64,000 bases of DNA, taken from assembly GCA_019058295.1 (NCBI GenBank), contig JAHPZI010000028.1:124001-188000 (forward strand), written 5' to 3'. Below are positions 1 to 64,000 of the stretch, piece by piece. Every line of letters starts with the position of its first letter. The stretch's first letter is position 1. The notes below the pieces were generated by a model that was not told the origin of the DNA, searched no databases, and saw only the letters and a program-made list of their open reading frames with translations. This DNA is from Promethearchaeota archaeon (GTDB lineage Archaea; Asgardarchaeota; Lokiarchaeia; Sigyniarchaeales; SOKP01). Position numbers and translations under genes: made by a program.

Positions 1-38
1 TTATGTATCTCAAAAACAGGATTTTTTATTTCTTCCAT
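1..38 (-). CDS. 5' end of an unidentified gene running off the left edge
   Basis: On the minus strand an ATG at 38-36 opens a frame that stays open to the edge (12 codons: M-E-E-I-K-N-P-V-F-E-I-H). It would be divergent from the ferredoxin gene at 155. Too short to identify; it could be chance. Confidence 0.25.
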   Translation of the reverse strand, partial: MEEIKNPVFEIH

Positions 39-154
39 AAATACTTCTCTTCTTTAAAATTAGGTCTATCTGATAAATTATTCGTCAATATTAAAAAATT
101 GCTTTATGAAATATAATATAAAGAGATAAAAGGATTTCTTATTTAAGATTACAT

Positions 155-394
155 GTGAATAAAGCAAATAATACGGAGACAGTAGAGAGTTATCGATTTC
201 ACCATATCGACACTAATAAATGTCGACAATGTACGAGTTATGATTGCGAAGAAGCTTGCTTTAGAGGGATTTATCACGTTATCAATAAAGGTTCAGAACC
301 TAAATGCATTGTTATAGAAGATCGTGAAGATAGATGCATAAAATGCCATATTTGTACGACACAGTGTAAATATGGCGCCATAAAAATAGATTAA
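155..394 (+). CDS. small two-cluster ferredoxin-like protein
   Basis: A 79-residue protein with two cysteine quartets: Cys23, 26, 31, 35 (C-x2-C-x4-C-x3-C, a slightly stretched first motif) and Cys61, 64, 67, 71 (classic C-x2-C-x2-C-x3-C). It probably binds two [4Fe-4S] clusters and carries electrons in the cytoplasm or serves as a small oxidoreductase subunit. The start is GTG at 155, because the overlapping ATG at 153 is followed directly by a stop. No clear ribosome binding site is seen. It stands alone upstream of an Lrp-type regulator with a cysteine-bearing tail. Which oxidoreductase it serves cannot be told. Confidence 0.8.
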   Translation: MNKANNTETVESYRFHHIDTNKCRQCTSYDCEEACFRGIYHVINKGSEPKCIVIEDREDRCIKCHICTTQCKYGAIKID

Positions 395-512
395 AGTCAT
401 TTTTTCTTAACGATTAAAAATTTTATTTGACAATCTAATTTTTAATTTATAAATTATAAATTGTAAAAATCAATTTCTTATATAATAGATATAAATTAAA
501 ATTTGAAATAAA

Positions 513-1052
513 ATGATTTCAGAAAAATTAAAATTGGACGATATTGACCGTAAAATAATATCATTAGTTCAAGAGCAACCTCATTTAACTCACACTGAGA
601 TTGCCGATCAAATAGAAAGAAGCCAACCTACAGTTGGGATGCGTATAAAAAAGCTAGAAAAATCAGGCGTATTACAATTTCAACCTGGTATTAATTTCAA
701 AAAGGTAGAGATTTTCATGGCAACTGTTGAAGTAAATACTAAAGATCCAGAGCATTTAATGGATATGGCAAAATGCTGCCCGTTCATGCTCAATGCGTTC
801 CGTGTAAGTGGTGAATATAATGTCTGTATACTTTTAGCGAGTTCAGAACTCAGAAAATTAGAGAATGTTGTGAATTACCATTTCCGTGGGAAACCAGATG
901 TGAGTAAGGTTTCAATGAATGTTGTAACAGAGATTGCAAAAGATTTTATTCTTCCTATCGATTTTGATTCTGAAGATCACGAACCAACAATAGAAGAAGG
1001 ATGCGGAGAGAAATGTAAATATCTCATCGCTAAAAAAGAAGGTAAGATTTGA
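513..1052 (+). CDS. Lrp/AsnC-family transcriptional regulator with CxxxC tail
   Basis: A 179-residue protein with a winged-helix DNA-binding domain at about residues 10-55 (IADQIERSQPTVGMRIKKLE recognition region), then an alpha-beta RAM-type ligand/oligomerisation domain at about 65-150. The C-terminal tail has Cys164 and Cys168 (C-G-E-K-C), which most Lrp proteins lack; with Cys in the RAM domain this suggests metal or redox sensing (inference). A paralogue lies tail-to-tail at 1069-1638. The A/T-rich region before the ATG at 513 contains TATA-like stretches but no Shine-Dalgarno. Targets unknown; the flanking ferredoxin and peroxiredoxin genes are candidates. Confidence 0.85.
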   Translation: MISEKLKLDDIDRKIISLVQEQPHLTHTEIADQIERSQPTVGMRIKKLEKSGVLQFQPGINFKKVEIFMATVEVNTKDPEHLMDMAKCCPFMLNAFRVSGEYNVCILLASSELRKLENVVNYHFRGKPDVSKVSMNVVTEIAKDFILPIDFDSEDHEPTIEEGCGEKCKYLIAKKEGKI

Positions 1053-1068
1053 AGTAATAAAAATTTGC

Positions 1069-1638
1069 TTATTCTTCTTTCTCTATCTCTTGAAACTTAA
1101 ATTTGGGTATTTCTTCTTTTAAATGACATCCAGGTCCACAGTAACGTCCGTCGAAATTTTCGATTTGAAAGTCAATAGGTACTACAAAGTCGTGAATACT
1201 TTCAATCAAGATATTTGTCTTGACATTTAGTACATCTACATCTTTCCTAAAACAGAGATCAATTAATTTCTCAATAGTTTGCAAATCTGATGCAGATATA
1301 ATACATAATAGGTTGTATTCTCCGCTAATTTTAAAAGCATGATTAATAAAAGGACAATCTTTAATTTTATCTACGATTTTTTCGACATCCTTCGTTGAGA
1401 TGAATACTATTGTCGATACAATATCGACTTTTTTAATATTAAAGCCAACTTGTTTAGTTATTAAGTTTTTACGCTCTAATTTTATAATTCGGGCGCCCAC
1501 AGCTGGTTGGCTTTTTTCAATTTCCTTTGCGATGTCCGAATGTGTAATATCAGGATTTTTTTCAATCATCTCGATGATCTTTTTATCATCGTCATCAATA
1601 TTTAATAACTCGTTAAATGTTTTTTTTTTCATTTCCAT
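1069..1638 (-). CDS. Lrp/AsnC-family transcriptional regulator with CxxxC tail (paralogue)
   Basis: A 189-residue paralogue of the regulator at 513-1052: same order of winged helix (about 13-60) and RAM-like domain (about 70-155), same S-G-E-Y-N core, and the same kind of cysteine tail (C-G-P-G-C, residues 167-171). The two genes converge with a gap of only 16 bases. As Lrp proteins form dimers and octamers, the pair might mix (inference). Upstream on the minus strand the next gene is a peroxiredoxin, consistent with, but not proof of, a redox role. Confidence 0.85.
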   Translation of the reverse strand: MEMKKKTFNELLNIDDDDKKIIEMIEKNPDITHSDIAKEIEKSQPAVGARIIKLERKNLITKQVGFNIKKVDIVSTIVFISTKDVEKIVDKIKDCPFINHAFKISGEYNLLCIISASDLQTIEKLIDLCFRKDVDVLNVKTNILIESIHDFVVPIDFQIENFDGRYCGPGCHLKEEIPKFKFQEIEKEE

Positions 1639-1796
1639 AATGACAATATCTCTAAATAATAAAAATTTAGTGTTAATGAATATAAATCTTTTTAACTGTA
1701 TCGTTGTTAGTTAATAAACCGATTTGAATTTATTGTTTTATTTTATAAATTTTCTTAAAAAAAAATAAATTAGTAATTTATTTTAGTATTTGATTT

Positions 1797-2339
1797 TTAT
1801 AAGACTTCAAGTATAGCTTCAATATTGAGCCATCCTTGTTTTGCGTGGATTATTTTACCATCTGAATCAACAACAAACTGTCCTGGTCCTTGTTGTTCCC
1901 AACCTTCGTAGTCACCGTGTTCAATCCCCGCTTTCATGGACTCTTTTAATTTAGATCTCACTTCTTTTATAGCTTCTGTAGTCATCCTTCCCAATCCATA
2001 ATCTTTATAGAGTTCTTTTTTTGAACTGGGGATAACCGGAAAATTGATATTTTTCTTTTCTATGAATTCTTTTGCTGTTTTTTCTCCGGATTGAGTTATA
2101 TATAGCAATTTAGCACCTTTATTTTCAATTTCAGTTAACCTAGCCAATAAATCGTTTAAATCTAGTTGACAAATAGGACAACCAAAATATCTTGAAAAAA
2201 TTAAGACAATTTTTTGTTTTTCTATTTCCTCTGCCAACTCAATAGTTCCTGCATTGTATGAGTCTAATCTGAATAATGGAGCTTTATCTCCAACCTTTAC
2301 TTCATTTACTACCACTTTTCTTCCCTCTTTTAGTGTCAA
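1797..2339 (-). CDS. peroxiredoxin-like (AhpC/TSA, redoxin fold) protein
   Basis: Thioredoxin-fold protein of the AhpC/TSA group: V-G-D-K-A-P-L-F near the N-terminus, then S-R-Y-F-G-C-P-I-C at about residues 49-57, giving Cys54 and Cys57 in a CxxC arrangement as in PRXL2/bacterioferritin-comigratory-like proteins. Likely reduces peroxides or acts as a thiol oxidoreductase in the cytosol. The first possible start is TTG at 2339. A GTG at 2315, six bases after a GAGGGA that could serve as ribosome site, gives an N-terminus closer to family length and may be the true start. Confidence 0.8.
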   Translation of the reverse strand: MTLKEGRKVVVNEVKVGDKAPLFRLDSYNAGTIELAEEIEKQKIVLIFSRYFGCPICQLDLNDLLARLTEIENKGAKLLYITQSGEKTAKEFIEKKNINFPVIPSSKKELYKDYGLGRMTTEAIKEVRSKLKESMKAGIEHGDYEGWEQQGPGQFVVDSDGKIIHAKQGWLNIEAILEVL

Positions 2340-2517
2340 GATTTTAAAATTCTATTTGGATCTATAAATTATACATTCAATTTTTAAATTCAATTAGATA
2401 TAATTATTGTGTTAAGAAAATAAATATTTATTATAAAACCATTGAAAGTTTTTAAGATTTAATATATTAAATCTTAATAAATAGTTTAAAATATATACAA
2501 TAGAAGTGATTTATAAA

Positions 2518-3309
2518 ATGGTAAAAAAAGAATATATTTGCGACGCTGGTAAAAAAAGTAAAATAGTTATTGAAGATTTATCGTTTCAGATTAATGAAGG
2601 TGCAACTCTAATATTAGGATTTGCAGGTATTGGATTAATAGGGCCTATCGTGGCAAATCAGCTCATAGAACAAATTCCGGATATTAAAGAAATCGGTTTT
2701 CTAGTAAGTGATTTCCTCCCACCAATAAGTGTATTTTATCAAGGAGTTTTGAAGCATCCATTTAGGCTACTCTATACTCCTCAGCATAACATAATTGTTG
2801 GTGTTTGTGAAGTTCCCTTTCAAACTCCTTCTGCTTACAACGACCTTTCAAAAACTATATGTAATTGGGCACTTTCTGACGATGTAAAGGCAAAAGAAAT
2901 AGTTATTTTTCAAGGAATACCCCAAAGGGGAATAATAGACGATTATCCTGTTTATTATGCTGCTGAAGCCGAAATGATAGACGATCTTGAAAAGCATGGT
3001 ATTCAAAAAGTGGAAAAAGGAATTATTGTGGGTCCTGAAGCCACCGTCCTAAATGAAGCTTTGACAAATAGATTAACCTCTTACGCGCTATTCACGCCCG
3101 TATTAGAAATTCCTACACCTGAGGGTGCCGCAGCAATTATTGAGGTTTTAAATGATATTTACAATTTAAATATAGAGACCAGTAAATTAATTGAGGAGGG
3201 TAAAGAGATTAAAGCTAAAATGCTTGAATTGGCACAAAAAGCACAACAATATCAGAAACAACAACAATTACCTGGAACAGGAAAAGAATATACGCAATAT
3301 TTCCAATAA
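2518..3309 (+). CDS. PAC2-family proteasome assembly chaperone homologue (PbaA-like)
   Basis: PAC2-fold protein: an N-terminal strand leading into G-F-A-G-I-G-L-I-G-P-I-V-A-N-Q, the conserved glycine-rich motif, then F-Q-G-I-P-Q-R and P-T-P-E-G-A-A-A-I-I-E-V-L typical of the family. Family members assist 20S proteasome assembly; archaeal PbaA docks on the alpha ring by an HbYX tail. This protein ends Gln-Tyr-Phe-Gln after a Gln-rich linker, so its last three residues (Y-F-Q) fit an HbYX-like docking signal with Phe in the aromatic place (inference). The start is taken as ATG 2518, seven bases after a GAAGTGAT-type site; an in-frame GTG at 2506 is possible. A ferredoxin gene follows. Confidence 0.85.
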   Translation: MVKKEYICDAGKKSKIVIEDLSFQINEGATLILGFAGIGLIGPIVANQLIEQIPDIKEIGFLVSDFLPPISVFYQGVLKHPFRLLYTPQHNIIVGVCEVPFQTPSAYNDLSKTICNWALSDDVKAKEIVIFQGIPQRGIIDDYPVYYAAEAEMIDDLEKHGIQKVEKGIIVGPEATVLNEALTNRLTSYALFTPVLEIPTPEGAAAIIEVLNDIYNLNIETSKLIEEGKEIKAKMLELAQKAQQYQKQQQLPGTGKEYTQYFQ

Positions 3310-3383
3310 TATCTTCAAAAAATGAACTTAATTTTTTAAAAAAATGAACTTTATTAGCTCTTTTTTTCTTAATTTGAATAAGC

Positions 3384-3824
3384 ATGAAAGAAAAATTTAT
3401 ACCCATTCAGATTGATCAAAATCAGTGCTTAAGATGCGAAAGATGTCTAAGAGCTTGTAAAGCAAAAGCAATATATTTTGAACATGGAATTAGACTGGTT
3501 GATTATTCTAAGTGTAAGGCATGTCTTAATTGCGTGCAAGTATGTCCAAGAAATGCTATTGAAGTAACTTCAATAGTTGGCCAACAACAAGTACTTACAG
3601 TTAAAATTGAACACGAACGCTGTAATTTATGCGGGAAATGTGTAGACAATGAAGCTAAATTATGTCCAAATAATCTATTTTACATAGGCAAAATACGAGT
3701 TAATGGTAAGGAAATTGATGGAGTTAAATTTAAATTTAAGGAAATTGCTAAATGTCAAGGTTGCTTAAAGTGTGAATTATCCTGCCCTGAGAACGCAATC
3801 AAACCAATAAAATTTGAAGGTTAG
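3384..3824 (+). CDS. four-cluster polyferredoxin
   Basis: A 146-residue protein with four C-x2-C-x2-C-x3-C type motifs: Cys15-25, Cys44-54, Cys80-94 (last spacing widened to seven) and Cys124-134. Each Cys-Pro or Cys-Lys pattern fits a [4Fe-4S] cluster, so it may be a molecular wire between redox partners. It follows the PAC2 gene by 74 bases and may be co-transcribed, though a functional link is not obvious. A decayed copy of its 3' end lies at 6838-6897, so the gene was once part of a duplicated unit. Confidence 0.85.
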   Translation: MKEKFIPIQIDQNQCLRCERCLRACKAKAIYFEHGIRLVDYSKCKACLNCVQVCPRNAIEVTSIVGQQQVLTVKIEHERCNLCGKCVDNEAKLCPNNLFYIGKIRVNGKEIDGVKFKFKEIAKCQGCLKCELSCPENAIKPIKFEG

Positions 3825-3856
3825 ATTTAATAATAAATAAATTATCTTCTTTTTAG

Positions 3857-3890
3857 AACAGGTAGAGAATATACGCAATATTTTCAATAA
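3857..3890 (+). pseudogene. relic of a second PAC2 gene: last codons and stop only
   Basis: This stretch repeats the end of the PAC2 gene (3276-3309) with about four changes and still reads T-G-R-E-Y-T-Q-Y-F-Q-stop. No PAC2 body precedes it; the ferredoxin spacer does. It is best read as the leftover of a tandem duplication of the PAC2-ferredoxin pair. Confidence 0.75.
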
Positions 3891-3911
3891 TCAATCGGGA
3901 AATTAATTTTT

Positions 3912-4364
3912 TCAATAATTTGATTTTTTCCATGATCTGGCGCCTTCTATTATTGCTAATATACCACTCATTAAAATGATATAAAAGCTAATAAAGGGAG
4001 TTAATATTATTTTGTCCATAGTTAATCCATAGAAATTAAATGTAAAATATAGTCTATTGACCATCCAAAAGTAATAAAAATGCATGAGAAAAAGTGTTAT
4101 AAGACCAGATATCACGAGTATCTTTCCCTCCTTTGTTAAACATAAAACACCATTAACTAATATTAATAAAGTAAACACCAATCCAATAATATCAAATATG
4201 AATAAAACAAAGGTTCCGAATCCAGTCACTAATAATAAACCACCAATCCAATAGAAAATTAGTATAGGTGTTCCATAATATCCTGCAATCAACATTATAG
4301 GGATAAATACTGAAATAAGTTCCGTTATCCCTGCTATTTTCCCCAATATTCCCATCTTTTTCAC
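3912..4364 (-). CDS. four-helix integral membrane protein, function unknown
   Basis: 150 residues, almost entirely hydrophobic, with about four predicted membrane helices (roughly residues 8-30, 32-60, 62-95 and 118-142). No recognised domain. It begins with ATG and lies 28 bases downstream of the 327-residue surface protein gene on the same strand, so the three minus-strand genes 3912-6509 probably form one unit of envelope proteins. The block sits between the two duplication relics, so it may have arrived as an insertion. Confidence 0.65.
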   Translation of the reverse strand: MKKMGILGKIAGITELISVFIPIMLIAGYYGTPILIFYWIGGLLLVTGFGTFVLFIFDIIGLVFTLLILVNGVLCLTKEGKILVISGLITLFLMHFYYFWMVNRLYFTFNFYGLTMDKIILTPFISFYIILMSGILAIIEGARSWKKSNY

Positions 4365-4392
4365 TTTTATCGTTATAAATTCATTATTAGAT

Positions 4393-5373
4393 TCAAAATT
4401 CTAATTTGGATTTTGCCTTTAAATTATTTAAATATAATTTTATAAGAAAATAAACTACAATACCTATCAGTAAGAAACTCACTAAGCTTATTAAGCTTAA
4501 TACAATCATAATTCCAAAATTCGAAGGTAAATTAATAGTTTGAAGCGAAAATTCACATATAAGTTCTTTTTTCTTATTAAAGACTTGAAAATTCACCATA
4601 AATCCTTGCTCATTATAATCTGCTTCAAATCTGAAATCTTCATTTGGAAGTGTATAGTGTCCAAAATCGAAATGTTCCTCTTCAATTTCCGCTTTTAAGG
4701 TAAATTTATGGACTTTATAATCATCTCCAAAGACCATATTCTCCAAATAATCATCAGTCGGAGTTGGAAGCCAGAGAGGTATCCCAAAATCATAATAATG
4801 GAATAAATAATAATAATCTAACAAATCGTCAGTATCGGTATAATACATACCATCTGAAATTTCAATATATTCATCAAAGAATGTGCTGTGCTTATCATTA
4901 GTAATCGAAGGTGGTGTATAATCGTAAGGCATTAATAGTTCAATATCTTCACCCAAATATGTAGGATCCGTATATACGTAAGTAAATGCATCTTCTTCAT
5001 CTGCTCTACCCCATTCAGCATCCATTGTCCATTTCCATAATTTAAATTTTAGTTTAAATACATCTCTATAAAGATATTCGCTTTCTTCTTCTAAATCTTT
5101 GATATACCATCTCATTTTTGCCCCCTGTTCAATATTCTTCCAAAATCCATAGTCATTCCAATCAGGTGTATCCCTTTCAAAATCATCTTCAGGATCAAAA
5201 ATATCACTCATCTCACTTTCATCACATACACTACAAACCCAAATAACCTCACTATCTTCAATAGTATGAGTACTAGTGTAATTATACCCATGAACTATAA
5301 TTATATTTATATAAAATGTACAAATACAAATGCAAACAAAAAAGAATATCGCCAGAATATCTCTTGATCTCAT
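4393..5373 (-). CDS. membrane-anchored extracellular protein, function unknown
   Basis: About 326 residues. The N-terminus is a hydrophobic segment (I-L-A-I-F-F-F-V-C-I-C-I-C) that serves as signal anchor or signal peptide. The middle 240 residues are acidic and aromatic-rich (many Asp, Tyr, Trp) and contain a CSVCDESE stretch. A single helix near residues 285-310 anchors the C-terminus, leaving a short basic tail inside. This layout is typical of archaeal cell-surface proteins. A TTG at 5376 precedes the ATG used here. No family recognised. Confidence 0.65.
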   Translation of the reverse strand: MRSRDILAIFFFVCICICTFYINIIIVHGYNYTSTHTIEDSEVIWVCSVCDESEMSDIFDPEDDFERDTPDWNDYGFWKNIEQGAKMRWYIKDLEEESEYLYRDVFKLKFKLWKWTMDAEWGRADEEDAFTYVYTDPTYLGEDIELLMPYDYTPPSITNDKHSTFFDEYIEISDGMYYTDTDDLLDYYYLFHYYDFGIPLWLPTPTDDYLENMVFGDDYKVHKFTLKAEIEEEHFDFGHYTLPNEDFRFEADYNEQGFMVNFQVFNKKKELICEFSLQTINLPSNFGIMIVLSLISLVSFLLIGIVVYFLIKLYLNNLKAKSKLEF

Positions 5374-5384
5374 CAAATTTCATC

Positions 5385-6509
5385 TCATTTTTTTTTTCCT
5401 AACACCTTCCATTTTTTAAGGATAATTATTGTAATTAATCCGGAAGTAATGATTAGAACGCCGTATAGAATTGATGGATCATAACTACTAATTGTTTTAC
5501 TTTTGTCTTTAAACTGCTCATTTTTTACACTATTTATTATAAGATTATTAATATATGTATTATTTTCACAAGGGGGACCCCCCCCATAATACCATATAGT
5601 ACCAAATCCCTCCTCATTATCAATTAATATATTGTCTTTAAATAGACTATTATGGGTCTCATATATACTAATTCCAGTATCAGTCTCAACTATAAAATTT
5701 GCTTCAATCGTTAAATTATTATTATTATCATAAAGTTCAATTCCACACCAAGCTTCACCAAATATTTGATTAAATGAAATTTCGGTATGTTGGACATATC
5801 CACATCCAATTCCTATAACACAACTAGATATTGTATTATCTGTTAAAAAAGAATTAATCGAATCATATATATCGATTCCAGTGGATGGGCCATTTATTAC
5901 ATTCCCATTAATATCAAGATTATCAGAATTATATCCTCTTATTCCTTTTAAACCCGAAGAAAAGTAAAAATATCCGTCAAGGATGAATTCAATAATATTA
6001 TCAGAAATATTATTGTTATCACTGTTCTGCAAATAAATCCCCACCGAGTCCCACGTCAAATAACTCGACTTAATATAACAATTTCTAATCTCACCATTTG
6101 AAACACTATCAAATCTTATCCCTGTTTGCTTTTGTAGAATTGTACAATTTTTAATTCTAAATGATTCAATAGAATTAGCTATACGTATACCAATTCCAAA
6201 ACTTCCTATCAATGTTATATTTTCAAGTATATAAACTCCATCAACTTTAACACACCAATCTTGTGCCTCTGCCCATGACCAATTACCATCTCCAGCTCCA
6301 CCCGAATCGTCAATGTATATAGAAGTTAATGTCCAAGACCCAGATGATTTTGGAGATATTAAATTATTATCCTCATCGTTTTTGTTAAGTAAATCATTCT
6401 GAACTATATCATTATCTTCTGATATAATTATATTGTTCAAAGAACTTATAATTAGTATGATAGAACTTAAGATTATTGCAAGCTTAATAAACTGCTTCTT
6501 AATTCTCAA
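5385..6509 (-). CDS. secreted right-handed beta-helix repeat protein (NosD-like)
   Basis: 374 residues with a signal peptide (about 8-28), then short Asn/Asp/Ile-rich repeats such as N-S-D-N-N-N-I-S-D-N-I-I and I-S-F-N-Q-I-F-G, the ladder pattern of parallel beta-helix (NosD/pectate-lyase-like) domains at about 85-320. A C-terminal helix (about 345-365) followed by K-K-W-K-V-L-G-K-K-K anchors it to the membrane. Likely an extracellular carbohydrate- or surface-binding protein; catalytic residues cannot be assigned. It sits 11 bases upstream of the next surface protein gene, supporting an operon. Confidence 0.75.
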   Translation of the reverse strand: MRIKKQFIKLAIILSSIILIISSLNNIIISEDNDIVQNDLLNKNDEDNNLISPKSSGSWTLTSIYIDDSGGAGDGNWSWAEAQDWCVKVDGVYILENITLIGSFGIGIRIANSIESFRIKNCTILQKQTGIRFDSVSNGEIRNCYIKSSYLTWDSVGIYLQNSDNNNISDNIIEFILDGYFYFSSGLKGIRGYNSDNLDINGNVINGPSTGIDIYDSINSFLTDNTISSCVIGIGCGYVQHTEISFNQIFGEAWCGIELYDNNNNLTIEANFIVETDTGISIYETHNSLFKDNILIDNEEGFGTIWYYGGGPPCENNTYINNLIINSVKNEQFKDKSKTISSYDPSILYGVLIITSGLITIIILKKWKVLGKKK

Positions 6510-6623
6510 TGATTTTTACCTTTCTAATAAAATAATAATAATTTAAATTTCATAATATTTATATATTTACAAATTTGAAAAATAAATATATAAACTGATT
6601 AGAGTCTTAATTCAAAAAAACAA

Positions 6624-6839
6624 GTGATTATTATAACTAAAATTTCAACGTATATAGGAATTGTTTTGATTTTAATTGGAACTATGATAGCATTTTTGGG
6701 TATTACTCTTATATTTTTTAATTTATATCTTATAATAATTCCTGGTTTTCCCACGATTGTAACAGCTTATGCTGAACTGTCTATCGGATTCGCTATTATC
6801 GCTTTAGGTATAATTTTAATGATATTTATAAAGAAATAA
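6624..6839 (+). CDS. small two-helix membrane protein
   Basis: 71 residues with two hydrophobic helices (about 8-38 and 45-68) and a Lys-Lys end. GTG start. Its stop codon abuts the ferredoxin relic at 6838, so this gene lies exactly at a rearrangement junction. Function unknown; a real gene seems likely but not certain. Confidence 0.5.
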   Translation: MIIITKISTYIGIVLILIGTMIAFLGITLIFFNLYLIIIPGFPTIVTAYAELSIGFAIIALGIILMIFIKK

Positions 6840-6928
6840 ATGTCAAGGTTGCTTAAAGTGTGAAAGCAATCAAACCAATAAAATTCGATGGTTAGACATA
6901 GTTTTAAAATTATCTTTCTTCTCTTTAG
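6838..6928 (+). pseudogene. relic of the polyferredoxin 3' end
   Basis: Positions 6838-6897 repeat 3750-3825, the last codons of the polyferredoxin, with a 17-base deletion that removes the last cysteine and shifts the frame. The similarity continues weakly through the following spacer (6898-6928 against 3826-3857). It is the right-hand partner of the PAC2 relic at 3857-3890. Confidence 0.75.
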
Positions 6929-6930
6929 CT

Positions 6931-7356
6931 CTAAACTACTGTTAATCCTATAATTAATAAAGAGATTATTATAAATATTATAAAACCAACAATCAGTCCA
7001 ATTATCAATAAATAAACCAAAATTTTAATGACAAACAATAGAGATACAATGTATTCTTGCTTGTAAAGTTTTGAAGCTAAAAATGAGCCTATAAATATAT
7101 GTATCAAGAAGGAAATTATGAAAGCAAGAAATATACCGTAAGCTATGAAATTGAAAATTGTATAGAATATTATATTTATACCTAACCAAAGGATATTTAG
7201 TATAATAGCTGGTTTGTAGGACTCATCCAGATTTTTCCTTGCGGCAATCCATTTTGTAATAAAAATTCCTATTATAAAGATTATTATTGAAGCGATTATT
7301 ATTATAATGGAGTCAAAAATAATATTCCCTGTAATAAATGCACCTTGCTCAATCAT
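6931..7356 (-). CDS. four-helix membrane protein, function unknown
   Basis: 141 residues with about four hydrophobic helices (roughly 12-35, 45-72, 76-97 and 105-138) and a short positive loop (K-W-I-A-A-R-K). Its first codons overlap the stop of the flavoprotein gene by four bases, so translation is probably coupled. That suggests a membrane partner for the flavoprotein, but no known pair of this form was recognised. Confidence 0.65.
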   Translation of the reverse strand: MIEQGAFITGNIIFDSIIIIIASIIIFIIGIFITKWIAARKNLDESYKPAIILNILWLGINIIFYTIFNFIAYGIFLAFIISFLIHIFIGSFLASKLYKQEYIVSLLFVIKILVYLLIIGLIVGFIIFIIISLLIIGLTVV

Positions 7357-7904
7357 TTTTCCAATTTTTGTAAAATAATACGTTTTATTTCTGAAAAATC
7401 TGAAATTACAATAATCCCTTCCATTTTTTTTAATTTATTGACGTTTTCAATTTCAATATCCCTGATCTTCAGAATTAAAGGGCTCCCATCTGGTCTGGAG
7501 GTTACGATTGGTTCCAAATGTTGATCTGATGGAAATAAATAGACTATTACACCACCCTTTATTGCTTGGGCAACACAATTCGTAATTAAGGTATCAGCAA
7601 TTCCATAGACAATTTTAGCTACGGAGTTAGCAGACACAGGGCAAACCAAGAAAAGTTCATACTTTCCTAGCTGTAGTGGTCCGGCAAGAAATGGATTATT
7701 CGGTGTCTTTTCAACTTTTACTTTCTTTACAACTTCATTCAAATACTCCCATTGTTTATACCACTTAACTACCACAGCTCCTTCTTTTGAGAGCATAACA
7801 GTTATATCAATTTGCTCCCTGAATTCATTCTGTAGAGCTTTCATTAAATCTATAGATTCTTTTATAAGATAACCAGTTCCACATATCCCCCAAATGAGTT
7901 TCAT
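7353..7904 (-). CDS. HFCD-family flavoprotein (AfpA/DmrB-like)
   Basis: 183 residues with the flavodoxin-like fold of the homo-oligomeric flavin-containing Cys decarboxylase group: W-G-I-C-G-T-G-Y at the N-terminus, V-M-L-S-K-E-G-A at about 36-43, C-P-V-S-A-N-S-V-A-K-I around 88-98 and C-V-A-Q-A near 110. These match archaeoflavoprotein AfpA and the acceptor-type dihydromethanopterin reductase DmrB, which bind FMN and pass electrons from ferredoxin. Either role fits; the ferredoxin genes nearby make an electron carrier plausible. It precedes a membrane protein with a four-base overlap. Confidence 0.7.
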   Translation of the reverse strand: MKLIWGICGTGYLIKESIDLMKALQNEFREQIDITVMLSKEGAVVVKWYKQWEYLNEVVKKVKVEKTPNNPFLAGPLQLGKYELFLVCPVSANSVAKIVYGIADTLITNCVAQAIKGGVIVYLFPSDQHLEPIVTSRPDGSPLILKIRDIEIENVNKLKKMEGIIVISDFSEIKRIILQKLEK

Positions 7905-8049
7905 ATTGATCTTTCTCGATTATTTTTTGATTTGTTAAATATAATTATTATCTTTTTAAAAAAAACTATACTTATAATATCTTAGAAGAATTCATAATTA
8001 TTTTAACATTTAAAATCCTATTCAAAGTTAACTTTAAGAATTGATTGAA

Positions 8050-9285
8050 ATGACCGATTCAGCATATGTATATTTAGATTATAATGCGACAACTCCAATG
8101 GATCCAAGAGTTATTGAAGTAATTCAAAAACATTTTAAAGAAACTTATGGAAATGCCTCAAGTTTACATGCGGCTGGTCAAAGTGCCCGCCAAGTAATGG
8201 AGCAATCCAGAGAAACAATTGCTTCTTTAATTAATGCCGATAAGGACGATATATTTTTCACATCTTCAGGAACAGAAGCAGATAATCTCGCAATTAAAGG
8301 TGTTGCCTTCAAATGCAAAGATCGTGGTAATCATATTATCACCTCATCTATAGAGCATCATGCCGTTGAAAATACCTGTAAGGAGCTCGAGAAGGGTGGA
8401 TATAAGGTAACTTTTTTGCCTGTTGATAAATATGGCTTAATTGATCTAAACGAATTGGAAAATTCTATAACTGAAAAAACAATTTTAATAACTATTATGT
8501 TCGCCAATAATGAAATTGGCACTATAGAACCAATTAAAGAGATTGGCACAATCGCAAAAAAACATGATATAATTTTTCACACAGATGCCGTTCAAGCTGT
8601 AGGAAAAATTCCTATAGACGTAAATAAAATGAATATAGACATGTTATCTTCGAGTGCTCATAAACTTTATGGTCCTAAGGGTATTGGTATGCTCTATATC
8701 CGAAATAAAGGTAAAAGGGAAGGTTGGGGAAAATATATTGAACCACTTTTGCATGGAGGCGGACATGAAAGAAAAATGAGACCGAGTACTGAAGCAGTTC
8801 CCTTAATTGCTGGTTATGCAAAAGCGATTGAACTTTGCAAAGAAGATATGACAAAAGAAATGGAGCGACAAACAAAACTACGGGATAAAATTATTAAGAC
8901 CGTGACTGAAAATATAGAAGATTCTTATTTGAATGGACACCCAACTCAACGTCTTCCTAATAATGTAAATTTAGGATTTAAGTTTATTGAAGGGGAATCG
9001 ATTTTGCTTAGTTTAGATATGGAAGGTATAGCAGCTAGCACGGGATCGGCATGTTCTTCAAAGTCATTGGAGGCTTCTCATGTATTATTGGCAATTGGTC
9101 TAAAACCAGAAGAAGCGCATGGTTCATTAAGGATTTCATTTGGAAGATTTACAACTGAAGAGAATATTGATTATTTTCTTGAAAAATTACCCCCAATCAT
9201 TGAACGATTGAGGAAGATGTCTCCACTTAAAAAAGGAGTTAAATACATGTTTGATGAAAGCTCAGAATCAGGGCATCATCATTGA
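8050..9285 (+). CDS. iscS: cysteine desulfurase (NifS/IscS class)
   Basis: PLP enzyme that takes sulfur from cysteine for Fe-S clusters and thiolation. Visible are Y-L-D-Y-N-A-T-T-P at the N-terminus, S-S-G-T-E-A-D-N-L, the E-H-H-A-V PLP stacking histidine, the Schiff-base lysine in S-S-A-H-K-L-Y-G (about residue 205) and the persulfide cysteine in T-G-S-A-C-S-S (about residue 335). Length of about 411 residues is normal. The start is taken as ATG 8050; a TTG lies in frame at 8041. The C-terminus ends in three histidines. The scaffold genes it would serve are at 21376-22212, not adjacent. Confidence 0.93.
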   Translation: MTDSAYVYLDYNATTPMDPRVIEVIQKHFKETYGNASSLHAAGQSARQVMEQSRETIASLINADKDDIFFTSSGTEADNLAIKGVAFKCKDRGNHIITSSIEHHAVENTCKELEKGGYKVTFLPVDKYGLIDLNELENSITEKTILITIMFANNEIGTIEPIKEIGTIAKKHDIIFHTDAVQAVGKIPIDVNKMNIDMLSSSAHKLYGPKGIGMLYIRNKGKREGWGKYIEPLLHGGGHERKMRPSTEAVPLIAGYAKAIELCKEDMTKEMERQTKLRDKIIKTVTENIEDSYLNGHPTQRLPNNVNLGFKFIEGESILLSLDMEGIAASTGSACSSKSLEASHVLLAIGLKPEEAHGSLRISFGRFTTEENIDYFLEKLPPIIERLRKMSPLKKGVKYMFDESSESGHHH

Positions 9286-9377
9286 TTGAATTACGAAAAA
9301 AGAAGTATAAAATATTTTTTTAATTCAATCTATCTTTATTATTCTTACTATAAACATTAAATTAGATAGTGGTGTAA

Positions 9378-10232
9378 ATGAAGGATTATAATAGTATTAA
9401 GGTAAAAGAAAGAGAAGATGGTATTTCAATCCTTACTTTCAATAGACCAGAGAGTTTGAATGCGATAAATTTTGAGTTAACACATGAAATGATAGATTAT
9501 CTAAATAGTCTCGAAAATAATCTTGCTATTCGTGTTTTAATTCTTACTGGAGAAGGACGCGGATTTTCATCTGGATTGGACTTGAAAGAAAGTCAAATTG
9601 CACTTAAACCAGCTAAAAAAATTCCTGAAGAATATTCCAGATATGAATATCTGTTTGCAAAAGATAAAATTAAAAGAAATATCGTTGCTCAGAAGATACT
9701 ATCTGAAGTCATGATTCTTCTTAGAAAAATACCTCAACCCGTAATCGCTGCTGTGAATGGTGTGGCATATGGAGGTGGTCTGGGTTTTGCACTTGCATCA
9801 GATATTAGAATAGCAGGAGAGAGCGCTAAATTTTGCAATGCATTTATTAATATTGGAGTGTCTGGAGCAGATATGGGAAGTTCATATTGGCTTCCTCGTC
9901 TTATTGGATTTTCAAGGGCTGCAGAATTTATGTATACAGGGAGAGCTATGGATGCCCAAGAAGCAGATAAAATTGGGCTGGTTTCACGAGTTGTAGCAGA
10001 TAATAAATTGCTCGAAGAGGCCATTGCTGTAGCCCAACAAATCATAGGTAAAAGTCCAATGGGAGTTCGATTCACTAAAGATGCGTTAAATGCGAATGTT
10101 GATGCACAATCACTTGAATCTGCGATTAAATTAGAAAATAGATCTCAGGTTATATGTCTAAACACAAAAGATCTCCTCGAAGGAGTATTTTCTGTTTTAG
10201 AGAAACGCAAACCTAATTACGATGAATGGTAA
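9378..10232 (+). CDS. enoyl-CoA hydratase/isomerase family protein
   Basis: 284 residues of the crotonase fold: F-N-R-P-E-S-L-N-A-I at about 20-29, oxyanion-hole motif G-F-S-S-G-L-D-L-K at about 61-69, and G-V-A-Y-G-G-G-L-G-F-A-L-A-S-D near 130-144. The glutamate pair of classic hydratases is not clear: the second catalytic region reads V-S-G-A-D-M-G-S-S, with Asp where hydratases usually have Glu, so it could be an isomerase or other crotonase. Acts on acyl-CoA thioesters. Preceded by GGTG seven bases before ATG. Stands alone on the plus strand. Confidence 0.85.
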   Translation: MKDYNSIKVKEREDGISILTFNRPESLNAINFELTHEMIDYLNSLENNLAIRVLILTGEGRGFSSGLDLKESQIALKPAKKIPEEYSRYEYLFAKDKIKRNIVAQKILSEVMILLRKIPQPVIAAVNGVAYGGGLGFALASDIRIAGESAKFCNAFINIGVSGADMGSSYWLPRLIGFSRAAEFMYTGRAMDAQEADKIGLVSRVVADNKLLEEAIAVAQQIIGKSPMGVRFTKDALNANVDAQSLESAIKLENRSQVICLNTKDLLEGVFSVLEKRKPNYDEW

Positions 10233-10347
10233 TTGGTAAATTAAATATGCAGATTATATCTTATAACATGATACTTTAAAAATTTATAAATCTTTTTTAC
10301 CTTTATTTAATAAGAAATTCGAAATTTACTTAGTTTGTTACGATCCA

Positions 10348-11289
10348 ATGCTCAATGAAGACGAGATTTTTAGGGAGAATTACAGAAAAATAAGATTAAT
10401 ATGCCCAAGATGTGGAAAAGAGAAGTTCTTGAAAATTCCCATGGAACTGACTAACCATAGTGAAAATATAACAACAATTTCAATTCCCTCTGATTTTGTA
10501 TGCGAACACAGCTTTCAGGCGTTTATAGATAAAAATTTTGCCGTAAGAGCATATCATAATGCCGATTTTGAAATTACTAAAATCGAATTCTATGAAACTG
10601 AATCTATAGATAAGGAAGGGATTGTATCCTATACATTATCCCAATTAATAAAAAATATTGTTGAGATTTTAAGAGAATCATTAATAGATAAAGAAATTTT
10701 AGGGAGTGCAATATTTAATTTAGAAGGAAAAGTAATGTATTCTTCATTACCTGATGAAATCTTTGTAATTATGGCAAGCCAACTAGAGCAAATGGAGAAA
10801 AAGCAACCAATTAATATAAAACAAACAATATTGTTGTTAGAAAATAACCAAAAAATATATTCAACAATAGTTCAACTTAAAGAGATCACTTTAAATCTTG
10901 TTTTGCTTATGTCTTCTGAGCTTAATTTAACTGAAGCGAATAGTTATTTAGAAAATTTAATCGTCAAAATTATCGATTTAGATCGTCCTAAAAAAAAAAT
11001 AGCTAAAATAGTTAAAAAAGATAAAAAATTAGAACAACCACCAAACCAATTTTGGATCTATTCTAAGGTGAACTATTCCTCTTCAAAAAATGGTGATAGG
11101 GTCTATATTGATTCTTTAGGCATTAGAGTCTTGAAATCAGTTATCGTTAACCTTGATGATATTAAAGATAATCCAGAATTTGAGGGAAAAATTTATTTTA
11201 CGCAAAAATACGTCAATTTAATGCAAGGATTAGCATTAACCCTTAAAGATGCGGCAAGTTTTTTGAATAAATTAAATAAAATGCCTTAA
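10348..11289 (+). CDS. Asgard-type protein with zinc-knuckle and roadblock-like region
   Basis: 313 residues, no family identified with certainty. A C-P-R-C-G-K-E motif opens the protein (about 20-26) and a further Cys-Glu-His follows at about 53, hinting at a small metal site. Residues about 105-215 look like a roadblock/LC7-type alpha-beta domain (I-L-G-S-A-I-F-N-L-E-G-K-V-M-Y-S-S then strand-helix pattern). The last 80 residues are another alpha-beta unit. Roadblock proteins in Asgards usually partner small GTPases (known for the family); here that is inference. Leaderless-looking ATG start. Confidence 0.6.
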   Translation: MLNEDEIFRENYRKIRLICPRCGKEKFLKIPMELTNHSENITTISIPSDFVCEHSFQAFIDKNFAVRAYHNADFEITKIEFYETESIDKEGIVSYTLSQLIKNIVEILRESLIDKEILGSAIFNLEGKVMYSSLPDEIFVIMASQLEQMEKKQPINIKQTILLLENNQKIYSTIVQLKEITLNLVLLMSSELNLTEANSYLENLIVKIIDLDRPKKKIAKIVKKDKKLEQPPNQFWIYSKVNYSSSKNGDRVYIDSLGIRVLKSVIVNLDDIKDNPEFEGKIYFTQKYVNLMQGLALTLKDAASFLNKLNKMP

Positions 11290-11314
11290 TCACATAAATC
11301 GAGTTAATTTTTCT

Positions 11315-11950
11315 TTAGAAATTTTCTTTAGGATCCTCTTTTTGCTGGATTGCTAAGTTTCGGATATCCTTTAGTTCTTCTCTTTTTTTAGTTAATGAAA
11401 TTACCTCATCAAAATATTTATTTGCTTTATCGATATTTCCAATTCTACGATTTATTTCACCCAATAAATATAATAAGGGATAGAAATGGTCGCTTGGTAT
11501 TTGTCCTTTATCGAATGCGATTTCGTAATATTTTATAACTATTTCACCAAACCGCTTCTCTTCTTCAATACTCATTGACCACCAAAAAGGATTTAACCAA
11601 CTTTCTGCTAATTCATATTCATTTGATTCTACAATGCCAAACTTATTTAAGATTTCTAATGTCTGACATGCTCTTTCTAGTTTTTGCGGTAATGTATGTT
11701 CTTCTAACGGGCCTAATCCAAAAATTTCTTTCTTAACGTCCTCATTCTCAATTTTTATTTCAAATATTTGTCTTGGACCACAAAATCCACAAGGACATAA
11801 ATGAAAGAAATACTCAACTGGATTGAACCCCCAATAATTCGGTCGAAAGTCGGTACGTTTGTTAGCGAACCCACAACTAGCGATTTCATTACTTTTAAAT
11901 GATTTCCCGCACACTGAACAATTTAAAATAATTGGAGCAAAAGTTGTCAT
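11315..11950 (-). CDS. DUF2225-like zinc-binding protein with helical repeat tail
   Basis: 211 residues. The N-terminal 70 residues carry C-S-V-C-G-K-S-F, a D-F-R-P-N-Y-W-G-F-N-P-V-E-Y segment and C-P-C-G-F-C-G, the arrangement of DUF2225 proteins. The rest is helical with a TPR-like stretch (about 130-200, F-Y-P-L-L-Y-L-L-G-E-I-N-R-R). DUF2225 function is not established. Converges with the preceding gene, 25 bases apart. Confidence 0.65.
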   Translation of the reverse strand: MTTFAPIILNCSVCGKSFKSNEIASCGFANKRTDFRPNYWGFNPVEYFFHLCPCGFCGPRQIFEIKIENEDVKKEIFGLGPLEEHTLPQKLERACQTLEILNKFGIVESNEYELAESWLNPFWWSMSIEEEKRFGEIVIKYYEIAFDKGQIPSDHFYPLLYLLGEINRRIGNIDKANKYFDEVISLTKKREELKDIRNLAIQQKEDPKENF

Positions 11951-12221
11951 AAGTACAACAAGAAATTGTTGAATATTTAAATATTTGGGGGAAAAAGATG
12001 GGAAATCTTAATAAGATTACAATCTATTTCTTTTTTTTTCAAAAAACTAATTTTTTCAATTTTAAAATTCTAGGTAAATTAGATATTGATGATGAGATTT
12101 TTTGTAAGAACACTAACCTTGAATTCTAAATTTTTTTCATATAAAAGCAAAATTTTATAAATGCAAAAATGGCAATTTTTATTATCGAATTTAAATCAAG
12201 AAAAAATTTTGAGTAGAAAAA

Positions 12222-14048
12222 ATGAAATCGAATATGAAAGCAAAACTTATGTTGATATTTTTGTGCTCACTCATTTCACTCTCTTTTGTCTTTGGTAGTA
12301 ATATCGTTATTTATCCAGCTAAACTCAGCGAAAATCCAGTAAATACCAGCGAGCAGAATGTAGAAAAACCCCACTCTTCCACGAATGGGGCGTTCAAGAT
12401 ATATTACCCTGCCAACGGTACGGCATTAACAGACATTGACGATTTTGATTATCAGGGTAATACTATAATCAGTGATGGTGAAGGAGGTGCTATTATAGCA
12501 TACTGGAGTGTGGCTAATAATGATATTTATGCTCAAAAGATCACATCAAATGGAGATTTACCTTGGGGTTTGAACGGTGTAGTCATATGCAACGCATCTG
12601 GCATACAAGATTGGGTTACTCTCTGTACTGATGATGCGGGTGGCGCGATTATAGCATGGACAGATAATCGAGTGGGTACTGACATTTATGCGCAACATAT
12701 TAATTCAACAGGACATACACAATGGGGTGAATCTTGGTGGAGTCCAAACGATCGGAACGGCACGGTTATCTGCAATGCCACTGATGTTCAATTGAACCCT
12801 CAGATTTGCAAAGACGGGGCTAAGGGCGCAATTATAGCATGGGAAGATGAGAGAAATCCAACCAAGGAGATTTATGCGCAACGTGTGGATTCTAACGGAA
12901 TTACGCACTGGGGGGAATCTTGGTGGAGTCCAAACGATCGGAACGGGACGGTTATCTGCAACGCTACTATTTTCCGAGAGGAAATTCGGATTTGCAGCGA
13001 TGAGAGTAAAGGTGCGATTTTGACATGGTATGATAGAAGAACTGGTACTGATTGTATTTATGCGCAACGTGTGGATTCTGAAGGAAATACACAATGGGGG
13101 GAATCTTGGTGGGGTGGTCCTAACGATCGCAACGGTACGGTTATCTGCAACCATACTAGTTGGACAAATTTTCCTCAGATTTGTAAAGACGGGGCTAATG
13201 GCGCGATTATAGCATGGACAGATAATCGAGTGGGTACTGACATTTATGCGCAACGTGTGGATTCTGACGGAAAAACGCACTGGGGTGAATCTTGGTGGAG
13301 TGGTCCAAACGATCGGAACGGCACGGTTATCTGCGACGACACTGATAGCCAGGATTATGTATATCTTTGTGAAGACGGGGCAGGGGGTGCCCTTTTAACC
13401 TGGGAGGATGGTAGAGGAACTGATGATGTTTATGCCCAGCGAGTAGATTCTGATGGCAATACGCACTGGGGCGATGGAAAAGTATGGGTAGGGAAGCCAG
13501 ATCGTAACGGCACGCTTGTTTGCAACGCACTTGGCAACCAAGATATGCCTCAAATTTGTGCTGATGGGACAGGGGGGGCGATACTGGTGTGGAGTGATTA
13601 TAGGCACGGCTTTGATGATCATATTTATGTTCAACGAGTCAGTTCTGATGGCACGACGCACTGGGGTGATGGAAAAACGTGGGGAGGGAACCCAGATCGT
13701 AATGGCACCGCTATATTTAATGTGGCAGGAGTAGATGGATATACGGAGGATGAGGATCCCGAATTTTCTAATATCTGTAGTGATGATAACGGAGGCGCTA
13801 TCATCTTCTGGGGGGATGAGAGAAACGCTGGTTCTAATTTTGATCTATTTGCGCAACGAGTAAGAGGAGCAATTCTCCCTACAGGTGGCGGAGTACTTCC
13901 CGCTGGAGATGACGATGATGACGACGATGAGGATACGGGAATGGTGGTTGTAGTCGTAGTTATTATCATTATCGCGTGTGTTGGTGGAGTGGTTGTTGTC
14001 GTTATTGTATTAATTAAGAAGGGTGTAATAGGCACATCAAGAGGATAA
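12222..14048 (+). CDS. surface-anchored repeat protein, probable beta-propeller
   Basis: 608 residues. Signal peptide at about 5-26; eight repeats of roughly 60 residues between about 85 and 545, each with G-A-I-I-A-W-x-D-x-R, I-Y-A-Q-R-V-D-S-x-G and, in most, W-G-E-S-W-W and D-R-N-G-T-V-I-C-N. Then an Asp run and a single Val/Ile-rich membrane helix (about 570-600) with a K-K-G tail. Each repeat has one Cys before and one after, suggesting disulfides outside the cell. The pattern fits a seven- or eight-bladed propeller facing outward, possibly an adhesin (inference). The repeats are near-identical in DNA. Confidence 0.75.
   Translation: MKSNMKAKLMLIFLCSLISLSFVFGSNIVIYPAKLSENPVNTSEQNVEKPHSSTNGAFKIYYPANGTALTDIDDFDYQGNTIISDGEGGAIIAYWSVANNDIYAQKITSNGDLPWGLNGVVICNASGIQDWVTLCTDDAGGAIIAWTDNRVGTDIYAQHINSTGHTQWGESWWSPNDRNGTVICNATDVQLNPQICKDGAKGAIIAWEDERNPTKEIYAQRVDSNGITHWGESWWSPNDRNGTVICNATIFREEIRICSDESKGAILTWYDRRTGTDCIYAQRVDSEGNTQWGESWWGGPNDRNGTVICNHTSWTNFPQICKDGANGAIIAWTDNRVGTDIYAQRVDSDGKTHWGESWWSGPNDRNGTVICDDTDSQDYVYLCEDGAGGALLTWEDGRGTDDVYAQRVDSDGNTHWGDGKVWVGKPDRNGTLVCNALGNQDMPQICADGTGGAILVWSDYRHGFDDHIYVQRVSSDGTTHWGDGKTWGGNPDRNGTAIFNVAGVDGYTEDEDPEFSNICSDDNGGAIIFWGDERNAGSNFDLFAQRVRGAILPTGGGVLPAGDDDDDDDEDTGMVVVVVVIIIIACVGGVVVVVIVLIKKGVIGTSRG
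12500..13870 (+). repeat. tandem coding repeats of about 180-195 bases
   Basis: Eight in-frame units; the Tyr-Ala-Gln landmark falls near 12530, 12690, 12873, 13059, 13248, 13428, 13623 and 13850. Units 2-5 share long identical stretches around the W-W-S-P-N-D-R-N-G segment, pointing to recent unit duplication or recombination. Confidence 0.8.
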
Positions 14049-14160
14049 CCTCAAATTCAAGTCTTTTTTTTTTCTCTTTTTTGAAAGAAATAATTATTAT
14101 CATTCCTAAAATTGGTAATATCGTAAAAATTATTTTATTGGCGAGATTTTGTTTTAAATA

Positions 14161-16419
14161 ATGAGCAAAGAGGAATTTAAGTTTAATAATAAATCTATTT
14201 CAATTGAAGAAAAAAGTGAATTAAGATCTTCTTTTAGAATTAAATCATTTAAGAAGAAATTAGACTTCATGGAAAAAAGTAAAATTCCTCAAAAGGAAAT
14301 AAATGAAGTGTTAGATCATTTATTTAATAAAAATACATCTCTCTCAGATAAAACCAAAAATTCTGTTTCAAAAATCTTATACTCCTTTAAAGATCGCATA
14401 ATTATTGTTATAACTAAACACGGAAAGCAATTTATTTGGAATCGAGATAAATTTATTAAGCTGTATGGTTGGTTTTTCTTTGTTTCCGAGACGGAGGATA
14501 TGAGTAAAGCAAAACCAAAGAAGAAGAAAATTAAAAAAGAAGAAATAACAGTGAAAACAGAAGAATATGAATTTAAAGACCATAAAATTGTAATTAAACA
14601 AAAAGAGAATATGCGAGGATTATATAAGACTAAAGAATACTTCAAATATTTTAAGCTCATAAATTCAAAAAAAATCCCTCAAAAACCGTTTAATGAAGTT
14701 TTGAACCATTTCTTTTTACATAATGAGCAAATCCCTGAAAAAGAGAAATTTGCTATTAAAACAATCAATTATTATTTTAATGAGAAAGTAATCGTCATTA
14801 AATCTTTAATTGGGGATCAAATGTATGAGAATCTTGATGAACTTGTCAAACAATATGGTTGGTATTTTTACATTACGGGAGTTCCTGTAGGTGATAGTGA
14901 TGTTTCAATTGTCGTTGATAAAATTGAGAGAAGATTTACATCTGATTATTTTAAAGATATAAATCTTAGTGAGAATGATTCTGACAAAATTAGAATAACA
15001 CTTTACCCTTTAGTGTTAAAACCTAATCATAATTGTATTATTCTAGGATTGGGTAGATTTAACATACTACTAGATTGCGGAATTACTGAGCATTATTATA
15101 AATTTATTGAAGATTATCTTGAAAACTTACCTCAGTATATTCTCGAGGCCGAAGAAGATCAGATTATAAGTAATAATGAAGATAATGAAACAAAATTAGA
15201 TAATATTTCCTTCAGACCAAAGTTGGACGCAATCTTCATCTCTCATAGTCATTTTGATCATATTTCAGGGCTAAAGGAATTAATTAAATTATATCCGGAC
15301 GTTCCAATTTTATCTTCAAGAATTACTTTAGATCTTTACCTCCTCCGAGATTCTGAGTTCCTAAAACAAGAAAATCATGAGGTTATAGAGGATGAAGATT
15401 ATAGAAATGTAATAAAAAATGTAATTTACGTTGAAAATGGTGAAAAAATAGAATTTAAGAATAAAAATTGTTATCTTTCGTTTTTTCACGCTGGACATAT
15501 GCCAGGAGCTTTAATGCTGTTAGCAAAAATCAAAAATTATCGATTTTTATATACAGGCGATTATACATACTGGGATATTACTCCATTTGCTGGGACAAGA
15601 AGCTTTTTGAAACAAATTTCTCGTCCAATTGATTTTCTCCTTATTGATGCTGTCTGTGCAAATGAAGATTTAGGCGATCAATCTCAGCAATTTCATAGTT
15701 TAATTCTATTCATGGAGCAGAAAGCCGAATATGGTGATAGCTCTTTAATAGGAGCGGATCCTTCCAGTTTAGCAATATCTTTCCTTTTAACTTTTTGGAG
15801 ATATTTTAGAAAGCTCCAATTGAAAAAAGGATATCAAAAGAGGCCCAATATTTATGTAGATCAAATGGTCCGAAAAAATATTCAAGTTATAAATCATCGT
15901 TATGAATATATTTATGGTCCTATTTCGAGATTAATACGAGATAAAGCGAATCCATTTAATAGTATTAAAATCAGGTGGTTTGATCATGAAGATTTAGATT
16001 TTCTACGTAAAAGGAATAATATCATAATTTCTCATCCCCCAGATCTTTCATATGGAATAATTAGGAATATACTTAATATAATAGGAAGAAATCCTCATAA
16101 TTTAGTTTTTCTTTCCGGGGCAATTCATGAACAACCCGGATTAGATCTTATTGGAGGTGCCGAGGAAATTGAGTTTTCTGAAACCTGGAAAATGCCATTT
16201 AGAGCTTTATTTTTGAACAACTTTGCCCCCCAGTTGAAAATAAAACTTCATGGAGATAAACTACAGTTAACTGAAATGATAAAAAATCTTGAGCCCAAGG
16301 AAGTCTGTTTTTTTCACCAAAGTCCAAAGAAATTAATTGATGTAGCAGATTACGTAAAAGAATTGGGTGTAGAAAAAGTTAGTGTACCTCAAAAAAGAAA
16401 ATTATTAATATTAAATTGA
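14161..16419 (+). CDS. large metallo-beta-lactamase-fold protein with duplicated N-terminal domain
   Basis: 752 residues. Two related N-terminal domains of about 100 residues each (about 10-115 and 137-240) share K-I-P-Q-K-x-x-N-E-V-L-x-H and Y-G-W-x-F. An MBL domain starts near 280 with H-S-H-F-D-H at 362-367, the di-zinc motif, and continues with G-H-M-P-G-A, T-G-D-Y-T and a beta-CASP-like region (S-G-A-I-H near the end). This resembles CPSF/RNase-J type nucleases or other MBL hydrolases, so RNA or phosphodiester cleavage is plausible but unproven. The doubled N-terminal domain has no name I know. Confidence 0.75.
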   Translation: MSKEEFKFNNKSISIEEKSELRSSFRIKSFKKKLDFMEKSKIPQKEINEVLDHLFNKNTSLSDKTKNSVSKILYSFKDRIIIVITKHGKQFIWNRDKFIKLYGWFFFVSETEDMSKAKPKKKKIKKEEITVKTEEYEFKDHKIVIKQKENMRGLYKTKEYFKYFKLINSKKIPQKPFNEVLNHFFLHNEQIPEKEKFAIKTINYYFNEKVIVIKSLIGDQMYENLDELVKQYGWYFYITGVPVGDSDVSIVVDKIERRFTSDYFKDINLSENDSDKIRITLYPLVLKPNHNCIILGLGRFNILLDCGITEHYYKFIEDYLENLPQYILEAEEDQIISNNEDNETKLDNISFRPKLDAIFISHSHFDHISGLKELIKLYPDVPILSSRITLDLYLLRDSEFLKQENHEVIEDEDYRNVIKNVIYVENGEKIEFKNKNCYLSFFHAGHMPGALMLLAKIKNYRFLYTGDYTYWDITPFAGTRSFLKQISRPIDFLLIDAVCANEDLGDQSQQFHSLILFMEQKAEYGDSSLIGADPSSLAISFLLTFWRYFRKLQLKKGYQKRPNIYVDQMVRKNIQVINHRYEYIYGPISRLIRDKANPFNSIKIRWFDHEDLDFLRKRNNIIISHPPDLSYGIIRNILNIIGRNPHNLVFLSGAIHEQPGLDLIGGAEEIEFSETWKMPFRALFLNNFAPQLKIKLHGDKLQLTEMIKNLEPKEVCFFHQSPKKLIDVADYVKELGVEKVSVPQKRKLLILN

Positions 16420-16533
16420 ATTTTTAATGCAACGATTGTAAAATCCAAAAATACTTTGAATCTTATTTAAATTAAAAAAAAAAAGAAAAAAATAAAAAGT
16501 TATACGTTTAATTAAAAAGAAAAAATATTTTTA

Positions 16534-19500
16534 TTATTCAATTACTTCCATAGGTTTTCCATGGTGCTCTGGGATCGACTGTGCGCCACATGATGAACCC
16601 ATCCAGCAAACCAATTGGTTACCTTCTTTATGCATCGGCTTACCACAATGCATTGGTAAGTCTTGTTCAGCACCACATTCTACACACTTTAATTTTCCCA
16701 CTGTTTTTTCAACCTCCTTTTTTGAATTAATTATTTCTTCATTTTTTTCAATTTCAATATAGTTCTCGGGATTTTTTTTAAATTCAGCAACGCATGATTG
16801 ATTGCAAAAATAATATTTTTTTCCGTTATATTCATGTTCAATCCATTCTTCTGGCTTCCCCTTCATGCCACATACAGGATCCGTAACGAGCTTCTCTTCC
16901 TCTATGCCCTTATGCATTAATTTTGGATCAATGTTGCCAAAGTCCTTATATTTTTCAGGATCTCGTTTAAATTCTACTTCACATGATGAGCTGCAGAAAT
17001 AATATCTCTCACCATTATATTTATACTCAATTGATTGGCTAGGTATTATTTCCATTCCACAGATAGGATCGATTACTTTTTTCTCCACTAGTAATTTTTC
17101 TTCTTGTAGTTGCTGTTCAGTTTTAGGTTCATATCTCTTTAATAATAATGCATTTGTTACAACAGAAACAGAACTTGAAGCCATGAAAATTGCTGCTAAA
17201 TAAGGAGGAAGAAAATATCCAGTAAAGGCAAATAATAATCCAGCTGCTAAAGGAATTCCAATAAGGTTATATATAAATGCCCAGAAAAGGTTAGTAATCA
17301 TCTTTTTATATGTTTTCTGAGATAAATTAATTGCCGCAACCACATTTCTTAAATCTCCTCGCATAAGAACGATATCAGCTGTTTCAATAGCTACATCTGT
17401 CCCAGATCCAATTGCAATTCCAACATCTGCCTGTGCCAATGCAGGGGCATCATTTATTCCATCTCCAACCATAGCAACTTGTATATTATCACCAGAATCT
17501 TGGAGTTTTTTGATGGTCAATGCTTTTTCATTAGGTAATACTTCAGCTAAGATATGATTTTCATCAAAGTTTAAATCCGTTCCAATACTCATCGCGGTTT
17601 GTTTATTATCACCAGTTAACATATATATATCCATTCCTTTCTCTCGTAATTTTTCAAGAGCATAAGGAGCTTGATCTTTTACTCTATCAGCTATACCGAT
17701 GATCCCTTTAATTTGATCATCTATACTAACTAACATTGTAGTATTCCCTTTTTCTTGGTTTTCAATGAATTTAGAATTATATTCAGTAAAATCTAAATTA
17801 TTTTCTAAAAACAATTTTTCATTACCAATTAAAACTCGTTTATTATCTATTTTTGTTATTAGCCCTTTTCCTGGTATTGCATCAAATTCACTGGGAGACA
17901 CTAATGCTAAGCCTTCTTGATTTGCCTCTTCAATAATAGCTTGCCCAAGAGGATGCTCAGAACCCATCTCAGCACTTCCAGCAAAATAAAGAATGTCTTT
18001 TTTTGTTAAACCATTTCCTGTTAAATCATTTTCAGAATAAATTATTGTAACTTTTGGTTTTCCAATAGTTAAAGTACCCGTCTTATCAAAAACAATTGTA
18101 TTAATATTGTTTACAGATTCTAAAGAGTCACCACCTTTCATGAGAATACCATTTTCGGCACCTTTCCCTGTTCCAACCATAATTGCTGTGGGGATTGCTA
18201 ACCCTAAAGCGCACGGACAAGAAATTACTACTATTGATGTAAAAACTAATAACGCAACTTCAAGACCTAAATTTGCTATAAAAAACCAATACAAAAATGC
18301 AAGAGTAGCTGTTATAATTACAATCGGTACAAAATAACTACTTACTTTATCAGCCAAACGTTGTCTTGAACCTTTTCGAGCTTGAGCATCTTTAACAAAA
18401 TCAATTATTTGAAAAAGGAGAGTATCTTTCCCAATTTTTTCAGTTCTCATTTTAATTAATCCAGTTTGATTTACAGTAGCTCCTATAACATCATCACCAA
18501 TTTCTTTTTTAATATACTTACTTTCACCTGTTATCATAGATTCATCAATTTTAGTCTTACCTTCAATTACTTTACCATCAACCGGTATTTTTTCACCAGG
18601 TCTAACAATTAATGTATCACCTATTTCTATCTCTTCAATAGGAATTTCAATTTCTTCACCATCTCTTAATAATGTTGCATTCTTTGGTTGTAACCCTATG
18701 AGTTTTTTTATAGCTTCAGATGCCTGGCCTTTTGTTTTATGTTCTAAATATTTCCCTACTAATATAAATGCAAAAATCATACTCATGGCATCATAAAACA
18801 CTTCACCAGAAATAAAAAATGTAGTCATAACTGAATAAAAATAAGCTGTCGCCGTTCCTAAAATAATCAACACATCCATATTTGTCGTCCGATTTCGCAA
18901 AGATTTATACGCGCCCTTTAGGAAAAAAGATCCTGATATTGCGAAGTTAAAAGTTGCTAGAATCGTTAGGATTAGATTTCGTGTAAAAGTAATAGGTACA
19001 ATAAAATTTATTGGAGTGATTACTGCTGCAAATACTAATGAAATTATAAGAAGGATCAAACGATTTTTCATTTCTTTTTTATGCTGTTCAATTTCTTTAT
19101 CAATGGCTCCCGCTACTTTTTCTATTTTATATCCGAAGCTTTTAACGAGTGAAAAAATTTCATTTTCACTTAATTTTAATTCGTTAAATTCAATGAAGAA
19201 TTTTCTTGCTTCAAAATTGCTCCTAACATGCTGTATACCATTAATTTGTTGAATTTTATTTTCTAACATATTAAACTCATTTTCTGTAAGTGTATCAATG
19301 ATTCCAATGTCCATCTTCGCAAGCGATGCTTTATATCCCAAATTTTTAATAGCACTATTGAAATTATTATAATTCACTATCTTAGGATTGTATTCAACAG
19401 TTGCTTCTTCATTTGCAAAATTTACAACAGAACTATTAACCCCCTCTAGTCCTTTTAGTTTAGTTTCTATTTTTAACGCACAGGAAGCACAAGTCATCCC

Positions 19501-19542
19501 ACCAAGTTTTATTTTAATTTTTTCTTTAGCTTGTTCTTCTAT
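16534..19542 (-). CDS. copA: copper-translocating P1B-type ATPase with C-terminal YHS domains
   Basis: Pump for Cu(+) across the cell membrane. From the ATG at 19497: HMA metal domain with G-M-T-C-A-S-C, a second HMA-like domain lacking CxxC (about 60-130), membrane helices, the S-C-P-C-A-L-G ion-site (near 428), phosphorylated D-K-T-G-T (near 469), S-E-H-P-L-G and G-D-G-I-N-D-A-P (near 675). The tail is unusual: two YHS domains (D-P-I-C-G-M and D-P-V-C-G-M, each ending in F-C-x-x-S-C) and a Cys-rich ribbon. The first HMA strand (K-I-K-I-K-L-G-G) lies upstream of the only ATG. A GAGGTG at 19555-19550 points to an AUA at 19542 as start; the frame closes above it with TGA. Confidence 0.9.
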
Positions 19543-19549
19543 TTTATTT

Positions 19550-19555
19550 CACCTC
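19550..19555 (-). promoter_or_regulatory. ribosome binding site deciding a non-AUG start of the copper ATPase
   Basis: GAGGTG on the minus strand, then seven bases and AUA. No AUG, GUG or UUG lies between it and the AUG that would cut off the first beta strand of the HMA domain. Confidence 0.5.
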
Positions 19556-19760
19556 GGTTTATCATAAAAAAATATCTAATGAGATTATTATAAGTTTTGT
19601 TTATATTTTGTAAATATAGCCTCTCTAATTCTCCTTCAGAATCAAGAAATGTTCTCAGATAACTCACCATATAAAAATAATAATTTTTTCGAATAATGAT
19701 TGCAAATGTCGTTTTTTCTCTGTTACCATTATTTTAAATTCAAAGATATTTTTTATAGAT

Positions 19761-19798
19761 ATTACCTTGAAGTATATATAGAAAAGTATATATTTAAA
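19761..19798 (-). promoter_or_regulatory. shared copper-locus promoter/operator, ATPase copy
   Basis: 38 bases of which 33 match the element at 20696-20733. Read on the minus strand it holds a TATA box (TTTAAATATATAC) followed by an ACTTCAAGGT segment. It would drive the ATPase. The match in an otherwise drifting intergenic space indicates common control, likely by the divergent TRASH-type regulator. Confidence 0.7.
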
Positions 19799-19994
19799 AA
19801 TTATCTTTATAATTAATAAAAATATAATGAATCTCACTTTTATCTTAAATTCTGATAAATTTTATTCTAAAATTCTATTTTGCCCCATCTTCTTTCTTAA
19901 AATATTAATGTTTCAGTAAAAATCGTATTTTTAATTTTTTATTAAGGTCTAGAAATAATAATTAAAAAAAATTGGTTTGTTTTTTAAAATTGGT

Positions 19995-20294
19995 TTAAAT
20001 TTCACTTCCACAATATGGGCATAATTTCAATGTTTTATCGTCTAATTCTTCACCACAATTAGGACAAAAATAAGGATTCTTTTCTTCCATCTCTTCAATC
20101 AAGCCAACTTTTGGGGATTCTTGATTGGATAATGCAAAATCTTTATTCTTACTTGTTCCTCGAAATAACAGGTAAATAAGAATAATTACAATTAAAAGAA
20201 AAATAAAAAAGCCCAAAATCATGTAAATCCATATATTTGGATCCCAACCCATCATTGATCCATCCATGTGATCATCCATATGGTCAAAAATCAT
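19995..20294 (-). CDS. small membrane protein with His/Met/Asp-rich head and zinc ribbon
   Basis: 99 residues. The N-terminus (D-H-M-D-D-H-M-D-G-S-M-M) is rich in copper-ligand side chains, one membrane helix follows (about 22-46), and the cytoplasmic tail ends in a zinc ribbon C-P-N-C-G-x9-C-P-Y-C-G. AAGGAG stands seven bases before ATG. With the next gene (same head design) and the ATPase it forms a copper-handling set; probable metal binding or sensing at the membrane (inference). Confidence 0.7.
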   Translation of the reverse strand: MIFDHMDDHMDGSMMGWDPNIWIYMILGFFIFLLIVIILIYLLFRGTSKNKDFALSNQESPKVGLIEEMEEKNPYFCPNCGEELDDKTLKLCPYCGSEI

Positions 20295-20328
20295 TTAATC
20301 AACTCCTTTTTATTTAAATTATTTTTCA

Positions 20329-20625
20329 TTATTTATTCTTATTTTCCACAGTTTTAACAGATGTACTCTCGCTGTAATTATGTCTTACCAATAAATAAAG
20401 TATTAAACCGATTACATTAAGAATAAAAGCAATTATTAACCACGTTTCAGAATTAGCGATTCCTCTTCTTATGGCATCTTTATGGACATAATAAGCAATT
20501 ATTATGCTTACAGTGAAATAAATTATCCACCATAATAACATAAAGATCCACCAAAATGGACCAAATATATAAATCCACCAATCCATCATATCATACCCAT
20601 CATGATGATTTTCATCAAAAATCAT
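20329..20625 (-). CDS. small Trp-rich membrane protein with His/Asp/Met head
   Basis: 98 residues beginning M-I-F-D-E-N-H-H-D-G-Y-D-M-M-D, closely like the head of the downstream 99-residue protein, then two helices (about 18-45 and 62-82) with a basic loop (H-K-D-A-I-R-R). Preceded by AAGGTG and, some 70 bases further, by the shared promoter element at 20696. First gene of the copper operon on this strand. No named family recognised. Confidence 0.7.
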   Translation of the reverse strand: MIFDENHHDGYDMMDWWIYIFGPFWWIFMLLWWIIYFTVSIIIAYYVHKDAIRRGIANSETWLIIAFILNVIGLILYLLVRHNYSESTSVKTVENKNK

Positions 20626-20695
20626 ATTAGCACCTTTTTTGACAATAGTTTTTTATTTGTATAATTTAGTTTTCTATTTTATTGATTTTATTTAT

Positions 20696-20733
20696 ATTAC
20701 CTTGGGGTATATATGATAAAGTATATATTTAAA
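20696..20733 (-). promoter_or_regulatory. shared copper-locus promoter/operator, membrane-protein copy
   Basis: Partner of 19761-19798. On the minus strand: TATA box TTTAAATATATAC, then ACCCCAAGGT, an ACC-N4-GGT dyad. It lies between the divergent regulator and the copper operon, so one bound regulator could serve both directions. Confidence 0.7.
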
Positions 20734-20796
20734 TATAATTATTATTTTATATAAAATAAGAATAAATATAATCAACAGGGAAAGTCATTTTTTTTT

Positions 20797-20818
20797 ACCT
20801 TAACTCATAAATTAAGGT
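20797..20818. promoter_or_regulatory. inverted repeat directly before the regulator gene
   Basis: Perfect seven-base arms ACCTTAA and TTAAGGT separated by eight bases. The right arm overlaps the AAGGTGA ribosome site. Its ACCTT half-site recurs in both shared promoter elements, so it may be the regulator's own operator (inference). Confidence 0.55.
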
Positions 20819-20828
20819 GATTTGCTGA

Positions 20829-21272
20829 TTGTTAGAAAAGAATGAAATTAAAGTTCAAAATCTTACAAGGTTTTATACTTTAGCGTTGTTGAAATCAAAA
20901 AAGTCGGTTACTGGCTATTATGTTCTAAAACGACTTGAAGCAGATCTAGGAAAAACAGCCAGTCCTACATATGTTTATGACTTTTTAAAAAAGCTTAAAT
21001 CCGAAGGATTTATTAAAGATGTTCAGATTCCAAAGTCAAAGCGATCAGGTGGTTATCAACTTACTCCTTTAGGTTCGAAATTTGTCGATAGAATCTTTAC
21101 TCGATTTGATAACTTAATAGAAGTAGCAATCCAATCAAAATTAAAAATTTGTGCAAGTTGTGGTGTCAAGCTTTATGATAATTTTTACGTTGAAAAGATT
21201 GGAGGTAAAGAGTTGATTTTCTGTTGTGAACATTGTGCAATGGCTTATAAAAATTTTAATCACAATCATTGA
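20829..21272 (+). CDS. winged-helix regulator with C-terminal TRASH-like metal domain
   Basis: 147 residues. Residues about 10-85 form a PadR-like winged helix (Y-Y-V-L-K-R-L-E, then S-P-T-Y-V-Y-D-F-L-K-K-L recognition helix and G-G-Y-Q-L-T wing). Residues about 108-140 read C-A-S-C-G with C-C-E-H-C later, matching the TRASH domain that binds copper or other soft metals in archaeal regulators such as CopT. Starts at TTG 20829, eight bases after AAGGTGA. Divergent from the copper operon: it very likely senses copper and controls that operon. The CxxC plus HxC ligands are all present. Confidence 0.85.
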   Translation: MLEKNEIKVQNLTRFYTLALLKSKKSVTGYYVLKRLEADLGKTASPTYVYDFLKKLKSEGFIKDVQIPKSKRSGGYQLTPLGSKFVDRIFTRFDNLIEVAIQSKLKICASCGVKLYDNFYVEKIGGKELIFCCEHCAMAYKNFNHNH

Positions 21273-21375
21273 AAAGAACTATGTGAAATAACAAACGTTT
21301 CCCTCAATTTCAGAAGATATGAGCTGAATTTCTTTACTCTTTTATCTAGAATGAAGTTTTAAAAAAATTATACAC

Positions 21376-21756
21376 TTATTTTTTTTTCTCACGGTATACT
21401 TTAATCGCTTCTTTTAATCCATCTGCAACCATAACACTACAATGAATTTTAGGTTCAGGTAATCCACCCAAGGCCTCAACGATTTCCAATTTAGTAATTT
21501 TTTCTGCATCTTCTAAAGTTTTCCCTTTTGCCATCTCGGTGGCAATGCTGGATGAGGCTATAGCTGCTGCGCATCCGAAGGTCTCAAATGAAATGTCATC
21601 AATAATTTCTTGTCCACTTTCTTTTTTTACCTTAATATATACGTGCATATAATCTCCGCATTCAGCACTTCCGGCCGTCCCTACAGCGTCAGCATCTTTC
21701 ATTTCTCTTTGATTTCTGGGATTCTTGAAGTGTTCTAGTACTATATCAGTATAAAT
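21376..21756 (-). CDS. iscU: IscU/NifU-type Fe-S scaffold protein (first copy)
   Basis: Scaffold on which Fe-S clusters are built from sulfur given by the desulfurase. Three conserved cysteines are visible in E-C-G-D, F-G-C-A-A-A-I-A and K-I-H-C-S. The nearest ATG (21702) would remove the conserved Y-T-D-I-V-L-E-H-F-K-N-P-R-N start. That segment is coded in frame up to an ATA-ATT pair placed four and seven bases after a strong GAGAGGTG, so translation most likely begins at AUU 21756 (or AUA 21759), giving 126 residues, the normal length. Followed by nothing on this strand for 1.9 kb. Confidence 0.88.
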   Translation of the reverse strand: MYTDIVLEHFKNPRNQREMKDADAVGTAGSAECGDYMHVYIKVKKESGQEIIDDISFETFGCAAAIASSSIATEMAKGKTLEDAEKITKLEIVEALGGLPEPKIHCSVMVADGLKEAIKVYREKKK

Positions 21757-21763
21757 TATTAAA

Positions 21764-21771
21764 CACCTCTC
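21764..21771 (-). promoter_or_regulatory. ribosome binding site of the first iscU
   Basis: GAGAGGTG on the minus strand, seven bases before an AUU codon. It is among the best Shine-Dalgarno sites in the window, yet no AUG, GUG or UUG follows at usable distance in frame. Confidence 0.6.
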
Positions 21772-21843
21772 AATAAAATATTTATTTACAATTTTAAAAT
21801 AGGTTTCAAGGATTTAAAACTTAATGTTTAGGAAAAGGAGAAC

Positions 21844-22212
21844 TTATTTTTGTTTTTCACGATACTTTTCTATCGCTTTATGTAATCCATCCGCAGCTAA
21901 ATTGCTACAGTGCATTTTGATTGGTGGAAGACCATCTAAGGCATCAGCCACATCACTTCTAGTTATCTCTAATGCTTCGTCCAATGTTTTCCCTTTTGCC
22001 ATCTCAGTGACCATACTTGAAGTAGCTATAGCAGCCCCACAGCCGAAGGTTTGAAAAGAAATATCATCTATTTTATCTTCTTTTACCTTAATATAAATAT
22101 ACATAAGATCTCCACATACAGGATTGCCAACCTCACCGACGGCGTCAGCATCCTCCATTTCACCCATATTTCGGGGATTCTTAAAATGTTCCATTACTTT
22201 ATCAGAATAAAT
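21844..22212 (-). CDS. iscU: IscU/NifU-type Fe-S scaffold protein (second copy)
   Basis: Paralogue of the neighbouring scaffold (about 70 percent alike by eye) with cysteines in P-V-C-G-D, F-G-C-G-A-A-I-A and K-M-H-C-S. Again the family start Y-S-D-K-V-M-E-H-F-K-N-P-R-N is directly preceded by ATA-ATT, six bases after AAGGTGG. A TTG at 22230 and a GTG at 22221 are in frame, but the GTG lies inside the ribosome site and neither has its own site. AUU 22212 is preferred. Tandem scaffolds may serve different cluster types (inference). Confidence 0.88.
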   Translation of the reverse strand: MYSDKVMEHFKNPRNMGEMEDADAVGEVGNPVCGDLMYIYIKVKEDKIDDISFQTFGCGAAIATSSMVTEMAKGKTLDEALEITRSDVADALDGLPPIKMHCSNLAADGLHKAIEKYREKQK

Positions 22213-22534
22213 TATGACCACCTTAATCAAAAGATAAATAATTATAGTTAAAAATTTAATGATTTTGGATAATAATAATTCATTTTATCAAAATTATTAA
22301 AAACCTAATGAAAAAGTTTATTCAAAAAAGTAGTTAGTGTTGTTTTTAATATTTTATAAATAATAAATTTAAAACAGCTCATTCATATTTTAGATAAATA
22401 ATTGATATAATAGAATATTTATGAATTCCAATGAAATTTTTTAAAAATAATAAAAAACTTTCTATTGTATGTATATTTTACATTATTTAACACATTCAAT
22501 TTACAAAATTGACTAATGATTTGTGAGGAAGCCC
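22213..22534. other. divergent intergenic region between iscU and cysteine synthase
   Basis: About 320 very AT-rich bases. No open frame, dyad or RNA structure stands out. It should hold the promoters of both flanking genes, but no single TATA box is convincing. A GTGAGG at 22523-22528 is the ribosome site of the cysteine synthase. Confidence 0.5.
22218..22224 (-). promoter_or_regulatory. ribosome binding site of the second iscU
   Basis: AAGGTGG on the minus strand, followed after five bases by AUU at 22212. The ATA-ATT-TAT context is the same as in the other copy. Confidence 0.5.
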
Positions 22535-23536
22535 ATGAAATATTTTCAAAACGTACTGAAATTAATTGGTAGAACCCCTTTAGTCCGCATCAATAAAATT
22601 AATCCGAATAAAAATGTTCTTATGTTGGCTAAATTAGAAAAATACAATCCAGCAGGTTCCGTGAAAGAAAGAATAGCTATAACTATGATAGAAGAAGCTG
22701 AAAAACAAGGAATTTTAACCAAAGATAAGATAATTATAGAACCAAGTTCTGGTAATACTGGAATTGGATTGGCATTGGTTTGTGCAGTAAAGGATTATCA
22801 ATTAGAGATCGTTATGCCTGAAACGATGTCGATTGAACGCCGTAAGATAATGACGGTTTATGGAGCAAAAATAACATTAACTCCAGGAGATAAGGGGATG
22901 GATGGTGCAGAGGATTACGTTGAAGAAATAGTATCGAAAAATCCAGATAAATATTTCTATCCACATCAGTTCTCAAATGAAAATAATCCCCTTGCACATT
23001 ATAGATATACGGCTGGAGAAATAATTAATGATACAGATGGGGAATTAGACGTATTTATTGCAGGTTTGGGTACATCTGGAACATTAATGGGTGTTTCTAA
23101 ACGATTAAAAGAGTATAATCCTAAAATAAAAGTTATAGCAGTTGAACCAGTTCCTAATGCTCCTATTCAAGGTTTAAAAAGCTTAAAAACTTCATATGTA
23201 CCAGCGATTTACGACGAATCAAGAATAGATGAGAAAATTTATGTTTCAATGGAAGATGCCGAACATTTATCTCGAATGTTAGCATTACAAGAGGGCATTT
23301 TTTGTGGTATCAGTTCGGGAGCAGCTATGCATGTCGCTCTTGAAACTGCTAAAAAAATGGATTCTGGAACTATAGTCGTTCTTTTACCAGATGGAGGTGA
23401 AAAATATATCTCTGATCCAATATTCACTCCGGAGAAATGTCTCGCCTGTCAATACCAGTGTAAAGTGACAACGCTATGGACCGAAGATTACATAAAATCT
23501 ATTTCTGAATGGTGGGAAAAAACAGAATCTAAATAA
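22535..23536 (+). CDS. cysK: cysteine synthase family enzyme (CysK/CBS-like)
   Basis: Fold-type II PLP enzyme making cysteine from an activated serine and sulfide, or cystathionine. Motifs: N-P-A-G-S-V-K-E-R with the PLP lysine (near residue 40), P-S-S-G-N-T-G-I-G-L phosphate/substrate loop, G-L-G-T-S-G-T-L-M-G, and G-I-S-S-G-A-A-M near the end. The C-terminal 30 residues add C-L-A-C-x3-C followed by T-T-L-W-T, a cysteine cluster not part of the standard enzyme. Start set at ATG 22535, six bases after GTGAGG; a GTG at 22523 is part of that site. Adjacent to the scaffolds, so it may feed cysteine to Fe-S assembly. Confidence 0.88.
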   Translation: MKYFQNVLKLIGRTPLVRINKINPNKNVLMLAKLEKYNPAGSVKERIAITMIEEAEKQGILTKDKIIIEPSSGNTGIGLALVCAVKDYQLEIVMPETMSIERRKIMTVYGAKITLTPGDKGMDGAEDYVEEIVSKNPDKYFYPHQFSNENNPLAHYRYTAGEIINDTDGELDVFIAGLGTSGTLMGVSKRLKEYNPKIKVIAVEPVPNAPIQGLKSLKTSYVPAIYDESRIDEKIYVSMEDAEHLSRMLALQEGIFCGISSGAAMHVALETAKKMDSGTIVVLLPDGGEKYISDPIFTPEKCLACQYQCKVTTLWTEDYIKSISEWWEKTESK

Positions 23537-23596
23537 CTCCTTTTATTATATTTTAATAGAAATAGAGAAATATTTTTAAAAATTTCTTCGAAAAGA

Positions 23597-23608
23597 TTTA
23601 AATATATA
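23597..23608 (+). promoter_or_regulatory. TATA box of the small gene at 23624
   Basis: TTTAAATATATA preceded by purine-rich bases like a BRE. The spacing to the ATG implies a leaderless or nearly leaderless mRNA. Confidence 0.5.
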
Positions 23609-23623
23609 GTAGATAAATTATAA

Positions 23624-23908
23624 ATGATGACAAAAGAAAAAGGCATTGACAAAGAAAGTCTATTAAGTTATATAAAAAAGGCAATTAAGTTATTATGTGA
23701 AAACAACTTATCTGAAGTGGTAATTTTATCATCTTACAAAATAAATTCTGTTCTAAAGGAGAATTTCGGCGTTAACATAAAAGTCGATAAAATTGGGAGA
23801 ATATTAAGCGGTATAGCTAAGCGAAATCAATTAAAAAGATTAAGTACCTCAATACCTAAATACAAATTACGAATATCTAATTTCTCCAGTTTGAAATTTA
23901 AGATTTGA
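23624..23908 (+). CDS. small basic helical protein, function unknown
   Basis: 94 residues, rich in Lys and Ile, with a helix-helix-strand pattern that could be a winged-helix-like DNA-binding unit (I-K-V-D-K-I-G-R-I-L-S-G-I as a recognition helix), but no family is recognised. A good archaeal TATA box (TTTAAATATATA, 23597-23608) lies about 20 bases before the ATG, suggesting a leaderless transcript. The 3' end overlaps the convergent MPN gene by 11 bases. Confidence 0.6.
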   Translation: MMTKEKGIDKESLLSYIKKAIKLLCENNLSEVVILSSYKINSVLKENFGVNIKVDKIGRILSGIAKRNQLKRLSTSIPKYKLRISNFSSLKFKI

Positions 23909-25229
23909 TTATTTTTTTTAATTTTTCAGTTGCTAAATTCATTTCTTTATAAGTTTCTTTAAGATTATTCAGTTCTGTGTTCAATTTTTCAATTTCATTT
24001 GTAATATTCTGCTCTAAAGATGATATATCCGTTGATATGATATTCTCTATTTTATTAGAGAAATTTTCTGTCTCGTTTGAGACTTCTGTGATGTTTTCTG
24101 AGGTCTTGTTCACTGATTCTTCCAACTTAAAGGTTAAACTGCTAGAATTGCTAATTTTATCTGAAAGGTCTTTTAAATTATTTTCTATGTGATTCATAAT
24201 ATTCTTAAAGTTTGTTTCTACGAGGTTATTTAAATCGTTCAAAATCTCGTCTTTAGATGAAGATAATTGGGTTATTAAATCTCTTTGGGCGTCAATCCGA
24301 ATATCTAAATACATAGATATATTTTCCTTAAAGTTTTCAGCAATTTCATCTAAATTTCTTTTAAACCAGTTTGCTACATTGGAAATTCCGTCAGAGATTT
24401 TACCTTTCATATTACTCGTTGAATTTTTCAGAAGCTCAGATCCGGTTAATGCCCCATCTCTAATATCTTTAGTCCAGGTACCTAATTGATGTTCAAATTG
24501 ATCCATAAATAAATCTGCAAATTTTGAAGTTCCTTCTTGAAATCCTGAAATTATTGGTCCTAGGGCGAGTATAGGTTCTTTTGACATAGGGATCTCTTGG
24601 AGATCATCAAGAGGAGATTCCGCCAATTCATTAATTTCTCTGATTAGGATTGGTGCTTTTTTCTGAGTATCTTCAACTAATTTTTGAACCCATTTAAAAT
24701 AGTCAAGAGTGCTTGGAAATTCCAACTCGTATTCAACTTTATGATATTCATTATTTTTATCGTCGGAAGAATCATTTAATCTATAAATTTCAAAACCTAA
24801 ATTCCCTTCTTTACCCATTAAAGTGTGATCGAAAACAACATAAAAACCATAGGGTTTTTGTTCATTCTGGAAAAAGGAATGGTGGGTTTTGATTGCTGAA
24901 TCAGAAAAAAATAGCCCCCATCCTGGGTGGGATGAGTACCAACCTACTATATTCATTTTTTTGCTAGCATATCTATTTTCAATTTCAGAAAAAGTATTAT
25001 AATCATCTGAATTAAAACCTATTGATATTTTTTTTCCATGAGTGATAGGTATGGCATTAATAAGATCAATATCTTTATCGTTTAATTTACCAATGCAAAT
25101 TCCCATCACCTCAACACTTTCGTCTAATGCTTCATTTCCAAATCTTAAAACATGCGTTATCATGTTTCTAAACGCCTCTTTTTTAATTTTTATCTTTCCT
25201 TCTCCTGAATTTTCTTTTTGTGTCGGCAT
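23898..25229 (-). CDS. MPN/JAMM-domain protein with degenerate metal site and long coiled coil
   Basis: 443 residues. N-terminal MPN domain (about 15-165) keeps Glu40, His101 and Ser109, but Ser99 stands where the first zinc histidine should be and Ala112 where the Asp ligand should be. It is therefore probably a pseudoprotease, as Rpn8 is to Rpn11. Residues 240-443 are heptad-like coiled coil. Its ribosome site lies in the end of the upstream catalytic-looking MPN gene (AAGGAGGGGGTGA), so the two are coupled and likely form a heterodimer (inference). Confidence 0.8.
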   Translation of the reverse strand: MPTQKENSGEGKIKIKKEAFRNMITHVLRFGNEALDESVEVMGICIGKLNDKDIDLINAIPITHGKKISIGFNSDDYNTFSEIENRYASKKMNIVGWYSSHPGWGLFFSDSAIKTHHSFFQNEQKPYGFYVVFDHTLMGKEGNLGFEIYRLNDSSDDKNNEYHKVEYELEFPSTLDYFKWVQKLVEDTQKKAPILIREINELAESPLDDLQEIPMSKEPILALGPIISGFQEGTSKFADLFMDQFEHQLGTWTKDIRDGALTGSELLKNSTSNMKGKISDGISNVANWFKRNLDEIAENFKENISMYLDIRIDAQRDLITQLSSSKDEILNDLNNLVETNFKNIMNHIENNLKDLSDKISNSSSLTFKLEESVNKTSENITEVSNETENFSNKIENIISTDISSLEQNITNEIEKLNTELNNLKETYKEMNLATEKLKKIIKS

Positions 25230-25234
25230 TTTAG

Positions 25235-26689
25235 TTATTCACCCCCTCCTTCTAGATTTTTAATTTTATTTAATAAATCCTCCTTCTGAGACTCCATTTC
25301 TTTTAATTTATCATTTAAAGATTTAAAAGTGGCTTCAATTTCAGATGATGATGAATCATAATTCGATAAAAATTCTTGTGTTTCATTACGGTAATCAGTA
25401 AATTTATTTAATATATTAGCTATTTTTTCTTTTAAATTGCTTTCAATTTTTCCACAAAATCCCCTTAATTTTTCTGAAGTTAACCTTTCTAAAGATTTAG
25501 TCTTTTCAGATATTTTTTCTAAAGATAATCTTTGTTGAGCTAAACTTTCTGAAGAGAGTTTATTTTTTTGATTAATTTCTGTCAATTTATTTGAATTTTC
25601 AGCGAAATTTTCACTAATTTTATTTAATAAACCATTGACGTTTTGTTCAAATAATTCATTTATCTGTGTAGGGAGTTCTTCTTTTAATTTTTCAATAAAA
25701 TTTTTTGCAATTTCATTGTTTTTATCAAAATTTTCAAACTGATCACCTATATAGGTCTCAAGATCATCTAGCTTATATTTTAATGAGAATTTAAAATTAT
25801 TCTGAAGCTTATCAATTCCTTTCCTTAAATCATCTTTTAAATCAACTAAATCATCTCTAATTTGAATATTATTTTCCATTATATTTTTTATAATCTCTTG
25901 GCTCCAAGAGTTTAAAAAATTTATTAGTGGTTCAATAGATAATTGTAAAAATTGCGAAATTCCATTATGTAAAGCTGAGAGAATATCTTCTAAATTTAAT
26001 TGGGGCTTAGCCGCTAATAATTCCCTTTTGCTTGGAAAGAAAATCTCGCCGAAAAGATCAGGGGTTTCGTTAATCTCCAAAATTGGGGGTTCTTTTGAGT
26101 GAATACAATTAATTAATTCCATTATTTTAAAGTAATAATCTATACTGTCAGGAGGTTCTACAATAGTTTCTACCTCATGATAATCTGATTTTTGACCCTT
26201 GGACGGATCATCAAGTCTAAAAGTTCTAAAACCTAAATCTCCCTGATTTTCTAAAAAAGTATGATCAAAAACTATGCCTATAGCGCTAGGATTTGGAGTT
26301 TGCCAACCCAGCTGATTTATTTTGTCTACTCCCGAGAAAAAAATGTTTAACCCAGGATGTGAATGGAACCAACCAACACTGAAAAGCCCCTTATCAGCGT
26401 ATTTTTCATCTATTAGAGCAAAAGACACATAATCTTCAGGAGCAAAAGCAACCTCAATCGAACCGCCATGCGAAATTGGCACAGCATCTTCAACAATTAT
26501 ATTTTTAATGCCCCTTTTATTTGGTTCACCTTCAAGGCGTCCAATAAGTATTCCCATTACTTCCTTGTATTGTCTCTGATCTCTTACTCTATTACCAAAT
26601 CGCAATATATGGACGAGCATTTTGTAATAGGCAAGTGGTTTGATAAGGACGGACCTATCGCTCTCTTGATGACGTTTACTCAAATTCAT
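25235..26689 (-). CDS. JAMM/MPN metalloprotease-like protein with long coiled coil
   Basis: 484 residues. MPN domain (about 20-175) with an intact JAMM motif: Glu43, H-S-H-P at 109-112, Ser119 and Asp122, as in Rpn11-type isopeptidases that cut ubiquitin-like tags. A linker follows, then a coiled coil of over 250 residues to the Gly-Gly-Gly-Glu end. Start ATG 26689. The next gene on the strand is the degenerate MPN paralogue, five bases away. The substrate may be the Ub-like protein coded 32 kb downstream, but that is inference. Confidence 0.83.
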   Translation of the reverse strand: MNLSKRHQESDRSVLIKPLAYYKMLVHILRFGNRVRDQRQYKEVMGILIGRLEGEPNKRGIKNIIVEDAVPISHGGSIEVAFAPEDYVSFALIDEKYADKGLFSVGWFHSHPGLNIFFSGVDKINQLGWQTPNPSAIGIVFDHTFLENQGDLGFRTFRLDDPSKGQKSDYHEVETIVEPPDSIDYYFKIMELINCIHSKEPPILEINETPDLFGEIFFPSKRELLAAKPQLNLEDILSALHNGISQFLQLSIEPLINFLNSWSQEIIKNIMENNIQIRDDLVDLKDDLRKGIDKLQNNFKFSLKYKLDDLETYIGDQFENFDKNNEIAKNFIEKLKEELPTQINELFEQNVNGLLNKISENFAENSNKLTEINQKNKLSSESLAQQRLSLEKISEKTKSLERLTSEKLRGFCGKIESNLKEKIANILNKFTDYRNETQEFLSNYDSSSSEIEATFKSLNDKLKEMESQKEDLLNKIKNLEGGGE

Positions 26690-26795
26690 TCACTTTTTTT
26701 TAAAATTTAGATTTGTTAATTCTTATTATTAATATAATTTAACGATTTTAAAATACTATTTATAGAATAAAAAAGAGTAAAATTTTTCCTAAATA

Positions 26796-27524
26796 TTAAT
26801 GCTTATGAGGTATTTCGCGACCGCAGTCTGGACAATATTTAGGAATCAAATTTTTACCGCAATAAGGGCAAAATTCTGATGATTTTTCACTAACTTCCTC
26901 TGTCGAAACTACAGCAGATGATTTTTCACTAACTTTTTCTGTCGAAACTTCAGCAGATGCAGGAGTTTCTTGAGGAGTACCTCCTGGAATTGAAGGTAAT
27001 TTTCTTTTTGTTTTTATAGTAGATGAAGCAGATGCCTGTTCTTCTTTTGCTCTTTCAGCAGCCACTCTTTCTTTAAATGCTTTTCGCTGTTCTTCTAACT
27101 TCTCCTCTTGAGTTTGTTCACCTTCTTGTTTCACCCAACCAGGACCCTTAAAAGCACCTTTGATCTCACTTTGAGGTACTTTTTCTAATTCAACTTTTTT
27201 CGTTTCAGCAACAGGTGCAACAGCTCTTTTTTCTTGTTTTTTACTAATTGCTTGTTTTATTAACGCTTGAGTTGTTTTCATAATTTGGTGTGGGTTTATA
27301 TTTGGTAGCGTAATAGTTCGTAGGACCCAGCCAACAATATAATTCTGATTTGGAAAGTCTCCATCTCCCATTTCAGCATCTTTATATACATAAGAATCGA
27401 TTACGTCCTTACCTTTAAGAAGGCGAGACGCCCAGCGTTTATTTATAAGTCCCAGTTGTAATCGATAAGAAGTACCTGAAATTCCCAACTGGGATGATAA
27501 GGGGATGAAACCTTGTTCTGTAAT
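26796..27524 (-). CDS. protein with conserved head, Ala/Glu-rich linker and zinc ribbon
   Basis: About 242 residues. The first 95 form a compact alpha-beta domain (Y-R-L-Q-L-G-L-I-N-K-R-W-A-S, I-V-G-W-V-L-R), then a charged, low-complexity linker with two near-identical S-T-E-x-V-S-E-K-S-S copies, and a C-terminal ribbon C-P-Y-C-G-x8-C-P-D-C-G. No named family. A TTG at 27488 is the first usual start, but AAGGTGA at 27537-27531 precedes AUU 27524 by six bases and the frame is open from there. It sits between MPN genes and may belong to their complex (inference). Confidence 0.65.
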   Translation of the reverse strand: MTEQGFIPLSSQLGISGTSYRLQLGLINKRWASRLLKGKDVIDSYVYKDAEMGDGDFPNQNYIVGWVLRTITLPNINPHQIMKTTQALIKQAISKKQEKRAVAPVAETKKVELEKVPQSEIKGAFKGPGWVKQEGEQTQEEKLEEQRKAFKERVAAERAKEEQASASSTIKTKRKLPSIPGGTPQETPASAEVSTEKVSEKSSAVVSTEEVSEKSSEFCPYCGKNLIPKYCPDCGREIPHKH

Positions 27525-27530
27525 GATATT

Positions 27531-27537
27531 TCACCTT
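27531..27537 (-). promoter_or_regulatory. ribosome binding site implying an AUU start at 27524
   Basis: AAGGTGA, six bases (AATATC) before AUU. The next usual start codon in frame is 36 bases further on, with no site of its own. Confidence 0.45.
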
Positions 27538-27686
27538 ATTATTATTGTAATATTTTGATTATGATTATTATAATAATTATAATTTTACTAATTTATAATT
27601 TTATATGCAAGAAAAAGCATAAATAGAAAAAGTTTTATTATGAATCAACAAGCTTAAAAATATAATAAAAAAACTCATAATAAAAA

Positions 27687-28643
27687 ATGACTGTAATTAT
27701 CCCAAAAAAAGCTTATTTAACTATCGTAGCAGCGTCTGTTAGATTTGCAAATCCTAAGATTCCCTTTGACGATTGGTTAGAAATATATGGTATTTTTACG
27801 GGAAAATCTTCCAAGAATGGTAAGGATTTAATAATTACTGAAGCATATAATATAACACACCAAGTAAAAAGGGAAGAGGATATAATAGACAAGGTATATT
27901 GGTCTGATGAAGATTATATCTCATTTAGTATGATTGATGACGATGCTTTTTCAAGAGGCGAATATACAGTAGGATGGTACCATTCTCATCCTGGTCACAG
28001 AGTAATGATGACTAGTTTAGATATTCGCACTACAGCAACTTATCAACAATATAATCCTCTTGCAGTTTCTCTTGTATTTAATCCACAACGATTAACCAGA
28101 CAAATTGAAGTTCCAGCAAGAAAAGGAGATCCCGAACTAAGATTGGATTGCGATCCCGGTTTTAAAATTTTTAGATTGGGCAATCCTGAAGATGTTGATT
28201 CAAATTACCATGAAGTATATGATTATAAGATTGATGGATTTGAAAGTGAAGAGCAATTAGTAGAATATGCTAAAAAGTTCGCTATAGAAATAACAGATTT
28301 ATTTCCTAAAGATAATGTTGTTGAATCATATAATAATTACGTCAATGATAAATTAAGACAATTAAACTCATTATTGATGGGAACTGAAGATTATTTGAAA
28401 TCATTAGCTCGAAAAGATGAAAAAAGTAGGATCCCTGAAGTGTTAGAAAATCAAAAAAAAGAGATTAATAAATTTGTAGCAGAAACATATGTTAAAATAG
28501 AAAATATGAAAGAATTCCTTGATTATCTCGAATATAAAGAAAAAGATGTTATCATTCCAAAAGTTAAGGACGTCTTATCCAATTGGGATGAAAATATAGC
28601 TAATTTAGATAAGAAATTAGATGAATTATCAAAAAAATTCTAA
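27687..28643 (+). CDS. JAMM/MPN-domain protein with helical tail
   Basis: 318 residues. MPN domain at about 1-180 with Glu32, H-S-H-P at 99-102 and Asp112; the usual Ser of the motif is Thr109. All zinc ligands are present, so activity is plausible. The C-terminal 110 residues are helical/coiled. It is divergent from the MPN operon on the other strand and lies just before the AAA-VWA gene on its own strand. An insertion between the two last MPN strands (E-V-P-A-R-K-G-D-P-E) distinguishes it from its neighbours. Confidence 0.8.
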   Translation: MTVIIPKKAYLTIVAASVRFANPKIPFDDWLEIYGIFTGKSSKNGKDLIITEAYNITHQVKREEDIIDKVYWSDEDYISFSMIDDDAFSRGEYTVGWYHSHPGHRVMMTSLDIRTTATYQQYNPLAVSLVFNPQRLTRQIEVPARKGDPELRLDCDPGFKIFRLGNPEDVDSNYHEVYDYKIDGFESEEQLVEYAKKFAIEITDLFPKDNVVESYNNYVNDKLRQLNSLLMGTEDYLKSLARKDEKSRIPEVLENQKKEINKFVAETYVKIENMKEFLDYLEYKEKDVIIPKVKDVLSNWDENIANLDKKLDELSKKF

Positions 28644-28767
28644 ATTACTTAAAATCAGTTTTTTATTCTCAAAATCAGTAGTTTCTAACTTTAAAAAATC
28701 ATAATAATATTTTTAATAATTGGTTTGTACCAAAAATCTTTTAATTCCTTTTATTTTACTACTTACA

Positions 28768-30978
28768 ATGAAAAAGATTAATTTTCCCTTCACAGCGATA
28801 TTAGGACAAGATAAAATGAAGATGGGTTTAATTTTAAACGTTATAGACCCACAAATAGGAGGAGTTCTTTTAACAGGACATCAAGGGACGGGTAAGTCTA
28901 CGGCTGTAAGGTCTTTAGTAGAAGTTATGCCAAAAATAGAAGTTATCGAAGATTGCCAATTTTCTTGTGATCCAGCATCAAATATTGATGATCTTTGTGC
29001 TTCTTGCCGCCAGAAAAAAAAGGAAGATAAATTAAAAACTTATGTACGCAATATGAGAATCGTTAATCTTCCTCTTGGTGTAACAGAAGATATGGTATGT
29101 GGGAGTTTATCAATTGATAAAGTTCTTACAGAAGGAACTTCTGAACTTCATTCAGGCTTATTAGCTAAAGCTAATCGTGGTATTTTATATGTTGATGAAA
29201 TAAATCTTTTACAAGACCATATAGTTGACGTTCTGTTGGATGCCGCAGCGTCAGGGATCAATATAATAGAGCGCGAGGGAATATCAGTTTCTCATCCATC
29301 TCGATTTGTTTTAGTAGGTTCGATGAACCCTGAAGAAGGGGAATTAAGACCACAGATCGCAGATAGGTTAGGTTTAGAAGTTAAAATAAAGGCACCGAGA
29401 GATCCTACATTGCGGGCCGAAATTACGAAAAGAGTAATAGAATTTGACGATAATCCAAAGGATTTTATTGAGAAATATGAAGAAGAGCAAGAAAAATTAA
29501 GGCAAAAAATACTTAATGCGAGAAAGATCATTAGTACGGTTGAAATTCCAGCGCGTATTTACGAATTAGTATCGAAAATTGTTAATGATCTTGGAATTTT
29601 TTCACAAAGAGCAGATATTACATTCATTAGATGTGCTAGGGCGAACGCTGCTTTAAATGGTAGACAGAGGATTGAACAAGAGGATCTCAATGTTGCAATG
29701 GATTTAGTATTCGAACATCGAATAGCGTCATTACATTATGAAATGACACCTAATGAAATAAAAGCGAAAATTGCCGAAGTTTATGGAAAAATTGAAGAAG
29801 CTATTGAAGATCCAGAAGTATATAAATCAAATCCCGAGACTGAAGGACCTTTAAAGCACGATGATACTCCTCAAGAAGAATTTAAGCGACAATCTATTGA
29901 TCCTGATAAAGTGGATGTTGGGGAAACAAAAGAACAAAAATACCCTCCTCCTAAATATCCAGATAAGAAAAAGAGAAAAGCAAAACCAGCAGGAGGTTGG
30001 AAAGTTAAAGATATACCGTTTGAAGAAGCGGATGATTTTAATTTATCAGATGATGATTTTGATATAACATCATTTATTTATAGAATGGAAAAGAAAATGA
30101 CTTCTATTTTAGATAATATTCGCAGAGAACGTAGAGTTTCTGATTATGGAGGTCGGGGAATTGGTCGTAGAATTAAAATAGCATCGTCTCAAAAAGGAAG
30201 GTATGTATCATATCGGACTCCTAGAGGTCAGCGACCAAAAAGTATAGCTTTAGATGCGACAATTAGGAACTACTTAAAAAATATTGTGTACAATCAAACG
30301 GAAATTAGCTTTCCAATTCGATTTAATAAATATGATTTAATGGATAAAATCTATGAATATCGAGCACCATTAGCGCTATTTTTTGTTCTTGACAGTTCTG
30401 CGTCTATGTACTATGTTATTAAACAAATGACTGATGTTATTTTATCTTTACAAAAGGAAGGATATAGAAAAAGAGATAAAATTTGCCTTATAATCTTTAG
30501 AGGCAAAGAGGCAGTTGTCTTGCAGAAACCGACTGTCATTTTTAAATATGCTTTAAATAAATTAAAAAAAATAGAGGGAAAATCATATACACCAATGGCA
30601 GCTGCCTTAAGGAAAGTTATGGATTTAATAAAGGCAGAGAAAATGAAAAATAAAAATATTGTTCCTGTAATTTTTATTTGTTCAGACTGTGGTGCTAATA
30701 TTTCTGCGAAATATCCTGAGTTAATTGCTCAAATTGAAAGTGATTATGCTATAATTATTCAGGAATTAAAAGAATTGACCAAAAAGCTTTCAAAACAAAA
30801 AGTTCATATAGTTGTGTTAGAACCAAAAAAATCATACGCAACGCAGGCACTAGGTGTACATCCATATTCTGCTGATAAAATTAAGAAAAATTTCAAAAGG
30901 TATGGAGGAGCTGAGATATATAAATTTGATCGATATAATCCTTCATCGCTAATTTTAGAATTAAAAAAGATTCTTTAA
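28768..30978 (+). CDS. fused BchI/BchD-type AAA ATPase with VWA domain
   Basis: 736 residues. AAA domain first: F-P-F-T-A-I-L-G-Q, Walker A G-H-Q-G-T-G-K-S-T, Cys-rich insert (C-D-P-A, C-A-S-C), Walker B I-L-Y-V-D-E-I-N-L-L, S-M-N-P-E-E-G-E-L-R-P-Q sensor. A Lys/Pro/Asp-rich linker joins it to a VWA domain with MIDAS D-S-S-A-S (near 541). This is the layout of Mg/Co-chelatase I+D fusions, yet no large CobN/BchH subunit is near. It may instead remodel another partner, such as the adjacent MPN proteins (inference). A TTG at 28720 adds 16 hydrophobic residues; the ATG at 28768 matches family starts. Confidence 0.85.
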   Translation: MKKINFPFTAILGQDKMKMGLILNVIDPQIGGVLLTGHQGTGKSTAVRSLVEVMPKIEVIEDCQFSCDPASNIDDLCASCRQKKKEDKLKTYVRNMRIVNLPLGVTEDMVCGSLSIDKVLTEGTSELHSGLLAKANRGILYVDEINLLQDHIVDVLLDAAASGINIIEREGISVSHPSRFVLVGSMNPEEGELRPQIADRLGLEVKIKAPRDPTLRAEITKRVIEFDDNPKDFIEKYEEEQEKLRQKILNARKIISTVEIPARIYELVSKIVNDLGIFSQRADITFIRCARANAALNGRQRIEQEDLNVAMDLVFEHRIASLHYEMTPNEIKAKIAEVYGKIEEAIEDPEVYKSNPETEGPLKHDDTPQEEFKRQSIDPDKVDVGETKEQKYPPPKYPDKKKRKAKPAGGWKVKDIPFEEADDFNLSDDDFDITSFIYRMEKKMTSILDNIRRERRVSDYGGRGIGRRIKIASSQKGRYVSYRTPRGQRPKSIALDATIRNYLKNIVYNQTEISFPIRFNKYDLMDKIYEYRAPLALFFVLDSSASMYYVIKQMTDVILSLQKEGYRKRDKICLIIFRGKEAVVLQKPTVIFKYALNKLKKIEGKSYTPMAAALRKVMDLIKAEKMKNKNIVPVIFICSDCGANISAKYPELIAQIESDYAIIIQELKELTKKLSKQKVHIVVLEPKKSYATQALGVHPYSADKIKKNFKRYGGAEIYKFDRYNPSSLILELKKIL

Positions 30979-31044
30979 TGATATATCTCGTTTCTAATAT
31001 TTATTCTTTTAATCCTAATTTTAAGGTAATTTATTTAATTTTTT

Positions 31045-31989
31045 TTATTGTTTTTTTGCAAACTCTAAAGCTTTTTCGGTAGCCTCATTTAATAATTTTA
31101 GATGTCTTTTTCCGAATGATATTAATATTTTTCTATAAAGTCCAGGAATGAATCCTCGTAAAAACTGCATTGCTCTTCCATAGCGTCTCTCAAAAATATA
31201 AAGTTTTTTCTTTTTAATCTTTTTAATAAAACGTTTTACAGCTCGCTCTACGGGAAATCCCCCAGCAAAACCATGAGATAATCCTTGCTTTTTAGTGAAT
31301 TCTTCCCAATAATGACTTTTCCCTATTTTAAGTGCTTCTTGCATATCATCAGCATTAATTCCTTCCAATTTTTCAGGGGATATTCCAAATCCAACTGAAT
31401 CAATTAAATTTGTTCTAATTGGAAAAGGACAAATCACAGACACGTCAATTCCTCTATGACTATATTCACTATAGAGTGATTCACAAAATCCTGCATTAGC
31501 AAATTTTGATGTATTATATGGATTTAAGCCACCAACGCCTAAACTTCCCGCAATTGAAGCAGTCACGATAATATGACCAAATTTTTGTTCTAAAAATTTA
31601 GATATAAACGCTTTTACTACATAATACATGCCAAATAAATTGACATTTATAGTTTTCTCCCATTGGGCTTGAGTTATATCCTCAAATGGCCCTCCAGTAG
31701 CAATACCTGCGTTAGAAAATAAAAAATATATCTCTCCTAATTCTTTAATTGAAATTTTAGCTAAATTTCTTACTTGGGAATTTTTTGTCACATCACAATT
31801 AACTGAGATTACCTTTATAGGAAATTCTTCTAATTCTTTTCTTAGTAATTCTAACTTTTCCATATTGATATCAGAGATTACAAGATTACATCCATATTTT
31901 GCTAAGTTTAAAGCAAATTCTCGTCCAATACCACTGGCAGCTCCTGTTATAACAGCACTTTTTCCTTTAAAAAACTTCTTGCTTTTCAT
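31045..31989 (-). CDS. short-chain dehydrogenase/reductase
   Basis: 314 residues, Rossmann SDR: T-G-A-A-S-G-I-G nucleotide motif (about 16-23), N-A-G-I-A-T near 91, catalytic Ser in T-A-S-I-A-G-S, and Y-N-T-S-K (Tyr and Lys). The C-terminal 60 residues add a basic, aromatic segment that may touch membranes, as in lipid-acting SDRs. Substrate unknown. Divergent from the ATP-grasp gene. Confidence 0.85.
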   Translation of the reverse strand: MKSKKFFKGKSAVITGAASGIGREFALNLAKYGCNLVISDINMEKLELLRKELEEFPIKVISVNCDVTKNSQVRNLAKISIKELGEIYFLFSNAGIATGGPFEDITQAQWEKTINVNLFGMYYVVKAFISKFLEQKFGHIIVTASIAGSLGVGGLNPYNTSKFANAGFCESLYSEYSHRGIDVSVICPFPIRTNLIDSVGFGISPEKLEGINADDMQEALKIGKSHYWEEFTKKQGLSHGFAGGFPVERAVKRFIKKIKKKKLYIFERRYGRAMQFLRGFIPGLYRKILISFGKRHLKLLNEATEKALEFAKKQ

Positions 31990-32097
31990 TATTTTAATTC
32001 ACTTGCTATTTCTAACAATAAATTATAGAATTAAGGAGAATTTAATTAAATTAGCATAATAAATATTTCTTTAAATTCTCTATCTATTATTTTATTA

Positions 32098-33342
32098 ATG
32101 GCTAAAAATTCACGATCCGTATTAGTCGTAGGATTCAATACTCGCCCTCTCACTTATTCTTTAAATAAGGCAGGATATGAGGTATATGCAGTTGATTTTT
32201 TTGGCGATTTAGACTTATATCCAAATGTAAAAGATTGCCTAATCGTAATAAAAGAATTAGAAACTAATTATGATCTTTTAAGAAATAAGTATAGTATTTT
32301 TTTAGCTAATTTGACAATCGAGATATTACAAAAATATCCAAATATAGAATATTTAATAATAGGGAGTGGTCTAGATGATGCTTTTGAGGAAAGGGAGGTG
32401 ATTTTAAAGGAAATAAAAAAATATCAATATTCTATAAAAAATTTAAATAACTCTATAGAATCAATTAAAAAAGCCAGAAATATCGAAATTGTGTATAATA
32501 TTCTGTCATCAAAAGGATATAAAATCCCCCTTACCCTCCCGTATGAAAAACTCAAATCAAAAGAAAATGTGTTGAGATATCCGTTTATTGTAAAGAAAAA
32601 AACGGGAGCCGGAGGTATTAACGTTTATAAAATGGAAAATAAAAGCAGTTTATCCTCCTTTTTACATACACAAGAGGCGAAAGGTTTTAAAGCATCAGAG
32701 TGGCTAATTCAAGAATTCAAAGAAGGTATCCCGGTTAGTTGTACAACAATTTCAAATGGAGAAGAATGCGAAGTGATTTCTATCAATAGACAAATTATTG
32801 GTTTAAAATTTCTAAATCCTCCTAAAGAATTTATGTATTGTGGCAATATTGTTCCTGCTTATTTATTTAAAGAAGATGAGGAATTAATTTCTGAAATTTC
32901 AATAATTTTAACTAAAGAACTCGGATTAAAAGGGATTAATGGATTTGATTATGTGTTAAAAAATCATTATCCTTATCTAATGGAGATTAATCCAAGAATT
33001 CCCGGTTCAATTAATGTTTCGGGAGCTGTCCTTGATCTAAACTTATTGGATTTGTATATTAAAAGTTTTGATGGAAGTAAATGGGACTATATTAAAAAAA
33101 AACTTAATTTAACTCAATCTCAAGGATTTGCAACCAAATTAATTATGTTTGCTCCTAAAGAAATATATAGAGATAAAATACAACAAATAAATCAATTTGA
33201 AAACATACACGATAAAACTGAGCCAAAAATTATATCTAAAGGTGAACCTATATGTACAATATTATATAAAGATAAGAACTTTTCAAGATCTTTTTTTGGA
33301 GCCTTAAAAATTGCGGATGAAATAAAGAAAATCATTGGTTAA
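32098..33342 (+). CDS. ATP-grasp carboligase-like enzyme (COG2232 type)
   Basis: 414 residues. N-terminal Rossmann-like preATP-grasp part (V-L-V-V-G-F-N-T-R-P-L-T), ATP-grasp core at about 130-320 with F-I-V-K-K-K-T-G-A-G-G-I and metal/ATP residues in L-M-E-I-N-P-R-I-P-G-S. Such enzymes join a carboxylate to an amine using ATP; archaeal members include ligases of cofactor synthesis (for example MfnD-like). The exact substrate cannot be told. Leaderless-looking ATG. Stands alone. Confidence 0.75.
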   Translation: MAKNSRSVLVVGFNTRPLTYSLNKAGYEVYAVDFFGDLDLYPNVKDCLIVIKELETNYDLLRNKYSIFLANLTIEILQKYPNIEYLIIGSGLDDAFEEREVILKEIKKYQYSIKNLNNSIESIKKARNIEIVYNILSSKGYKIPLTLPYEKLKSKENVLRYPFIVKKKTGAGGINVYKMENKSSLSSFLHTQEAKGFKASEWLIQEFKEGIPVSCTTISNGEECEVISINRQIIGLKFLNPPKEFMYCGNIVPAYLFKEDEELISEISIILTKELGLKGINGFDYVLKNHYPYLMEINPRIPGSINVSGAVLDLNLLDLYIKSFDGSKWDYIKKKLNLTQSQGFATKLIMFAPKEIYRDKIQQINQFENIHDKTEPKIISKGEPICTILYKDKNFSRSFFGALKIADEIKKIIG

Positions 33343-33510
33343 TAGAGTAATTAAAAGGATATTCATAATAAAAAAATTATTAGACTAATTAAAATATACA
33401 AATAGGCTATTAAGATCTTTTTTCTCAATAGTAATACTAAAAATTAAATTTTAATAAGAATTGAATATATATAATTTAGAGAAAAAAAGTTATTTTCAAA
33501 AAACCTAATC

Positions 33511-34335
33511 ATGGAAGTAAATGGAGATAAAGAAAAACTCTTAAGAGATACAATAGAGGATATAAAAAAAACCATCGCTCTTAAAGAAGATCAATTAAGC
33601 ACTATTAATTCTACCTTGGTCCTTAAGGATGCGCAAATAAAGACGTTAGAAGACTCGTTAAAAGTTAAAGAAGAAAAAATTGCCGCTTTAGAAAAGACTG
33701 TAAAATTAAAAGAAGATGAATTAAAATCGACGGCAGGCTCAGCAGTTGATGAAGAAATACTAATAGAAAAAGACAAGAAAATTGAAGAACTTCAAAAAGA
33801 GATTGAAATATTAAACGATGAGTTAAATAAATCAGACGAAGTAATCGAGCAGTTAGAATTAGAAAAAGAAAAATTAGAGGAAAAGGAAAAAAATTCCAAA
33901 TCCTCAGATTCGAAAATTATTGACTTTACAAATATTTCTATTAGCGTATCTGAGATTATTGAAAAAATGCGCGAAATTTTACAAAAAGCAATGCATAACG
34001 TAACAATTGCCGTTCCTAATATAACAGATTTACAAGATTTACATCTTTATGAAGTTAGGTCGTCGGTTAATATGAAAATATCTTGTGAAATTAATCCTGG
34101 AATTGAGGAAAACGCTGATTTATTGGATGAATATGAAAGCCTCGACAATATCTCTCTGAGAAATTTTGAGGGAAGCGATAGATATATTATAATAAGAGAT
34201 GGTGAAGAGTTAATGATTGGAGTTATTGGAAAAAACGATAATAATCATCTAGTCTTTCACACAAGTGATCCTTCTCATATAAAACTCTTTAATTCTCTCG
34301 TAATGGAAGGTTGGCTGAGATCACGTAAGATTTAG
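33511..34335 (+). CDS. coiled-coil protein with TrmB/PLD-like sensor domain
   Basis: 274 residues. Residues 1-135 are heptad coiled coil with three degenerate copies of a 14-residue unit (K-D-A-Q-I-K-T-L-E-D type). Residues about 145-274 form an alpha-beta domain ending I-I-I-R-D-G-E-E-L-M-I-G-V-I-G, as in the C-terminal phospholipase-D-like sensor domain of TrmB-family proteins. No DNA-binding winged helix is present, which is unusual for that domain. Confidence 0.6.
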   Translation: MEVNGDKEKLLRDTIEDIKKTIALKEDQLSTINSTLVLKDAQIKTLEDSLKVKEEKIAALEKTVKLKEDELKSTAGSAVDEEILIEKDKKIEELQKEIEILNDELNKSDEVIEQLELEKEKLEEKEKNSKSSDSKIIDFTNISISVSEIIEKMREILQKAMHNVTIAVPNITDLQDLHLYEVRSSVNMKISCEINPGIEENADLLDEYESLDNISLRNFEGSDRYIIIRDGEELMIGVIGKNDNNHLVFHTSDPSHIKLFNSLVMEGWLRSRKI

Positions 34336-34380
34336 CTTCCTACAAAAATATTTTAAATCTAATTTTGTATTAATTTATTT

Positions 34381-35100
34381 TCAAGTGAAAATTGGACAAT
34401 TAATCTTTTCACATCTGTCATTAATACCCGAAAATCTACACTTTATTGGTTCGTAATTTAAAACAATATCAAATTTCTCTTTTAAGAACTTTAATGTTTC
34501 AATAATAGATATTTTTACAGATCTTTTACAGCAATGTTCTAGATTATCTGCGATTTTAGCTAATACTTTTGATGTCATTTGATTTGCTAGTGTTCTTTCT
34601 TTATCTTTTGACGGAGTAGCTCCTGTAAATATACTAATAGCAATCCCAGCGCCCATACCAGCACCACATGTGCCATAAAAACCACACCACCCCCCAGGTA
34701 TTTTGGATGCTCTTTTAATTGCCTCTTTAATATCCATAAAGGTTATATCGTCCCCGTTGGGTTTTTTTACATCATTATTTTTTAAAGCTGTTAATATAAC
34801 TGCTGGGGTTAACACATGATGTTCAGGGCCATAAACTTTAAAATTATTATGCATCATAATCTTATCAGCTATTTCAAAAGGATTTTTTAAATCTGTATTT
34901 TCACAAAATCTTGTTATTATTTCGATTGGAACATTGGAATGGCATGAATCGCATATATAATGACCATTTGGGCAATAGATATTTACAACATCCCGTTTTA
35001 AACAGAATTCACATTGAAGTTCTTTTCGATCATCTAATTGAGTTGCGTAGACTAACTCATGACCACAAATTTCGCATTTATCCTTCTTTTTTTCTGACAT
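34381..35100 (-). CDS. Cys-rich protein of the DUF5714 type
   Basis: 239 residues. N-terminal zinc-finger-like part with C-E-I-C-G-H-E, C-E-F-C and C-P-N-G-H-Y-I-C-D-S-C-H; the core (about 75-215) has H-H-V-L-T-P-A-V, G-G-W-C-G-F-Y-G-T-C-G-A-G-M-G and a conserved C-C-K-R; more Cys at the end (C-R-F, C-E-K-I-N-C). This matches DUF5714 proteins of methanogens and other anaerobes, role unknown, perhaps metal or Fe-S binding. Starts 20 bases upstream of the PHP gene's end on the same strand direction and may be co-transcribed with it. Confidence 0.6.
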   Translation of the reverse strand: MSEKKKDKCEICGHELVYATQLDDRKELQCEFCLKRDVVNIYCPNGHYICDSCHSNVPIEIITRFCENTDLKNPFEIADKIMMHNNFKVYGPEHHVLTPAVILTALKNNDVKKPNGDDITFMDIKEAIKRASKIPGGWCGFYGTCGAGMGAGIAISIFTGATPSKDKERTLANQMTSKVLAKIADNLEHCCKRSVKISIIETLKFLKEKFDIVLNYEPIKCRFSGINDRCEKINCPIFT

Positions 35101-35120
35101 TATTAAATTTACTCTTTTAA

Positions 35121-35975
35121 TTATATTATATCAATAAATGATCTTTTTCTTTGACTAAAAGATGCCAATTTATTGTATCCAATTTTTTTTAATGATTTTA
35201 GCATCTTTTTAAAATCATAAGCAAGTTCATTAGGATCATGTGCGTCAGATCCTAGTAAGATTGGGATGTCTAACTCACACATTTTTTTTAAGATCTCTTC
35301 ACTTGGATATTGTTCTTTAACATCTTTTCTAAATCCTCCTGTATTAATTTCAACAGTTAGATCTCTTTTTTTAATGAGATCAAGTGTTTTTGAAATCTCA
35401 ATCATGATTAAATCTTTTGAATTCTTACTGGGAAATTTATTAAACTTTTTGGGCAAATCAAAATGGCTTACTATATCAAAATCAAATTCCGTTGAATTTA
35501 GCATTTTTTGTATTGTCTGATAATATAGAAGAAAAACACGGTCGGCCCCCAAAGAATTATATTTTTCTAAAAATCTATTATCGTCCATTGCCCAAGGTCC
35601 ATTCTCTAAGAATAATATATGTACCGATCCCAAAATAAAATCCAAGCGAGATTTAATTTTATTCAAATGAGTATTTAATGTTTCTACTTGGTTTTCTATA
35701 TAATCTATTTCAAATCCTATTTTTAAATCGATTTTTTCTCTATATTTCTCTTTTAAATTTTCAATTGTAGAAATATAACTCTCAGTTTCGGTTAAAATCA
35801 TTGCATAATCCTCAATAGGAACTCCATCCATTCCTATTAGATAATCATATGGAAAATGATCGCTTATCCCCAGTAGATCTAAATCCAACTCAATACCTTT
35901 TTTAACATAATCCTCCAGAGATCCAATAGCGTGATGACACATTGAATTATGAGTATGCCAATCTTGTAGCTTCAT
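35121..35975 (-). CDS. PHP-family histidinol-phosphatase-like enzyme
   Basis: 284 residues of the PHP fold: D-W-H-T-H-N-S at the start, G-I-S-D-H-F-P, G-F-E-I-D-Y, L-G-S-V-H and H-F-D-L-P as metal ligands, and G-S-D-A-H near the end. HisK-type PHP enzymes remove phosphate from histidinol phosphate; no other his gene is nearby, so another phosphoester is possible. Length is normal for HisK. Confidence 0.8.
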   Translation of the reverse strand: MKLQDWHTHNSMCHHAIGSLEDYVKKGIELDLDLLGISDHFPYDYLIGMDGVPIEDYAMILTETESYISTIENLKEKYREKIDLKIGFEIDYIENQVETLNTHLNKIKSRLDFILGSVHILFLENGPWAMDDNRFLEKYNSLGADRVFLLYYQTIQKMLNSTEFDFDIVSHFDLPKKFNKFPSKNSKDLIMIEISKTLDLIKKRDLTVEINTGGFRKDVKEQYPSEEILKKMCELDIPILLGSDAHDPNELAYDFKKMLKSLKKIGYNKLASFSQRKRSFIDII

Positions 35976-36076
35976 TTTCCTATTATCATAATTTATTTTA
36001 GAGAAAATATGTTTAAATAGCAGTATTAAATAAATAAGTTAAAGTTTTTTATTATATTATATTAAGGAGTGATTAA

Positions 36077-36883
36077 ATGGAATTTGAAAATAAGCAATTT
36101 GATGGTCCATACGAAGTATCTGAAATCCAAATTGATCAAATGTTGAGAGGGATACTCTATTTTCCTCCCCAATCTTTTAAAAAACCTTATCCCTTAATAA
36201 TATACTTCCATGGTTTTCCTCAAGTATTCCCTTTAATAGAGTTCATTAAACGTTATAAATCTATGTTAGACATCGGATATTCATTATTAGTTTTTAATTT
36301 TAGAGGATACGGTTATAGTAAAGGCAAAATTTCAATTAGCTCACAAGTGTTAGATGGGCAGAAAATAATTGAGTTTGTCAATGCAATGGTAAAAAATGAG
36401 ATTTTTGACATAAATAATATAAATATTATTGCTCATGATTTTGGAGCTTATATTGCTTTGCTATTGTGTTCTAAAGTTAGAGTTGTAAATAAATTATTAT
36501 TAATTAACCCAATATTAGAACTTAAGAATAGAGTAAATAGTGAAGATTTTAAGAAAGCTCTACAATATCTCAATCGATTTCTCCCTAGAAGCATTCATGG
36601 TATAGAAAATATTGAAGAATTCATCCAAATGACTAAGAATGAATTATCTAAAGAAGAATTTCAAATTGAAAAATGCATTCCAAATTTAAAAAATAAACAA
36701 CTTAAAATTATCATTGGTGAAATAGATAAAATTACTCCTATAGTTGAAGCTAAGAAAATATTGAGAGGAGCAAATATAGCTCCAGATATATTCATAGTCA
36801 ATAAAATGGATCATGAATGCATTCAAGATGAGGATTTCAAAAAGATTAATGAAGAAGTTTCAAAATTTTTTAAAATTAATTAA
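36077..36883 (+). CDS. alpha/beta hydrolase with Asp-type nucleophile elbow
   Basis: 268 residues. H-G-F-P oxyanion region (about 50-53), F-R-G-Y-G-Y-S-K-G, nucleophile elbow I-A-H-D-F-G-A (near 122-128) with Asp in place of Ser, as in haloalkane dehalogenases and epoxide hydrolases, and a late D-H-E-C histidine. AAGGAGTGAT gives a good ribosome site before the ATG. Substrate unknown. Divergent from the PHP gene and convergent with the beta-helix transferase set. Confidence 0.8.
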   Translation: MEFENKQFDGPYEVSEIQIDQMLRGILYFPPQSFKKPYPLIIYFHGFPQVFPLIEFIKRYKSMLDIGYSLLVFNFRGYGYSKGKISISSQVLDGQKIIEFVNAMVKNEIFDINNINIIAHDFGAYIALLLCSKVRVVNKLLLINPILELKNRVNSEDFKKALQYLNRFLPRSIHGIENIEEFIQMTKNELSKEEFQIEKCIPNLKNKQLKIIIGEIDKITPIVEAKKILRGANIAPDIFIVNKMDHECIQDEDFKKINEEVSKFFKIN

Positions 36884-36893
36884 GAGTTTTTAA

Positions 36894-37805
36894 TTAAATC
36901 CCTTCCATTCTTCTTTTTTCTTCCTCTATCCTCTCTTGTTTAAGCTCTTTTTTTTCTTTATGAGTCAAATGCTGGTCGTGTCTTTTAATATAGAGCTCTT
37001 CATATTTTTTTCTTAAATCTTCAACATCTTCAATATGTCCCAATACATCCTCTAAACCATCTTCAAAAAATCTATTTTTTTTGAATTTCTTTGCCGGAAC
37101 CCCAACATAAATCCATCCGTCTTCTAATTCTTGACCGACAATAGTAACTGAATTGGCTGCTAAAACACTATTCTTTCCTATATGAGTACCTGGCATAACA
37201 ACAGCATGGGCACCTATTCTAACATTATCTTCTATTATTGTTTTTTTTATTATTAAGAGATTTCCGACAATTACGGCAGATTGAACAATGGTTCCTTGCC
37301 CTACAACCACATTTTTTCCAAATTCTATAAATTCGCAATCTACCCAGCCCTCAAATAACGAGTTTGAAAATTTTGTTTTTACTCCAAACATTTTAAAAAC
37401 GATATTGTCTAAAAAAGGGAATGGAAATTTATGTGCTAGCCAAATAGGCCATTTCTTTATGGTATTTCGAAGACTCCAATAACGATAATCTCTATCTGAG
37501 GACTCTCTTAAAAAAACACCTTCCAAAGGTCTATGAATTGCATTGACTATTAAAAGCAATATCTTAGCAAATATTAATGATGTGAAAACGGCTGTAATAT
37601 ACATTAGAAAACAGAGTAACGGAAGAAAAATATAAAAATGAATTGGTCTTACTGGATCCCAGAGCCACCTCCAATAAAACCATAATTCTAAGAGTACGGG
37701 AATCATAGAGACCCACATAAGAAATATATAAAAAATTAAATATCTTTTTTTTACTAAAACTGTTGGAACAAACGGGCCCACCCTCATAGAAGTTGGAACA
37801 GACAT
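36894..37805 (-). CDS. membrane-anchored left-handed beta-helix transferase (copy 1)
   Basis: 303 residues. Two N-terminal membrane helices (about 25-50 and 65-90), then a hexapeptide-repeat left-handed beta helix at about 160-250 (I-V-G-N-L-L-I-I-K-K, V-R-I-G-A-H-A-V-V-M-P-G-T-H-I-G) and a charged helical tail. It is related to the beta-helix parts of Pls/PosA proteins and to acyltransferases such as LpxA-type. Third of three tandem paralogues on this strand. Likely modifies an envelope lipid, sugar or polymer (inference). Confidence 0.75.
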   Translation of the reverse strand: MSVPTSMRVGPFVPTVLVKKRYLIFYIFLMWVSMIPVLLELWFYWRWLWDPVRPIHFYIFLPLLCFLMYITAVFTSLIFAKILLLIVNAIHRPLEGVFLRESSDRDYRYWSLRNTIKKWPIWLAHKFPFPFLDNIVFKMFGVKTKFSNSLFEGWVDCEFIEFGKNVVVGQGTIVQSAVIVGNLLIIKKTIIEDNVRIGAHAVVMPGTHIGKNSVLAANSVTIVGQELEDGWIYVGVPAKKFKKNRFFEDGLEDVLGHIEDVEDLRKKYEELYIKRHDQHLTHKEKKELKQERIEEEKRRMEGI

Positions 37806-37822
37806 TTTTTCAAACCCCTGAA

Positions 37823-38722
37823 TTATATATTAATTTTATCCTTTTTGTCTTCTTCAATATTAATTTCATGCTCAACGCTTATTGCCTGCTCATCATCAAC
37901 AATACTCTTTGTTATATGTTTCACTCCACCTAGCTTATTTGGTTTCAGTTTTATGCAAGGAATACCAAAGTAAATCCATTCTGGTTCTAAGAATTGACTA
38001 AAAACTGTAGCAGAAAGTGCGCCTAACAATGAATCCTTTCCTATAATAGTTCCTGGTGAGACACAAGCCATTCCTCCAACAACTGTATAATCGCTAAATA
38101 TTATTTCTTTGATAATAAGGTACTTTCCAACAACCATTGAACTCATGACTACAGCACCTTGTCCAACCAAAACTTTCCGTCCAAATTTTATGAACTCCAT
38201 ATCACACCAAGAATCTTGGAGATGACTCGAAAAATCCATTTTCACTCCAAACCATCGGAAAGCTAATGTATCAATCCACGGTAAAGGACAATTTCTCACA
38301 AACCACATCACTAATTTTTTTAATTCGGTTCTCATACACCAGAACTCAAAGTCTTGGTCCCCTTTCTGAGCTAAAAATATACCTTCTTTTGGTTTATGAA
38401 TAAGATTTATTAAAACTAAAAAAAGCTTACTAAAAAATATGCATCCCAAAATAAAAATAAACAACATAGAGAATATTGCGATTGGTAAGAATAAAATAGG
38501 AAAAAGATATACTGTCCAATCATCTGTTATCAGATATAAAAGCCTGAAATATTCATATAAATATATTCCAACTAATAACCCGCTAAACCAGAAAATTGGA
38601 ATATATATTATAAGAATTTTACTACTAACTCTACTAATTGCGCTACTAGTTTGGAAATCAAGCGCATATTCCTTCTTATCTGTATTTCCTTTATCTGATG
38701 TTTCAATTATCTTTTCAGTCAT
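37823..38722 (-). CDS. membrane-anchored left-handed beta-helix transferase (copy 2)
   Basis: 299 residues, same build as its downstream neighbour: helices at about 28-58 and 65-95, R-W-F-G-V-K shared linker, beta helix with G-Q-G-A-V-V-M-S-S and G-K-D-S-L-L-G-A-L-S-A, then P-E-W-I-Y-F-G-I-P where copy 1 has D-G-W-I-Y-V-G-V-P. Spacing to copy 1 is 17 bases and to copy 3 is 9 bases, a tight operon. Confidence 0.75.
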   Translation of the reverse strand: MTEKIIETSDKGNTDKKEYALDFQTSSAISRVSSKILIIYIPIFWFSGLLVGIYLYEYFRLLYLITDDWTVYLFPILFLPIAIFSMLFIFILGCIFFSKLFLVLINLIHKPKEGIFLAQKGDQDFEFWCMRTELKKLVMWFVRNCPLPWIDTLAFRWFGVKMDFSSHLQDSWCDMEFIKFGRKVLVGQGAVVMSSMVVGKYLIIKEIIFSDYTVVGGMACVSPGTIIGKDSLLGALSATVFSQFLEPEWIYFGIPCIKLKPNKLGGVKHITKSIVDDEQAISVEHEINIEEDKKDKINI

Positions 38723-38731
38723 TTGTTTATT

Positions 38732-39631
38732 TTATAAGTTTTCTTCTATATCATTGATTTCTTTTAAATTCTTATTTTTCTCTAAATCTTCTTCAGATAT
38801 TTTCAAATAATTCATTACTTTTTTCGTAAAAATTTTACGGGCTGGAATACCAAAATAATAATTATTACCCTTCGTAATCTGTTTTTTCGCAAAGGCACCA
38901 AGTGGTAATAAATAAGAGTTATCTTTTATTTCACAACCAGGTCCAGCTATATTAAATGCGGCACCTGTAACATTATTTCCAATCTTTATTTCATAATAAG
39001 GAATTCTTCCAAATATACCCTCGACTGCATGAGAACATATTGCTGAATTAACTCCTATATAACAGTTCTCCCCAACATCAATATATTTATCAGCAACAAT
39101 CTCTTCTTCGATTGTTGTACCTTTCCCAATTTTACATGATCCTACAAAATTAAAGAACCAATTTGCTAACCATGGAAAAAGACCTTTAGTAAATGCATTT
39201 TTTCCATATTTTATTATAAATGATCGGATATGGTAATAATTCAATGTATCACTAGGGACAGTCCGGAGAATAATCCCATCTCGTGTAGGACACCTCCATT
39301 CTGTAAATCTCCAGAACACTCGAGTTAATAATGCTACAAAAAATAGATGTAAAAGGTAGCAACCAATTGAAATTAACGGCATTAAAGTTAACGCTAATAG
39401 GGGTTTAAGGTCTGTAAAAAGAGAGAAAAAATCATTGATATCCAAAAAGAAAGGTTTAAAAACTAAAAAAAAATATAACATGAAAACAATTCCGGGAAGG
39501 AAGTAAGATCCTAAATAAATAATAGCAAAAAAAGTTAAATAGAAGTGATATTGTAGGTTAATCTCTTGTTCTTTTTCGCCTTTTTTTTCTTCAGTATTAT
39601 TAATCTTTGGCTCTTCTTTCATATTAGCCAT
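38732..39631 (-). CDS. membrane-anchored left-handed beta-helix transferase (copy 3)
   Basis: 299 residues and the most diverged of the three. It starts with a charged head, has helices at about 30-55 and 75-105, and a beta helix (I-G-K-G-T-T-I-E-E, I-D-V-G-E-N-C-Y-I-G-V-N) ending in N-Y-Y-F-G-I-P-A-R-K. First gene of the three-gene operon. The three copies could form a hetero-trimer, since these folds trimerise (inference). Confidence 0.75.
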   Translation of the reverse strand: MANMKEEPKINNTEEKKGEKEQEINLQYHFYLTFFAIIYLGSYFLPGIVFMLYFFLVFKPFFLDINDFFSLFTDLKPLLALTLMPLISIGCYLLHLFFVALLTRVFWRFTEWRCPTRDGIILRTVPSDTLNYYHIRSFIIKYGKNAFTKGLFPWLANWFFNFVGSCKIGKGTTIEEEIVADKYIDVGENCYIGVNSAICSHAVEGIFGRIPYYEIKIGNNVTGAAFNIAGPGCEIKDNSYLLPLGAFAKKQITKGNNYYFGIPARKIFTKKVMNYLKISEEDLEKNKNLKEINDIEENL

Positions 39632-39751
39632 TTTATGTCCTTTTTATAAAGAATGCTAATTTATTATAGTTTTTAATATTTTAATAGATAGTTTTTCCAA
39701 GTATTAATTTTTGACGATTATTTCTATAATAATATTTATCTACTTATGATT

Positions 39752-39976
39752 TTATCTATTAGAATCCATATACCCTTTTATATATTTATAAATTTCTTCA
39801 GCAGGTTGAAATACTCCAAAATGCCCTTCGCATAAAATATCTGCTTTTACATCAAGCAGTTTTTGCATTGATTTTTGATAATCGCCTTTATTAGAACCAA
39901 AACTTTTCATAAATGGACAATAGATAGGTTTTATTCTATAAAGAAAATAATATATTAAAGGAATTATTTTTATCAA
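39752..39976 (-). pseudogene. truncated metallo-beta-lactamase gene (C-terminal part only)
   Basis: The frame codes about 50 residues matching the end of the MBL protein at 41445-42119 (F-M-K-S-F-G-S-N and I-L-C-E-G-H-F-G-V-F-Q-P-A-E); the zinc-binding H-C-H-I-D-H part is missing. Homology begins abruptly at the P-F-M-K-S-F segment. Upstream lies the LAGLIDADG gene, with which its frame overlaps by four bases. It is a broken duplicate rather than a working enzyme. Confidence 0.75.
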
Positions 39977-41325
39977 ATATTTTCATTTTTTGGCCCATAT
40001 ACTTTTCTTAATAAATTAAAGATCTCATATTTAGTATTAAGTTTTTTAATCGTATTCTTAACAAGTGGATCAGTTATAAATAAATTTTTAAAAAAAATTG
40101 TTGCATGTTTTTCAAAACCTTTTAACCCAAACTCCTTAGAATATATTGTATACAGAGAAACTCCATTTCTAAGAAGATCTTTGACTCTTTTATAACGATT
40201 CTCTTTTATTAAGAATGCCTCTGGTTTTAACTTAATATTCCATTTTGATAGATAATTATTTAAAGTTCCTTTAGCAATTGAAAATTTGAAAATTTTGAAA
40301 TGTAGTTTAATTAAATCCTCTATTCTCGTATTTGGATTTTGGAGAATAATATTTTTCAATTGAAGTTTTGTCCACATCATCTTACGTCTCTTTAATCCTG
40401 CCCATGAAGAAGATTTATATCTCAATCTTTTTCTCTCTAGACTATTTTCATAATTATCAAGTAATTTATTAAACAATTCACCGCCTAATGTGAGATAATA
40501 TCCAATTAATTTATTATTTGAAAAATGAAGTTTGGGAACTTTTTTTAATTCGAATTCATAAATAATATCTTTTAAAAATCTTTTACTTTTAATTGTTCCA
40601 ATTCTAGGTGCTCCCCCTGAATGAGTTCCATCTCCATCAAAAAATCCAAGCAAACAACTCATAGACAAATTAGTATTATTAAATCTCGGAAAGAGAATCA
40701 AATTTGACTTTTTTCCTATAGGGAATCCATGAGTATATAAATATTTTCCAAATAAATTACCAGAAATCCTAAACGAGAATGTATATGAATAATTTAAACT
40801 AAATTCATTAGGAGGTTTTCTTGTAAAATCAACATTTCTTGGAGAAAGCCCAATTGCTTGAATAAATCGTTTAATTAAAATTCCATCTTTAACTCCAATT
40901 TCTACTGACAATTCATACTTCCTACGGTGCATTCTAAGATGTCCTTCTGCTAATAGCCAACCATACCAATATGCCTTCTCTTTAATATCAATATTTTGAA
41001 AATAATTATCAATTAAATTAGGATTTTTTTGATTATATTGACCAGAATGGAAATTATGATATTTTACAAAATATGTATTTAATTTATCAAAATTTTTCTT
41101 TAATTTTAGTTTAAGCGCTCTTGTATAAGAATTTAAAGTTTGTGTAGAAAGAAAATAATCAGGATTTCTTTTCGATTTAAGTATTAAATCATTGATATAC
41201 CATTTACTTTTTTTCATTAAATAATTAGTTGATAAAAAATGATAATTTATTATTTTATTATCTAAGGAATTAATTACATTTTTAATATCCCAAAAGAATT
41301 CACGAATAGAATAAATAGGATTCAC
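39973..41325 (-). mobile_element. LAGLIDADG homing-endonuclease-like gene
   Basis: 450 residues, GTG start. Two LAGLIDADG-type helices: W-Y-G-W-L-L-A-E-G-H-L at about 120-130 and L-L-G-F-F-D-G-D-G-T-H-S-G at about 225-237, with the acidic residue at the end of each. A C-terminal region of about 130 residues looks like a helix-turn-helix pair. Such enzymes cut long sites and copy their own gene into them. It lies between an intact MBL gene and a truncated copy of the same gene, with no intein splice motifs and no visible intron. Low-GC like the rest. Confidence 0.75.
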
Positions 41326-41444
41326 ATCAGCAATATAATGTAGTTAAATTAGTCAAGTTTATTCAAGATATTCTCTCTTGAAAATAATTTAGAGATACTT
41401 AATTTATTAATTTGTTTTAATTATGTTATAATCATAAAATAATT

Positions 41445-42119
41445 TCAGCTTTTAGGTTGATTTAATTTTTTATGTTGCATTATATATTTCTTTACTTGCT
41501 CAGCAGGTTGAAAGATGCCAAAATGTCCTTCACACAGAATATCTGCGTTTAGATCTAGTATTTTTTGCATTGAATTCTGATAATCATATAAATTTGAACT
41601 AAAACTTTTCATAAAAGGACCGTGAAGATCTTGGGCAAAAAGAATTTTAGTATCCTCAATTTCTACCAACACAGAAATGGATCCAGGAGTGTGGCCGGGG
41701 GTATGAATACATTGAAATTCATAATCACCCAATTTTAAGATCTCAATATCTTTAGTAAATCTCTGGTGTAATTTTATTGGTTTATAATCAACACCATACC
41801 AAGATGCAGCAGTTTTACGATCATATCCTTTTTGTTCAATAGCATCAGCATCTAAATCGTGAGCGTAAAATTTCATATTCTCATTAAGTGAAACTTTTAA
41901 TTCATAGCAGATAGCAATATGATCTATATGGCAATGTGTTAGAATGCAATGTTTTATGTTTTTTGGACTTAATCCAAAACTATTGATATTTTTTACTATT
42001 AAATAAATATTCATCCCAGAATCAATTAAAACAAGACCATCATCACTATTTGTATCCACTAAATATACAGAACAACCAGAATCTCCTAAATGGTACACAT
42101 TTTTAAATATTTTTTTCAT
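41445..42119 (-). CDS. metallo-beta-lactamase-fold hydrolase (glyoxalase II-like)
   Basis: 224 residues. T-H-C-H-I-D-H at about 61-67 is the di-zinc motif, with H-T-P-G-H-T-P-G (near 138), D-L-H-G-P and G-H-F-G at the end giving further ligands. Small stand-alone MBL enzymes of this type hydrolyse thioesters or similar bonds. A partial copy of its last third is at 39752. It follows the PHP membrane protein on the same strand by ten bases, so co-expression is likely. Confidence 0.85.
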   Translation of the reverse strand: MKKIFKNVYHLGDSGCSVYLVDTNSDDGLVLIDSGMNIYLIVKNINSFGLSPKNIKHCILTHCHIDHIAICYELKVSLNENMKFYAHDLDADAIEQKGYDRKTAASWYGVDYKPIKLHQRFTKDIEILKLGDYEFQCIHTPGHTPGSISVLVEIEDTKILFAQDLHGPFMKSFSSNLYDYQNSMQKILDLNADILCEGHFGIFQPAEQVKKYIMQHKKLNQPKS

Positions 42120-42129
42120 TTCGATTAAA

Positions 42130-43746
42130 TTAAAGGATTTTTTCTCTTAAAGTTTTTACATCTATATTTTTTAACTTTTTATAGAATCGGATGAAAATTA
42201 AATAAACTCCGAAAGACCAAATAATCCAAGAAAAAACCTGCCCCCTATCAAGATTTAAGAGATAATTGATAAAATTGTCAGCTTTACCTAAACCAAAAAA
42301 GTCCAAAACATCATGAAATGGGTATTGAACCTCTATTCTTCTATGATTATCATTCATCGCTACTACTTCATGGTCGTTTCTCCTCAAATTTTTAAAGATA
42401 TTATCAACTGATTTATCCTTAGGATTTTTCAATCGGAGTTTAATAAATGTGTCTAATTCATTGCTTTTATGTTCATCGGTACCGGCAATGCATGTTAAAT
42501 TGTTATCTAAGCAAAATTCTCTTATTTTTTTGTCTTTAGGATTTCCTCCATTTACGATTTCGAATCCATCTACACCCCAATCCATTAACTGTTCAAGAGT
42601 ATAAGGAACACCTCTTCCATTTTCTTTTTCATTTTTTTCCGCGTTATAGTGGTTTACAAAGATATAACCTCCTTCTCGTTTAACATGTTTTATAGTGTCT
42701 TCGGCGTTCATTGATTTGAACGGGCATGTTGGTGCATCTGATTCTTTAGGAACAACTGTATGATCAAGACCGAAAATGTTCATGTGTATATCATTGTCAT
42801 GATCAGTCCACTCTTCTGCAATAATAACGGTAAAATCTAAATCGTATTCTTTAACAAATTTTCTTGCTACCTTTGCACCTCTTTGATTATCATGATCCGA
42901 AAAGGCAGCTCCCGAAATCCCTTGTTCTATATACCACATTACTCTTTCTTCGGGTGTCAAATATCCATCAGAATATATTGTGTGCACATGAAAATCAAAA
43001 AGAAATTCATCATGATCGAGGTCAGTTTCGATCTCTTGAGTGGGCCACTTAAATGATACTAAAATCACGCTCAGTCCAAGCATTAAAAAGATAAACCCGG
43101 CACAATATGCCAAATGCTTTTTGAATTCGTTAGCGTTGTGATTTTTTTTTTCTTTTTTCTTGAATTTTTCTGAATAATTAAATTTATATTCAGGATTCCG
43201 GTATTTTGCCAGAATATATCCTCCTTTAAGAGCAACCAGAGTCAATCCAATAGGGACGAAAAGTTGTACTAAAAACATAAAATAAAGGTTAACAAAGTAG
43301 AACCCAATAAAAATATAAGCGAACAATAAAAACAACATACAACAGGCCACCCCTCCTCCAATTATAATACCTATAAATCTTAAAAAATCTCTGAGAGGAT
43401 AAATTAACAACTGTGCTTTTTCCGAAGGCTCAAACCCTCGCTTTTTTTTAACATAAAAGCGGTATATAACCTGTATAATGATATAAGATATTATAAATCC
43501 AGAAATCCAATTAAAATCGACTGAAAATACAAAAGTAATTCCTATAATTGGTTCAAAAAAATATCTTAAAAGCGGGATTTGAGAATCATATTTCGGGGAA
43601 ACATTCTTTCCATCAATCAAGTCATAAAAAGTAACTTTACGCTGAGCAAATATAGCTAATATTATCAGACAGATAATCCAAACTAAAAAAACCCTCTGAA
43701 CAAACTTTAAAAATTTAGATTTGTTTTGATAGTTTGTATTTTTCAT
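42130..43746 (-). CDS. membrane protein with PHP-type phosphoesterase domain
   Basis: 538 residues. Membrane helices at about 15-33, 63-90, 118-150 and 155-175, another near 210-230, then a PHP domain at about 245-470 (D-F-H-V-H-T-I-Y-S-D-G, F-S-D-H-D-N, V-N-H-Y-N-A-E, G-T-D-E-H) and a final helix near 505-525. The metal-binding side chains are all in place. PHP domains cleave phosphoesters; being fixed to the membrane, this one may act on a lipid or nucleotide product made there (inference). The gene is followed ten bases on by the MBL gene. Confidence 0.78.
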   Translation of the reverse strand: MKNTNYQNKSKFLKFVQRVFLVWIICLIILAIFAQRKVTFYDLIDGKNVSPKYDSQIPLLRYFFEPIIGITFVFSVDFNWISGFIISYIIIQVIYRFYVKKKRGFEPSEKAQLLIYPLRDFLRFIGIIIGGGVACCMLFLLFAYIFIGFYFVNLYFMFLVQLFVPIGLTLVALKGGYILAKYRNPEYKFNYSEKFKKKEKKNHNANEFKKHLAYCAGFIFLMLGLSVILVSFKWPTQEIETDLDHDEFLFDFHVHTIYSDGYLTPEERVMWYIEQGISGAAFSDHDNQRGAKVARKFVKEYDLDFTVIIAEEWTDHDNDIHMNIFGLDHTVVPKESDAPTCPFKSMNAEDTIKHVKREGGYIFVNHYNAEKNEKENGRGVPYTLEQLMDWGVDGFEIVNGGNPKDKKIREFCLDNNLTCIAGTDEHKSNELDTFIKLRLKNPKDKSVDNIFKNLRRNDHEVVAMNDNHRRIEVQYPFHDVLDFFGLGKADNFINYLLNLDRGQVFSWIIWSFGVYLIFIRFYKKLKNIDVKTLREKIL

Positions 43747-43772
43747 AATTATGCGTATTGATTAAAAAAAAT

Positions 43773-45221
43773 TCATTTCCTTTTAAAAAATAAAAGTAGT
43801 GAATAAAAACCTTCAAGTAAAATCTTGAAATCTAATATTGTTTGAATTTTAGATAATTTTTTTAAGAAAAATTGAAACCTTAAATAAAATTTTTTATACA
43901 TTAAATTGTATAATTTTTTAATATCTTTCTCAGATAGATTTTCTAATCTCATAATTTGATTAGAAAAATCGTAATCATCCCAATTATATGTTAAAATCAA
44001 ATTTTTTTCTTTTGCCCATTTATACATTTCTGTTCCAGGATAAGGGGTTGTAATATTAACAATCAAAATATCAGGTTTTAACTTATTCACAAAAACAATA
44101 TTTCTAATAATACTTTCTTTGGTATCCCCTGGATTACCTACCATAAATGCAAGCCGATTATCAATACCAGCTTGTTTTGTCCAATTAACTGCATTAATTA
44201 CCTCTTTTATATTTATTTTCTTATTTATATTATTCAATACTTTTTTGTCGATGGTTTCAATTCCATACATAATTTGATGACAACCTGCATATTTCATCCA
44301 TTTTAGCATTTTAGGTTTTACGTAATCAACTCGTGAAAAACAGCACCATGAAATTTTAATTTTATTATTTATAATCAATTTACAGAAGTCTATTACATTT
44401 TTTCTTAAAGATGTAAAATTATCATCATAAAATTGAAATTCTCTTATACCATAATTATCAATAAGATATTTAACTTCTTTAAAAATAGTCTTAGCAGATT
44501 TATTTACTAATATATTTCCAAGAGTTTTGGAACAAAATGTACATTTTCCTGGACACCCTCTTGAAGTAAGCATACTCATTGCTGGCAATTGTTTATAACT
44601 CCCCTTGGCTGGTTTATATTTATGAATTGGTAATAGATCATAAGCAGGCATTGGCAAACTATCTAAATTTTTTATTCTCTCTCTTGTTTTATTATAAATA
44701 ATTTTGTAATCCTTGTTTGAGTAATTTTTATAAACAATTCCATTAATATTTTCAACCTCTTCACCTCTTACAAGTTCCTCCAATGTAATCTCACCTTCTC
44801 CAATGACTACTATATCAATATATTCTTTATTAATTACTTCTTCTGGCATGAATGTTGCGTGTACCCCTCCAAAAACTATTATGGCATTTGGAAAGTATTC
44901 TTTACAAATTTCAGCAATTTTAAATGCCTTTTTTATTTCAACAGTCATGGCAGTAAAACCAATATATTTTATTAAACTATATTTTGAAACATATTCCTTT
45001 TTAAAATATTTCCGAAAGGTTTGAACTGAAGGAGATTCTATTAAACAATCGAGGATTCTTACACTATGACCTTTCAATCGTAAATAACCTGCTATATCAG
45101 CAAGACCTAAATGTGGAAAATTAGACTCAACTCCCCACCAGATATTTTTGCTTTTTCTATAAAATCTAGGTGGAGCAATTAACAAACAATCTAATACATA
45201 TTTATTATCTGCTATTTTCAT
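43773..45221 (-). CDS. B12-binding radical SAM protein
   Basis: 482 residues. N-terminal cobalamin-binding-like Rossmann domain (about 8-150, with G-G-V-H-A-T-F-M-P-E-E), then radical SAM core with R-G-C-P-G-K-C-T-F-C (CxxxCxxC, near 218-227) and Y-D-D-N-F-T. The class (BchE/Elp3-like B12 radical SAM) methylates or rearranges non-reactive carbons, for example in lipids or cofactors. C-terminal 60 residues are hydrophobic/basic, so membrane contact is possible. Upstream of the PHP-membrane gene, 26 bases apart. Confidence 0.85.
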   Translation of the reverse strand: MKIADNKYVLDCLLIAPPRFYRKSKNIWWGVESNFPHLGLADIAGYLRLKGHSVRILDCLIESPSVQTFRKYFKKEYVSKYSLIKYIGFTAMTVEIKKAFKIAEICKEYFPNAIIVFGGVHATFMPEEVINKEYIDIVVIGEGEITLEELVRGEEVENINGIVYKNYSNKDYKIIYNKTRERIKNLDSLPMPAYDLLPIHKYKPAKGSYKQLPAMSMLTSRGCPGKCTFCSKTLGNILVNKSAKTIFKEVKYLIDNYGIREFQFYDDNFTSLRKNVIDFCKLIINNKIKISWCCFSRVDYVKPKMLKWMKYAGCHQIMYGIETIDKKVLNNINKKINIKEVINAVNWTKQAGIDNRLAFMVGNPGDTKESIIRNIVFVNKLKPDILIVNITTPYPGTEMYKWAKEKNLILTYNWDDYDFSNQIMRLENLSEKDIKKLYNLMYKKFYLRFQFFLKKLSKIQTILDFKILLEGFYSLLLFFKRK

Positions 45222-45283
45222 TATGAGTGTTATTTAATATTTTTTAATAATTTTTCTTTTTATTTCGATTAAATCCATTTAAT

Positions 45284-46114
45284 TTATATTTTACTTTTAT
45301 AAAATTTATTATAGAGTAGGATAATTGCTACAAACGCAACCCCCGTTGAAAAAAGAACATCAGATGCAAAATGTTCCCCTACTACAATTCTAGATATCCC
45401 AATAAACAACCCCCAGCTAATAATAAGAATTGTAATAATTATTCTAATAGGATCTGAGACTTTACGATCCTTGACAACTATTAATAAAGGTAATAGCATC
45501 CATCCCATCGCAGTATGCCCCGAAGGAAATGAAGCATTATCCTGTAACCAACTAATTGGCCCTGGTGGTAAAAACCAAGGTGTATAATTTGAATAATCTG
45601 ACGATAAATCATTATATCGCACTCTCCCACATAATATTTTACCAATTTGGACAAAGATTAATGGATTTATTATAGAAAGTAAAATTATTACAATAGCTAT
45701 CTTTTTGAATTCTCTCCAATCTCTATTATAGGTAAATACTAAAAATAATAAAACTCCAAGAGTAATTCCCCCTCCAAAAGCCATAAACCAAATACTACCA
45801 AAAATTATCGCCAAAATTAATATAACAGCTCCAATTATTAAGAAAACATAAGCCGCAATTTTCTGCTTTTTTAATTCATCCTGATAACTACCAACTAATA
45901 TTGAGATTGCTACTGCTATAATACCATAGCCTGGCGCCTCTCCATAGTCTTTTCCGATATTAGCCCATAAACATTCTCTATTTACTAAAGCCTTCGATAT
46001 TTCTAAATCAGTAAATCCAAATATTATTGCTAAAATAATCCAAATGATTATAACAACAATTAATAATTTTGTAATGTTTGAATCCCAATCAATTTTCAAT
46101 GTCATAAGTATCAT
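45284..46114 (-). CDS. PAP2-family membrane phosphatase
   Basis: 276 residues with about seven or eight membrane helices. Signature residues: C-G-R-V-R-Y-N-D (first motif), P-S-G-H-T-A-M-G-W (second, active His) and S-R-I-V-V-G-E-H-F-A-S-D-V (third). PAP2 proteins remove phosphate from lipid phosphates or pyrophosphates, e.g. polyprenyl diphosphate, in the membrane. Divergent from the DedA gene. Confidence 0.85.
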   Translation of the reverse strand: MILMTLKIDWDSNITKLLIVVIIIWIILAIIFGFTDLEISKALVNRECLWANIGKDYGEAPGYGIIAVAISILVGSYQDELKKQKIAAYVFLIIGAVILILAIIFGSIWFMAFGGGITLGVLLFLVFTYNRDWREFKKIAIVIILLSIINPLIFVQIGKILCGRVRYNDLSSDYSNYTPWFLPPGPISWLQDNASFPSGHTAMGWMLLPLLIVVKDRKVSDPIRIIITILIISWGLFIGISRIVVGEHFASDVLFSTGVAFVAIILLYNKFYKSKI

Positions 46115-46259
46115 ATGTTTTCAATTTTTAAACTAATTTCCATAGAATTGATATTAATATCTAAGCGATTTTTTTATTATCAAATATATAAAGAAAATAG
46201 TTTTTATAACAATAAAAATTACCTATATTACTTATTTCTTATTCAAAAAGCTGATTTGA

Positions 46260-47342
46260 ATGACGGAAAATAACGCACAAGCAGAAAAAGGAAAGGAAAC
46301 AGTTGAGAAAAAACCAATTAAAACAAAAAGCTATTTCAAAAACCTTTTTGACTTTTCTCAATATGATGTAAAGACTATTATCTATATGATTATATTTATG
46401 TTTTTAGTAGTATTTTCTTTGTATTTGCTTTATTATATATATTTTGTTGATGAAACATTTCTCTTTAGACTAGTGGTAGAATGGTTTGTAAATCCAATCA
46501 TTTTATTGGGGATAATTGGAATTCTTTTATTTCTTTTAATTATGGCAATACAAGGTTTAATTGTTCCTATTCCCTCAGAGATCGTTTTGTTAGCCGTTGG
46601 AATGATTTGGGGCTGGTTTTGGGGGGGATTATTAGGAGTTGCTGGGTCTATGTTAGCAGGAATATTATGTTTTTATGTTAGTAAAAAAGGGGGGAGACCA
46701 TTGGCAGAAAAATTCATTGGAAAAAGCGCTCTCGAGATGGCAGATGATTTAATAGAAAAGCATGGTATGGTAGCAATAATTCTTGCAAGGAGCTTGCCAT
46801 TTGTTAGTTTTGATGCTATTTCATACACAGCTGGGTTAGTTGATATGGATATTAAGAAATATTCTATTGGAACTTTAATTGGAACAATTCCAAGAGCTTT
46901 TTTTTACTCATATTTAGGTTCCATTTTAATTAAGCATGAACCAGGACAAACAATTAATTTAAAAGATATTCCATTAAAAAAAATAGAAGGCTTATCTCAA
47001 ACTTTTAATATGATATTATTGGTTATTTTAGTAGTTTTAGTGATTGTGTTTGGTCTATATTATATAACGGGAAAAATATGGGAAAAAAAGAGATTAAGTG
47101 GCAAATATTTAATAAAAACAAAACAAAAAATGAATGAAAATCAAAATATAAATGTTAAGTTTATTAGAAAAGCAATTCTTATGGATGAGGAATTATTTAA
47201 CAAAAAGATAATCGAATGGTCTGAGAAGTTTGATTTTGAAATCGATGAAGGGGTATTAATTATAAATAAACAAACGCTTCCTGATTTTTACAAGGTTTTA
47301 GATGAGCAATTTGCAGAGATGAATAAATTAAGAGAACTATAA
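46260..47342 (+). CDS. DedA/VTT-domain membrane protein
   Basis: 360 residues. Helices at about 38-62 and 75-100, then the VTT/SNARE-associated core with P-I-P-S-E-I-V-L-L-A-V-G and G-S-M-L-A-G, S-L-P-F-V-S-F-D-A-I-S-Y and S-Y-L-G; the last helix near 245-268 and a cytoplasmic tail of about 90 residues. DedA proteins move polyprenyl-phosphate or phospholipids between leaflets (known for members). The PAP2 gene next door could act on the same lipid. Confidence 0.82.
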   Translation: MTENNAQAEKGKETVEKKPIKTKSYFKNLFDFSQYDVKTIIYMIIFMFLVVFSLYLLYYIYFVDETFLFRLVVEWFVNPIILLGIIGILLFLLIMAIQGLIVPIPSEIVLLAVGMIWGWFWGGLLGVAGSMLAGILCFYVSKKGGRPLAEKFIGKSALEMADDLIEKHGMVAIILARSLPFVSFDAISYTAGLVDMDIKKYSIGTLIGTIPRAFFYSYLGSILIKHEPGQTINLKDIPLKKIEGLSQTFNMILLVILVVLVIVFGLYYITGKIWEKKRLSGKYLIKTKQKMNENQNINVKFIRKAILMDEELFNKKIIEWSEKFDFEIDEGVLIINKQTLPDFYKVLDEQFAEMNKLREL

Positions 47343-47464
47343 CTACAACTACAAATCTGAATTTGAAATAAAGGATAAATAGATTCATTGCATAAAATAT
47401 ATATTTAAATTACCTATAATAATTAAAGAGAAATTGTTTCAATTCTAATATATATTAAATTAAA

Positions 47465-48556
47465 ATGCAATCCATAATTATTGTTCATTGGAGTAAAAGT
47501 ACTGGTCCAGAACCAATAATACAATATCCCCCCGAAAGTAAGAAATTCCCCTCAAAAGAGTTATTCCTTAAAATATGGGCTTTACATGAATTAGATAAAG
47601 AATCCAGTATAATTGAATTTATCCCTGAAGGAGAACACGAACAATATATTTCTATTATTCAAAATTTTGAAGGAGAAATTTACTTTTTGGTTCTAGTTTA
47701 TAATCAAGAAGACATACTTGGAAAAGACATCAAGGATAATTCAGATATATTAGCAATCGTCAGTAAAAATCTAATTGAATTAGTAAATACAGATAAAATT
47801 ACCCGAGCGATCTCAGAAGCATTTTATACAATTAGAGATTATTCCAAGCTTGAAAAAGAAGAGAATTTGTTGAACTTTTTTAAAAATAAAATCAAATATA
47901 CAATTTTACAAATCTTGAGAAATGGTATAATTTCAAAAAATGAATTAAACAATATTTTAAGAAAGGAATATGGATTTTCAACAATCAACATTGATTTACT
48001 CTTAATATCATTTATTCGGGAAAATCTAATTGTAAAACAAAGTGTTCCAGGAAGTGATGATTGTTATCTTTTAATAAAGGATCTTGCGTGTACGAGAATA
48101 CCTCCTGTAGATTTTTCATCTAAACCTCAAATTGAAGATGAAATCACAGAAGATTATCAAGAAAAATTGATTAAATTTTATTCTAATTACAATTGTGCTT
48201 CTGCAATAGAAAATAAAACTATAATTAATTTTTTAATGAATAAAGATAATTATCGTTTGCTAAGAAAATTAAGAGAAAAAAGCTTATCGGTTAGTGATTG
48301 CATAGATCTTTTAAATAATAAAGAAGATCTATTTAACGAACTCTTAGAAAATAAATTTATTTATGAAGCAAAAGGAAAAGTTCTTCTTTTTTCAGATATT
48401 CGTTTTATAAAGTTTACACCCTTTTATATTATCGAAAACATTTCAAAGCGATATAAAAATAGGCAGATCTCTTTTAATGAATATATAACCCATTTGAAAC
48501 TCTTAACTGAACAATATAACAAGGAACAATCCTTAATTGATTACGAAATAATATGA
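47465..48556 (+). CDS. longin/NPRL-like protein with winged-helix part
   Basis: 363 residues. The first 125 residues look like a longin-type domain: I-I-I-V-H-W-S-K-S-T-G-P-E-P-I-I-Q-Y-P recalls the start of NPRL/DENN longin domains, followed by the strand-helix pattern. Residues about 135-205 (I-L-Q-I-L-R-N-G-I-I-S-K-N-E-L) resemble a winged helix. The rest is helical. Such longin proteins in eukaryotes bind small GTPases; here the assignment is by eye and moderate. Asgard-specific family likely. Confidence 0.5.
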   Translation: MQSIIIVHWSKSTGPEPIIQYPPESKKFPSKELFLKIWALHELDKESSIIEFIPEGEHEQYISIIQNFEGEIYFLVLVYNQEDILGKDIKDNSDILAIVSKNLIELVNTDKITRAISEAFYTIRDYSKLEKEENLLNFFKNKIKYTILQILRNGIISKNELNNILRKEYGFSTINIDLLLISFIRENLIVKQSVPGSDDCYLLIKDLACTRIPPVDFSSKPQIEDEITEDYQEKLIKFYSNYNCASAIENKTIINFLMNKDNYRLLRKLREKSLSVSDCIDLLNNKEDLFNELLENKFIYEAKGKVLLFSDIRFIKFTPFYIIENISKRYKNRQISFNEYITHLKLLTEQYNKEQSLIDYEII

Positions 48557-48574
48557 ATAAAAAGTAAAACTTTT

Positions 48575-49453
48575 TTATCGAGTTAGAAGAAACTCTATAA
48601 ATTTTTTAATCTTTTTAACATTATTAAATGTTTTTGGTGCTTTTTCCTCTAGATAATCCCCAAATTTTTCCCAATTCTCTTTTTTATCTGTCGGAGCTTC
48701 GGATATTATCTTTTTAACAGCATTAATATCGCTTGACATAATTAATTGGTCATTTACTCTGTTAGCATCGTCAGTTAGAAGGAATAGATAATAATCGTTC
48801 AACTCCCAAGGATTCATAACACTATCAGGTTTATTCCCATCTCCAGCTTTTCTTCCACGTAAGAGTTTTGTGTCAACCATTGTCGGTAAGATTTGGTTAA
48901 ATGTTATGTTTTCTCTTTTATATTCTGCAGCTAAGGTTCTCTGTAATCCCACAGTAGCATATTTACTCGCTGTATAAGCAGCAAATTTAACAATTCCTTG
49001 TGGGTAAGCCTCACTTCCAGTTATTATAAACCGAGCTTTATTTTTTTTATCGTCCTTCTTCAAATAAGGATAAGCCGCTTTAAAAGTATTAAACACACCA
49101 AGTATGTTTATTTTAAGTATGTTATCGAATGTATTAGAGTCAAAATCATGTGTATCTCCCATTCTAGATACTCCAGCATTTGCGATAACTCCATTTAATA
49201 AACCTAATTCGTCATAAAAATGTTTGAATGCTAATTCTACTTCATTATAATTAGTGATATCTGCTGTTTTTATTATGACCTTAATTCCAGTACCTAAATT
49301 TTCGATTTCTTTTTTAGTAGTATTTAATTCATCAAGTGTTCTTGAAGTTAAACCCACTTTTGCTCCTTCTTTTGCGCATGCTATGGCAACTGCTTTTCCT
49401 ATTCCCCTCCCAGAACCAGTAATAATAATAGATTTTCCATCTAAAATTCCCAT
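48575..49453 (-). CDS. short-chain dehydrogenase/reductase
   Basis: 292 residues with T-G-S-G-R-G-I-G (nucleotide loop), N-A-G-V-S near 93, G-S-E-A-Y (catalytic Ser) and Y-T-A-S-K. A classical SDR; it prefers NAD(P) but the substrate is unknown. Not closely similar to the SDR at 31045, which has a longer basic tail. Confidence 0.85.
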   Translation of the reverse strand: MGILDGKSIIITGSGRGIGKAVAIACAKEGAKVGLTSRTLDELNTTKKEIENLGTGIKVIIKTADITNYNEVELAFKHFYDELGLLNGVIANAGVSRMGDTHDFDSNTFDNILKINILGVFNTFKAAYPYLKKDDKKNKARFIITGSEAYPQGIVKFAAYTASKYATVGLQRTLAAEYKRENITFNQILPTMVDTKLLRGRKAGDGNKPDSVMNPWELNDYYLFLLTDDANRVNDQLIMSSDINAVKKIISEAPTDKKENWEKFGDYLEEKAPKTFNNVKKIKKFIEFLLTR

Positions 49454-49636
49454 ATTGATTTTTCACTCTAAATTTATATTTTTTATTCATATCTTTTTAA
49501 TTAATATTAATGAAAATTACGCTAAATATTATTTTTTCTAACAAAATAGCAAATATATATTATATTTGAAAACTAATAATTTTTTTACAATGAATTATGA
49601 TTTTCATATAGGAAGAGAATAAAATTTTGTATAAAT

Positions 49637-50185
49637 ATGGAAGATAAAGCAGAATCTGATGAAGATTGGAATTACCAATTCTTAGAAGAGTTGGTAGAGG
49701 ATGTGGAAGAAAATCAGAATATAAGGCAGTGTATTGAATGTGGAAAATGCATTGGCGAGTGCCCTGCTTCAAAAATCTCAGATTTTAATATAAGAAGAAT
49801 TATCCGAAAAGTCCTTCGAGGCGATAAGAGTGTCTTAAAAGATTCTGATATATGGTATTGTTTTTTATGCGAAAGATGTAAAAGAGTCTGCCCAAAAAAA
49901 GGAGTAAATATTCCATTACTCATTCTTAATTTGAGAAACGAATCGTTTAAAAAAGGATATGGGCCACGATATAATGATCTAACCAAATATGTTGAAATGG
50001 CAGAGAAATTTCTTACAAACGGAACTGTATTGGAAGACCCGTTAGATGGCTCATTATCCCCCGAGAGAATAGAGGAATTAAACGAAATCTGTAATTTCGC
50101 AAGAATAAAATATGTTTTTAAGGCAAGTGAAGCCAGTAAGGCACATAAAAAAAAAAACCTAAATAAAAAAAGAGTTAAAAAATAA
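49637..50185 (+). CDS. hdrC: HdrC-like two-cluster iron-sulfur subunit
   Basis: 182 residues with C-I-E-C-G-K-C-I-G-E-C-P (about 33-44) and C-F-L-C-E-R-C-K-R-V-C-P (about 77-88), the paired [4Fe-4S] site of heterodisulfide reductase subunit C. It passes electrons to the HdrB catalytic subunit. HdrB follows 21 bases downstream. No HdrA is seen in the window, so this may be a stand-alone HdrBC working with another flavoprotein. Confidence 0.85.
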   Translation: MEDKAESDEDWNYQFLEELVEDVEENQNIRQCIECGKCIGECPASKISDFNIRRIIRKVLRGDKSVLKDSDIWYCFLCERCKRVCPKKGVNIPLLILNLRNESFKKGYGPRYNDLTKYVEMAEKFLTNGTVLEDPLDGSLSPERIEELNEICNFARIKYVFKASEASKAHKKKNLNKKRVKK

Positions 50186-50206
50186 GAGATATCAAGTCTT
50201 TTTAAA

Positions 50207-51214
50207 ATGGAAATTAATAATTTGGCTATAGATTTAGAGGAAATTGAAAAGAGGTATGAAAATCCTTTAGATTTTTTTAGGGGAAAAAAACTTTGCTTGT
50301 TTAAGGCTTGTTTAGAAAAGTATTTTCCGGGGGTACGATTTGGAATTCAGGATTTCTTAGAAGAATTAGGTATGGAAGTTATCATCTGTCAAAATCAATC
50401 GTGTTGTTCAGGGACTTTTTTTCAAAGAAATTTGATCACAAGAGCCCAATTTGCAGCCATTAACGAGAGGAATATTAATGAAATTAATCATCAAGCCGAT
50501 ATTCTTTTAGTAAGTTGTAATGGTTGTTATAACTCTCTGTTAAGAGGAAGAGACTTTCTAAAAGATAATACTGTGAGAAAAAAAACACAAGATATTTTAA
50601 ATGATGTAAAGGAAAAAATGGGCGGTGAAAAATATCTTGGGCAATACGATATTTTAGAAAATCCAAAATTAAGAATAATCCATGATTTAGATTTCTTTTA
50701 TTTAATTAGAGATGAGCTTGTTAATACTCTGAAGTTTGGTTTAAAAGGAATTAAAATAGCTGTCCATTATGGGTGTCATTATTTAAATTTGGACAGAGAT
50801 AAAGACATAAACACTTATTTGAAAGATAAAACTAAATTAGAGGAACTCATCCGACTTTTTGGAGGTGTCCCTATCGATTACCAAGAAAGAGAATCATGCT
50901 GCGGATGGGGTGCCAGTCAAATAGTGATTCATCCTGATGATGCTTTAAAAGTTACTTATAAAAAATTGAAAAGCGCTGAGAATGTAAATGCTTGTTTTAT
51001 TTTAATGCCATGTCCCACATGTTTATATACATTAAGTAAGCCTGAATTTCGGGAAAGAATGCATAAAATATTTAACGATGAAGTAGAAATACCAACAATT
51101 CATTTAAACGAATTAATAGCCATTTTAAGGGGTTGCGAGGAAGAACGATGTATAACACTTAGGAGAAAATCTCCTCGTTTTAATCAAATATATGCTACAA
51201 TTACTCAAGAGTAA
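50207..51214 (+). CDS. hdrB: HdrB-like subunit with two CCG domains
   Basis: 335 residues with two CCG-type cysteine motifs: C-C-S-G near 67 plus C-N-G-C, and C-C-G-W-G near 227 plus C-P-T-C. These bind the non-cubane [4Fe-4S] clusters that reduce disulfides or CoB-CoM-like heterodisulfides in the Hdr family. Paired with HdrC. The substrate in an Asgard without clear methanogenesis is unknown; the protein could reduce another disulfide or thiol carrier. Confidence 0.85.
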   Translation: MEINNLAIDLEEIEKRYENPLDFFRGKKLCLFKACLEKYFPGVRFGIQDFLEELGMEVIICQNQSCCSGTFFQRNLITRAQFAAINERNINEINHQADILLVSCNGCYNSLLRGRDFLKDNTVRKKTQDILNDVKEKMGGEKYLGQYDILENPKLRIIHDLDFFYLIRDELVNTLKFGLKGIKIAVHYGCHYLNLDRDKDINTYLKDKTKLEELIRLFGGVPIDYQERESCCGWGASQIVIHPDDALKVTYKKLKSAENVNACFILMPCPTCLYTLSKPEFRERMHKIFNDEVEIPTIHLNELIAILRGCEEERCITLRRKSPRFNQIYATITQE

Positions 51215-51260
51215 GTTTTTTATTTGCATTTAGAATTTTAATAAAAAAAATAGATAATTT

Positions 51261-51656
51261 TTAATCTTCTTTAATAGCAAAGCGGGGACAACTGTCCACA
51301 CAAAGCAAACACGCGATACATCTTTCTTCAGTGTATTCTAATCGATCCTCACTATTCATATATAGAGCATCAGTCGGGCACATCGCTACACATGCCCCAC
51401 AGTCTATACAGTTTTCGAAATCTATTTTGACCCTTCCTTTTTTATTTATAATTGCATTGTTTTCTTCAAGAGCCTCAGTAATTATTTCTATTTTATCATC
51501 TGGTACGTCTAATAATAAAGTTACACCACTTGAAATGATGGAAAATTTTAGGATATTAAAGCTTATATCGTGTTTTAATATATCATTTATAATTTTGGAG
51601 TAATCATTTATTTCTTTTATTAGTTCCAGTGGCAGAGTCACATTTATTACAGTCAT
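51261..51656 (-). CDS. NIL-domain ferredoxin of archaeal homocysteine synthesis
   Basis: 131 residues: NIL domain (about 1-68) and a two-cluster ferredoxin (C-I-D-C-G-A-C-V-A-M-C-P and C-I-A-C-L-L-C-V-D-S-C-P). Together with the DUF39-CBS protein three bases upstream it matches the pair needed for homocysteine formation from aspartate semialdehyde in Methanosarcina (MA1821/MA1822). Probably supplies electrons or sulfur-handling to that enzyme. Confidence 0.85.
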   Translation of the reverse strand: MTVINVTLPLELIKEINDYSKIINDILKHDISFNILKFSIISSGVTLLLDVPDDKIEIITEALEENNAIINKKGRVKIDFENCIDCGACVAMCPTDALYMNSEDRLEYTEERCIACLLCVDSCPRFAIKED

Positions 51657-51659
51657 TTT

Positions 51660-53132
51660 TTACATCAGCTCCTCCGAGGTTATAATTCCAACAACTTTTT
51701 TATTATCGTCAATAACCGGCAAAGCTGAAATATTATTATTTCTCATTCTTCTAGCTGCAACATCTATAGGATCGTTATCAGAAGCTGTAACTACTCGCTT
51801 TGTGATTATTTCTTTTAAATCACTCTTGTTTTGTGCCAATGCTTTAGTAATATCAAAACTAGTAACTATTCCTTGCAAAATTTTTGCTCGATTAGTTATT
51901 ACTATGTGATTCATATTATTCTCAATAATTTTTTCGGCAACAATTTTAATATCACAATCATCATAACAAATTATTGCTTTCTTTTTTAAATCCTTTACAA
52001 ACTTTAATTCTGAAATTTGTTTTAATGGTTTAAAAATAGTTTCTGTAGATAATGTTTCAGCAGGAGAGTTTAATAAAAATTCTCCATTTTTTATCCATTT
52101 TTTAAGAGTTTCAGCAATTTTTCTTGCGTAGAAGATTGATGATAAAGAAGAACATTTTATAAATTTTCCATTGAGTTCGACAAATCCACTTTTTAATTCT
52201 TTATAGCTTACTTGTCGTAGTTTTGGTCTATCTCTTCTTGGGACTCCATAATCAACAACGTCTGTTAAAATTTCATTGTCGCTAATGGCGGTCTTTTTCG
52301 CTAATCCCTCATTTAAAATTGGAATTGGAATCCCCACTCCAACAAACATAGTTGTACCATATTTTGTATAGGTAGCGCCTCTTAAATATTCTGAAGTCAT
52401 TTGTTTTAAATCTCCTTTAAGAAATAATGTTCCAAATCTATTTTTAGGACTATGTTGTGTACCCTCTCCAAGGACATATCCAACCCCTCCACCTAAAAAT
52501 ATTCTTGTACCAATTCCTATTGTCTCGTAATCTGGATCATTACTTAAAGGACTTAAAGCTCCAGCTCCCGCAAAATGAGCATTTCCAAAACGTGGCAATA
52601 ATTTACCCATATAAGTATATAAGGTTCTATCGGAACTGTTTACCGCACAAACATATCGTTGGTAAGCATTTCTCGGATTACATAAAATTGCTTGGTTTAT
52701 ATCATCGATTGTAACCTCTGTATCAACTTCTGCGAGAGGATAACAATCAGTAGTATATGAGTTTCCTCGAAGTCTAATTGGTTTGCCTCCAACGAGATCT
52801 TCGATTAAATGACCACCACCATATTCAAAGGGTCTGACATCAGCCATTCTAGTACAGCCTATATAACAGTCTGCAGCAGCATTTCCATGATATGCATGGA
52901 CATCATTTAACCAGAGATGCTCATACTTTATTGGAGGATCTGCGTGTCCAAAATTTAGAAAAGCACCACTTGAACACATTGGCCCAAAAGTCCCAGTTGT
53001 GACTATATCTACTTCTTCAGCAGCAACTGTAATCCCTTTTTCTTCAACAATTTTTATCATTTCTTCGGCTGTAACTACCACAACATTGCCATTTTTAATT
53101 TTTTCATTAATTTCAGCATAAGTCTTTGTCAA
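51660..53132 (-). CDS. DUF39-CBS homocysteine biosynthesis protein
   Basis: 490 residues. DUF39/HcyBio domain at about 1-365 (G-T-F-G-P-M-C-S-S-G-A near 50, C-Y-I-G-C near 91, F-L-G-G-G-V-G-Y near 212) and a CBS pair at about 375-490 (two S-A-L-P-V/I-V-I type motifs). In archaea this family builds homocysteine directly from aspartate semialdehyde and a sulfur source. CBS domains may sense adenosyl ligands. Co-transcribed with the NIL-ferredoxin and divergent from an XRE-CBS regulator. Confidence 0.88.
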   Translation of the reverse strand: MTKTYAEINEKIKNGNVVVVTAEEMIKIVEEKGITVAAEEVDIVTTGTFGPMCSSGAFLNFGHADPPIKYEHLWLNDVHAYHGNAAADCYIGCTRMADVRPFEYGGGHLIEDLVGGKPIRLRGNSYTTDCYPLAEVDTEVTIDDINQAILCNPRNAYQRYVCAVNSSDRTLYTYMGKLLPRFGNAHFAGAGALSPLSNDPDYETIGIGTRIFLGGGVGYVLGEGTQHSPKNRFGTLFLKGDLKQMTSEYLRGATYTKYGTTMFVGVGIPIPILNEGLAKKTAISDNEILTDVVDYGVPRRDRPKLRQVSYKELKSGFVELNGKFIKCSSLSSIFYARKIAETLKKWIKNGEFLLNSPAETLSTETIFKPLKQISELKFVKDLKKKAIICYDDCDIKIVAEKIIENNMNHIVITNRAKILQGIVTSFDITKALAQNKSDLKEIITKRVVTASDNDPIDVAARRMRNNNISALPVIDDNKKVVGIITSEELM

Positions 53133-53246
53133 ATTATCACCAATTAGTAGAATTAATTTTAATTAATATTTATAAGCATATATTGTTTATAAATAATTAA
53201 GTACTGAAATATATTGTATATGGATAAATTATAATTTAGATGGATA

Positions 53247-53807
53247 ATGCCAATTCTGCCAGAACTAAAGAGATTAAAAGATTTAAGAAAAGATTTACAT
53301 ATAAGCCAAAAATATATTGAGAAGAATCTAAATATACCTCAAGCAACTATATCCAGAATTGAAAATGGCATCGGTAATCCTTCATATATTACGGTAAAAA
53401 ATATCTTTAATTTCCTGGAAAATGAAAAGTTGAGAAGGGAAAAGTCCGACAAAAAAGTAAAAGACATAATGACTGACAAAATAATATGGGTTGAACCAAA
53501 AACAACAGTTAAAGATACAGTTGAGTTAATGACAAGACATAACGTGTCCCAAATACCTATTTTAGAAGACAATAAAAATATTGGAAGCATAACTGCAAAA
53601 AAAATTCAAAAAGAAATTATAGATAATCCAATATTAATTAATGCTGAAATCACAATAATTATGGAATTACCCTTTCCGGAAATCGAACTAAGCTGGGATA
53701 TTAAAGCAATTTCAAACTTACTGATTATTTATCCAGCGGTATTGGTAAAAAAAAATAATAATTATGTTGGAATAATTACAGATGCCGACTTATTGAAAAT
53801 ATCTTAA
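53247..53807 (+). CDS. XRE-family regulator with CBS pair
   Basis: 186 residues. Helix-turn-helix at about 8-55 (L-R-K-D-L-H-I-S-Q-K-Y-I-E, A-T-I-S-R-I-E-N-G-I-G-N-P-S) joined to two CBS motifs (about 65-118 and 120-186). CBS pairs bind AMP, ATP or S-adenosyl compounds, so it can switch with a nucleotide or SAM signal. Lies back-to-back with the homocysteine genes, 114 bases apart, and very likely controls them (inference). Confidence 0.85.
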   Translation: MPILPELKRLKDLRKDLHISQKYIEKNLNIPQATISRIENGIGNPSYITVKNIFNFLENEKLRREKSDKKVKDIMTDKIIWVEPKTTVKDTVELMTRHNVSQIPILEDNKNIGSITAKKIQKEIIDNPILINAEITIIMELPFPEIELSWDIKAISNLLIIYPAVLVKKNNNYVGIITDADLLKIS

Positions 53808-53979
53808 AAAATTTGATTGTTAAACCTCTTTTTTTGCCTTTCTTTTTTTAAAATCGTCTGGATTTCCTCCTGCCTCTAAATATCCAGCATATATCTATAG
53901 TTTTAATAAGCCTAACCTTTGAAAAAAAAAGTATTAATAAAAAAAAATTTAAATTTTAAAAATTTCCTTCTACATTTAT

Positions 53980-54462
53980 TTAACTTGAAAGAGCTCCTCC
54001 AATTAAGGCTAAAAGCCCACCAAGAATACAGAGATAGAATCCAACGAATGGTACCAAATATCCTGCTGACGCTGCAGCGGTCACCCAAGATGGAACCATA
54101 AAACCCCCATAAACGCCACCAATATAAATTCCCATGCCAAGTATCCCAAAAAGTCCACCAATAAGAGCCGCCTTTGAGTCGCTACCCGACAAAACAAAAG
54201 CAAGAATCGCACCCACAATGATTACTGCCATGCAAATCCCTCCGAGCATATCCAAATCGAAGTTTGACGATGTCATAGAAGCGGTTTGACCTCCATATGA
54301 AGCTGAAGCTACCGCATATGCAAAACCAAACATCCAATAGTACACTGATGCACTAAAACTTACACCATATCCCGAACCAGATATATTGAAAAATAACACT
54401 GGTAAAAACACGGAAATAATCATTAGGGCTCCACCTACTATACATAATGCCTTTTTTGCCAT
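53980..54462 (-). CDS. four-helix membrane protein, Gly/Ala-rich
   Basis: 160 residues with about four membrane helices (6-30, 40-60, 75-98 and 105-155) and many Gly, Ala and Ser, suggesting tightly packed helices. No family identified; its base composition (G/C higher than neighbours in helices) mostly reflects the amino acids. Confidence 0.6.
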   Translation of the reverse strand: MAKKALCIVGGALMIISVFLPVLFFNISGSGYGVSFSASVYYWMFGFAYAVASASYGGQTASMTSSNFDLDMLGGICMAVIIVGAILAFVLSGSDSKAALIGGLFGILGMGIYIGGVYGGFMVPSWVTAAASAGYLVPFVGFYLCILGGLLALIGGALSS

Positions 54463-54667
54463 ATTATTTCACATTTACATTTTTAATTGATTTTTGATGT
54501 ATAAATATTGAAATTTAAATAGGATTTCAATAATAAATACTGACTTTTTTATTATTTAAACTTTATACATTATTTTTGCCTTATTAAAAGAAAAAACTAG
54601 TGCTTAATTATAATTAGGTTCATTCAAATCTAAAAATCTTTATTACAAAATAGAAATTTAAATAGGT

Positions 54668-55597
54668 GTGTCTAAAGAGAAAACAGATAATACTTCTGAT
54701 TCAACTAGTAGGATAATTGCAATTATTTTTTTAATACTTACTACAATACTTTGGGGCACTACTTTTATTATTACGAAAACTATGATTCAAGAAATACCCA
54801 TATTTATATATCTTGGCTTGAGGTTTCTTATTGCTCTCATTGGTTTTGCTCCCTTTTTTTATCGCTTGAAGGAAATAAATAAAAATATTGTTATTTATGG
54901 AAGTGTTGCTGGATTATTATATTTTCTGGCAATAGTTTTTCAAACGTATGGACTTCAAACAACATCAGCTGGAAAGGCAGGTTTTATTACTGGTTTAGCC
55001 TCTGTTATGGTACCATTTATCGTATGGATATTGTATAACAAACCATTAGATAAGAAAATATGGTTTGCAGTCGTTTTGTCAATAATTGGTATGGCATTTT
55101 TAATGTTGGAAGGAGAAAGTGGAATTATAATTGGTGATATTCTTGTTCTAATCTGTGCTTTTTTTTGCGCTCTTTTCATCATAATGAATGATAAATATGT
55201 AAGAATTGTTGATGTATATTTATATTCAATAGTCCAGTTGATTGTTATCACAATGCTCTGCTTTTCATTTTCCTTTCTAATAAATGAGGATTATGATTTA
55301 GCATCAGCAAATATTGGTTTTTGGCTAATTATGATTTATATGGGGCTCATCGTTACAACACTTACTTTCTTTTTTCAAAATTGGAGCCAAAAATATATAG
55401 AACCTAGCAAAACAGCTATTATTTTTACACTTGAACCTGTGTTCGCAGTGTTATTTGCAAGCTGGATTATAGGAAGCGAAGTTTTATCTTGGTTAGGATG
55501 GCTTGGATGTGGTTTGATTTTTATAGCAATTCTAATAACTGTTATAAAATCAGGAGAGAGATTTGAAATTTCTGAGGGAACAGATGAACCTATATAA
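54668..55597 (+). CDS. DMT-superfamily EamA transporter
   Basis: 309 residues with ten membrane helices and two EamA halves (first W-G-T-T-F-I-I-T-K near 28-36, second after about 160). These transporters export amino acids or metabolites. GTG start preceded by AGGTGT. Substrate unknown. Confidence 0.85.
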   Translation: MSKEKTDNTSDSTSRIIAIIFLILTTILWGTTFIITKTMIQEIPIFIYLGLRFLIALIGFAPFFYRLKEINKNIVIYGSVAGLLYFLAIVFQTYGLQTTSAGKAGFITGLASVMVPFIVWILYNKPLDKKIWFAVVLSIIGMAFLMLEGESGIIIGDILVLICAFFCALFIIMNDKYVRIVDVYLYSIVQLIVITMLCFSFSFLINEDYDLASANIGFWLIMIYMGLIVTTLTFFFQNWSQKYIEPSKTAIIFTLEPVFAVLFASWIIGSEVLSWLGWLGCGLIFIAILITVIKSGERFEISEGTDEPI

Positions 55598-55770
55598 TAA
55601 TTATTGAATATTTAGAAAAAATAAGTATTTTCGCTCTTCATACTTATAACACACGAAATAATAAGCTTAAAATAATCACATTTAAATACTTGAAGAACTA
55701 TACCTATATTAAAGAATATTAATAATATTAATACGATTATTTGTATGTAAAAAAAAACTGTGATTTTATT

Positions 55771-55899
55771 ATGTGTTATTATGGTAATTATTGTAGAAAG
55801 GAAGATTTATTGAAAAGTAAGGTATCAGAATCATCAGAATTAGAATTAGAAGAAATTAAGTTAGAAGAAATAATCCCTGAATTTGAAAAAGCTAATTAA
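55771..55899 (+). CDS. small acidic ORF with Cys-Tyr-rich head
   Basis: 42 codons from ATG to TAA: M-C-Y-Y-G-N-Y-C then an acidic, Leu/Glu-rich tail. No other coding is seen in the 466-base gap 55598-56063; the ORF lies roughly in its middle. CxxxxxC could bind metal. No clear ribosome site. May be a real small protein, or chance. Confidence 0.35.
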   Translation: MCYYGNYCRKEDLLKSKVSESSELELEEIKLEEIIPEFEKAN

Positions 55900-56063
55900 G
55901 GAAAATTCTAATAATTTCTTTTTTTTTTAATCATCTCAGTTCTATTTATCGATTTTAGCAAGTTATTTAAGGAATTTTATAAAATAAGTCATTATTTATA
56001 AACCTAAGAAATAAAATTTACATAAAACATAAAAATTTATAAAAATAAAAAAAGTGTGAACGA

Positions 56064-56261
56064 ATGCCAGGAAAAGAAATTGGAATTGTTGGTGTAATTT
56101 TAGGTCTGATTATGAACATAATTTCAATAATTATTATAGTTTTAACCAATGAAGGCGGAATAAGTCCTATTTATATCGTTGTTCTAATTACCCTTATCTT
56201 AAATATTATCCTAATAATCGGTTTTGTCATACTGATACTCGCTGCGACAAGGGGTACATAG
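56064..56261 (+). CDS. small two-helix membrane protein
   Basis: 65 residues, two hydrophobic helices (about 6-27 and 36-58), short polar loop. ATG start. Function unknown. Confidence 0.5.
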   Translation: MPGKEIGIVGVILGLIMNIISIIIIVLTNEGGISPIYIVVLITLILNIILIIGFVILILAATRGT

Positions 56262-56460
56262 AAGTAAAAAATTCAAATTAAGCTAAAAATCTAATTTTTT
56301 TTTTATTAAATCGATTTTATTTATCTAAATTACAAACTTTAGCTAATTACTTAAATTTATATGTTTCTTTTTTTTTAATATTAGTAAGATATATTTTTTA
56401 CTAAATAGATATATATTTTAGTAAATAAATCGTATCTAAGTAAGAAGATAAAACAGGAAA

Positions 56461-56661
56461 TTGAAACAAAATCAACTCGGGAAGAAAGAGATGACAGAAC
56501 AAAAATTAAAAACAAAGTCAAAAGGCTATATCTGTGAAAAGTGCGGTAATATTATGTTCCCGAGAGTGCTTGCTGTTAAAAAATCTAAGAACTTTAATTT
56601 TATAAAAATAATTCAATGTAATGTATGTCGTCATTATGTTGAATTAAAAAAAAAACCATAG
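56461..56661 (+). CDS. small zinc-ribbon protein
   Basis: 66 residues from a TTG; an ATG at 56491 gives 56. C-E-K-C-G and C-N-V-C-R (CxxC pairs about 26 residues apart) make one zinc ribbon, flanked by Lys-rich ends, so nucleic acid binding is plausible. No TATA box or partner gene is evident. Confidence 0.6.
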   Translation: MKQNQLGKKEMTEQKLKTKSKGYICEKCGNIMFPRVLAVKKSKNFNFIKIIQCNVCRHYVELKKKP

Positions 56662-56843
56662 ACTTAACGATATCGATAAGCCAAGCTTTTTATATTTACA
56701 CTTTTCTTAAGATTTAATTAGAACTTTCAATCCAAATAGAATAAGTGAATTACATAAAAGGGATTTTTACAAAAACATTAAATATTAATCTATAGATTTT
56801 TTATTTAATCAGATAATTCTTAAAAAAAAATAAAATCAGATCA

Positions 56844-58616
56844 ATGGCTAAAAAGGATTCGAAATCTAAAATGGAAACATCTCCCGTAGAAATTTTGAAG
56901 AAAGAACATGAAAGCTTAATTAAAGCGAAATCTGAAGCTCTAAGCATGCGATTAGAGGAGTTATCTAAAAATAAGAGAATTGAAATAGATGAAATTAAAA
57001 GCCAAATTAGTGCACACGAAAAAGAAATAACTAAGATCGAAGAAAAATTCGCAAAGGAAGAAGCTTCAGTAGAAAAAGACGTTGATGATGAATTTGCTCC
57101 TCAAATAAAGAAAATTACATCAGAATTAGAGATTAAACAGAAGAAATTAGATGAGGCAATTAAAAAGGAAGAAGAACTAACCGTAAAAAAGAAAGCCTTA
57201 ATTGATACTATTAAAAATTTAAAAAAAACCCAAAAATTAGCAATATCTTTAGCAGAAAAATCTAAAGTTCTAAGTACGCAATTAAAAAGCCTTCCAGAAA
57301 AAGAAGAATCCTTGGAGGAAAAAACTACTTCGAAGTTAGGAATTGATAATGAATTTGACACCCAAATAAAGGATATTGACGCTAAATTAAGCGCTGAAGA
57401 GCAGAATTTAGAAGCTATTATCAAAGATATTGACGATTGGACCGTAAAAAAAAATGAATTAAAGGATATAGTAAAAAATTTGAAGAGAGAGAATGGGATC
57501 TTAGAAAAAGCGAGATCTAAAATTCTAAATCCTCGATTAGATGAATTATCTAAAAATAAGAAAAATGAAATAAACGAAATTAGGAAAAATATTAGTGCGA
57601 ACGAGAAAGAAATAACAAAGGTCGAACAAAATTTTGCAAAGAAAGAAGCTTCTTTAGCAAAAGAAGTTGATAATGAATTTGATCCTCAAATAGCTAAAGC
57701 TTTATCAAAATTACAGAAGAAATTAGAAGAAACAATCAAAAAGGTTGATGTAACGCCCGTAAAAAAGGAAGAATTAGTAAGAAAACCAAAAATCGAAGTA
57801 AAACCTAAAAAGGAGATCGCTCCTGAAGAACTTAGAATATGCCCCGCATGTGGGCGAGATACTAAAATTTCTCATAAATTCTGTAAATTTTGCGGTATAA
57901 GCTTTAATCGTATTGATGCTGTTATGACAAAATTATCTGACGCAGAAAAGAAAGAATTAGAGTCAGTTCTTAAAAAAGAGAAAAAGGAGAGAATATGTCC
58001 CGCATGTGGGCGAAAAATTAAACTAGGTATGAAATTCTGTAAATTTTGCGGCGTAGAAATTAGTCGTATTGAAGCAATATTGACAAAAGCAACTAAATCA
58101 GAGGCTAAAGAATTAGGAGCAGTACCTAAAAAGGATTTGAAACCTAAAAAAGTAGTCGCTCCCAAAAAGCAAAAAGCAGGTGTAATAGCAGCCGCTGATA
58201 CGGTAGGGCTATCCGAAACAGAAAAGAAAGAATTGGAAAGAACAGAATCTGAGATGGATATAAAAAAGAAAGAAGTTAAATGTATTGTACATAGAGGGCC
58301 TATCGTTGGAAGTATATATCTCTGTCCAAACTGCATGACCTATTATTGCGTAAAATGCGCTAAAGCATTGAAAGAAAAAGGTGAAGCCTGTTGGTCTTGT
58401 GGAGAAAAGATTGAAATTGCCGTATCTGAATCAGAAATTAAACAAAGAATTAAAGATTATGAGACCAGATTAGATTCTCTTAAAATAACTGTAAAAAATC
58501 TTGATGAAAGTTTCTTCACCGGTGCCATTGGTAAAGAAGAATATATAAAAATGAAAGATTCTCTGACAGAAAAAATAGGGGTTCTATTAAGAGAAATTAA
58601 TAATTATAAAAGTTAG
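56844..58616 (+). CDS. coiled-coil protein with zinc ribbons and a RING-like zinc finger
   Basis: 590 residues. Long coiled coil (about 15-325) with two similar blocks (L-E-E-L-S-K-N-K and L-D-E-L-S-K-N-K), two near-identical zinc ribbons (C-P-A-C-G-x9-12-F-C-K-F-C-G, about 333-355 and 385-405), then a finger at about 480-520 (C-I-V-H, C-P-N-C, Y-C-V-K-C, C-W-S-C). That Cys/His order resembles RING/B-box folds. A helical tail ends it. It lies 194 bases before the Ub-like gene on the same strand, so a role as ligase or adaptor in that system is an attractive inference, not shown. Confidence 0.72.
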   Translation: MAKKDSKSKMETSPVEILKKEHESLIKAKSEALSMRLEELSKNKRIEIDEIKSQISAHEKEITKIEEKFAKEEASVEKDVDDEFAPQIKKITSELEIKQKKLDEAIKKEEELTVKKKALIDTIKNLKKTQKLAISLAEKSKVLSTQLKSLPEKEESLEEKTTSKLGIDNEFDTQIKDIDAKLSAEEQNLEAIIKDIDDWTVKKNELKDIVKNLKRENGILEKARSKILNPRLDELSKNKKNEINEIRKNISANEKEITKVEQNFAKKEASLAKEVDNEFDPQIAKALSKLQKKLEETIKKVDVTPVKKEELVRKPKIEVKPKKEIAPEELRICPACGRDTKISHKFCKFCGISFNRIDAVMTKLSDAEKKELESVLKKEKKERICPACGRKIKLGMKFCKFCGVEISRIEAILTKATKSEAKELGAVPKKDLKPKKVVAPKKQKAGVIAAADTVGLSETEKKELERTESEMDIKKKEVKCIVHRGPIVGSIYLCPNCMTYYCVKCAKALKEKGEACWSCGEKIEIAVSESEIKQRIKDYETRLDSLKITVKNLDESFFTGAIGKEEYIKMKDSLTEKIGVLLREINNYKS

Positions 58617-58809
58617 TTATTCCTTCATCTAAATTTTTAAAATTAACTATATAAATAATTTAAATTTGACTCAATTCAAGGCAAATTAGAATTATATTTT
58701 AAAACACTAAAATAAATCCATTAATAAATTATATAATATATTAATATACTGAAAATCAAATATAATATATCGAATTTTAATATTAAAAATAAAAAGGAAT
58801 AAATGTATT

Positions 58810-59067
58810 ATGAGAATCTCTGTGGAAGATAGTCGGACAGGCAAGCTGATTAAGCTCGATGTAAAAGAACATCATCAGATTGAACGAATTGTAGACATTA
58901 TCGTCAAACATATGGGGATTATTAGCACAGAACAACGCTCATATACTTTAGTTTTGAACGATCAGGAATTGCCTACAACCATAACAATAGAAGATGCTAT
59001 ACACAAATATGGCTTAAAGGAAAATGACAAATTAGCCTTATGGGCTAGAGTAGTTGGGGGCTTTTAA
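58810..59067 (+). CDS. ubiquitin-like modifier precursor
   Basis: 85 residues with the beta-grasp spacing (R-I-S-V-E-D strand, T-I-T-I-E-D-A-I-H late helix/strand) and a C-terminus V-V-G-G-F. Gly83-Gly84 is followed by a single Phe, so the mature tail needs removal of one residue, the expected job of the JAMM protein at 60613. Acts as a covalent protein tag or sulfur carrier. Its stop overlaps the convergent E2 gene's stop (TTAA at 59064-59067). Confidence 0.88.
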   Translation: MRISVEDSRTGKLIKLDVKEHHQIERIVDIIVKHMGIISTEQRSYTLVLNDQELPTTITIEDAIHKYGLKENDKLALWARVVGGF

Positions 59068-59627
59068 TCGTCGATTATAACAATATCGTCATCTGCCTCT
59101 TCTGCTTCTGCTTTTTCAAAATCATACTTTTCTTTAAGATCTGCCATCGTATTATGTTTGAAAAATTCAGTAGCCTCTAAACAAATAGGATAATTTAAAG
59201 GATCATCTGGATTTGGATTTTCTACGAGTAGTTTTAGTGCTTTTACAGTGGTATCCATATCAGATAAGAGAGACCATTTCTTTAAGACATTAAGGCAAAT
59301 GTATCCCGTTCCAGTTTCTCCAGAACCTAATTCGACCGGATGGATATTTGGGTGGAATATAGGGGAATACCAAGCAAAATCTATGCCTCCTGGATAGGGG
59401 AAGTTTCGATTAAGCTTCAGCATAATTTTATGATTCTTTTGAGGGATTAATTCCAAGCTTTGCGATCCCTCCTTTAAAACAAAGCCTAACGATTTTATAT
59501 TTACAATTAATTCAACTGAGTTTTCCTTGCGAATTATACTATTATCCTCAAGAACGTTTAAACGTTTTAAAGACTCCAATTCATTTTCGATACGGTCTTT
59601 CCAAATTTCAAGTGGAAGCTCTGGCAT
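59064..59627 (-). CDS. E2 ubiquitin-conjugating enzyme-like protein
   Basis: 187 residues of the UBC fold. H-P-N at 92-94 and the catalytic region G-Y-I-C-L-N-V-L-K-K-W-S with Cys111, exactly as in eukaryotic E2s; P-D-D-P-L-N near 138 also matches. It would take the Ub-like tag from E1 to targets. The last 20 residues are acidic. Last gene of the minus-strand operon with E1, JAMM and longin-GTPase. Confidence 0.9.
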   Translation of the reverse strand: MPELPLEIWKDRIENELESLKRLNVLEDNSIIRKENSVELIVNIKSLGFVLKEGSQSLELIPQKNHKIMLKLNRNFPYPGGIDFAWYSPIFHPNIHPVELGSGETGTGYICLNVLKKWSLLSDMDTTVKALKLLVENPNPDDPLNYPICLEATEFFKHNTMADLKEKYDFEKAEAEEADDDIVIIDD

Positions 59628-59706
59628 TTCTAAACCCGTTTATTTAATTATAAATTTTATATACCAATACTAATATTTATAACTTTGTTCATAACCATAT
59701 AAGAAT

Positions 59707-60588
59707 TTATTTTTTATTAAAACTGCAGATCCAACACTTAGGATCTTTTCTTTTTTCTATTATATCAAATTTATTTGTGAGCCCATTGTAATTTAGTTGT
59801 TTATTTATAAGAGGTTCTCCTATATTTGGATGCCATTTTCCATGTTCTTTGAAATAATCTATTCCTAAGACAAATTTTAATACCTGTTGTGTTTGAATTC
59901 CACCAATTATAGCGGTAGTAGTAATTATTGTTGCCATTTTTCCCATTGACTCACCATTTTCGGATTTTATTTCTTGTCCAGTACAGGAAAACTTTTTCCA
60001 CATCAAATTTAAATCAGCACTAGTTATTCCACATTGTAAACAAGCTGCATTTTCAACTCCTGAATATACAGCTTGTACAGAACCAAAAAACTCATCGATA
60101 CCACTGTCAATAAAAGGAATACCATAATAATAGGCATAATTATTTGCTTGAAGTCGGGCTTCGATATTATCGAGACATGAACAGACAACATCAGACTGTT
60201 TATAAAGATTTTTATCAATATCATTTAAATCCTGCTTTAATGCAACAATTTCTACCTCTGAATTTAAATTTTCGCAGGCTTCTTTAACAACATCAACTTT
60301 ATATTTATTTTCAATTGTACATTCCATGTTAAATAATACACACCGATTAAGATTTGATTTTTCAATAATATCATAATCGATTAAAATAATTTTTCTAATC
60401 CCAGTAAGTACTAGATTTTTAATTAATTCATTTCCAGTGGCACCAGCACCCACAACCATAATCGTTGCATTCGATATTTTATTTTGATCCCATCCAGGGA
60501 TTCGTTTTTGACGATCGTAAATATCCTCATCTATCGAATCTAATCCTAATACTTTATAATCTTTATTAATATCTTTTTTTCTAGTCAT
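59707..60588 (-). CDS. E1-like ubiquitin-activating enzyme (ThiF/MoeB/UBA fold)
   Basis: 293 residues. ATP loop V-G-A-G-A-T-G-N-E-L near 46-55, D-Y-D-I-I-E-K-S-N-L-N-R near 71-82 (activating arginine), zinc cysteines 183/186 and 285/288 (C-L-Q-C, C-W-I-C), and Cys202 in F-S-C-T-G-Q at the place of the thioester cysteine. Adenylates the Gly-Gly tail, then may hold it as thioester. Single-domain E1 like archaeal and ThiF enzymes rather than the doubled eukaryotic UBA1. 24 bases after JAMM, 79 before E2. Confidence 0.9.
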   Translation of the reverse strand: MTRKKDINKDYKVLGLDSIDEDIYDRQKRIPGWDQNKISNATIMVVGAGATGNELIKNLVLTGIRKIILIDYDIIEKSNLNRCVLFNMECTIENKYKVDVVKEACENLNSEVEIVALKQDLNDIDKNLYKQSDVVCSCLDNIEARLQANNYAYYYGIPFIDSGIDEFFGSVQAVYSGVENAACLQCGITSADLNLMWKKFSCTGQEIKSENGESMGKMATIITTTAIIGGIQTQQVLKFVLGIDYFKEHGKWHPNIGEPLINKQLNYNGLTNKFDIIEKRKDPKCWICSFNKK

Positions 60589-60612
60589 TTTTGTTATGAG
60601 CCAATAAATTAT

Positions 60613-61104
60613 TCATTTTGGGGAAATAATAGCAAAACTTATTGGTTTGTATCCATTTTCAGAATTATTATCAAGACTAAAAAATTTATAATATTTTTTT
60701 ACGGGATCCACGACTAGAGCTACTTGATACGACTCAGGAAAGAAAAATCTCTGAGTTTCCACATCTGTCGAACTCAAGAAACAGCCAAAATCGGGATGTG
60801 AGTGCCACCACCCAACTATTCTTAAGTCTTCATTATTTCTTTTACTTTTTAACTTCTGAAATTTTTTTTCGTATTTACCCGCAGTTCCTTCTATTTGTGT
60901 CGTTGAATATTTATGGCTATGGACAGCACCATTAATAAAAAGTTGATTTTCAATGACAACATAAATTATATCATTCCATTTTAAAATGTTCCCAATTAAG
61001 TAGCCAAAAATTTCTAATTCGTTTTTTGTACATAATTTTTTAATGTTATTTAAAACAGCTTCTTCCATATATACAGGGAATACAAAATTTTCGTCAATTG
61101 TCAT
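60613..61104 (-). CDS. JAMM/MPN ubiquitin-like protease (Rpn11-like)
   Basis: 163 residues, a bare MPN domain. Glu31, H-S-H-P at 101-104, Ser111 and Asp114 form a complete JAMM zinc site; the segment H-S-H-P-D-F-G-C-F-L-S-S-T-D is very close to Rpn11. Expected to trim the Phe from the Ub-like precursor and to remove tags. Overlaps the longin-GTPase gene by four bases, so translation is coupled. Confidence 0.9.
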   Translation of the reverse strand: MTIDENFVFPVYMEEAVLNNIKKLCTKNELEIFGYLIGNILKWNDIIYVVIENQLFINGAVHSHKYSTTQIEGTAGKYEKKFQKLKSKRNNEDLRIVGWWHSHPDFGCFLSSTDVETQRFFFPESYQVALVVDPVKKYYKFFSLDNNSENGYKPISFAIISPK

Positions 61105-62015
61105 TTTTCATTTTGCCTTGCTTTTAATTTCTCTAAGACTGAAATCTTTAACATTTCAGTAAATATCGAATAGATTTTTTCTTTTGAGTCTTCTTTAATC
61201 GCTGAGAATCCATATGTTTTTATCTCAAAGGCTTTTTCAATTTTATCAGGTTCAAACGCAGAATCCTTTAAATCTTGAAAATTTGCTATAATATAAAAAT
61301 CGGCTTTCTTAACTAATGGTCTCAATCGGTTAAAAAGACTCCTAGTTCTACCCAAGTTACTAGCTGCTGAATTAGATACAATACAAATAATTTCGACGGT
61401 GTCTAATAATTTCCTATAAAGTTTTGATTTATTTACCAATTCTTCTAAATCTATTTCTCTTAATTTAAATTGTTTTAAATCTTCTACACCTGATACTGCT
61501 ATAAGCTTCTCAATTATTTCATTTAAATCCTCATCCAATTCAAGGACTGTCTGACCGGGGAATAAATCCATTATTGTAGACTTCCCTACGCCAATCTCAC
61601 CAATTAATAATATTTTCGGAGGTATAAATATATGTTCTTCGATGAAGTCATCAAAATTGTTGAAAGTTGAAACATTTCCGTCAAAATTTTTTAATAATTT
61701 ACTGTATCTTTTTAAAAATTCAGATTTCATTAGTTCTACTTTAGGTCTAGCCTCTTCTTCTAAGTCGTCTATATCGGTAACAACAATAAACATACAACCA
61801 AATTCATCATCATAAGAATATATAAAATTGAAGTTTCTAAAGTTTAGAGCCTTAATTTCGCCCCCTTTTATTTCTTGTGCAAAACTGCTAATTGCTGTAA
61901 GAAAACCACTAATTAAATCGTCATCAGCTTCTAAATCACTGGAGCTCTTTCCAAAAAAATTTTTAGAATAACACAAAATGCCTCCTGCCGCGATAATAAG
62001 AACCCTAGAGATCAT
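61101..62015 (-). CDS. longin-domain small-GTPase-like fusion in the ubiquitin operon
   Basis: 304 residues from ATG 62015, which has AAGGAT just before it; a GTG at 62036 is also in frame. Residues about 1-113 look like a longin domain (I-S-R-V-L-I-I-A-A-G-G-I, F-I-V-V-T-D-I). Residues about 130-304 are a P-loop NTPase of the Ras-like type: G-E-I-G-V-G-K-S-T at 139-147, A-N-F-Q-D-L-K-D in place of N-K-x-D, F-S-A-I in the S-A-K position. DxxG is not clear. First gene of the operon with JAMM, E1 and E2, where no GTPase is usual. Confidence 0.7.
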   Translation of the reverse strand: MISRVLIIAAGGILCYSKNFFGKSSSDLEADDDLISGFLTAISSFAQEIKGGEIKALNFRNFNFIYSYDDEFGCMFIVVTDIDDLEEEARPKVELMKSEFLKRYSKLLKNFDGNVSTFNNFDDFIEEHIFIPPKILLIGEIGVGKSTIMDLFPGQTVLELDEDLNEIIEKLIAVSGVEDLKQFKLREIDLEELVNKSKLYRKLLDTVEIICIVSNSAASNLGRTRSLFNRLRPLVKKADFYIIANFQDLKDSAFEPDKIEKAFEIKTYGFSAIKEDSKEKIYSIFTEMLKISVLEKLKARQNEK

Positions 62016-62339
62016 TTTTATATCCTTTTTTTCCACTTGATAATTGAATTCAATTGAATAGATTTAAAATGATAAATTTTTACTAATTTTAATCATTCAG
62101 AGATTCACGTATAATTTAATTATTTATATGTTTTTTATATTTTTTAATTTATGTTGTTTTAGATTAATTATTCCTCTTATAAAATTGAAAAAAGAATTGA
62201 CTCAGATTATCGTTTAAAAAATATTTAAATTTCCTTGCTTTTCATATCAAAAATTTATATCCAGATCACGAAAATAAATATATTATAACAAATTAAAATT
62301 AATATTAAAATAAATATAGAACTAAGAAGGCTAACCACA

Positions 62340-62465
62340 TTGGGAGAGAAAGAAGAAAAGCACCCAACTATAGTAGAAACTGAAGAGAAAGAAATACCGG
62401 AAAAAAGACCACCTAATGATAAAATTCTCTATTTCAATATAGCAGATAACAAAGATAAAAATTAG
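62340..62465 (+). CDS. small charged ORF
   Basis: 41 codons from TTG to TAG, rich in Glu and Lys, with P-E-K-R-P-P-N in the middle. An AGAAGG lies nine bases before the start. Transcribed away from the ubiquitin operon. No family known; real status unsure. Confidence 0.35.
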   Translation: MGEKEEKHPTIVETEEKEIPEKRPPNDKILYFNIADNKDKN

Positions 62466-62555
62466 GTAAATACCAATCGATATTTGTTTTATTTATTAAC
62501 TCATTTTAACAATTTGAATAATTAAGTTAATTTTAATTTATTTAAAAGAAAGAAA

Positions 62556-62673
62556 GAAGGGCCAACGAAATCCACACAATTTTGCAAAAATTAGGGAGAA
62601 AATTAAACTCTAAACAGAGTTTAATAGAGGGCGAAATCCAATGTTGTGCGTGAATTTTGCTAAATTTCCCTTC
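62556..62673. ncRNA. candidate structured RNA between convergent genes
   Basis: A 118-base block richer in G and C than its surroundings. It opens GAAGGG and closes CCCTTC (pairing ends), has a perfect ten-base-pair hairpin with an AAAC loop at 62602-62625, and carries CGAAATCCA twice (62566-62574, 62632-62640), each followed by ATTTTGC. No reading frame fits. The minus strand is the likelier template side because a T-rich run (CCCTTCTTTCTTTC) follows its end. Family not recognised; not C/D box or SRP by eye. Confidence 0.45.
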
Positions 62674-62899
62674 TATACATATTTATCATTTGGTTGATTA
62701 ATAAATATAGGTTTATTGACAGTTTTATGTTCTAATAGAACATACATATTTTAACTTAAATTATTCAGATTGAAAACTGTATTTTATGAAATATTAACTT
62801 ACTTTAAAGTTAATTTATAAAAAATATAAATGATTTAAGTAAGAAATTGTTAATTTTTAAAGTAAAACCTCTTGCTATTTTTTTAATCGCATTAATCGT

Positions 62900-63703
62900 T
62901 TAAAGAAGTTCTAAAATCTTAATTTTCATTCCGTCCTGAGCAGCAATGATGTTCTTTATCTTGGTGTATTTTTTTAGTTTTTCAACTTGGCTTGGGACAT
63001 GATTTTTTTTAGAGCGTGGTCCATCCATATAGGACCCAAAATGAGTTATTATTAAGCTGTCAAGCGGGGGATTTATTTTATTTAAATAAGGAATAACTTC
63101 ATCTGTGCATAAATGCCGTTTGCATGTAATTGAGTCTGGTCTTAAAAGATTTAAAATTAAAATATTAACACCATTAAATTGTTCTGAAAAACCATCGAAA
63201 ACCATGGTATCACTGGAGAAAGCAAGTGAGTAATTCTTCAGATTAAATCTAATCCCGAATCCTTCTACTTTTGGACTATGAATTACCTTAGTAGCAACAA
63301 TATCTACTCCCTTATAGTTAAAAGTATCACCCGGTGTAAAAATTACAGTTTTTTCGAGCATATTTAAATGATAATCCGAAATGAATCGCATGGTGTCTTC
63401 CGTTGTAAATAAAATCCCCTTTTTAAAGTAATTGTAATTTCTATCATGAAGAATTTCATGGGAAGATTCAATAATAGCACTTAAATCGTTAAAATGATCA
63501 ATATGAACATGGGTAGCAAAAAATAAATCAGTTTTAGTTGGATCTTCTTTATATTGATTTATTCGAACTAAAGCTCCTGGTCCTGGATCTATGTGGGCTT
63601 GTGTACCATTAAATTTATAGAGATATCCTCCCGTAGCTCTATGTTGGGTTCTGATATGATGCCTTCCTCCTCCAGATCCGAGTATAATTAATTCATCTTC
63701 CAT
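62900..63703 (-). CDS. MBL-fold hydrolase (RNase Z/phosphodiesterase-like)
   Basis: 267 residues. T-H-V-H-I-D-H at about 78-84 is the zinc motif; F-S-S-D-T and T-H-F-G-S supply further ligands. Opens L-G-S-G-G-G-R. Similar to the RNase Z/AtsA group of MBL enzymes, acting on a phosphodiester or ester. Third distinct MBL protein in the window. Confidence 0.82.
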   Translation of the reverse strand: MEDELIILGSGGGRHHIRTQHRATGGYLYKFNGTQAHIDPGPGALVRINQYKEDPTKTDLFFATHVHIDHFNDLSAIIESSHEILHDRNYNYFKKGILFTTEDTMRFISDYHLNMLEKTVIFTPGDTFNYKGVDIVATKVIHSPKVEGFGIRFNLKNYSLAFSSDTMVFDGFSEQFNGVNILILNLLRPDSITCKRHLCTDEVIPYLNKINPPLDSLIITHFGSYMDGPRSKKNHVPSQVEKLKKYTKIKNIIAAQDGMKIKILELL

Positions 63704-63781
63704 TTTTCTATGACCAGAATTCAGTTTTTATTATATATCCTTAATGAATAGTAACTTAATAAATGATAAGTTCATATCAAT

Positions 63782-64000
63782 TTAGCTGGAAGATTTTAAT
63801 TCTAAAAGTAAATTTTCATCAATTTCTTTTATTAATGGTTTTAATCTACTGCTTAGAATTTTTTGAATTCTATTTTTTAACAAATGTTTTTTATTTTCTT
63901 TTTGAATTTCGTCAATTGTGGATTTAGCAATACTCTGCCCCATTTTACCTAGCTCTACTAACTTACAGTGAATTCGATTTTGACTGTTAAATTTTTTAAT
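63782..64000 (-). CDS. C-terminal part of an unidentified gene cut by the right edge
   Basis: An open frame runs in from the right edge for 72 codons to TAA at 63784-63782. The piece is basic and helical (K-K-H-L-L-K-N-R-I-Q-K-I-L, then L-K-P-L-I-K-E-I-D-E). No domain can be named from this fragment. Confidence 0.5.
   Translation of the reverse strand: MKKFNSQNRIHCKLVELGKMGQSIAKSTIDEIQKENKKHLLKNRIQKILSSRLKPLIKEIDENLLLELKSSS

Follow-up and report, generated by a model that had tools for sequence, protein, structure and literature searches.

A putative dedicated ubiquitin-like modifier system in Lokiarchaea and its longin-GTPase partner

Introduction

Does a longin-GTPase gene that overlaps a ubiquitin-type gene set in a Lokiarchaeal genome belong to the conjugation pathway, and if so, which part of that pathway does it serve? 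The question is raised by a 64,000-nucleotide stretch of DNA (hereafter the window), for which the original prediction, made from the sequence, had described a ubiquitin-type cassette with a GTPase coupled to it. The archaeal ubiquitin cassettes described in James 2017, Hatano 2022 and Makarova 2024 do not include a GTPase partner, in agreement with the prediction that such a partner lies outside the described set. Longin-GTPase fusions as such are known in Asgard archaea, and the GTPases of MK-D1 generally lie outside the operons of their regulators (Tran 2024, PMC10933270).

Results

The window contains all five predicted open reading frames, for a ubiquitin-like modifier (UBL), E2, E1, a JAMM protease and a longin-GTPase (LGTP), and its description as a complete ubiquitin-type conjugation cassette is supported. 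UBL (positions 58,810 to 59,067, plus strand) has 85 amino acids and the predicted GGF terminus (VVGG-F). Aligned copies are 63-88% identical to one another and share a VxGG C-terminus followed by zero to four variable residues. The UBL profile matches polyubiquitin in the PDB weakly (E=0.007), and a weak match to Rad60-SLD (E=0.04) bears on kinship with SUMO. The profile found no relative among 2.9 million viral contigs, and on this ground a viral origin was rejected.

The conjugating enzyme E2 (59,064 to 59,627, minus strand; 187 amino acids) matches Pfam UQ_con (2e-9), the sole family recovered in the Pfam scan, and had no match in PADLOC. Its predicted HPN motif and Cys111 are borne out, with H92, P93, N94 and C111 invariant in an alignment of 11 sequences. 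The compact E1 (59,707 to 60,588, minus strand; 293 amino acids) has a ThiF fold (Pfam ThiF, 1.5e-49) and the anticipated ATP and zinc motifs, namely the nucleotide-binding glycine motif and two CxxC pairs; G47, G49, G52, D71 and C202 are invariant in 10 aligned sequences, and C202 is the probable catalytic cysteine. Profile searches with E1 reached UBA1 (1.9e-36) and UBA5 (about 1e-19), and its match to the PADLOC E1-E2 models is confined to the ThiF part. The JAMM/MPN+ protease (60,613 to 61,104, minus strand; 163 amino acids; Pfam JAB, 1e-12) retains all metal ligands, again as foreseen, with the aligned motifs EIFG and HSHP...LSxxD. In the nearest relative (L063), a 620-amino-acid gene lies between E2 and E1; it has no family match, is absent elsewhere and was treated as an insertion.

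LGTP (61,101 to 62,015, minus strand) heads the operon and shares the predicted four bases with JAMM (61,101 to 61,104). Its start was placed at ATG 62,015, with GTG 62,036 less likely, because the ATG is the conserved start. UBL converges on E2, their 3' ends sharing four bases, and stands outside the transcription unit of E2, E1, JAMM and LGTP. Of the operon originally proposed, LGTP proved a real and conserved partner.

LGTP joins a longin domain (61,632 to 62,015) to a degenerate Ras/Arf-like domain (61,101 to 61,631), an assignment based on a family scan and an AF2 model searched with Foldseek; no single Pfam model was matched above its cut-off. Against the PDB, LGTP alone gave weak phmmer matches at best and the longin profile gave none, so predicted folds were used. 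The LGTP model has medium confidence (mean pLDDT 75), and its Ras-like part resembles Arf, Rab, Ras, MglA and Rag (E about 1e-7 to 1e-6). The longin model, also of medium confidence (mean pLDDT 71), has a b-b-a-b-b-b-a-a topology without the N-terminal helix and matches Sec22b (TM 0.68), AP2 sigma and TRAPP longins. Within the limits of such models, the predicted longin, its fusion to a Ras-like P-loop domain and the nucleotide pocket were not refuted.

The Ras-like domain has a P-loop (GEIGVGKST), a G4 of NFQD and a G5 of FSAI, and its G3 DxxG is missing. P-loop and G5 are kept across the family, G146, G149, G151 and K152 being invariant in 21 members, and the G3 DxxG/Q of switch II is gone in all UBL-linked GTPases. 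G4 reads N[FY]QD in every Lokiarchaeal UBL-linked GTPase and NMQD, NCQD or NKQD in the Sigynarchaeal ones; longin-GTPases without the link have NKQD and mostly DFAGQ. Judged by its motifs, LGTP is apparently a switch-dead pseudoGTPase, and these motifs, with the medium-confidence model, suggest that it would bind nucleotide.

The order LGTP-JAMM-E1-E2 with a convergent UBL recurs in most Lokiarchaeal cassettes, and LGTP-JAMM-E1 is common to two families, Lokiarchaea and Sigynarchaea, as expected of a conserved Asgard neighbourhood. The system is patchy, occurring in 28 of 228 Asgard genomes. Among 58 genomes, mostly MAGs, both LGTP and UBL were found in 17, LGTP only in one, UBL only in none and neither in 40 (p=9e-14, on raw counts with kinship ignored). 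In the tree, a single clade holds every UBL-linked GTPase (100/100 with the Sigynarchaeal ones). For UBL, LGTP comes close to an obligate partner. A canonical Rab-like GTPase also lies near several cassettes; such genes are abundant, and it was therefore not counted as part of the cassette.

Additional copies of UBL reveal which component LGTP accompanies. Six of seven (two each in genomes G019 and G144, one each in G034 and G138) have as neighbours a membrane RING-like gene and a GTPase from the UBL-linked clade, without an E1, E2 or JAMM of their own; the seventh (G143) has no GTPase neighbour. G034, which is 99% complete, has UBL and LGTP and lacks the cassette E1, E2 and JAMM. In G019 the cassette is without LGTP, and an LGTP-nitrilase and a second UBL lie on another contig. 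Because six of the seven extra copies pair with a GTPase in this way, we conclude that LGTP goes with UBL rather than with E1, E2 and JAMM. The proposed coupling of the GTPase to the set is thus upheld as a conserved partnership, but one that tracks UBL, not E1 or JAMM.

Three further features are absent from the original prediction: RING-like proteins beside UBL, SIM-like E2 tails and a microprotein (SP). On the strand of UBL and upstream of it, the window encodes a coiled-coil, zinc-ribbon and RING-like protein (56,844 to 58,616, plus strand), a candidate E3 with a cross-brace Cys/His cluster near 58,281 to 58,400. A RING-like cross-brace domain is found beside UBL at most loci, including this one, and in relatives the UBL-adjacent proteins are mostly multi-pass membrane proteins. 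The profile of this zinc domain family gave the RING E3 RNF4 as its first, weak match (E=1.1e-4). The longin fold and the membrane RING-like neighbours make membrane-linked tagging, as once suggested for this locus, likely. The acidic C-terminal tail of E2 (59,067 to 59,093, minus strand; DDDIVIIDD) resembles a SIM. Tails of this kind occur in 14 of 15 cassette E2s; among 411 other proteins encoded at the loci, one has such a tail. SP (62,340 to 62,465, plus strand) is an acidic protein of 41 amino acids with a TTG start, divergent from LGTP, and has the core HPTIV...PPNDKILYFN. Its homologues occupy the same position in most Lokiarchaeal cassettes, and five pairs, with dN/dS about 0.2-0.4, show purifying selection.

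The LGTP of the window stands without an attached enzyme; relatives carry fusions of the GTPase with either a DRT1-like nitrilase or a TIR domain. The single TIR case is a GTPase-TIR that adjoins UBL (TIR_2, E=8e-14) in one species. LGTP-solenoid-nitrilase fusions immediately precede JAMM in three species, while other species have them at different places; they match the PADLOC model RTasNitrilase (E=9e-15). The E-K-C triad of nitrilases is present in these relatives: a script found FPE and CRDF in 9 of 9 fusions, and the lysine, in [EK]KHIP, was read by eye in the fusion sequences. By sequence, the nitrilase had no match in the PDB. Given the joining of the GTPase to antiviral-type enzymes in relatives, tagging appears to be connected with GTPase-based signalling. 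Around the loci, nothing stood out as a clear defence island.

Discussion

From what was observed, namely gene content, gene order, co-inheritance, clade, motif loss and predicted fold, we infer the binding and catalytic steps of a specialised UBL system in which LGTP would be a nucleotide-bound adaptor or transducer for UBL, a reading that we rate at about an even chance. By what is known of their families, E1 and E2 would activate and then carry UBL, JAMM would trim it to GG and may also deconjugate it, and the likely ligase would be the RING-like protein, which in most relatives spans the membrane several times. The longin domain may dock on a membrane or trafficking partner. The Ras-like domain, with its P-loop kept and its G3 switch lost, would be a nucleotide-bound adaptor and not an on/off timer, and LGTP could read or localise UBL or its conjugates and then relay a signal. 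In relatives the nitrilase or TIR carried by this GTPase module would be the output; having no such enzyme, the window LGTP would act by recruitment. More tentatively, the longin-pseudoGTPase clade, together with membrane RING-like ligases, could link UBL conjugation to exchangeable outputs (none, nitrilase or TIR) in a signalling or immune system, with SP as an extra regulator or substrate.

Of the alternatives, an immune or abortive-infection module survives best, and we regard it as possible. Sensing or tagging of an invader or of damage would fall to the UBL arm, and the GTPase would trigger a toxic enzyme or membrane effector. Candidate outputs are a TIR NADase, from the GTPase-TIR beside UBL in one species, and a DRT1-type nitrilase, from the fusions that match RTasNitrilase; patchy spread, tandem copies and spare UBLs fit as well. 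Counter to this, the window member has no effector, the TIR case is single, and UBL is highly conserved, unlike fast-evolving defence parts. Neither a clear defence island around the loci nor UBL in the viral contigs was seen.

We consider it rather unlikely that LGTP, or its nitrilase or TIR fusions, is the main substrate, to which E1 and E2 attach UBL for activation and on which JAMM reverses the step. In type II CBASS, Cap2 and Cap3 act on a cGAS-like enzyme. There is thus a precedent for the conjugation of an enzyme co-encoded with E1, E2 and JAB (PMC10097602). The substrate explanation also accommodates the position of LGTP at the head of the operon, its overlap with the protease gene and the fusion of effector enzymes to the GTPase module. 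It sits poorly with the family alignment, in which LGTPs showed neither a conserved acceptor site nor a conserved C-terminal motif, and with G034, where UBL and GTPases occur without the cassette E1, E2 and JAMM, unless canonical enzymes serve.

Improbable, in our judgement, is a classical switch, with LGTP alternating between its GTP and GDP states and so gating E1 or JAMM. The conserved P-loop and G5, the operon position and the Ras-like fold speak for it, but DxxG/Q is lost in all UBL-linked members, G4 has become N[FY]QD in the Lokiarchaeal ones, and even in the absence of E1 and JAMM the GTPase stays with UBL; switch-controlled tagging in the classical sense, as originally suggested, is not sustained. 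That LGTP is a chance or hitch-hiking neighbour without a pathway role, one of many Asgard longin-GTPases (the same genome encodes some two dozen relatives with a longin, a GTPase domain or both), is largely refuted and barely credible, because the order is kept in two families, co-occurrence is strong, the tree gives one dedicated clade and UBL-GTPase pairs recur at other loci.

In eukaryotes, membrane traffic and immunity draw on ubiquitin-type tags coupled with small GTPases and longin adaptors. In the archaeal phylum closest to eukaryotes, a UBL pathway and an apparent longin-pseudoGTPase are here passed on together as a unit, which bears on how the eukaryotic coupling arose. Because of this inheritance, the coupling lends itself to tests with six proteins, all small and soluble (UBL, E2, E1, JAMM, LGTP and SP). 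If UBL-responsive signalling or immunity is indeed its role, there would be a pre-eukaryotic link of ubiquitin-type tagging, small-GTPase biology and immunity.

Among known systems, the locus is best read as a second, dedicated Lokiarchaeal UBL system, apart from the canonical ubiquitin cassette that the same genome carries elsewhere (contig C12). With the archaeal ubiquitin cassettes of Caldiarchaeum subterraneum and Asgard archaea (PMC5654768, PMC6043591, PMC9192718) it shares a UBL with GG and a short tail, a ThiF-type E1, a UQ_con E2 with HPN and Cys, a RING-like protein and an adjoining JAMM. It differs from them in its divergent compact E1 (293 amino acids) and SIM-like E2 tail, in the addition of a dedicated LGTP and SP, and in a RING-like domain that is mostly on a membrane protein. 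Like Bil and type II CBASS Cap2/Cap3, it has UBL, E1, E2 and JAMM/JAB in one locus, and some relatives have defence-type effector domains. Unlike them, its E2 is UQ_con and leaves the prokaryotic E2 models unmatched, and a GTPase partner is added; no CD-NTase was seen with the window system. Membership of either was rejected, since the Pfam and PADLOC scans gave no match to their E2/defence core. The Asgard longin-GTPase fusions (PMC10933270) also join a longin to an Arf/Rag-like GTPase; by comparison, those linked to UBL constitute a separate clade, in which G3 is lost and G4 altered, and stand in an operon with conjugation genes. Longin platforms (TRAPP, AP sigma/mu, COPI and AAGAB-AP1 sigma), to which the top Foldseek matches belong, place a longin beside a Ras-like or pseudo-GTPase domain, whereas LGTP has both domains in one chain and is tied to a UBL pathway.

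Results

The five genes of the original prediction are all present with conserved key residues: the ubiquitin-like modifier UBL (58810-59067, plus strand) and, in minus-strand order, the longin-GTPase LGTP (61101-62015), JAMM, E1 and E2. UBL is convergent with E2, their ends overlapping by four bases, and LGTP and JAMM share a 4-base ATGA overlap. Alignments of relatives retain HPN and C111 of E2, the glycine motif, CxxC pairs and C202 of E1, and the metal ligands of JAMM. VxGG is followed by 0-4 variable residues in every UBL copy aligned, a tail that fits trimming by JAMM. The host genome (G000, 3.2 Mb; window on contig C28) also encodes, on contig C12 (L139, 4181-15887), a Ub cassette of the canonical type that comprises E1 (411 aa), E2, JAMM (266 aa), two Ub-like proteins and a membrane RING protein, in a region that includes a proteasome beta subunit gene. 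Thus, the window cassette is additional and specialised. The family of membrane RING-like proteins found beside window-type UBL also has a member on C12.

The partnership of LGTP with the cassette is conserved. LGTP or its nitrilase fusion lies immediately upstream of JAMM in 17 of the 19 species-level records that retain DNA there. In those 17 the ORF calls either overlap or are no more than 58 bases apart, and two or three LGTP copies often stand in tandem. As for the exceptions, one genome has LGTP-nitrilase and a second UBL on another contig (L106, L192), and L108 has LGTP and a GTPase-TIR fusion on the opposite side of UBL. Sigynarchaea (L078-L080) retain LGTP-JAMM-E1, with E2 and UBL relocated. 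Across 58 genomes, 17 have LGTP and UBL, one LGTP only and none UBL only; these are close relatives, so the co-occurrence p-value (9e-14) overstates independence, and the UBL count leaves out the divergent UBL domain (45% identity) of G025. In the 542-aa ORF that encodes it (L196:9911-11539, contig C59), the domain comes before an internal GGG and another ubiquitin-like segment; the product may be a UBL fusion or polyprotein. The UBL profile matches 28 of 228 Asgard genomes, all within the same two families (Lokiarchaea, Sigynarchaea). A contig labelled Bathyarchaeota (L112, WJJB01000498.1) has a cassette-type E2 and itself groups with Sigynarchaea (G043); its bin is probably mislabelled. The nearest relative alone has a 620-aa ORF without family match between E2 and E1 (L063:2395-4257), which looks like an insertion.

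The predicted fusion was recovered by AlphaFold2 and Foldseek. In the model (21 sequences; mean pLDDT 75, pTM 0.74) the C-terminal domain groups with Arf, Rab, Ras, MglA and Rag; the N-terminal domain, modelled separately (pLDDT 71), has longin topology and matches Sec22b, AP2 sigma, TRAPP and SRP receptor. Pfam matches (Roc in 21/21 members, Fuz_longin in 6, Longin in 4) are all weak. As modelled, LGTP is a longin domain fused to a degenerate Ras-like domain. The P-loop and G5 FSAI are retained; G3 DxxG is absent from every UBL-linked GTPase, and Lokiarchaeal members have G4 N[FY]QD. Non-linked longin-GTPases, sampled by similarity to LGTP and therefore only part of their family, have G4 NKQD and mostly G3 DFAGQ. 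All UBL-linked GTPases, Sigynarchaeal included, form a single clade (100/100) separate from the other longin-GTPases sampled.

Most Lokiarchaeal cassettes have, upstream of LGTP and divergent from it, a 41-aa acidic microprotein (SP, 62340-62465, plus strand in the window; core HPTIV...PPNDKILYFN). Its dN/dS is about 0.2-0.4 in five close pairs; the window-L063 pair is too close for an estimate and one further pair is saturated at silent sites. A DDDI(V/I)IIDD-like C-terminal tail occurs in 14/15 E2s versus 1/411 other proteins; similar tails are present on a single LGTP copy (L065/L098) and on some of the RING-like proteins. By sequence, these acidic tails resemble SUMO-interacting motifs. 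RING-like proteins adjoin UBL and by hydropathy are multi-pass membrane proteins in most loci; that of the window is a soluble coiled-coil zinc-ribbon protein. The top profile matches of the zinc domain, albeit weak, are RNF4 and other RING E3s. Another recurrent neighbour of LGTP genes is a protein of about 633 aa with winged-helix and TPR parts (L065:11920-13821, L068:5154-7055, L098:3254-5152, L104:5457-7352, L108:11156-13045, L110:2661-4544). Between SP and the next gene, imperfect inverted repeats (62555-62690, plus strand) could fold as RNA (-28.1 kcal/mol, z -2.1); contig C8 carries one further copy of a 50-base part of them.

Discussion

Is LGTP a regulator of E1 or JAMM, or a partner of UBL? 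Away from E1/E2/JAMM there are seven further copies of UBL. Six of them are convergent with a same-clade GTPase and near a membrane RING-like gene; the seventh, in G143, is not. The GTPases of those six are fused to a solenoid or a nitrilase, and most lack the longin domain. Furthermore, the 99% complete genome G034 has UBL, LGTP and RING-like genes, and no cassette-type E1, E2 or JAMM was found in it. Because of these pairs and G034, we place LGTP as a partner of UBL rather than of the enzymes.

An immune or stress-response role is plausible because relatives fuse the GTPase to nitrilase and TIR domains. LGTP-solenoid-nitrilase fusions (868-882 aa) occupy the LGTP slot at L095:5798-8440, L097:5858-8464 and L107:5843-8491; others are at L100:3273-5888, L105:3265-5880, L192:114-2756 and L201:820-3441, and two solenoid-nitrilase proteins (1275-1277 aa) at L106:149-7944. 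A canonical Rab-like GTPase gene is directly upstream of five LGTP-solenoid-nitrilase fusions. In PADLOC, the nitrilase part of these fusions hits the model for the DRT1 anti-phage nitrilase, a domain with a role in defence (PMC7699616). In one species only, a GTPase-TIR fusion of the UBL-linked clade adjoins UBL (L108:9282-10172, equivalent to L235:7231-8121; TIR_2 E=8e-14). Counter to this role, the window LGTP has neither domain and UBL evolves slowly.

Looking across the analysis, the genes and the LGTP partner stand as originally predicted, whereas the interpretation, switch-controlled or membrane-linked tagging, is borne out only in part. A UBL-responsive signalling system is plausible but unproven. 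The observations extend to gene content and its conservation, to the GTPase clade, and to motifs and a predicted fold; any mechanistic step that goes further is inferred. Longin-GTPase fusions have been described, and in MK-D1 a GTPase gene generally does not share an operon with a regulator (Tran 2024, PMC10933270). By key terms, the main texts of James 2017 (PMC5654768), Hatano 2022 (PMC9192718) and Makarova 2024 (PMC10936438) make no mention of a GTPase in the Ub cassette. The window set is a variant of the known archaeal UBL cassette.
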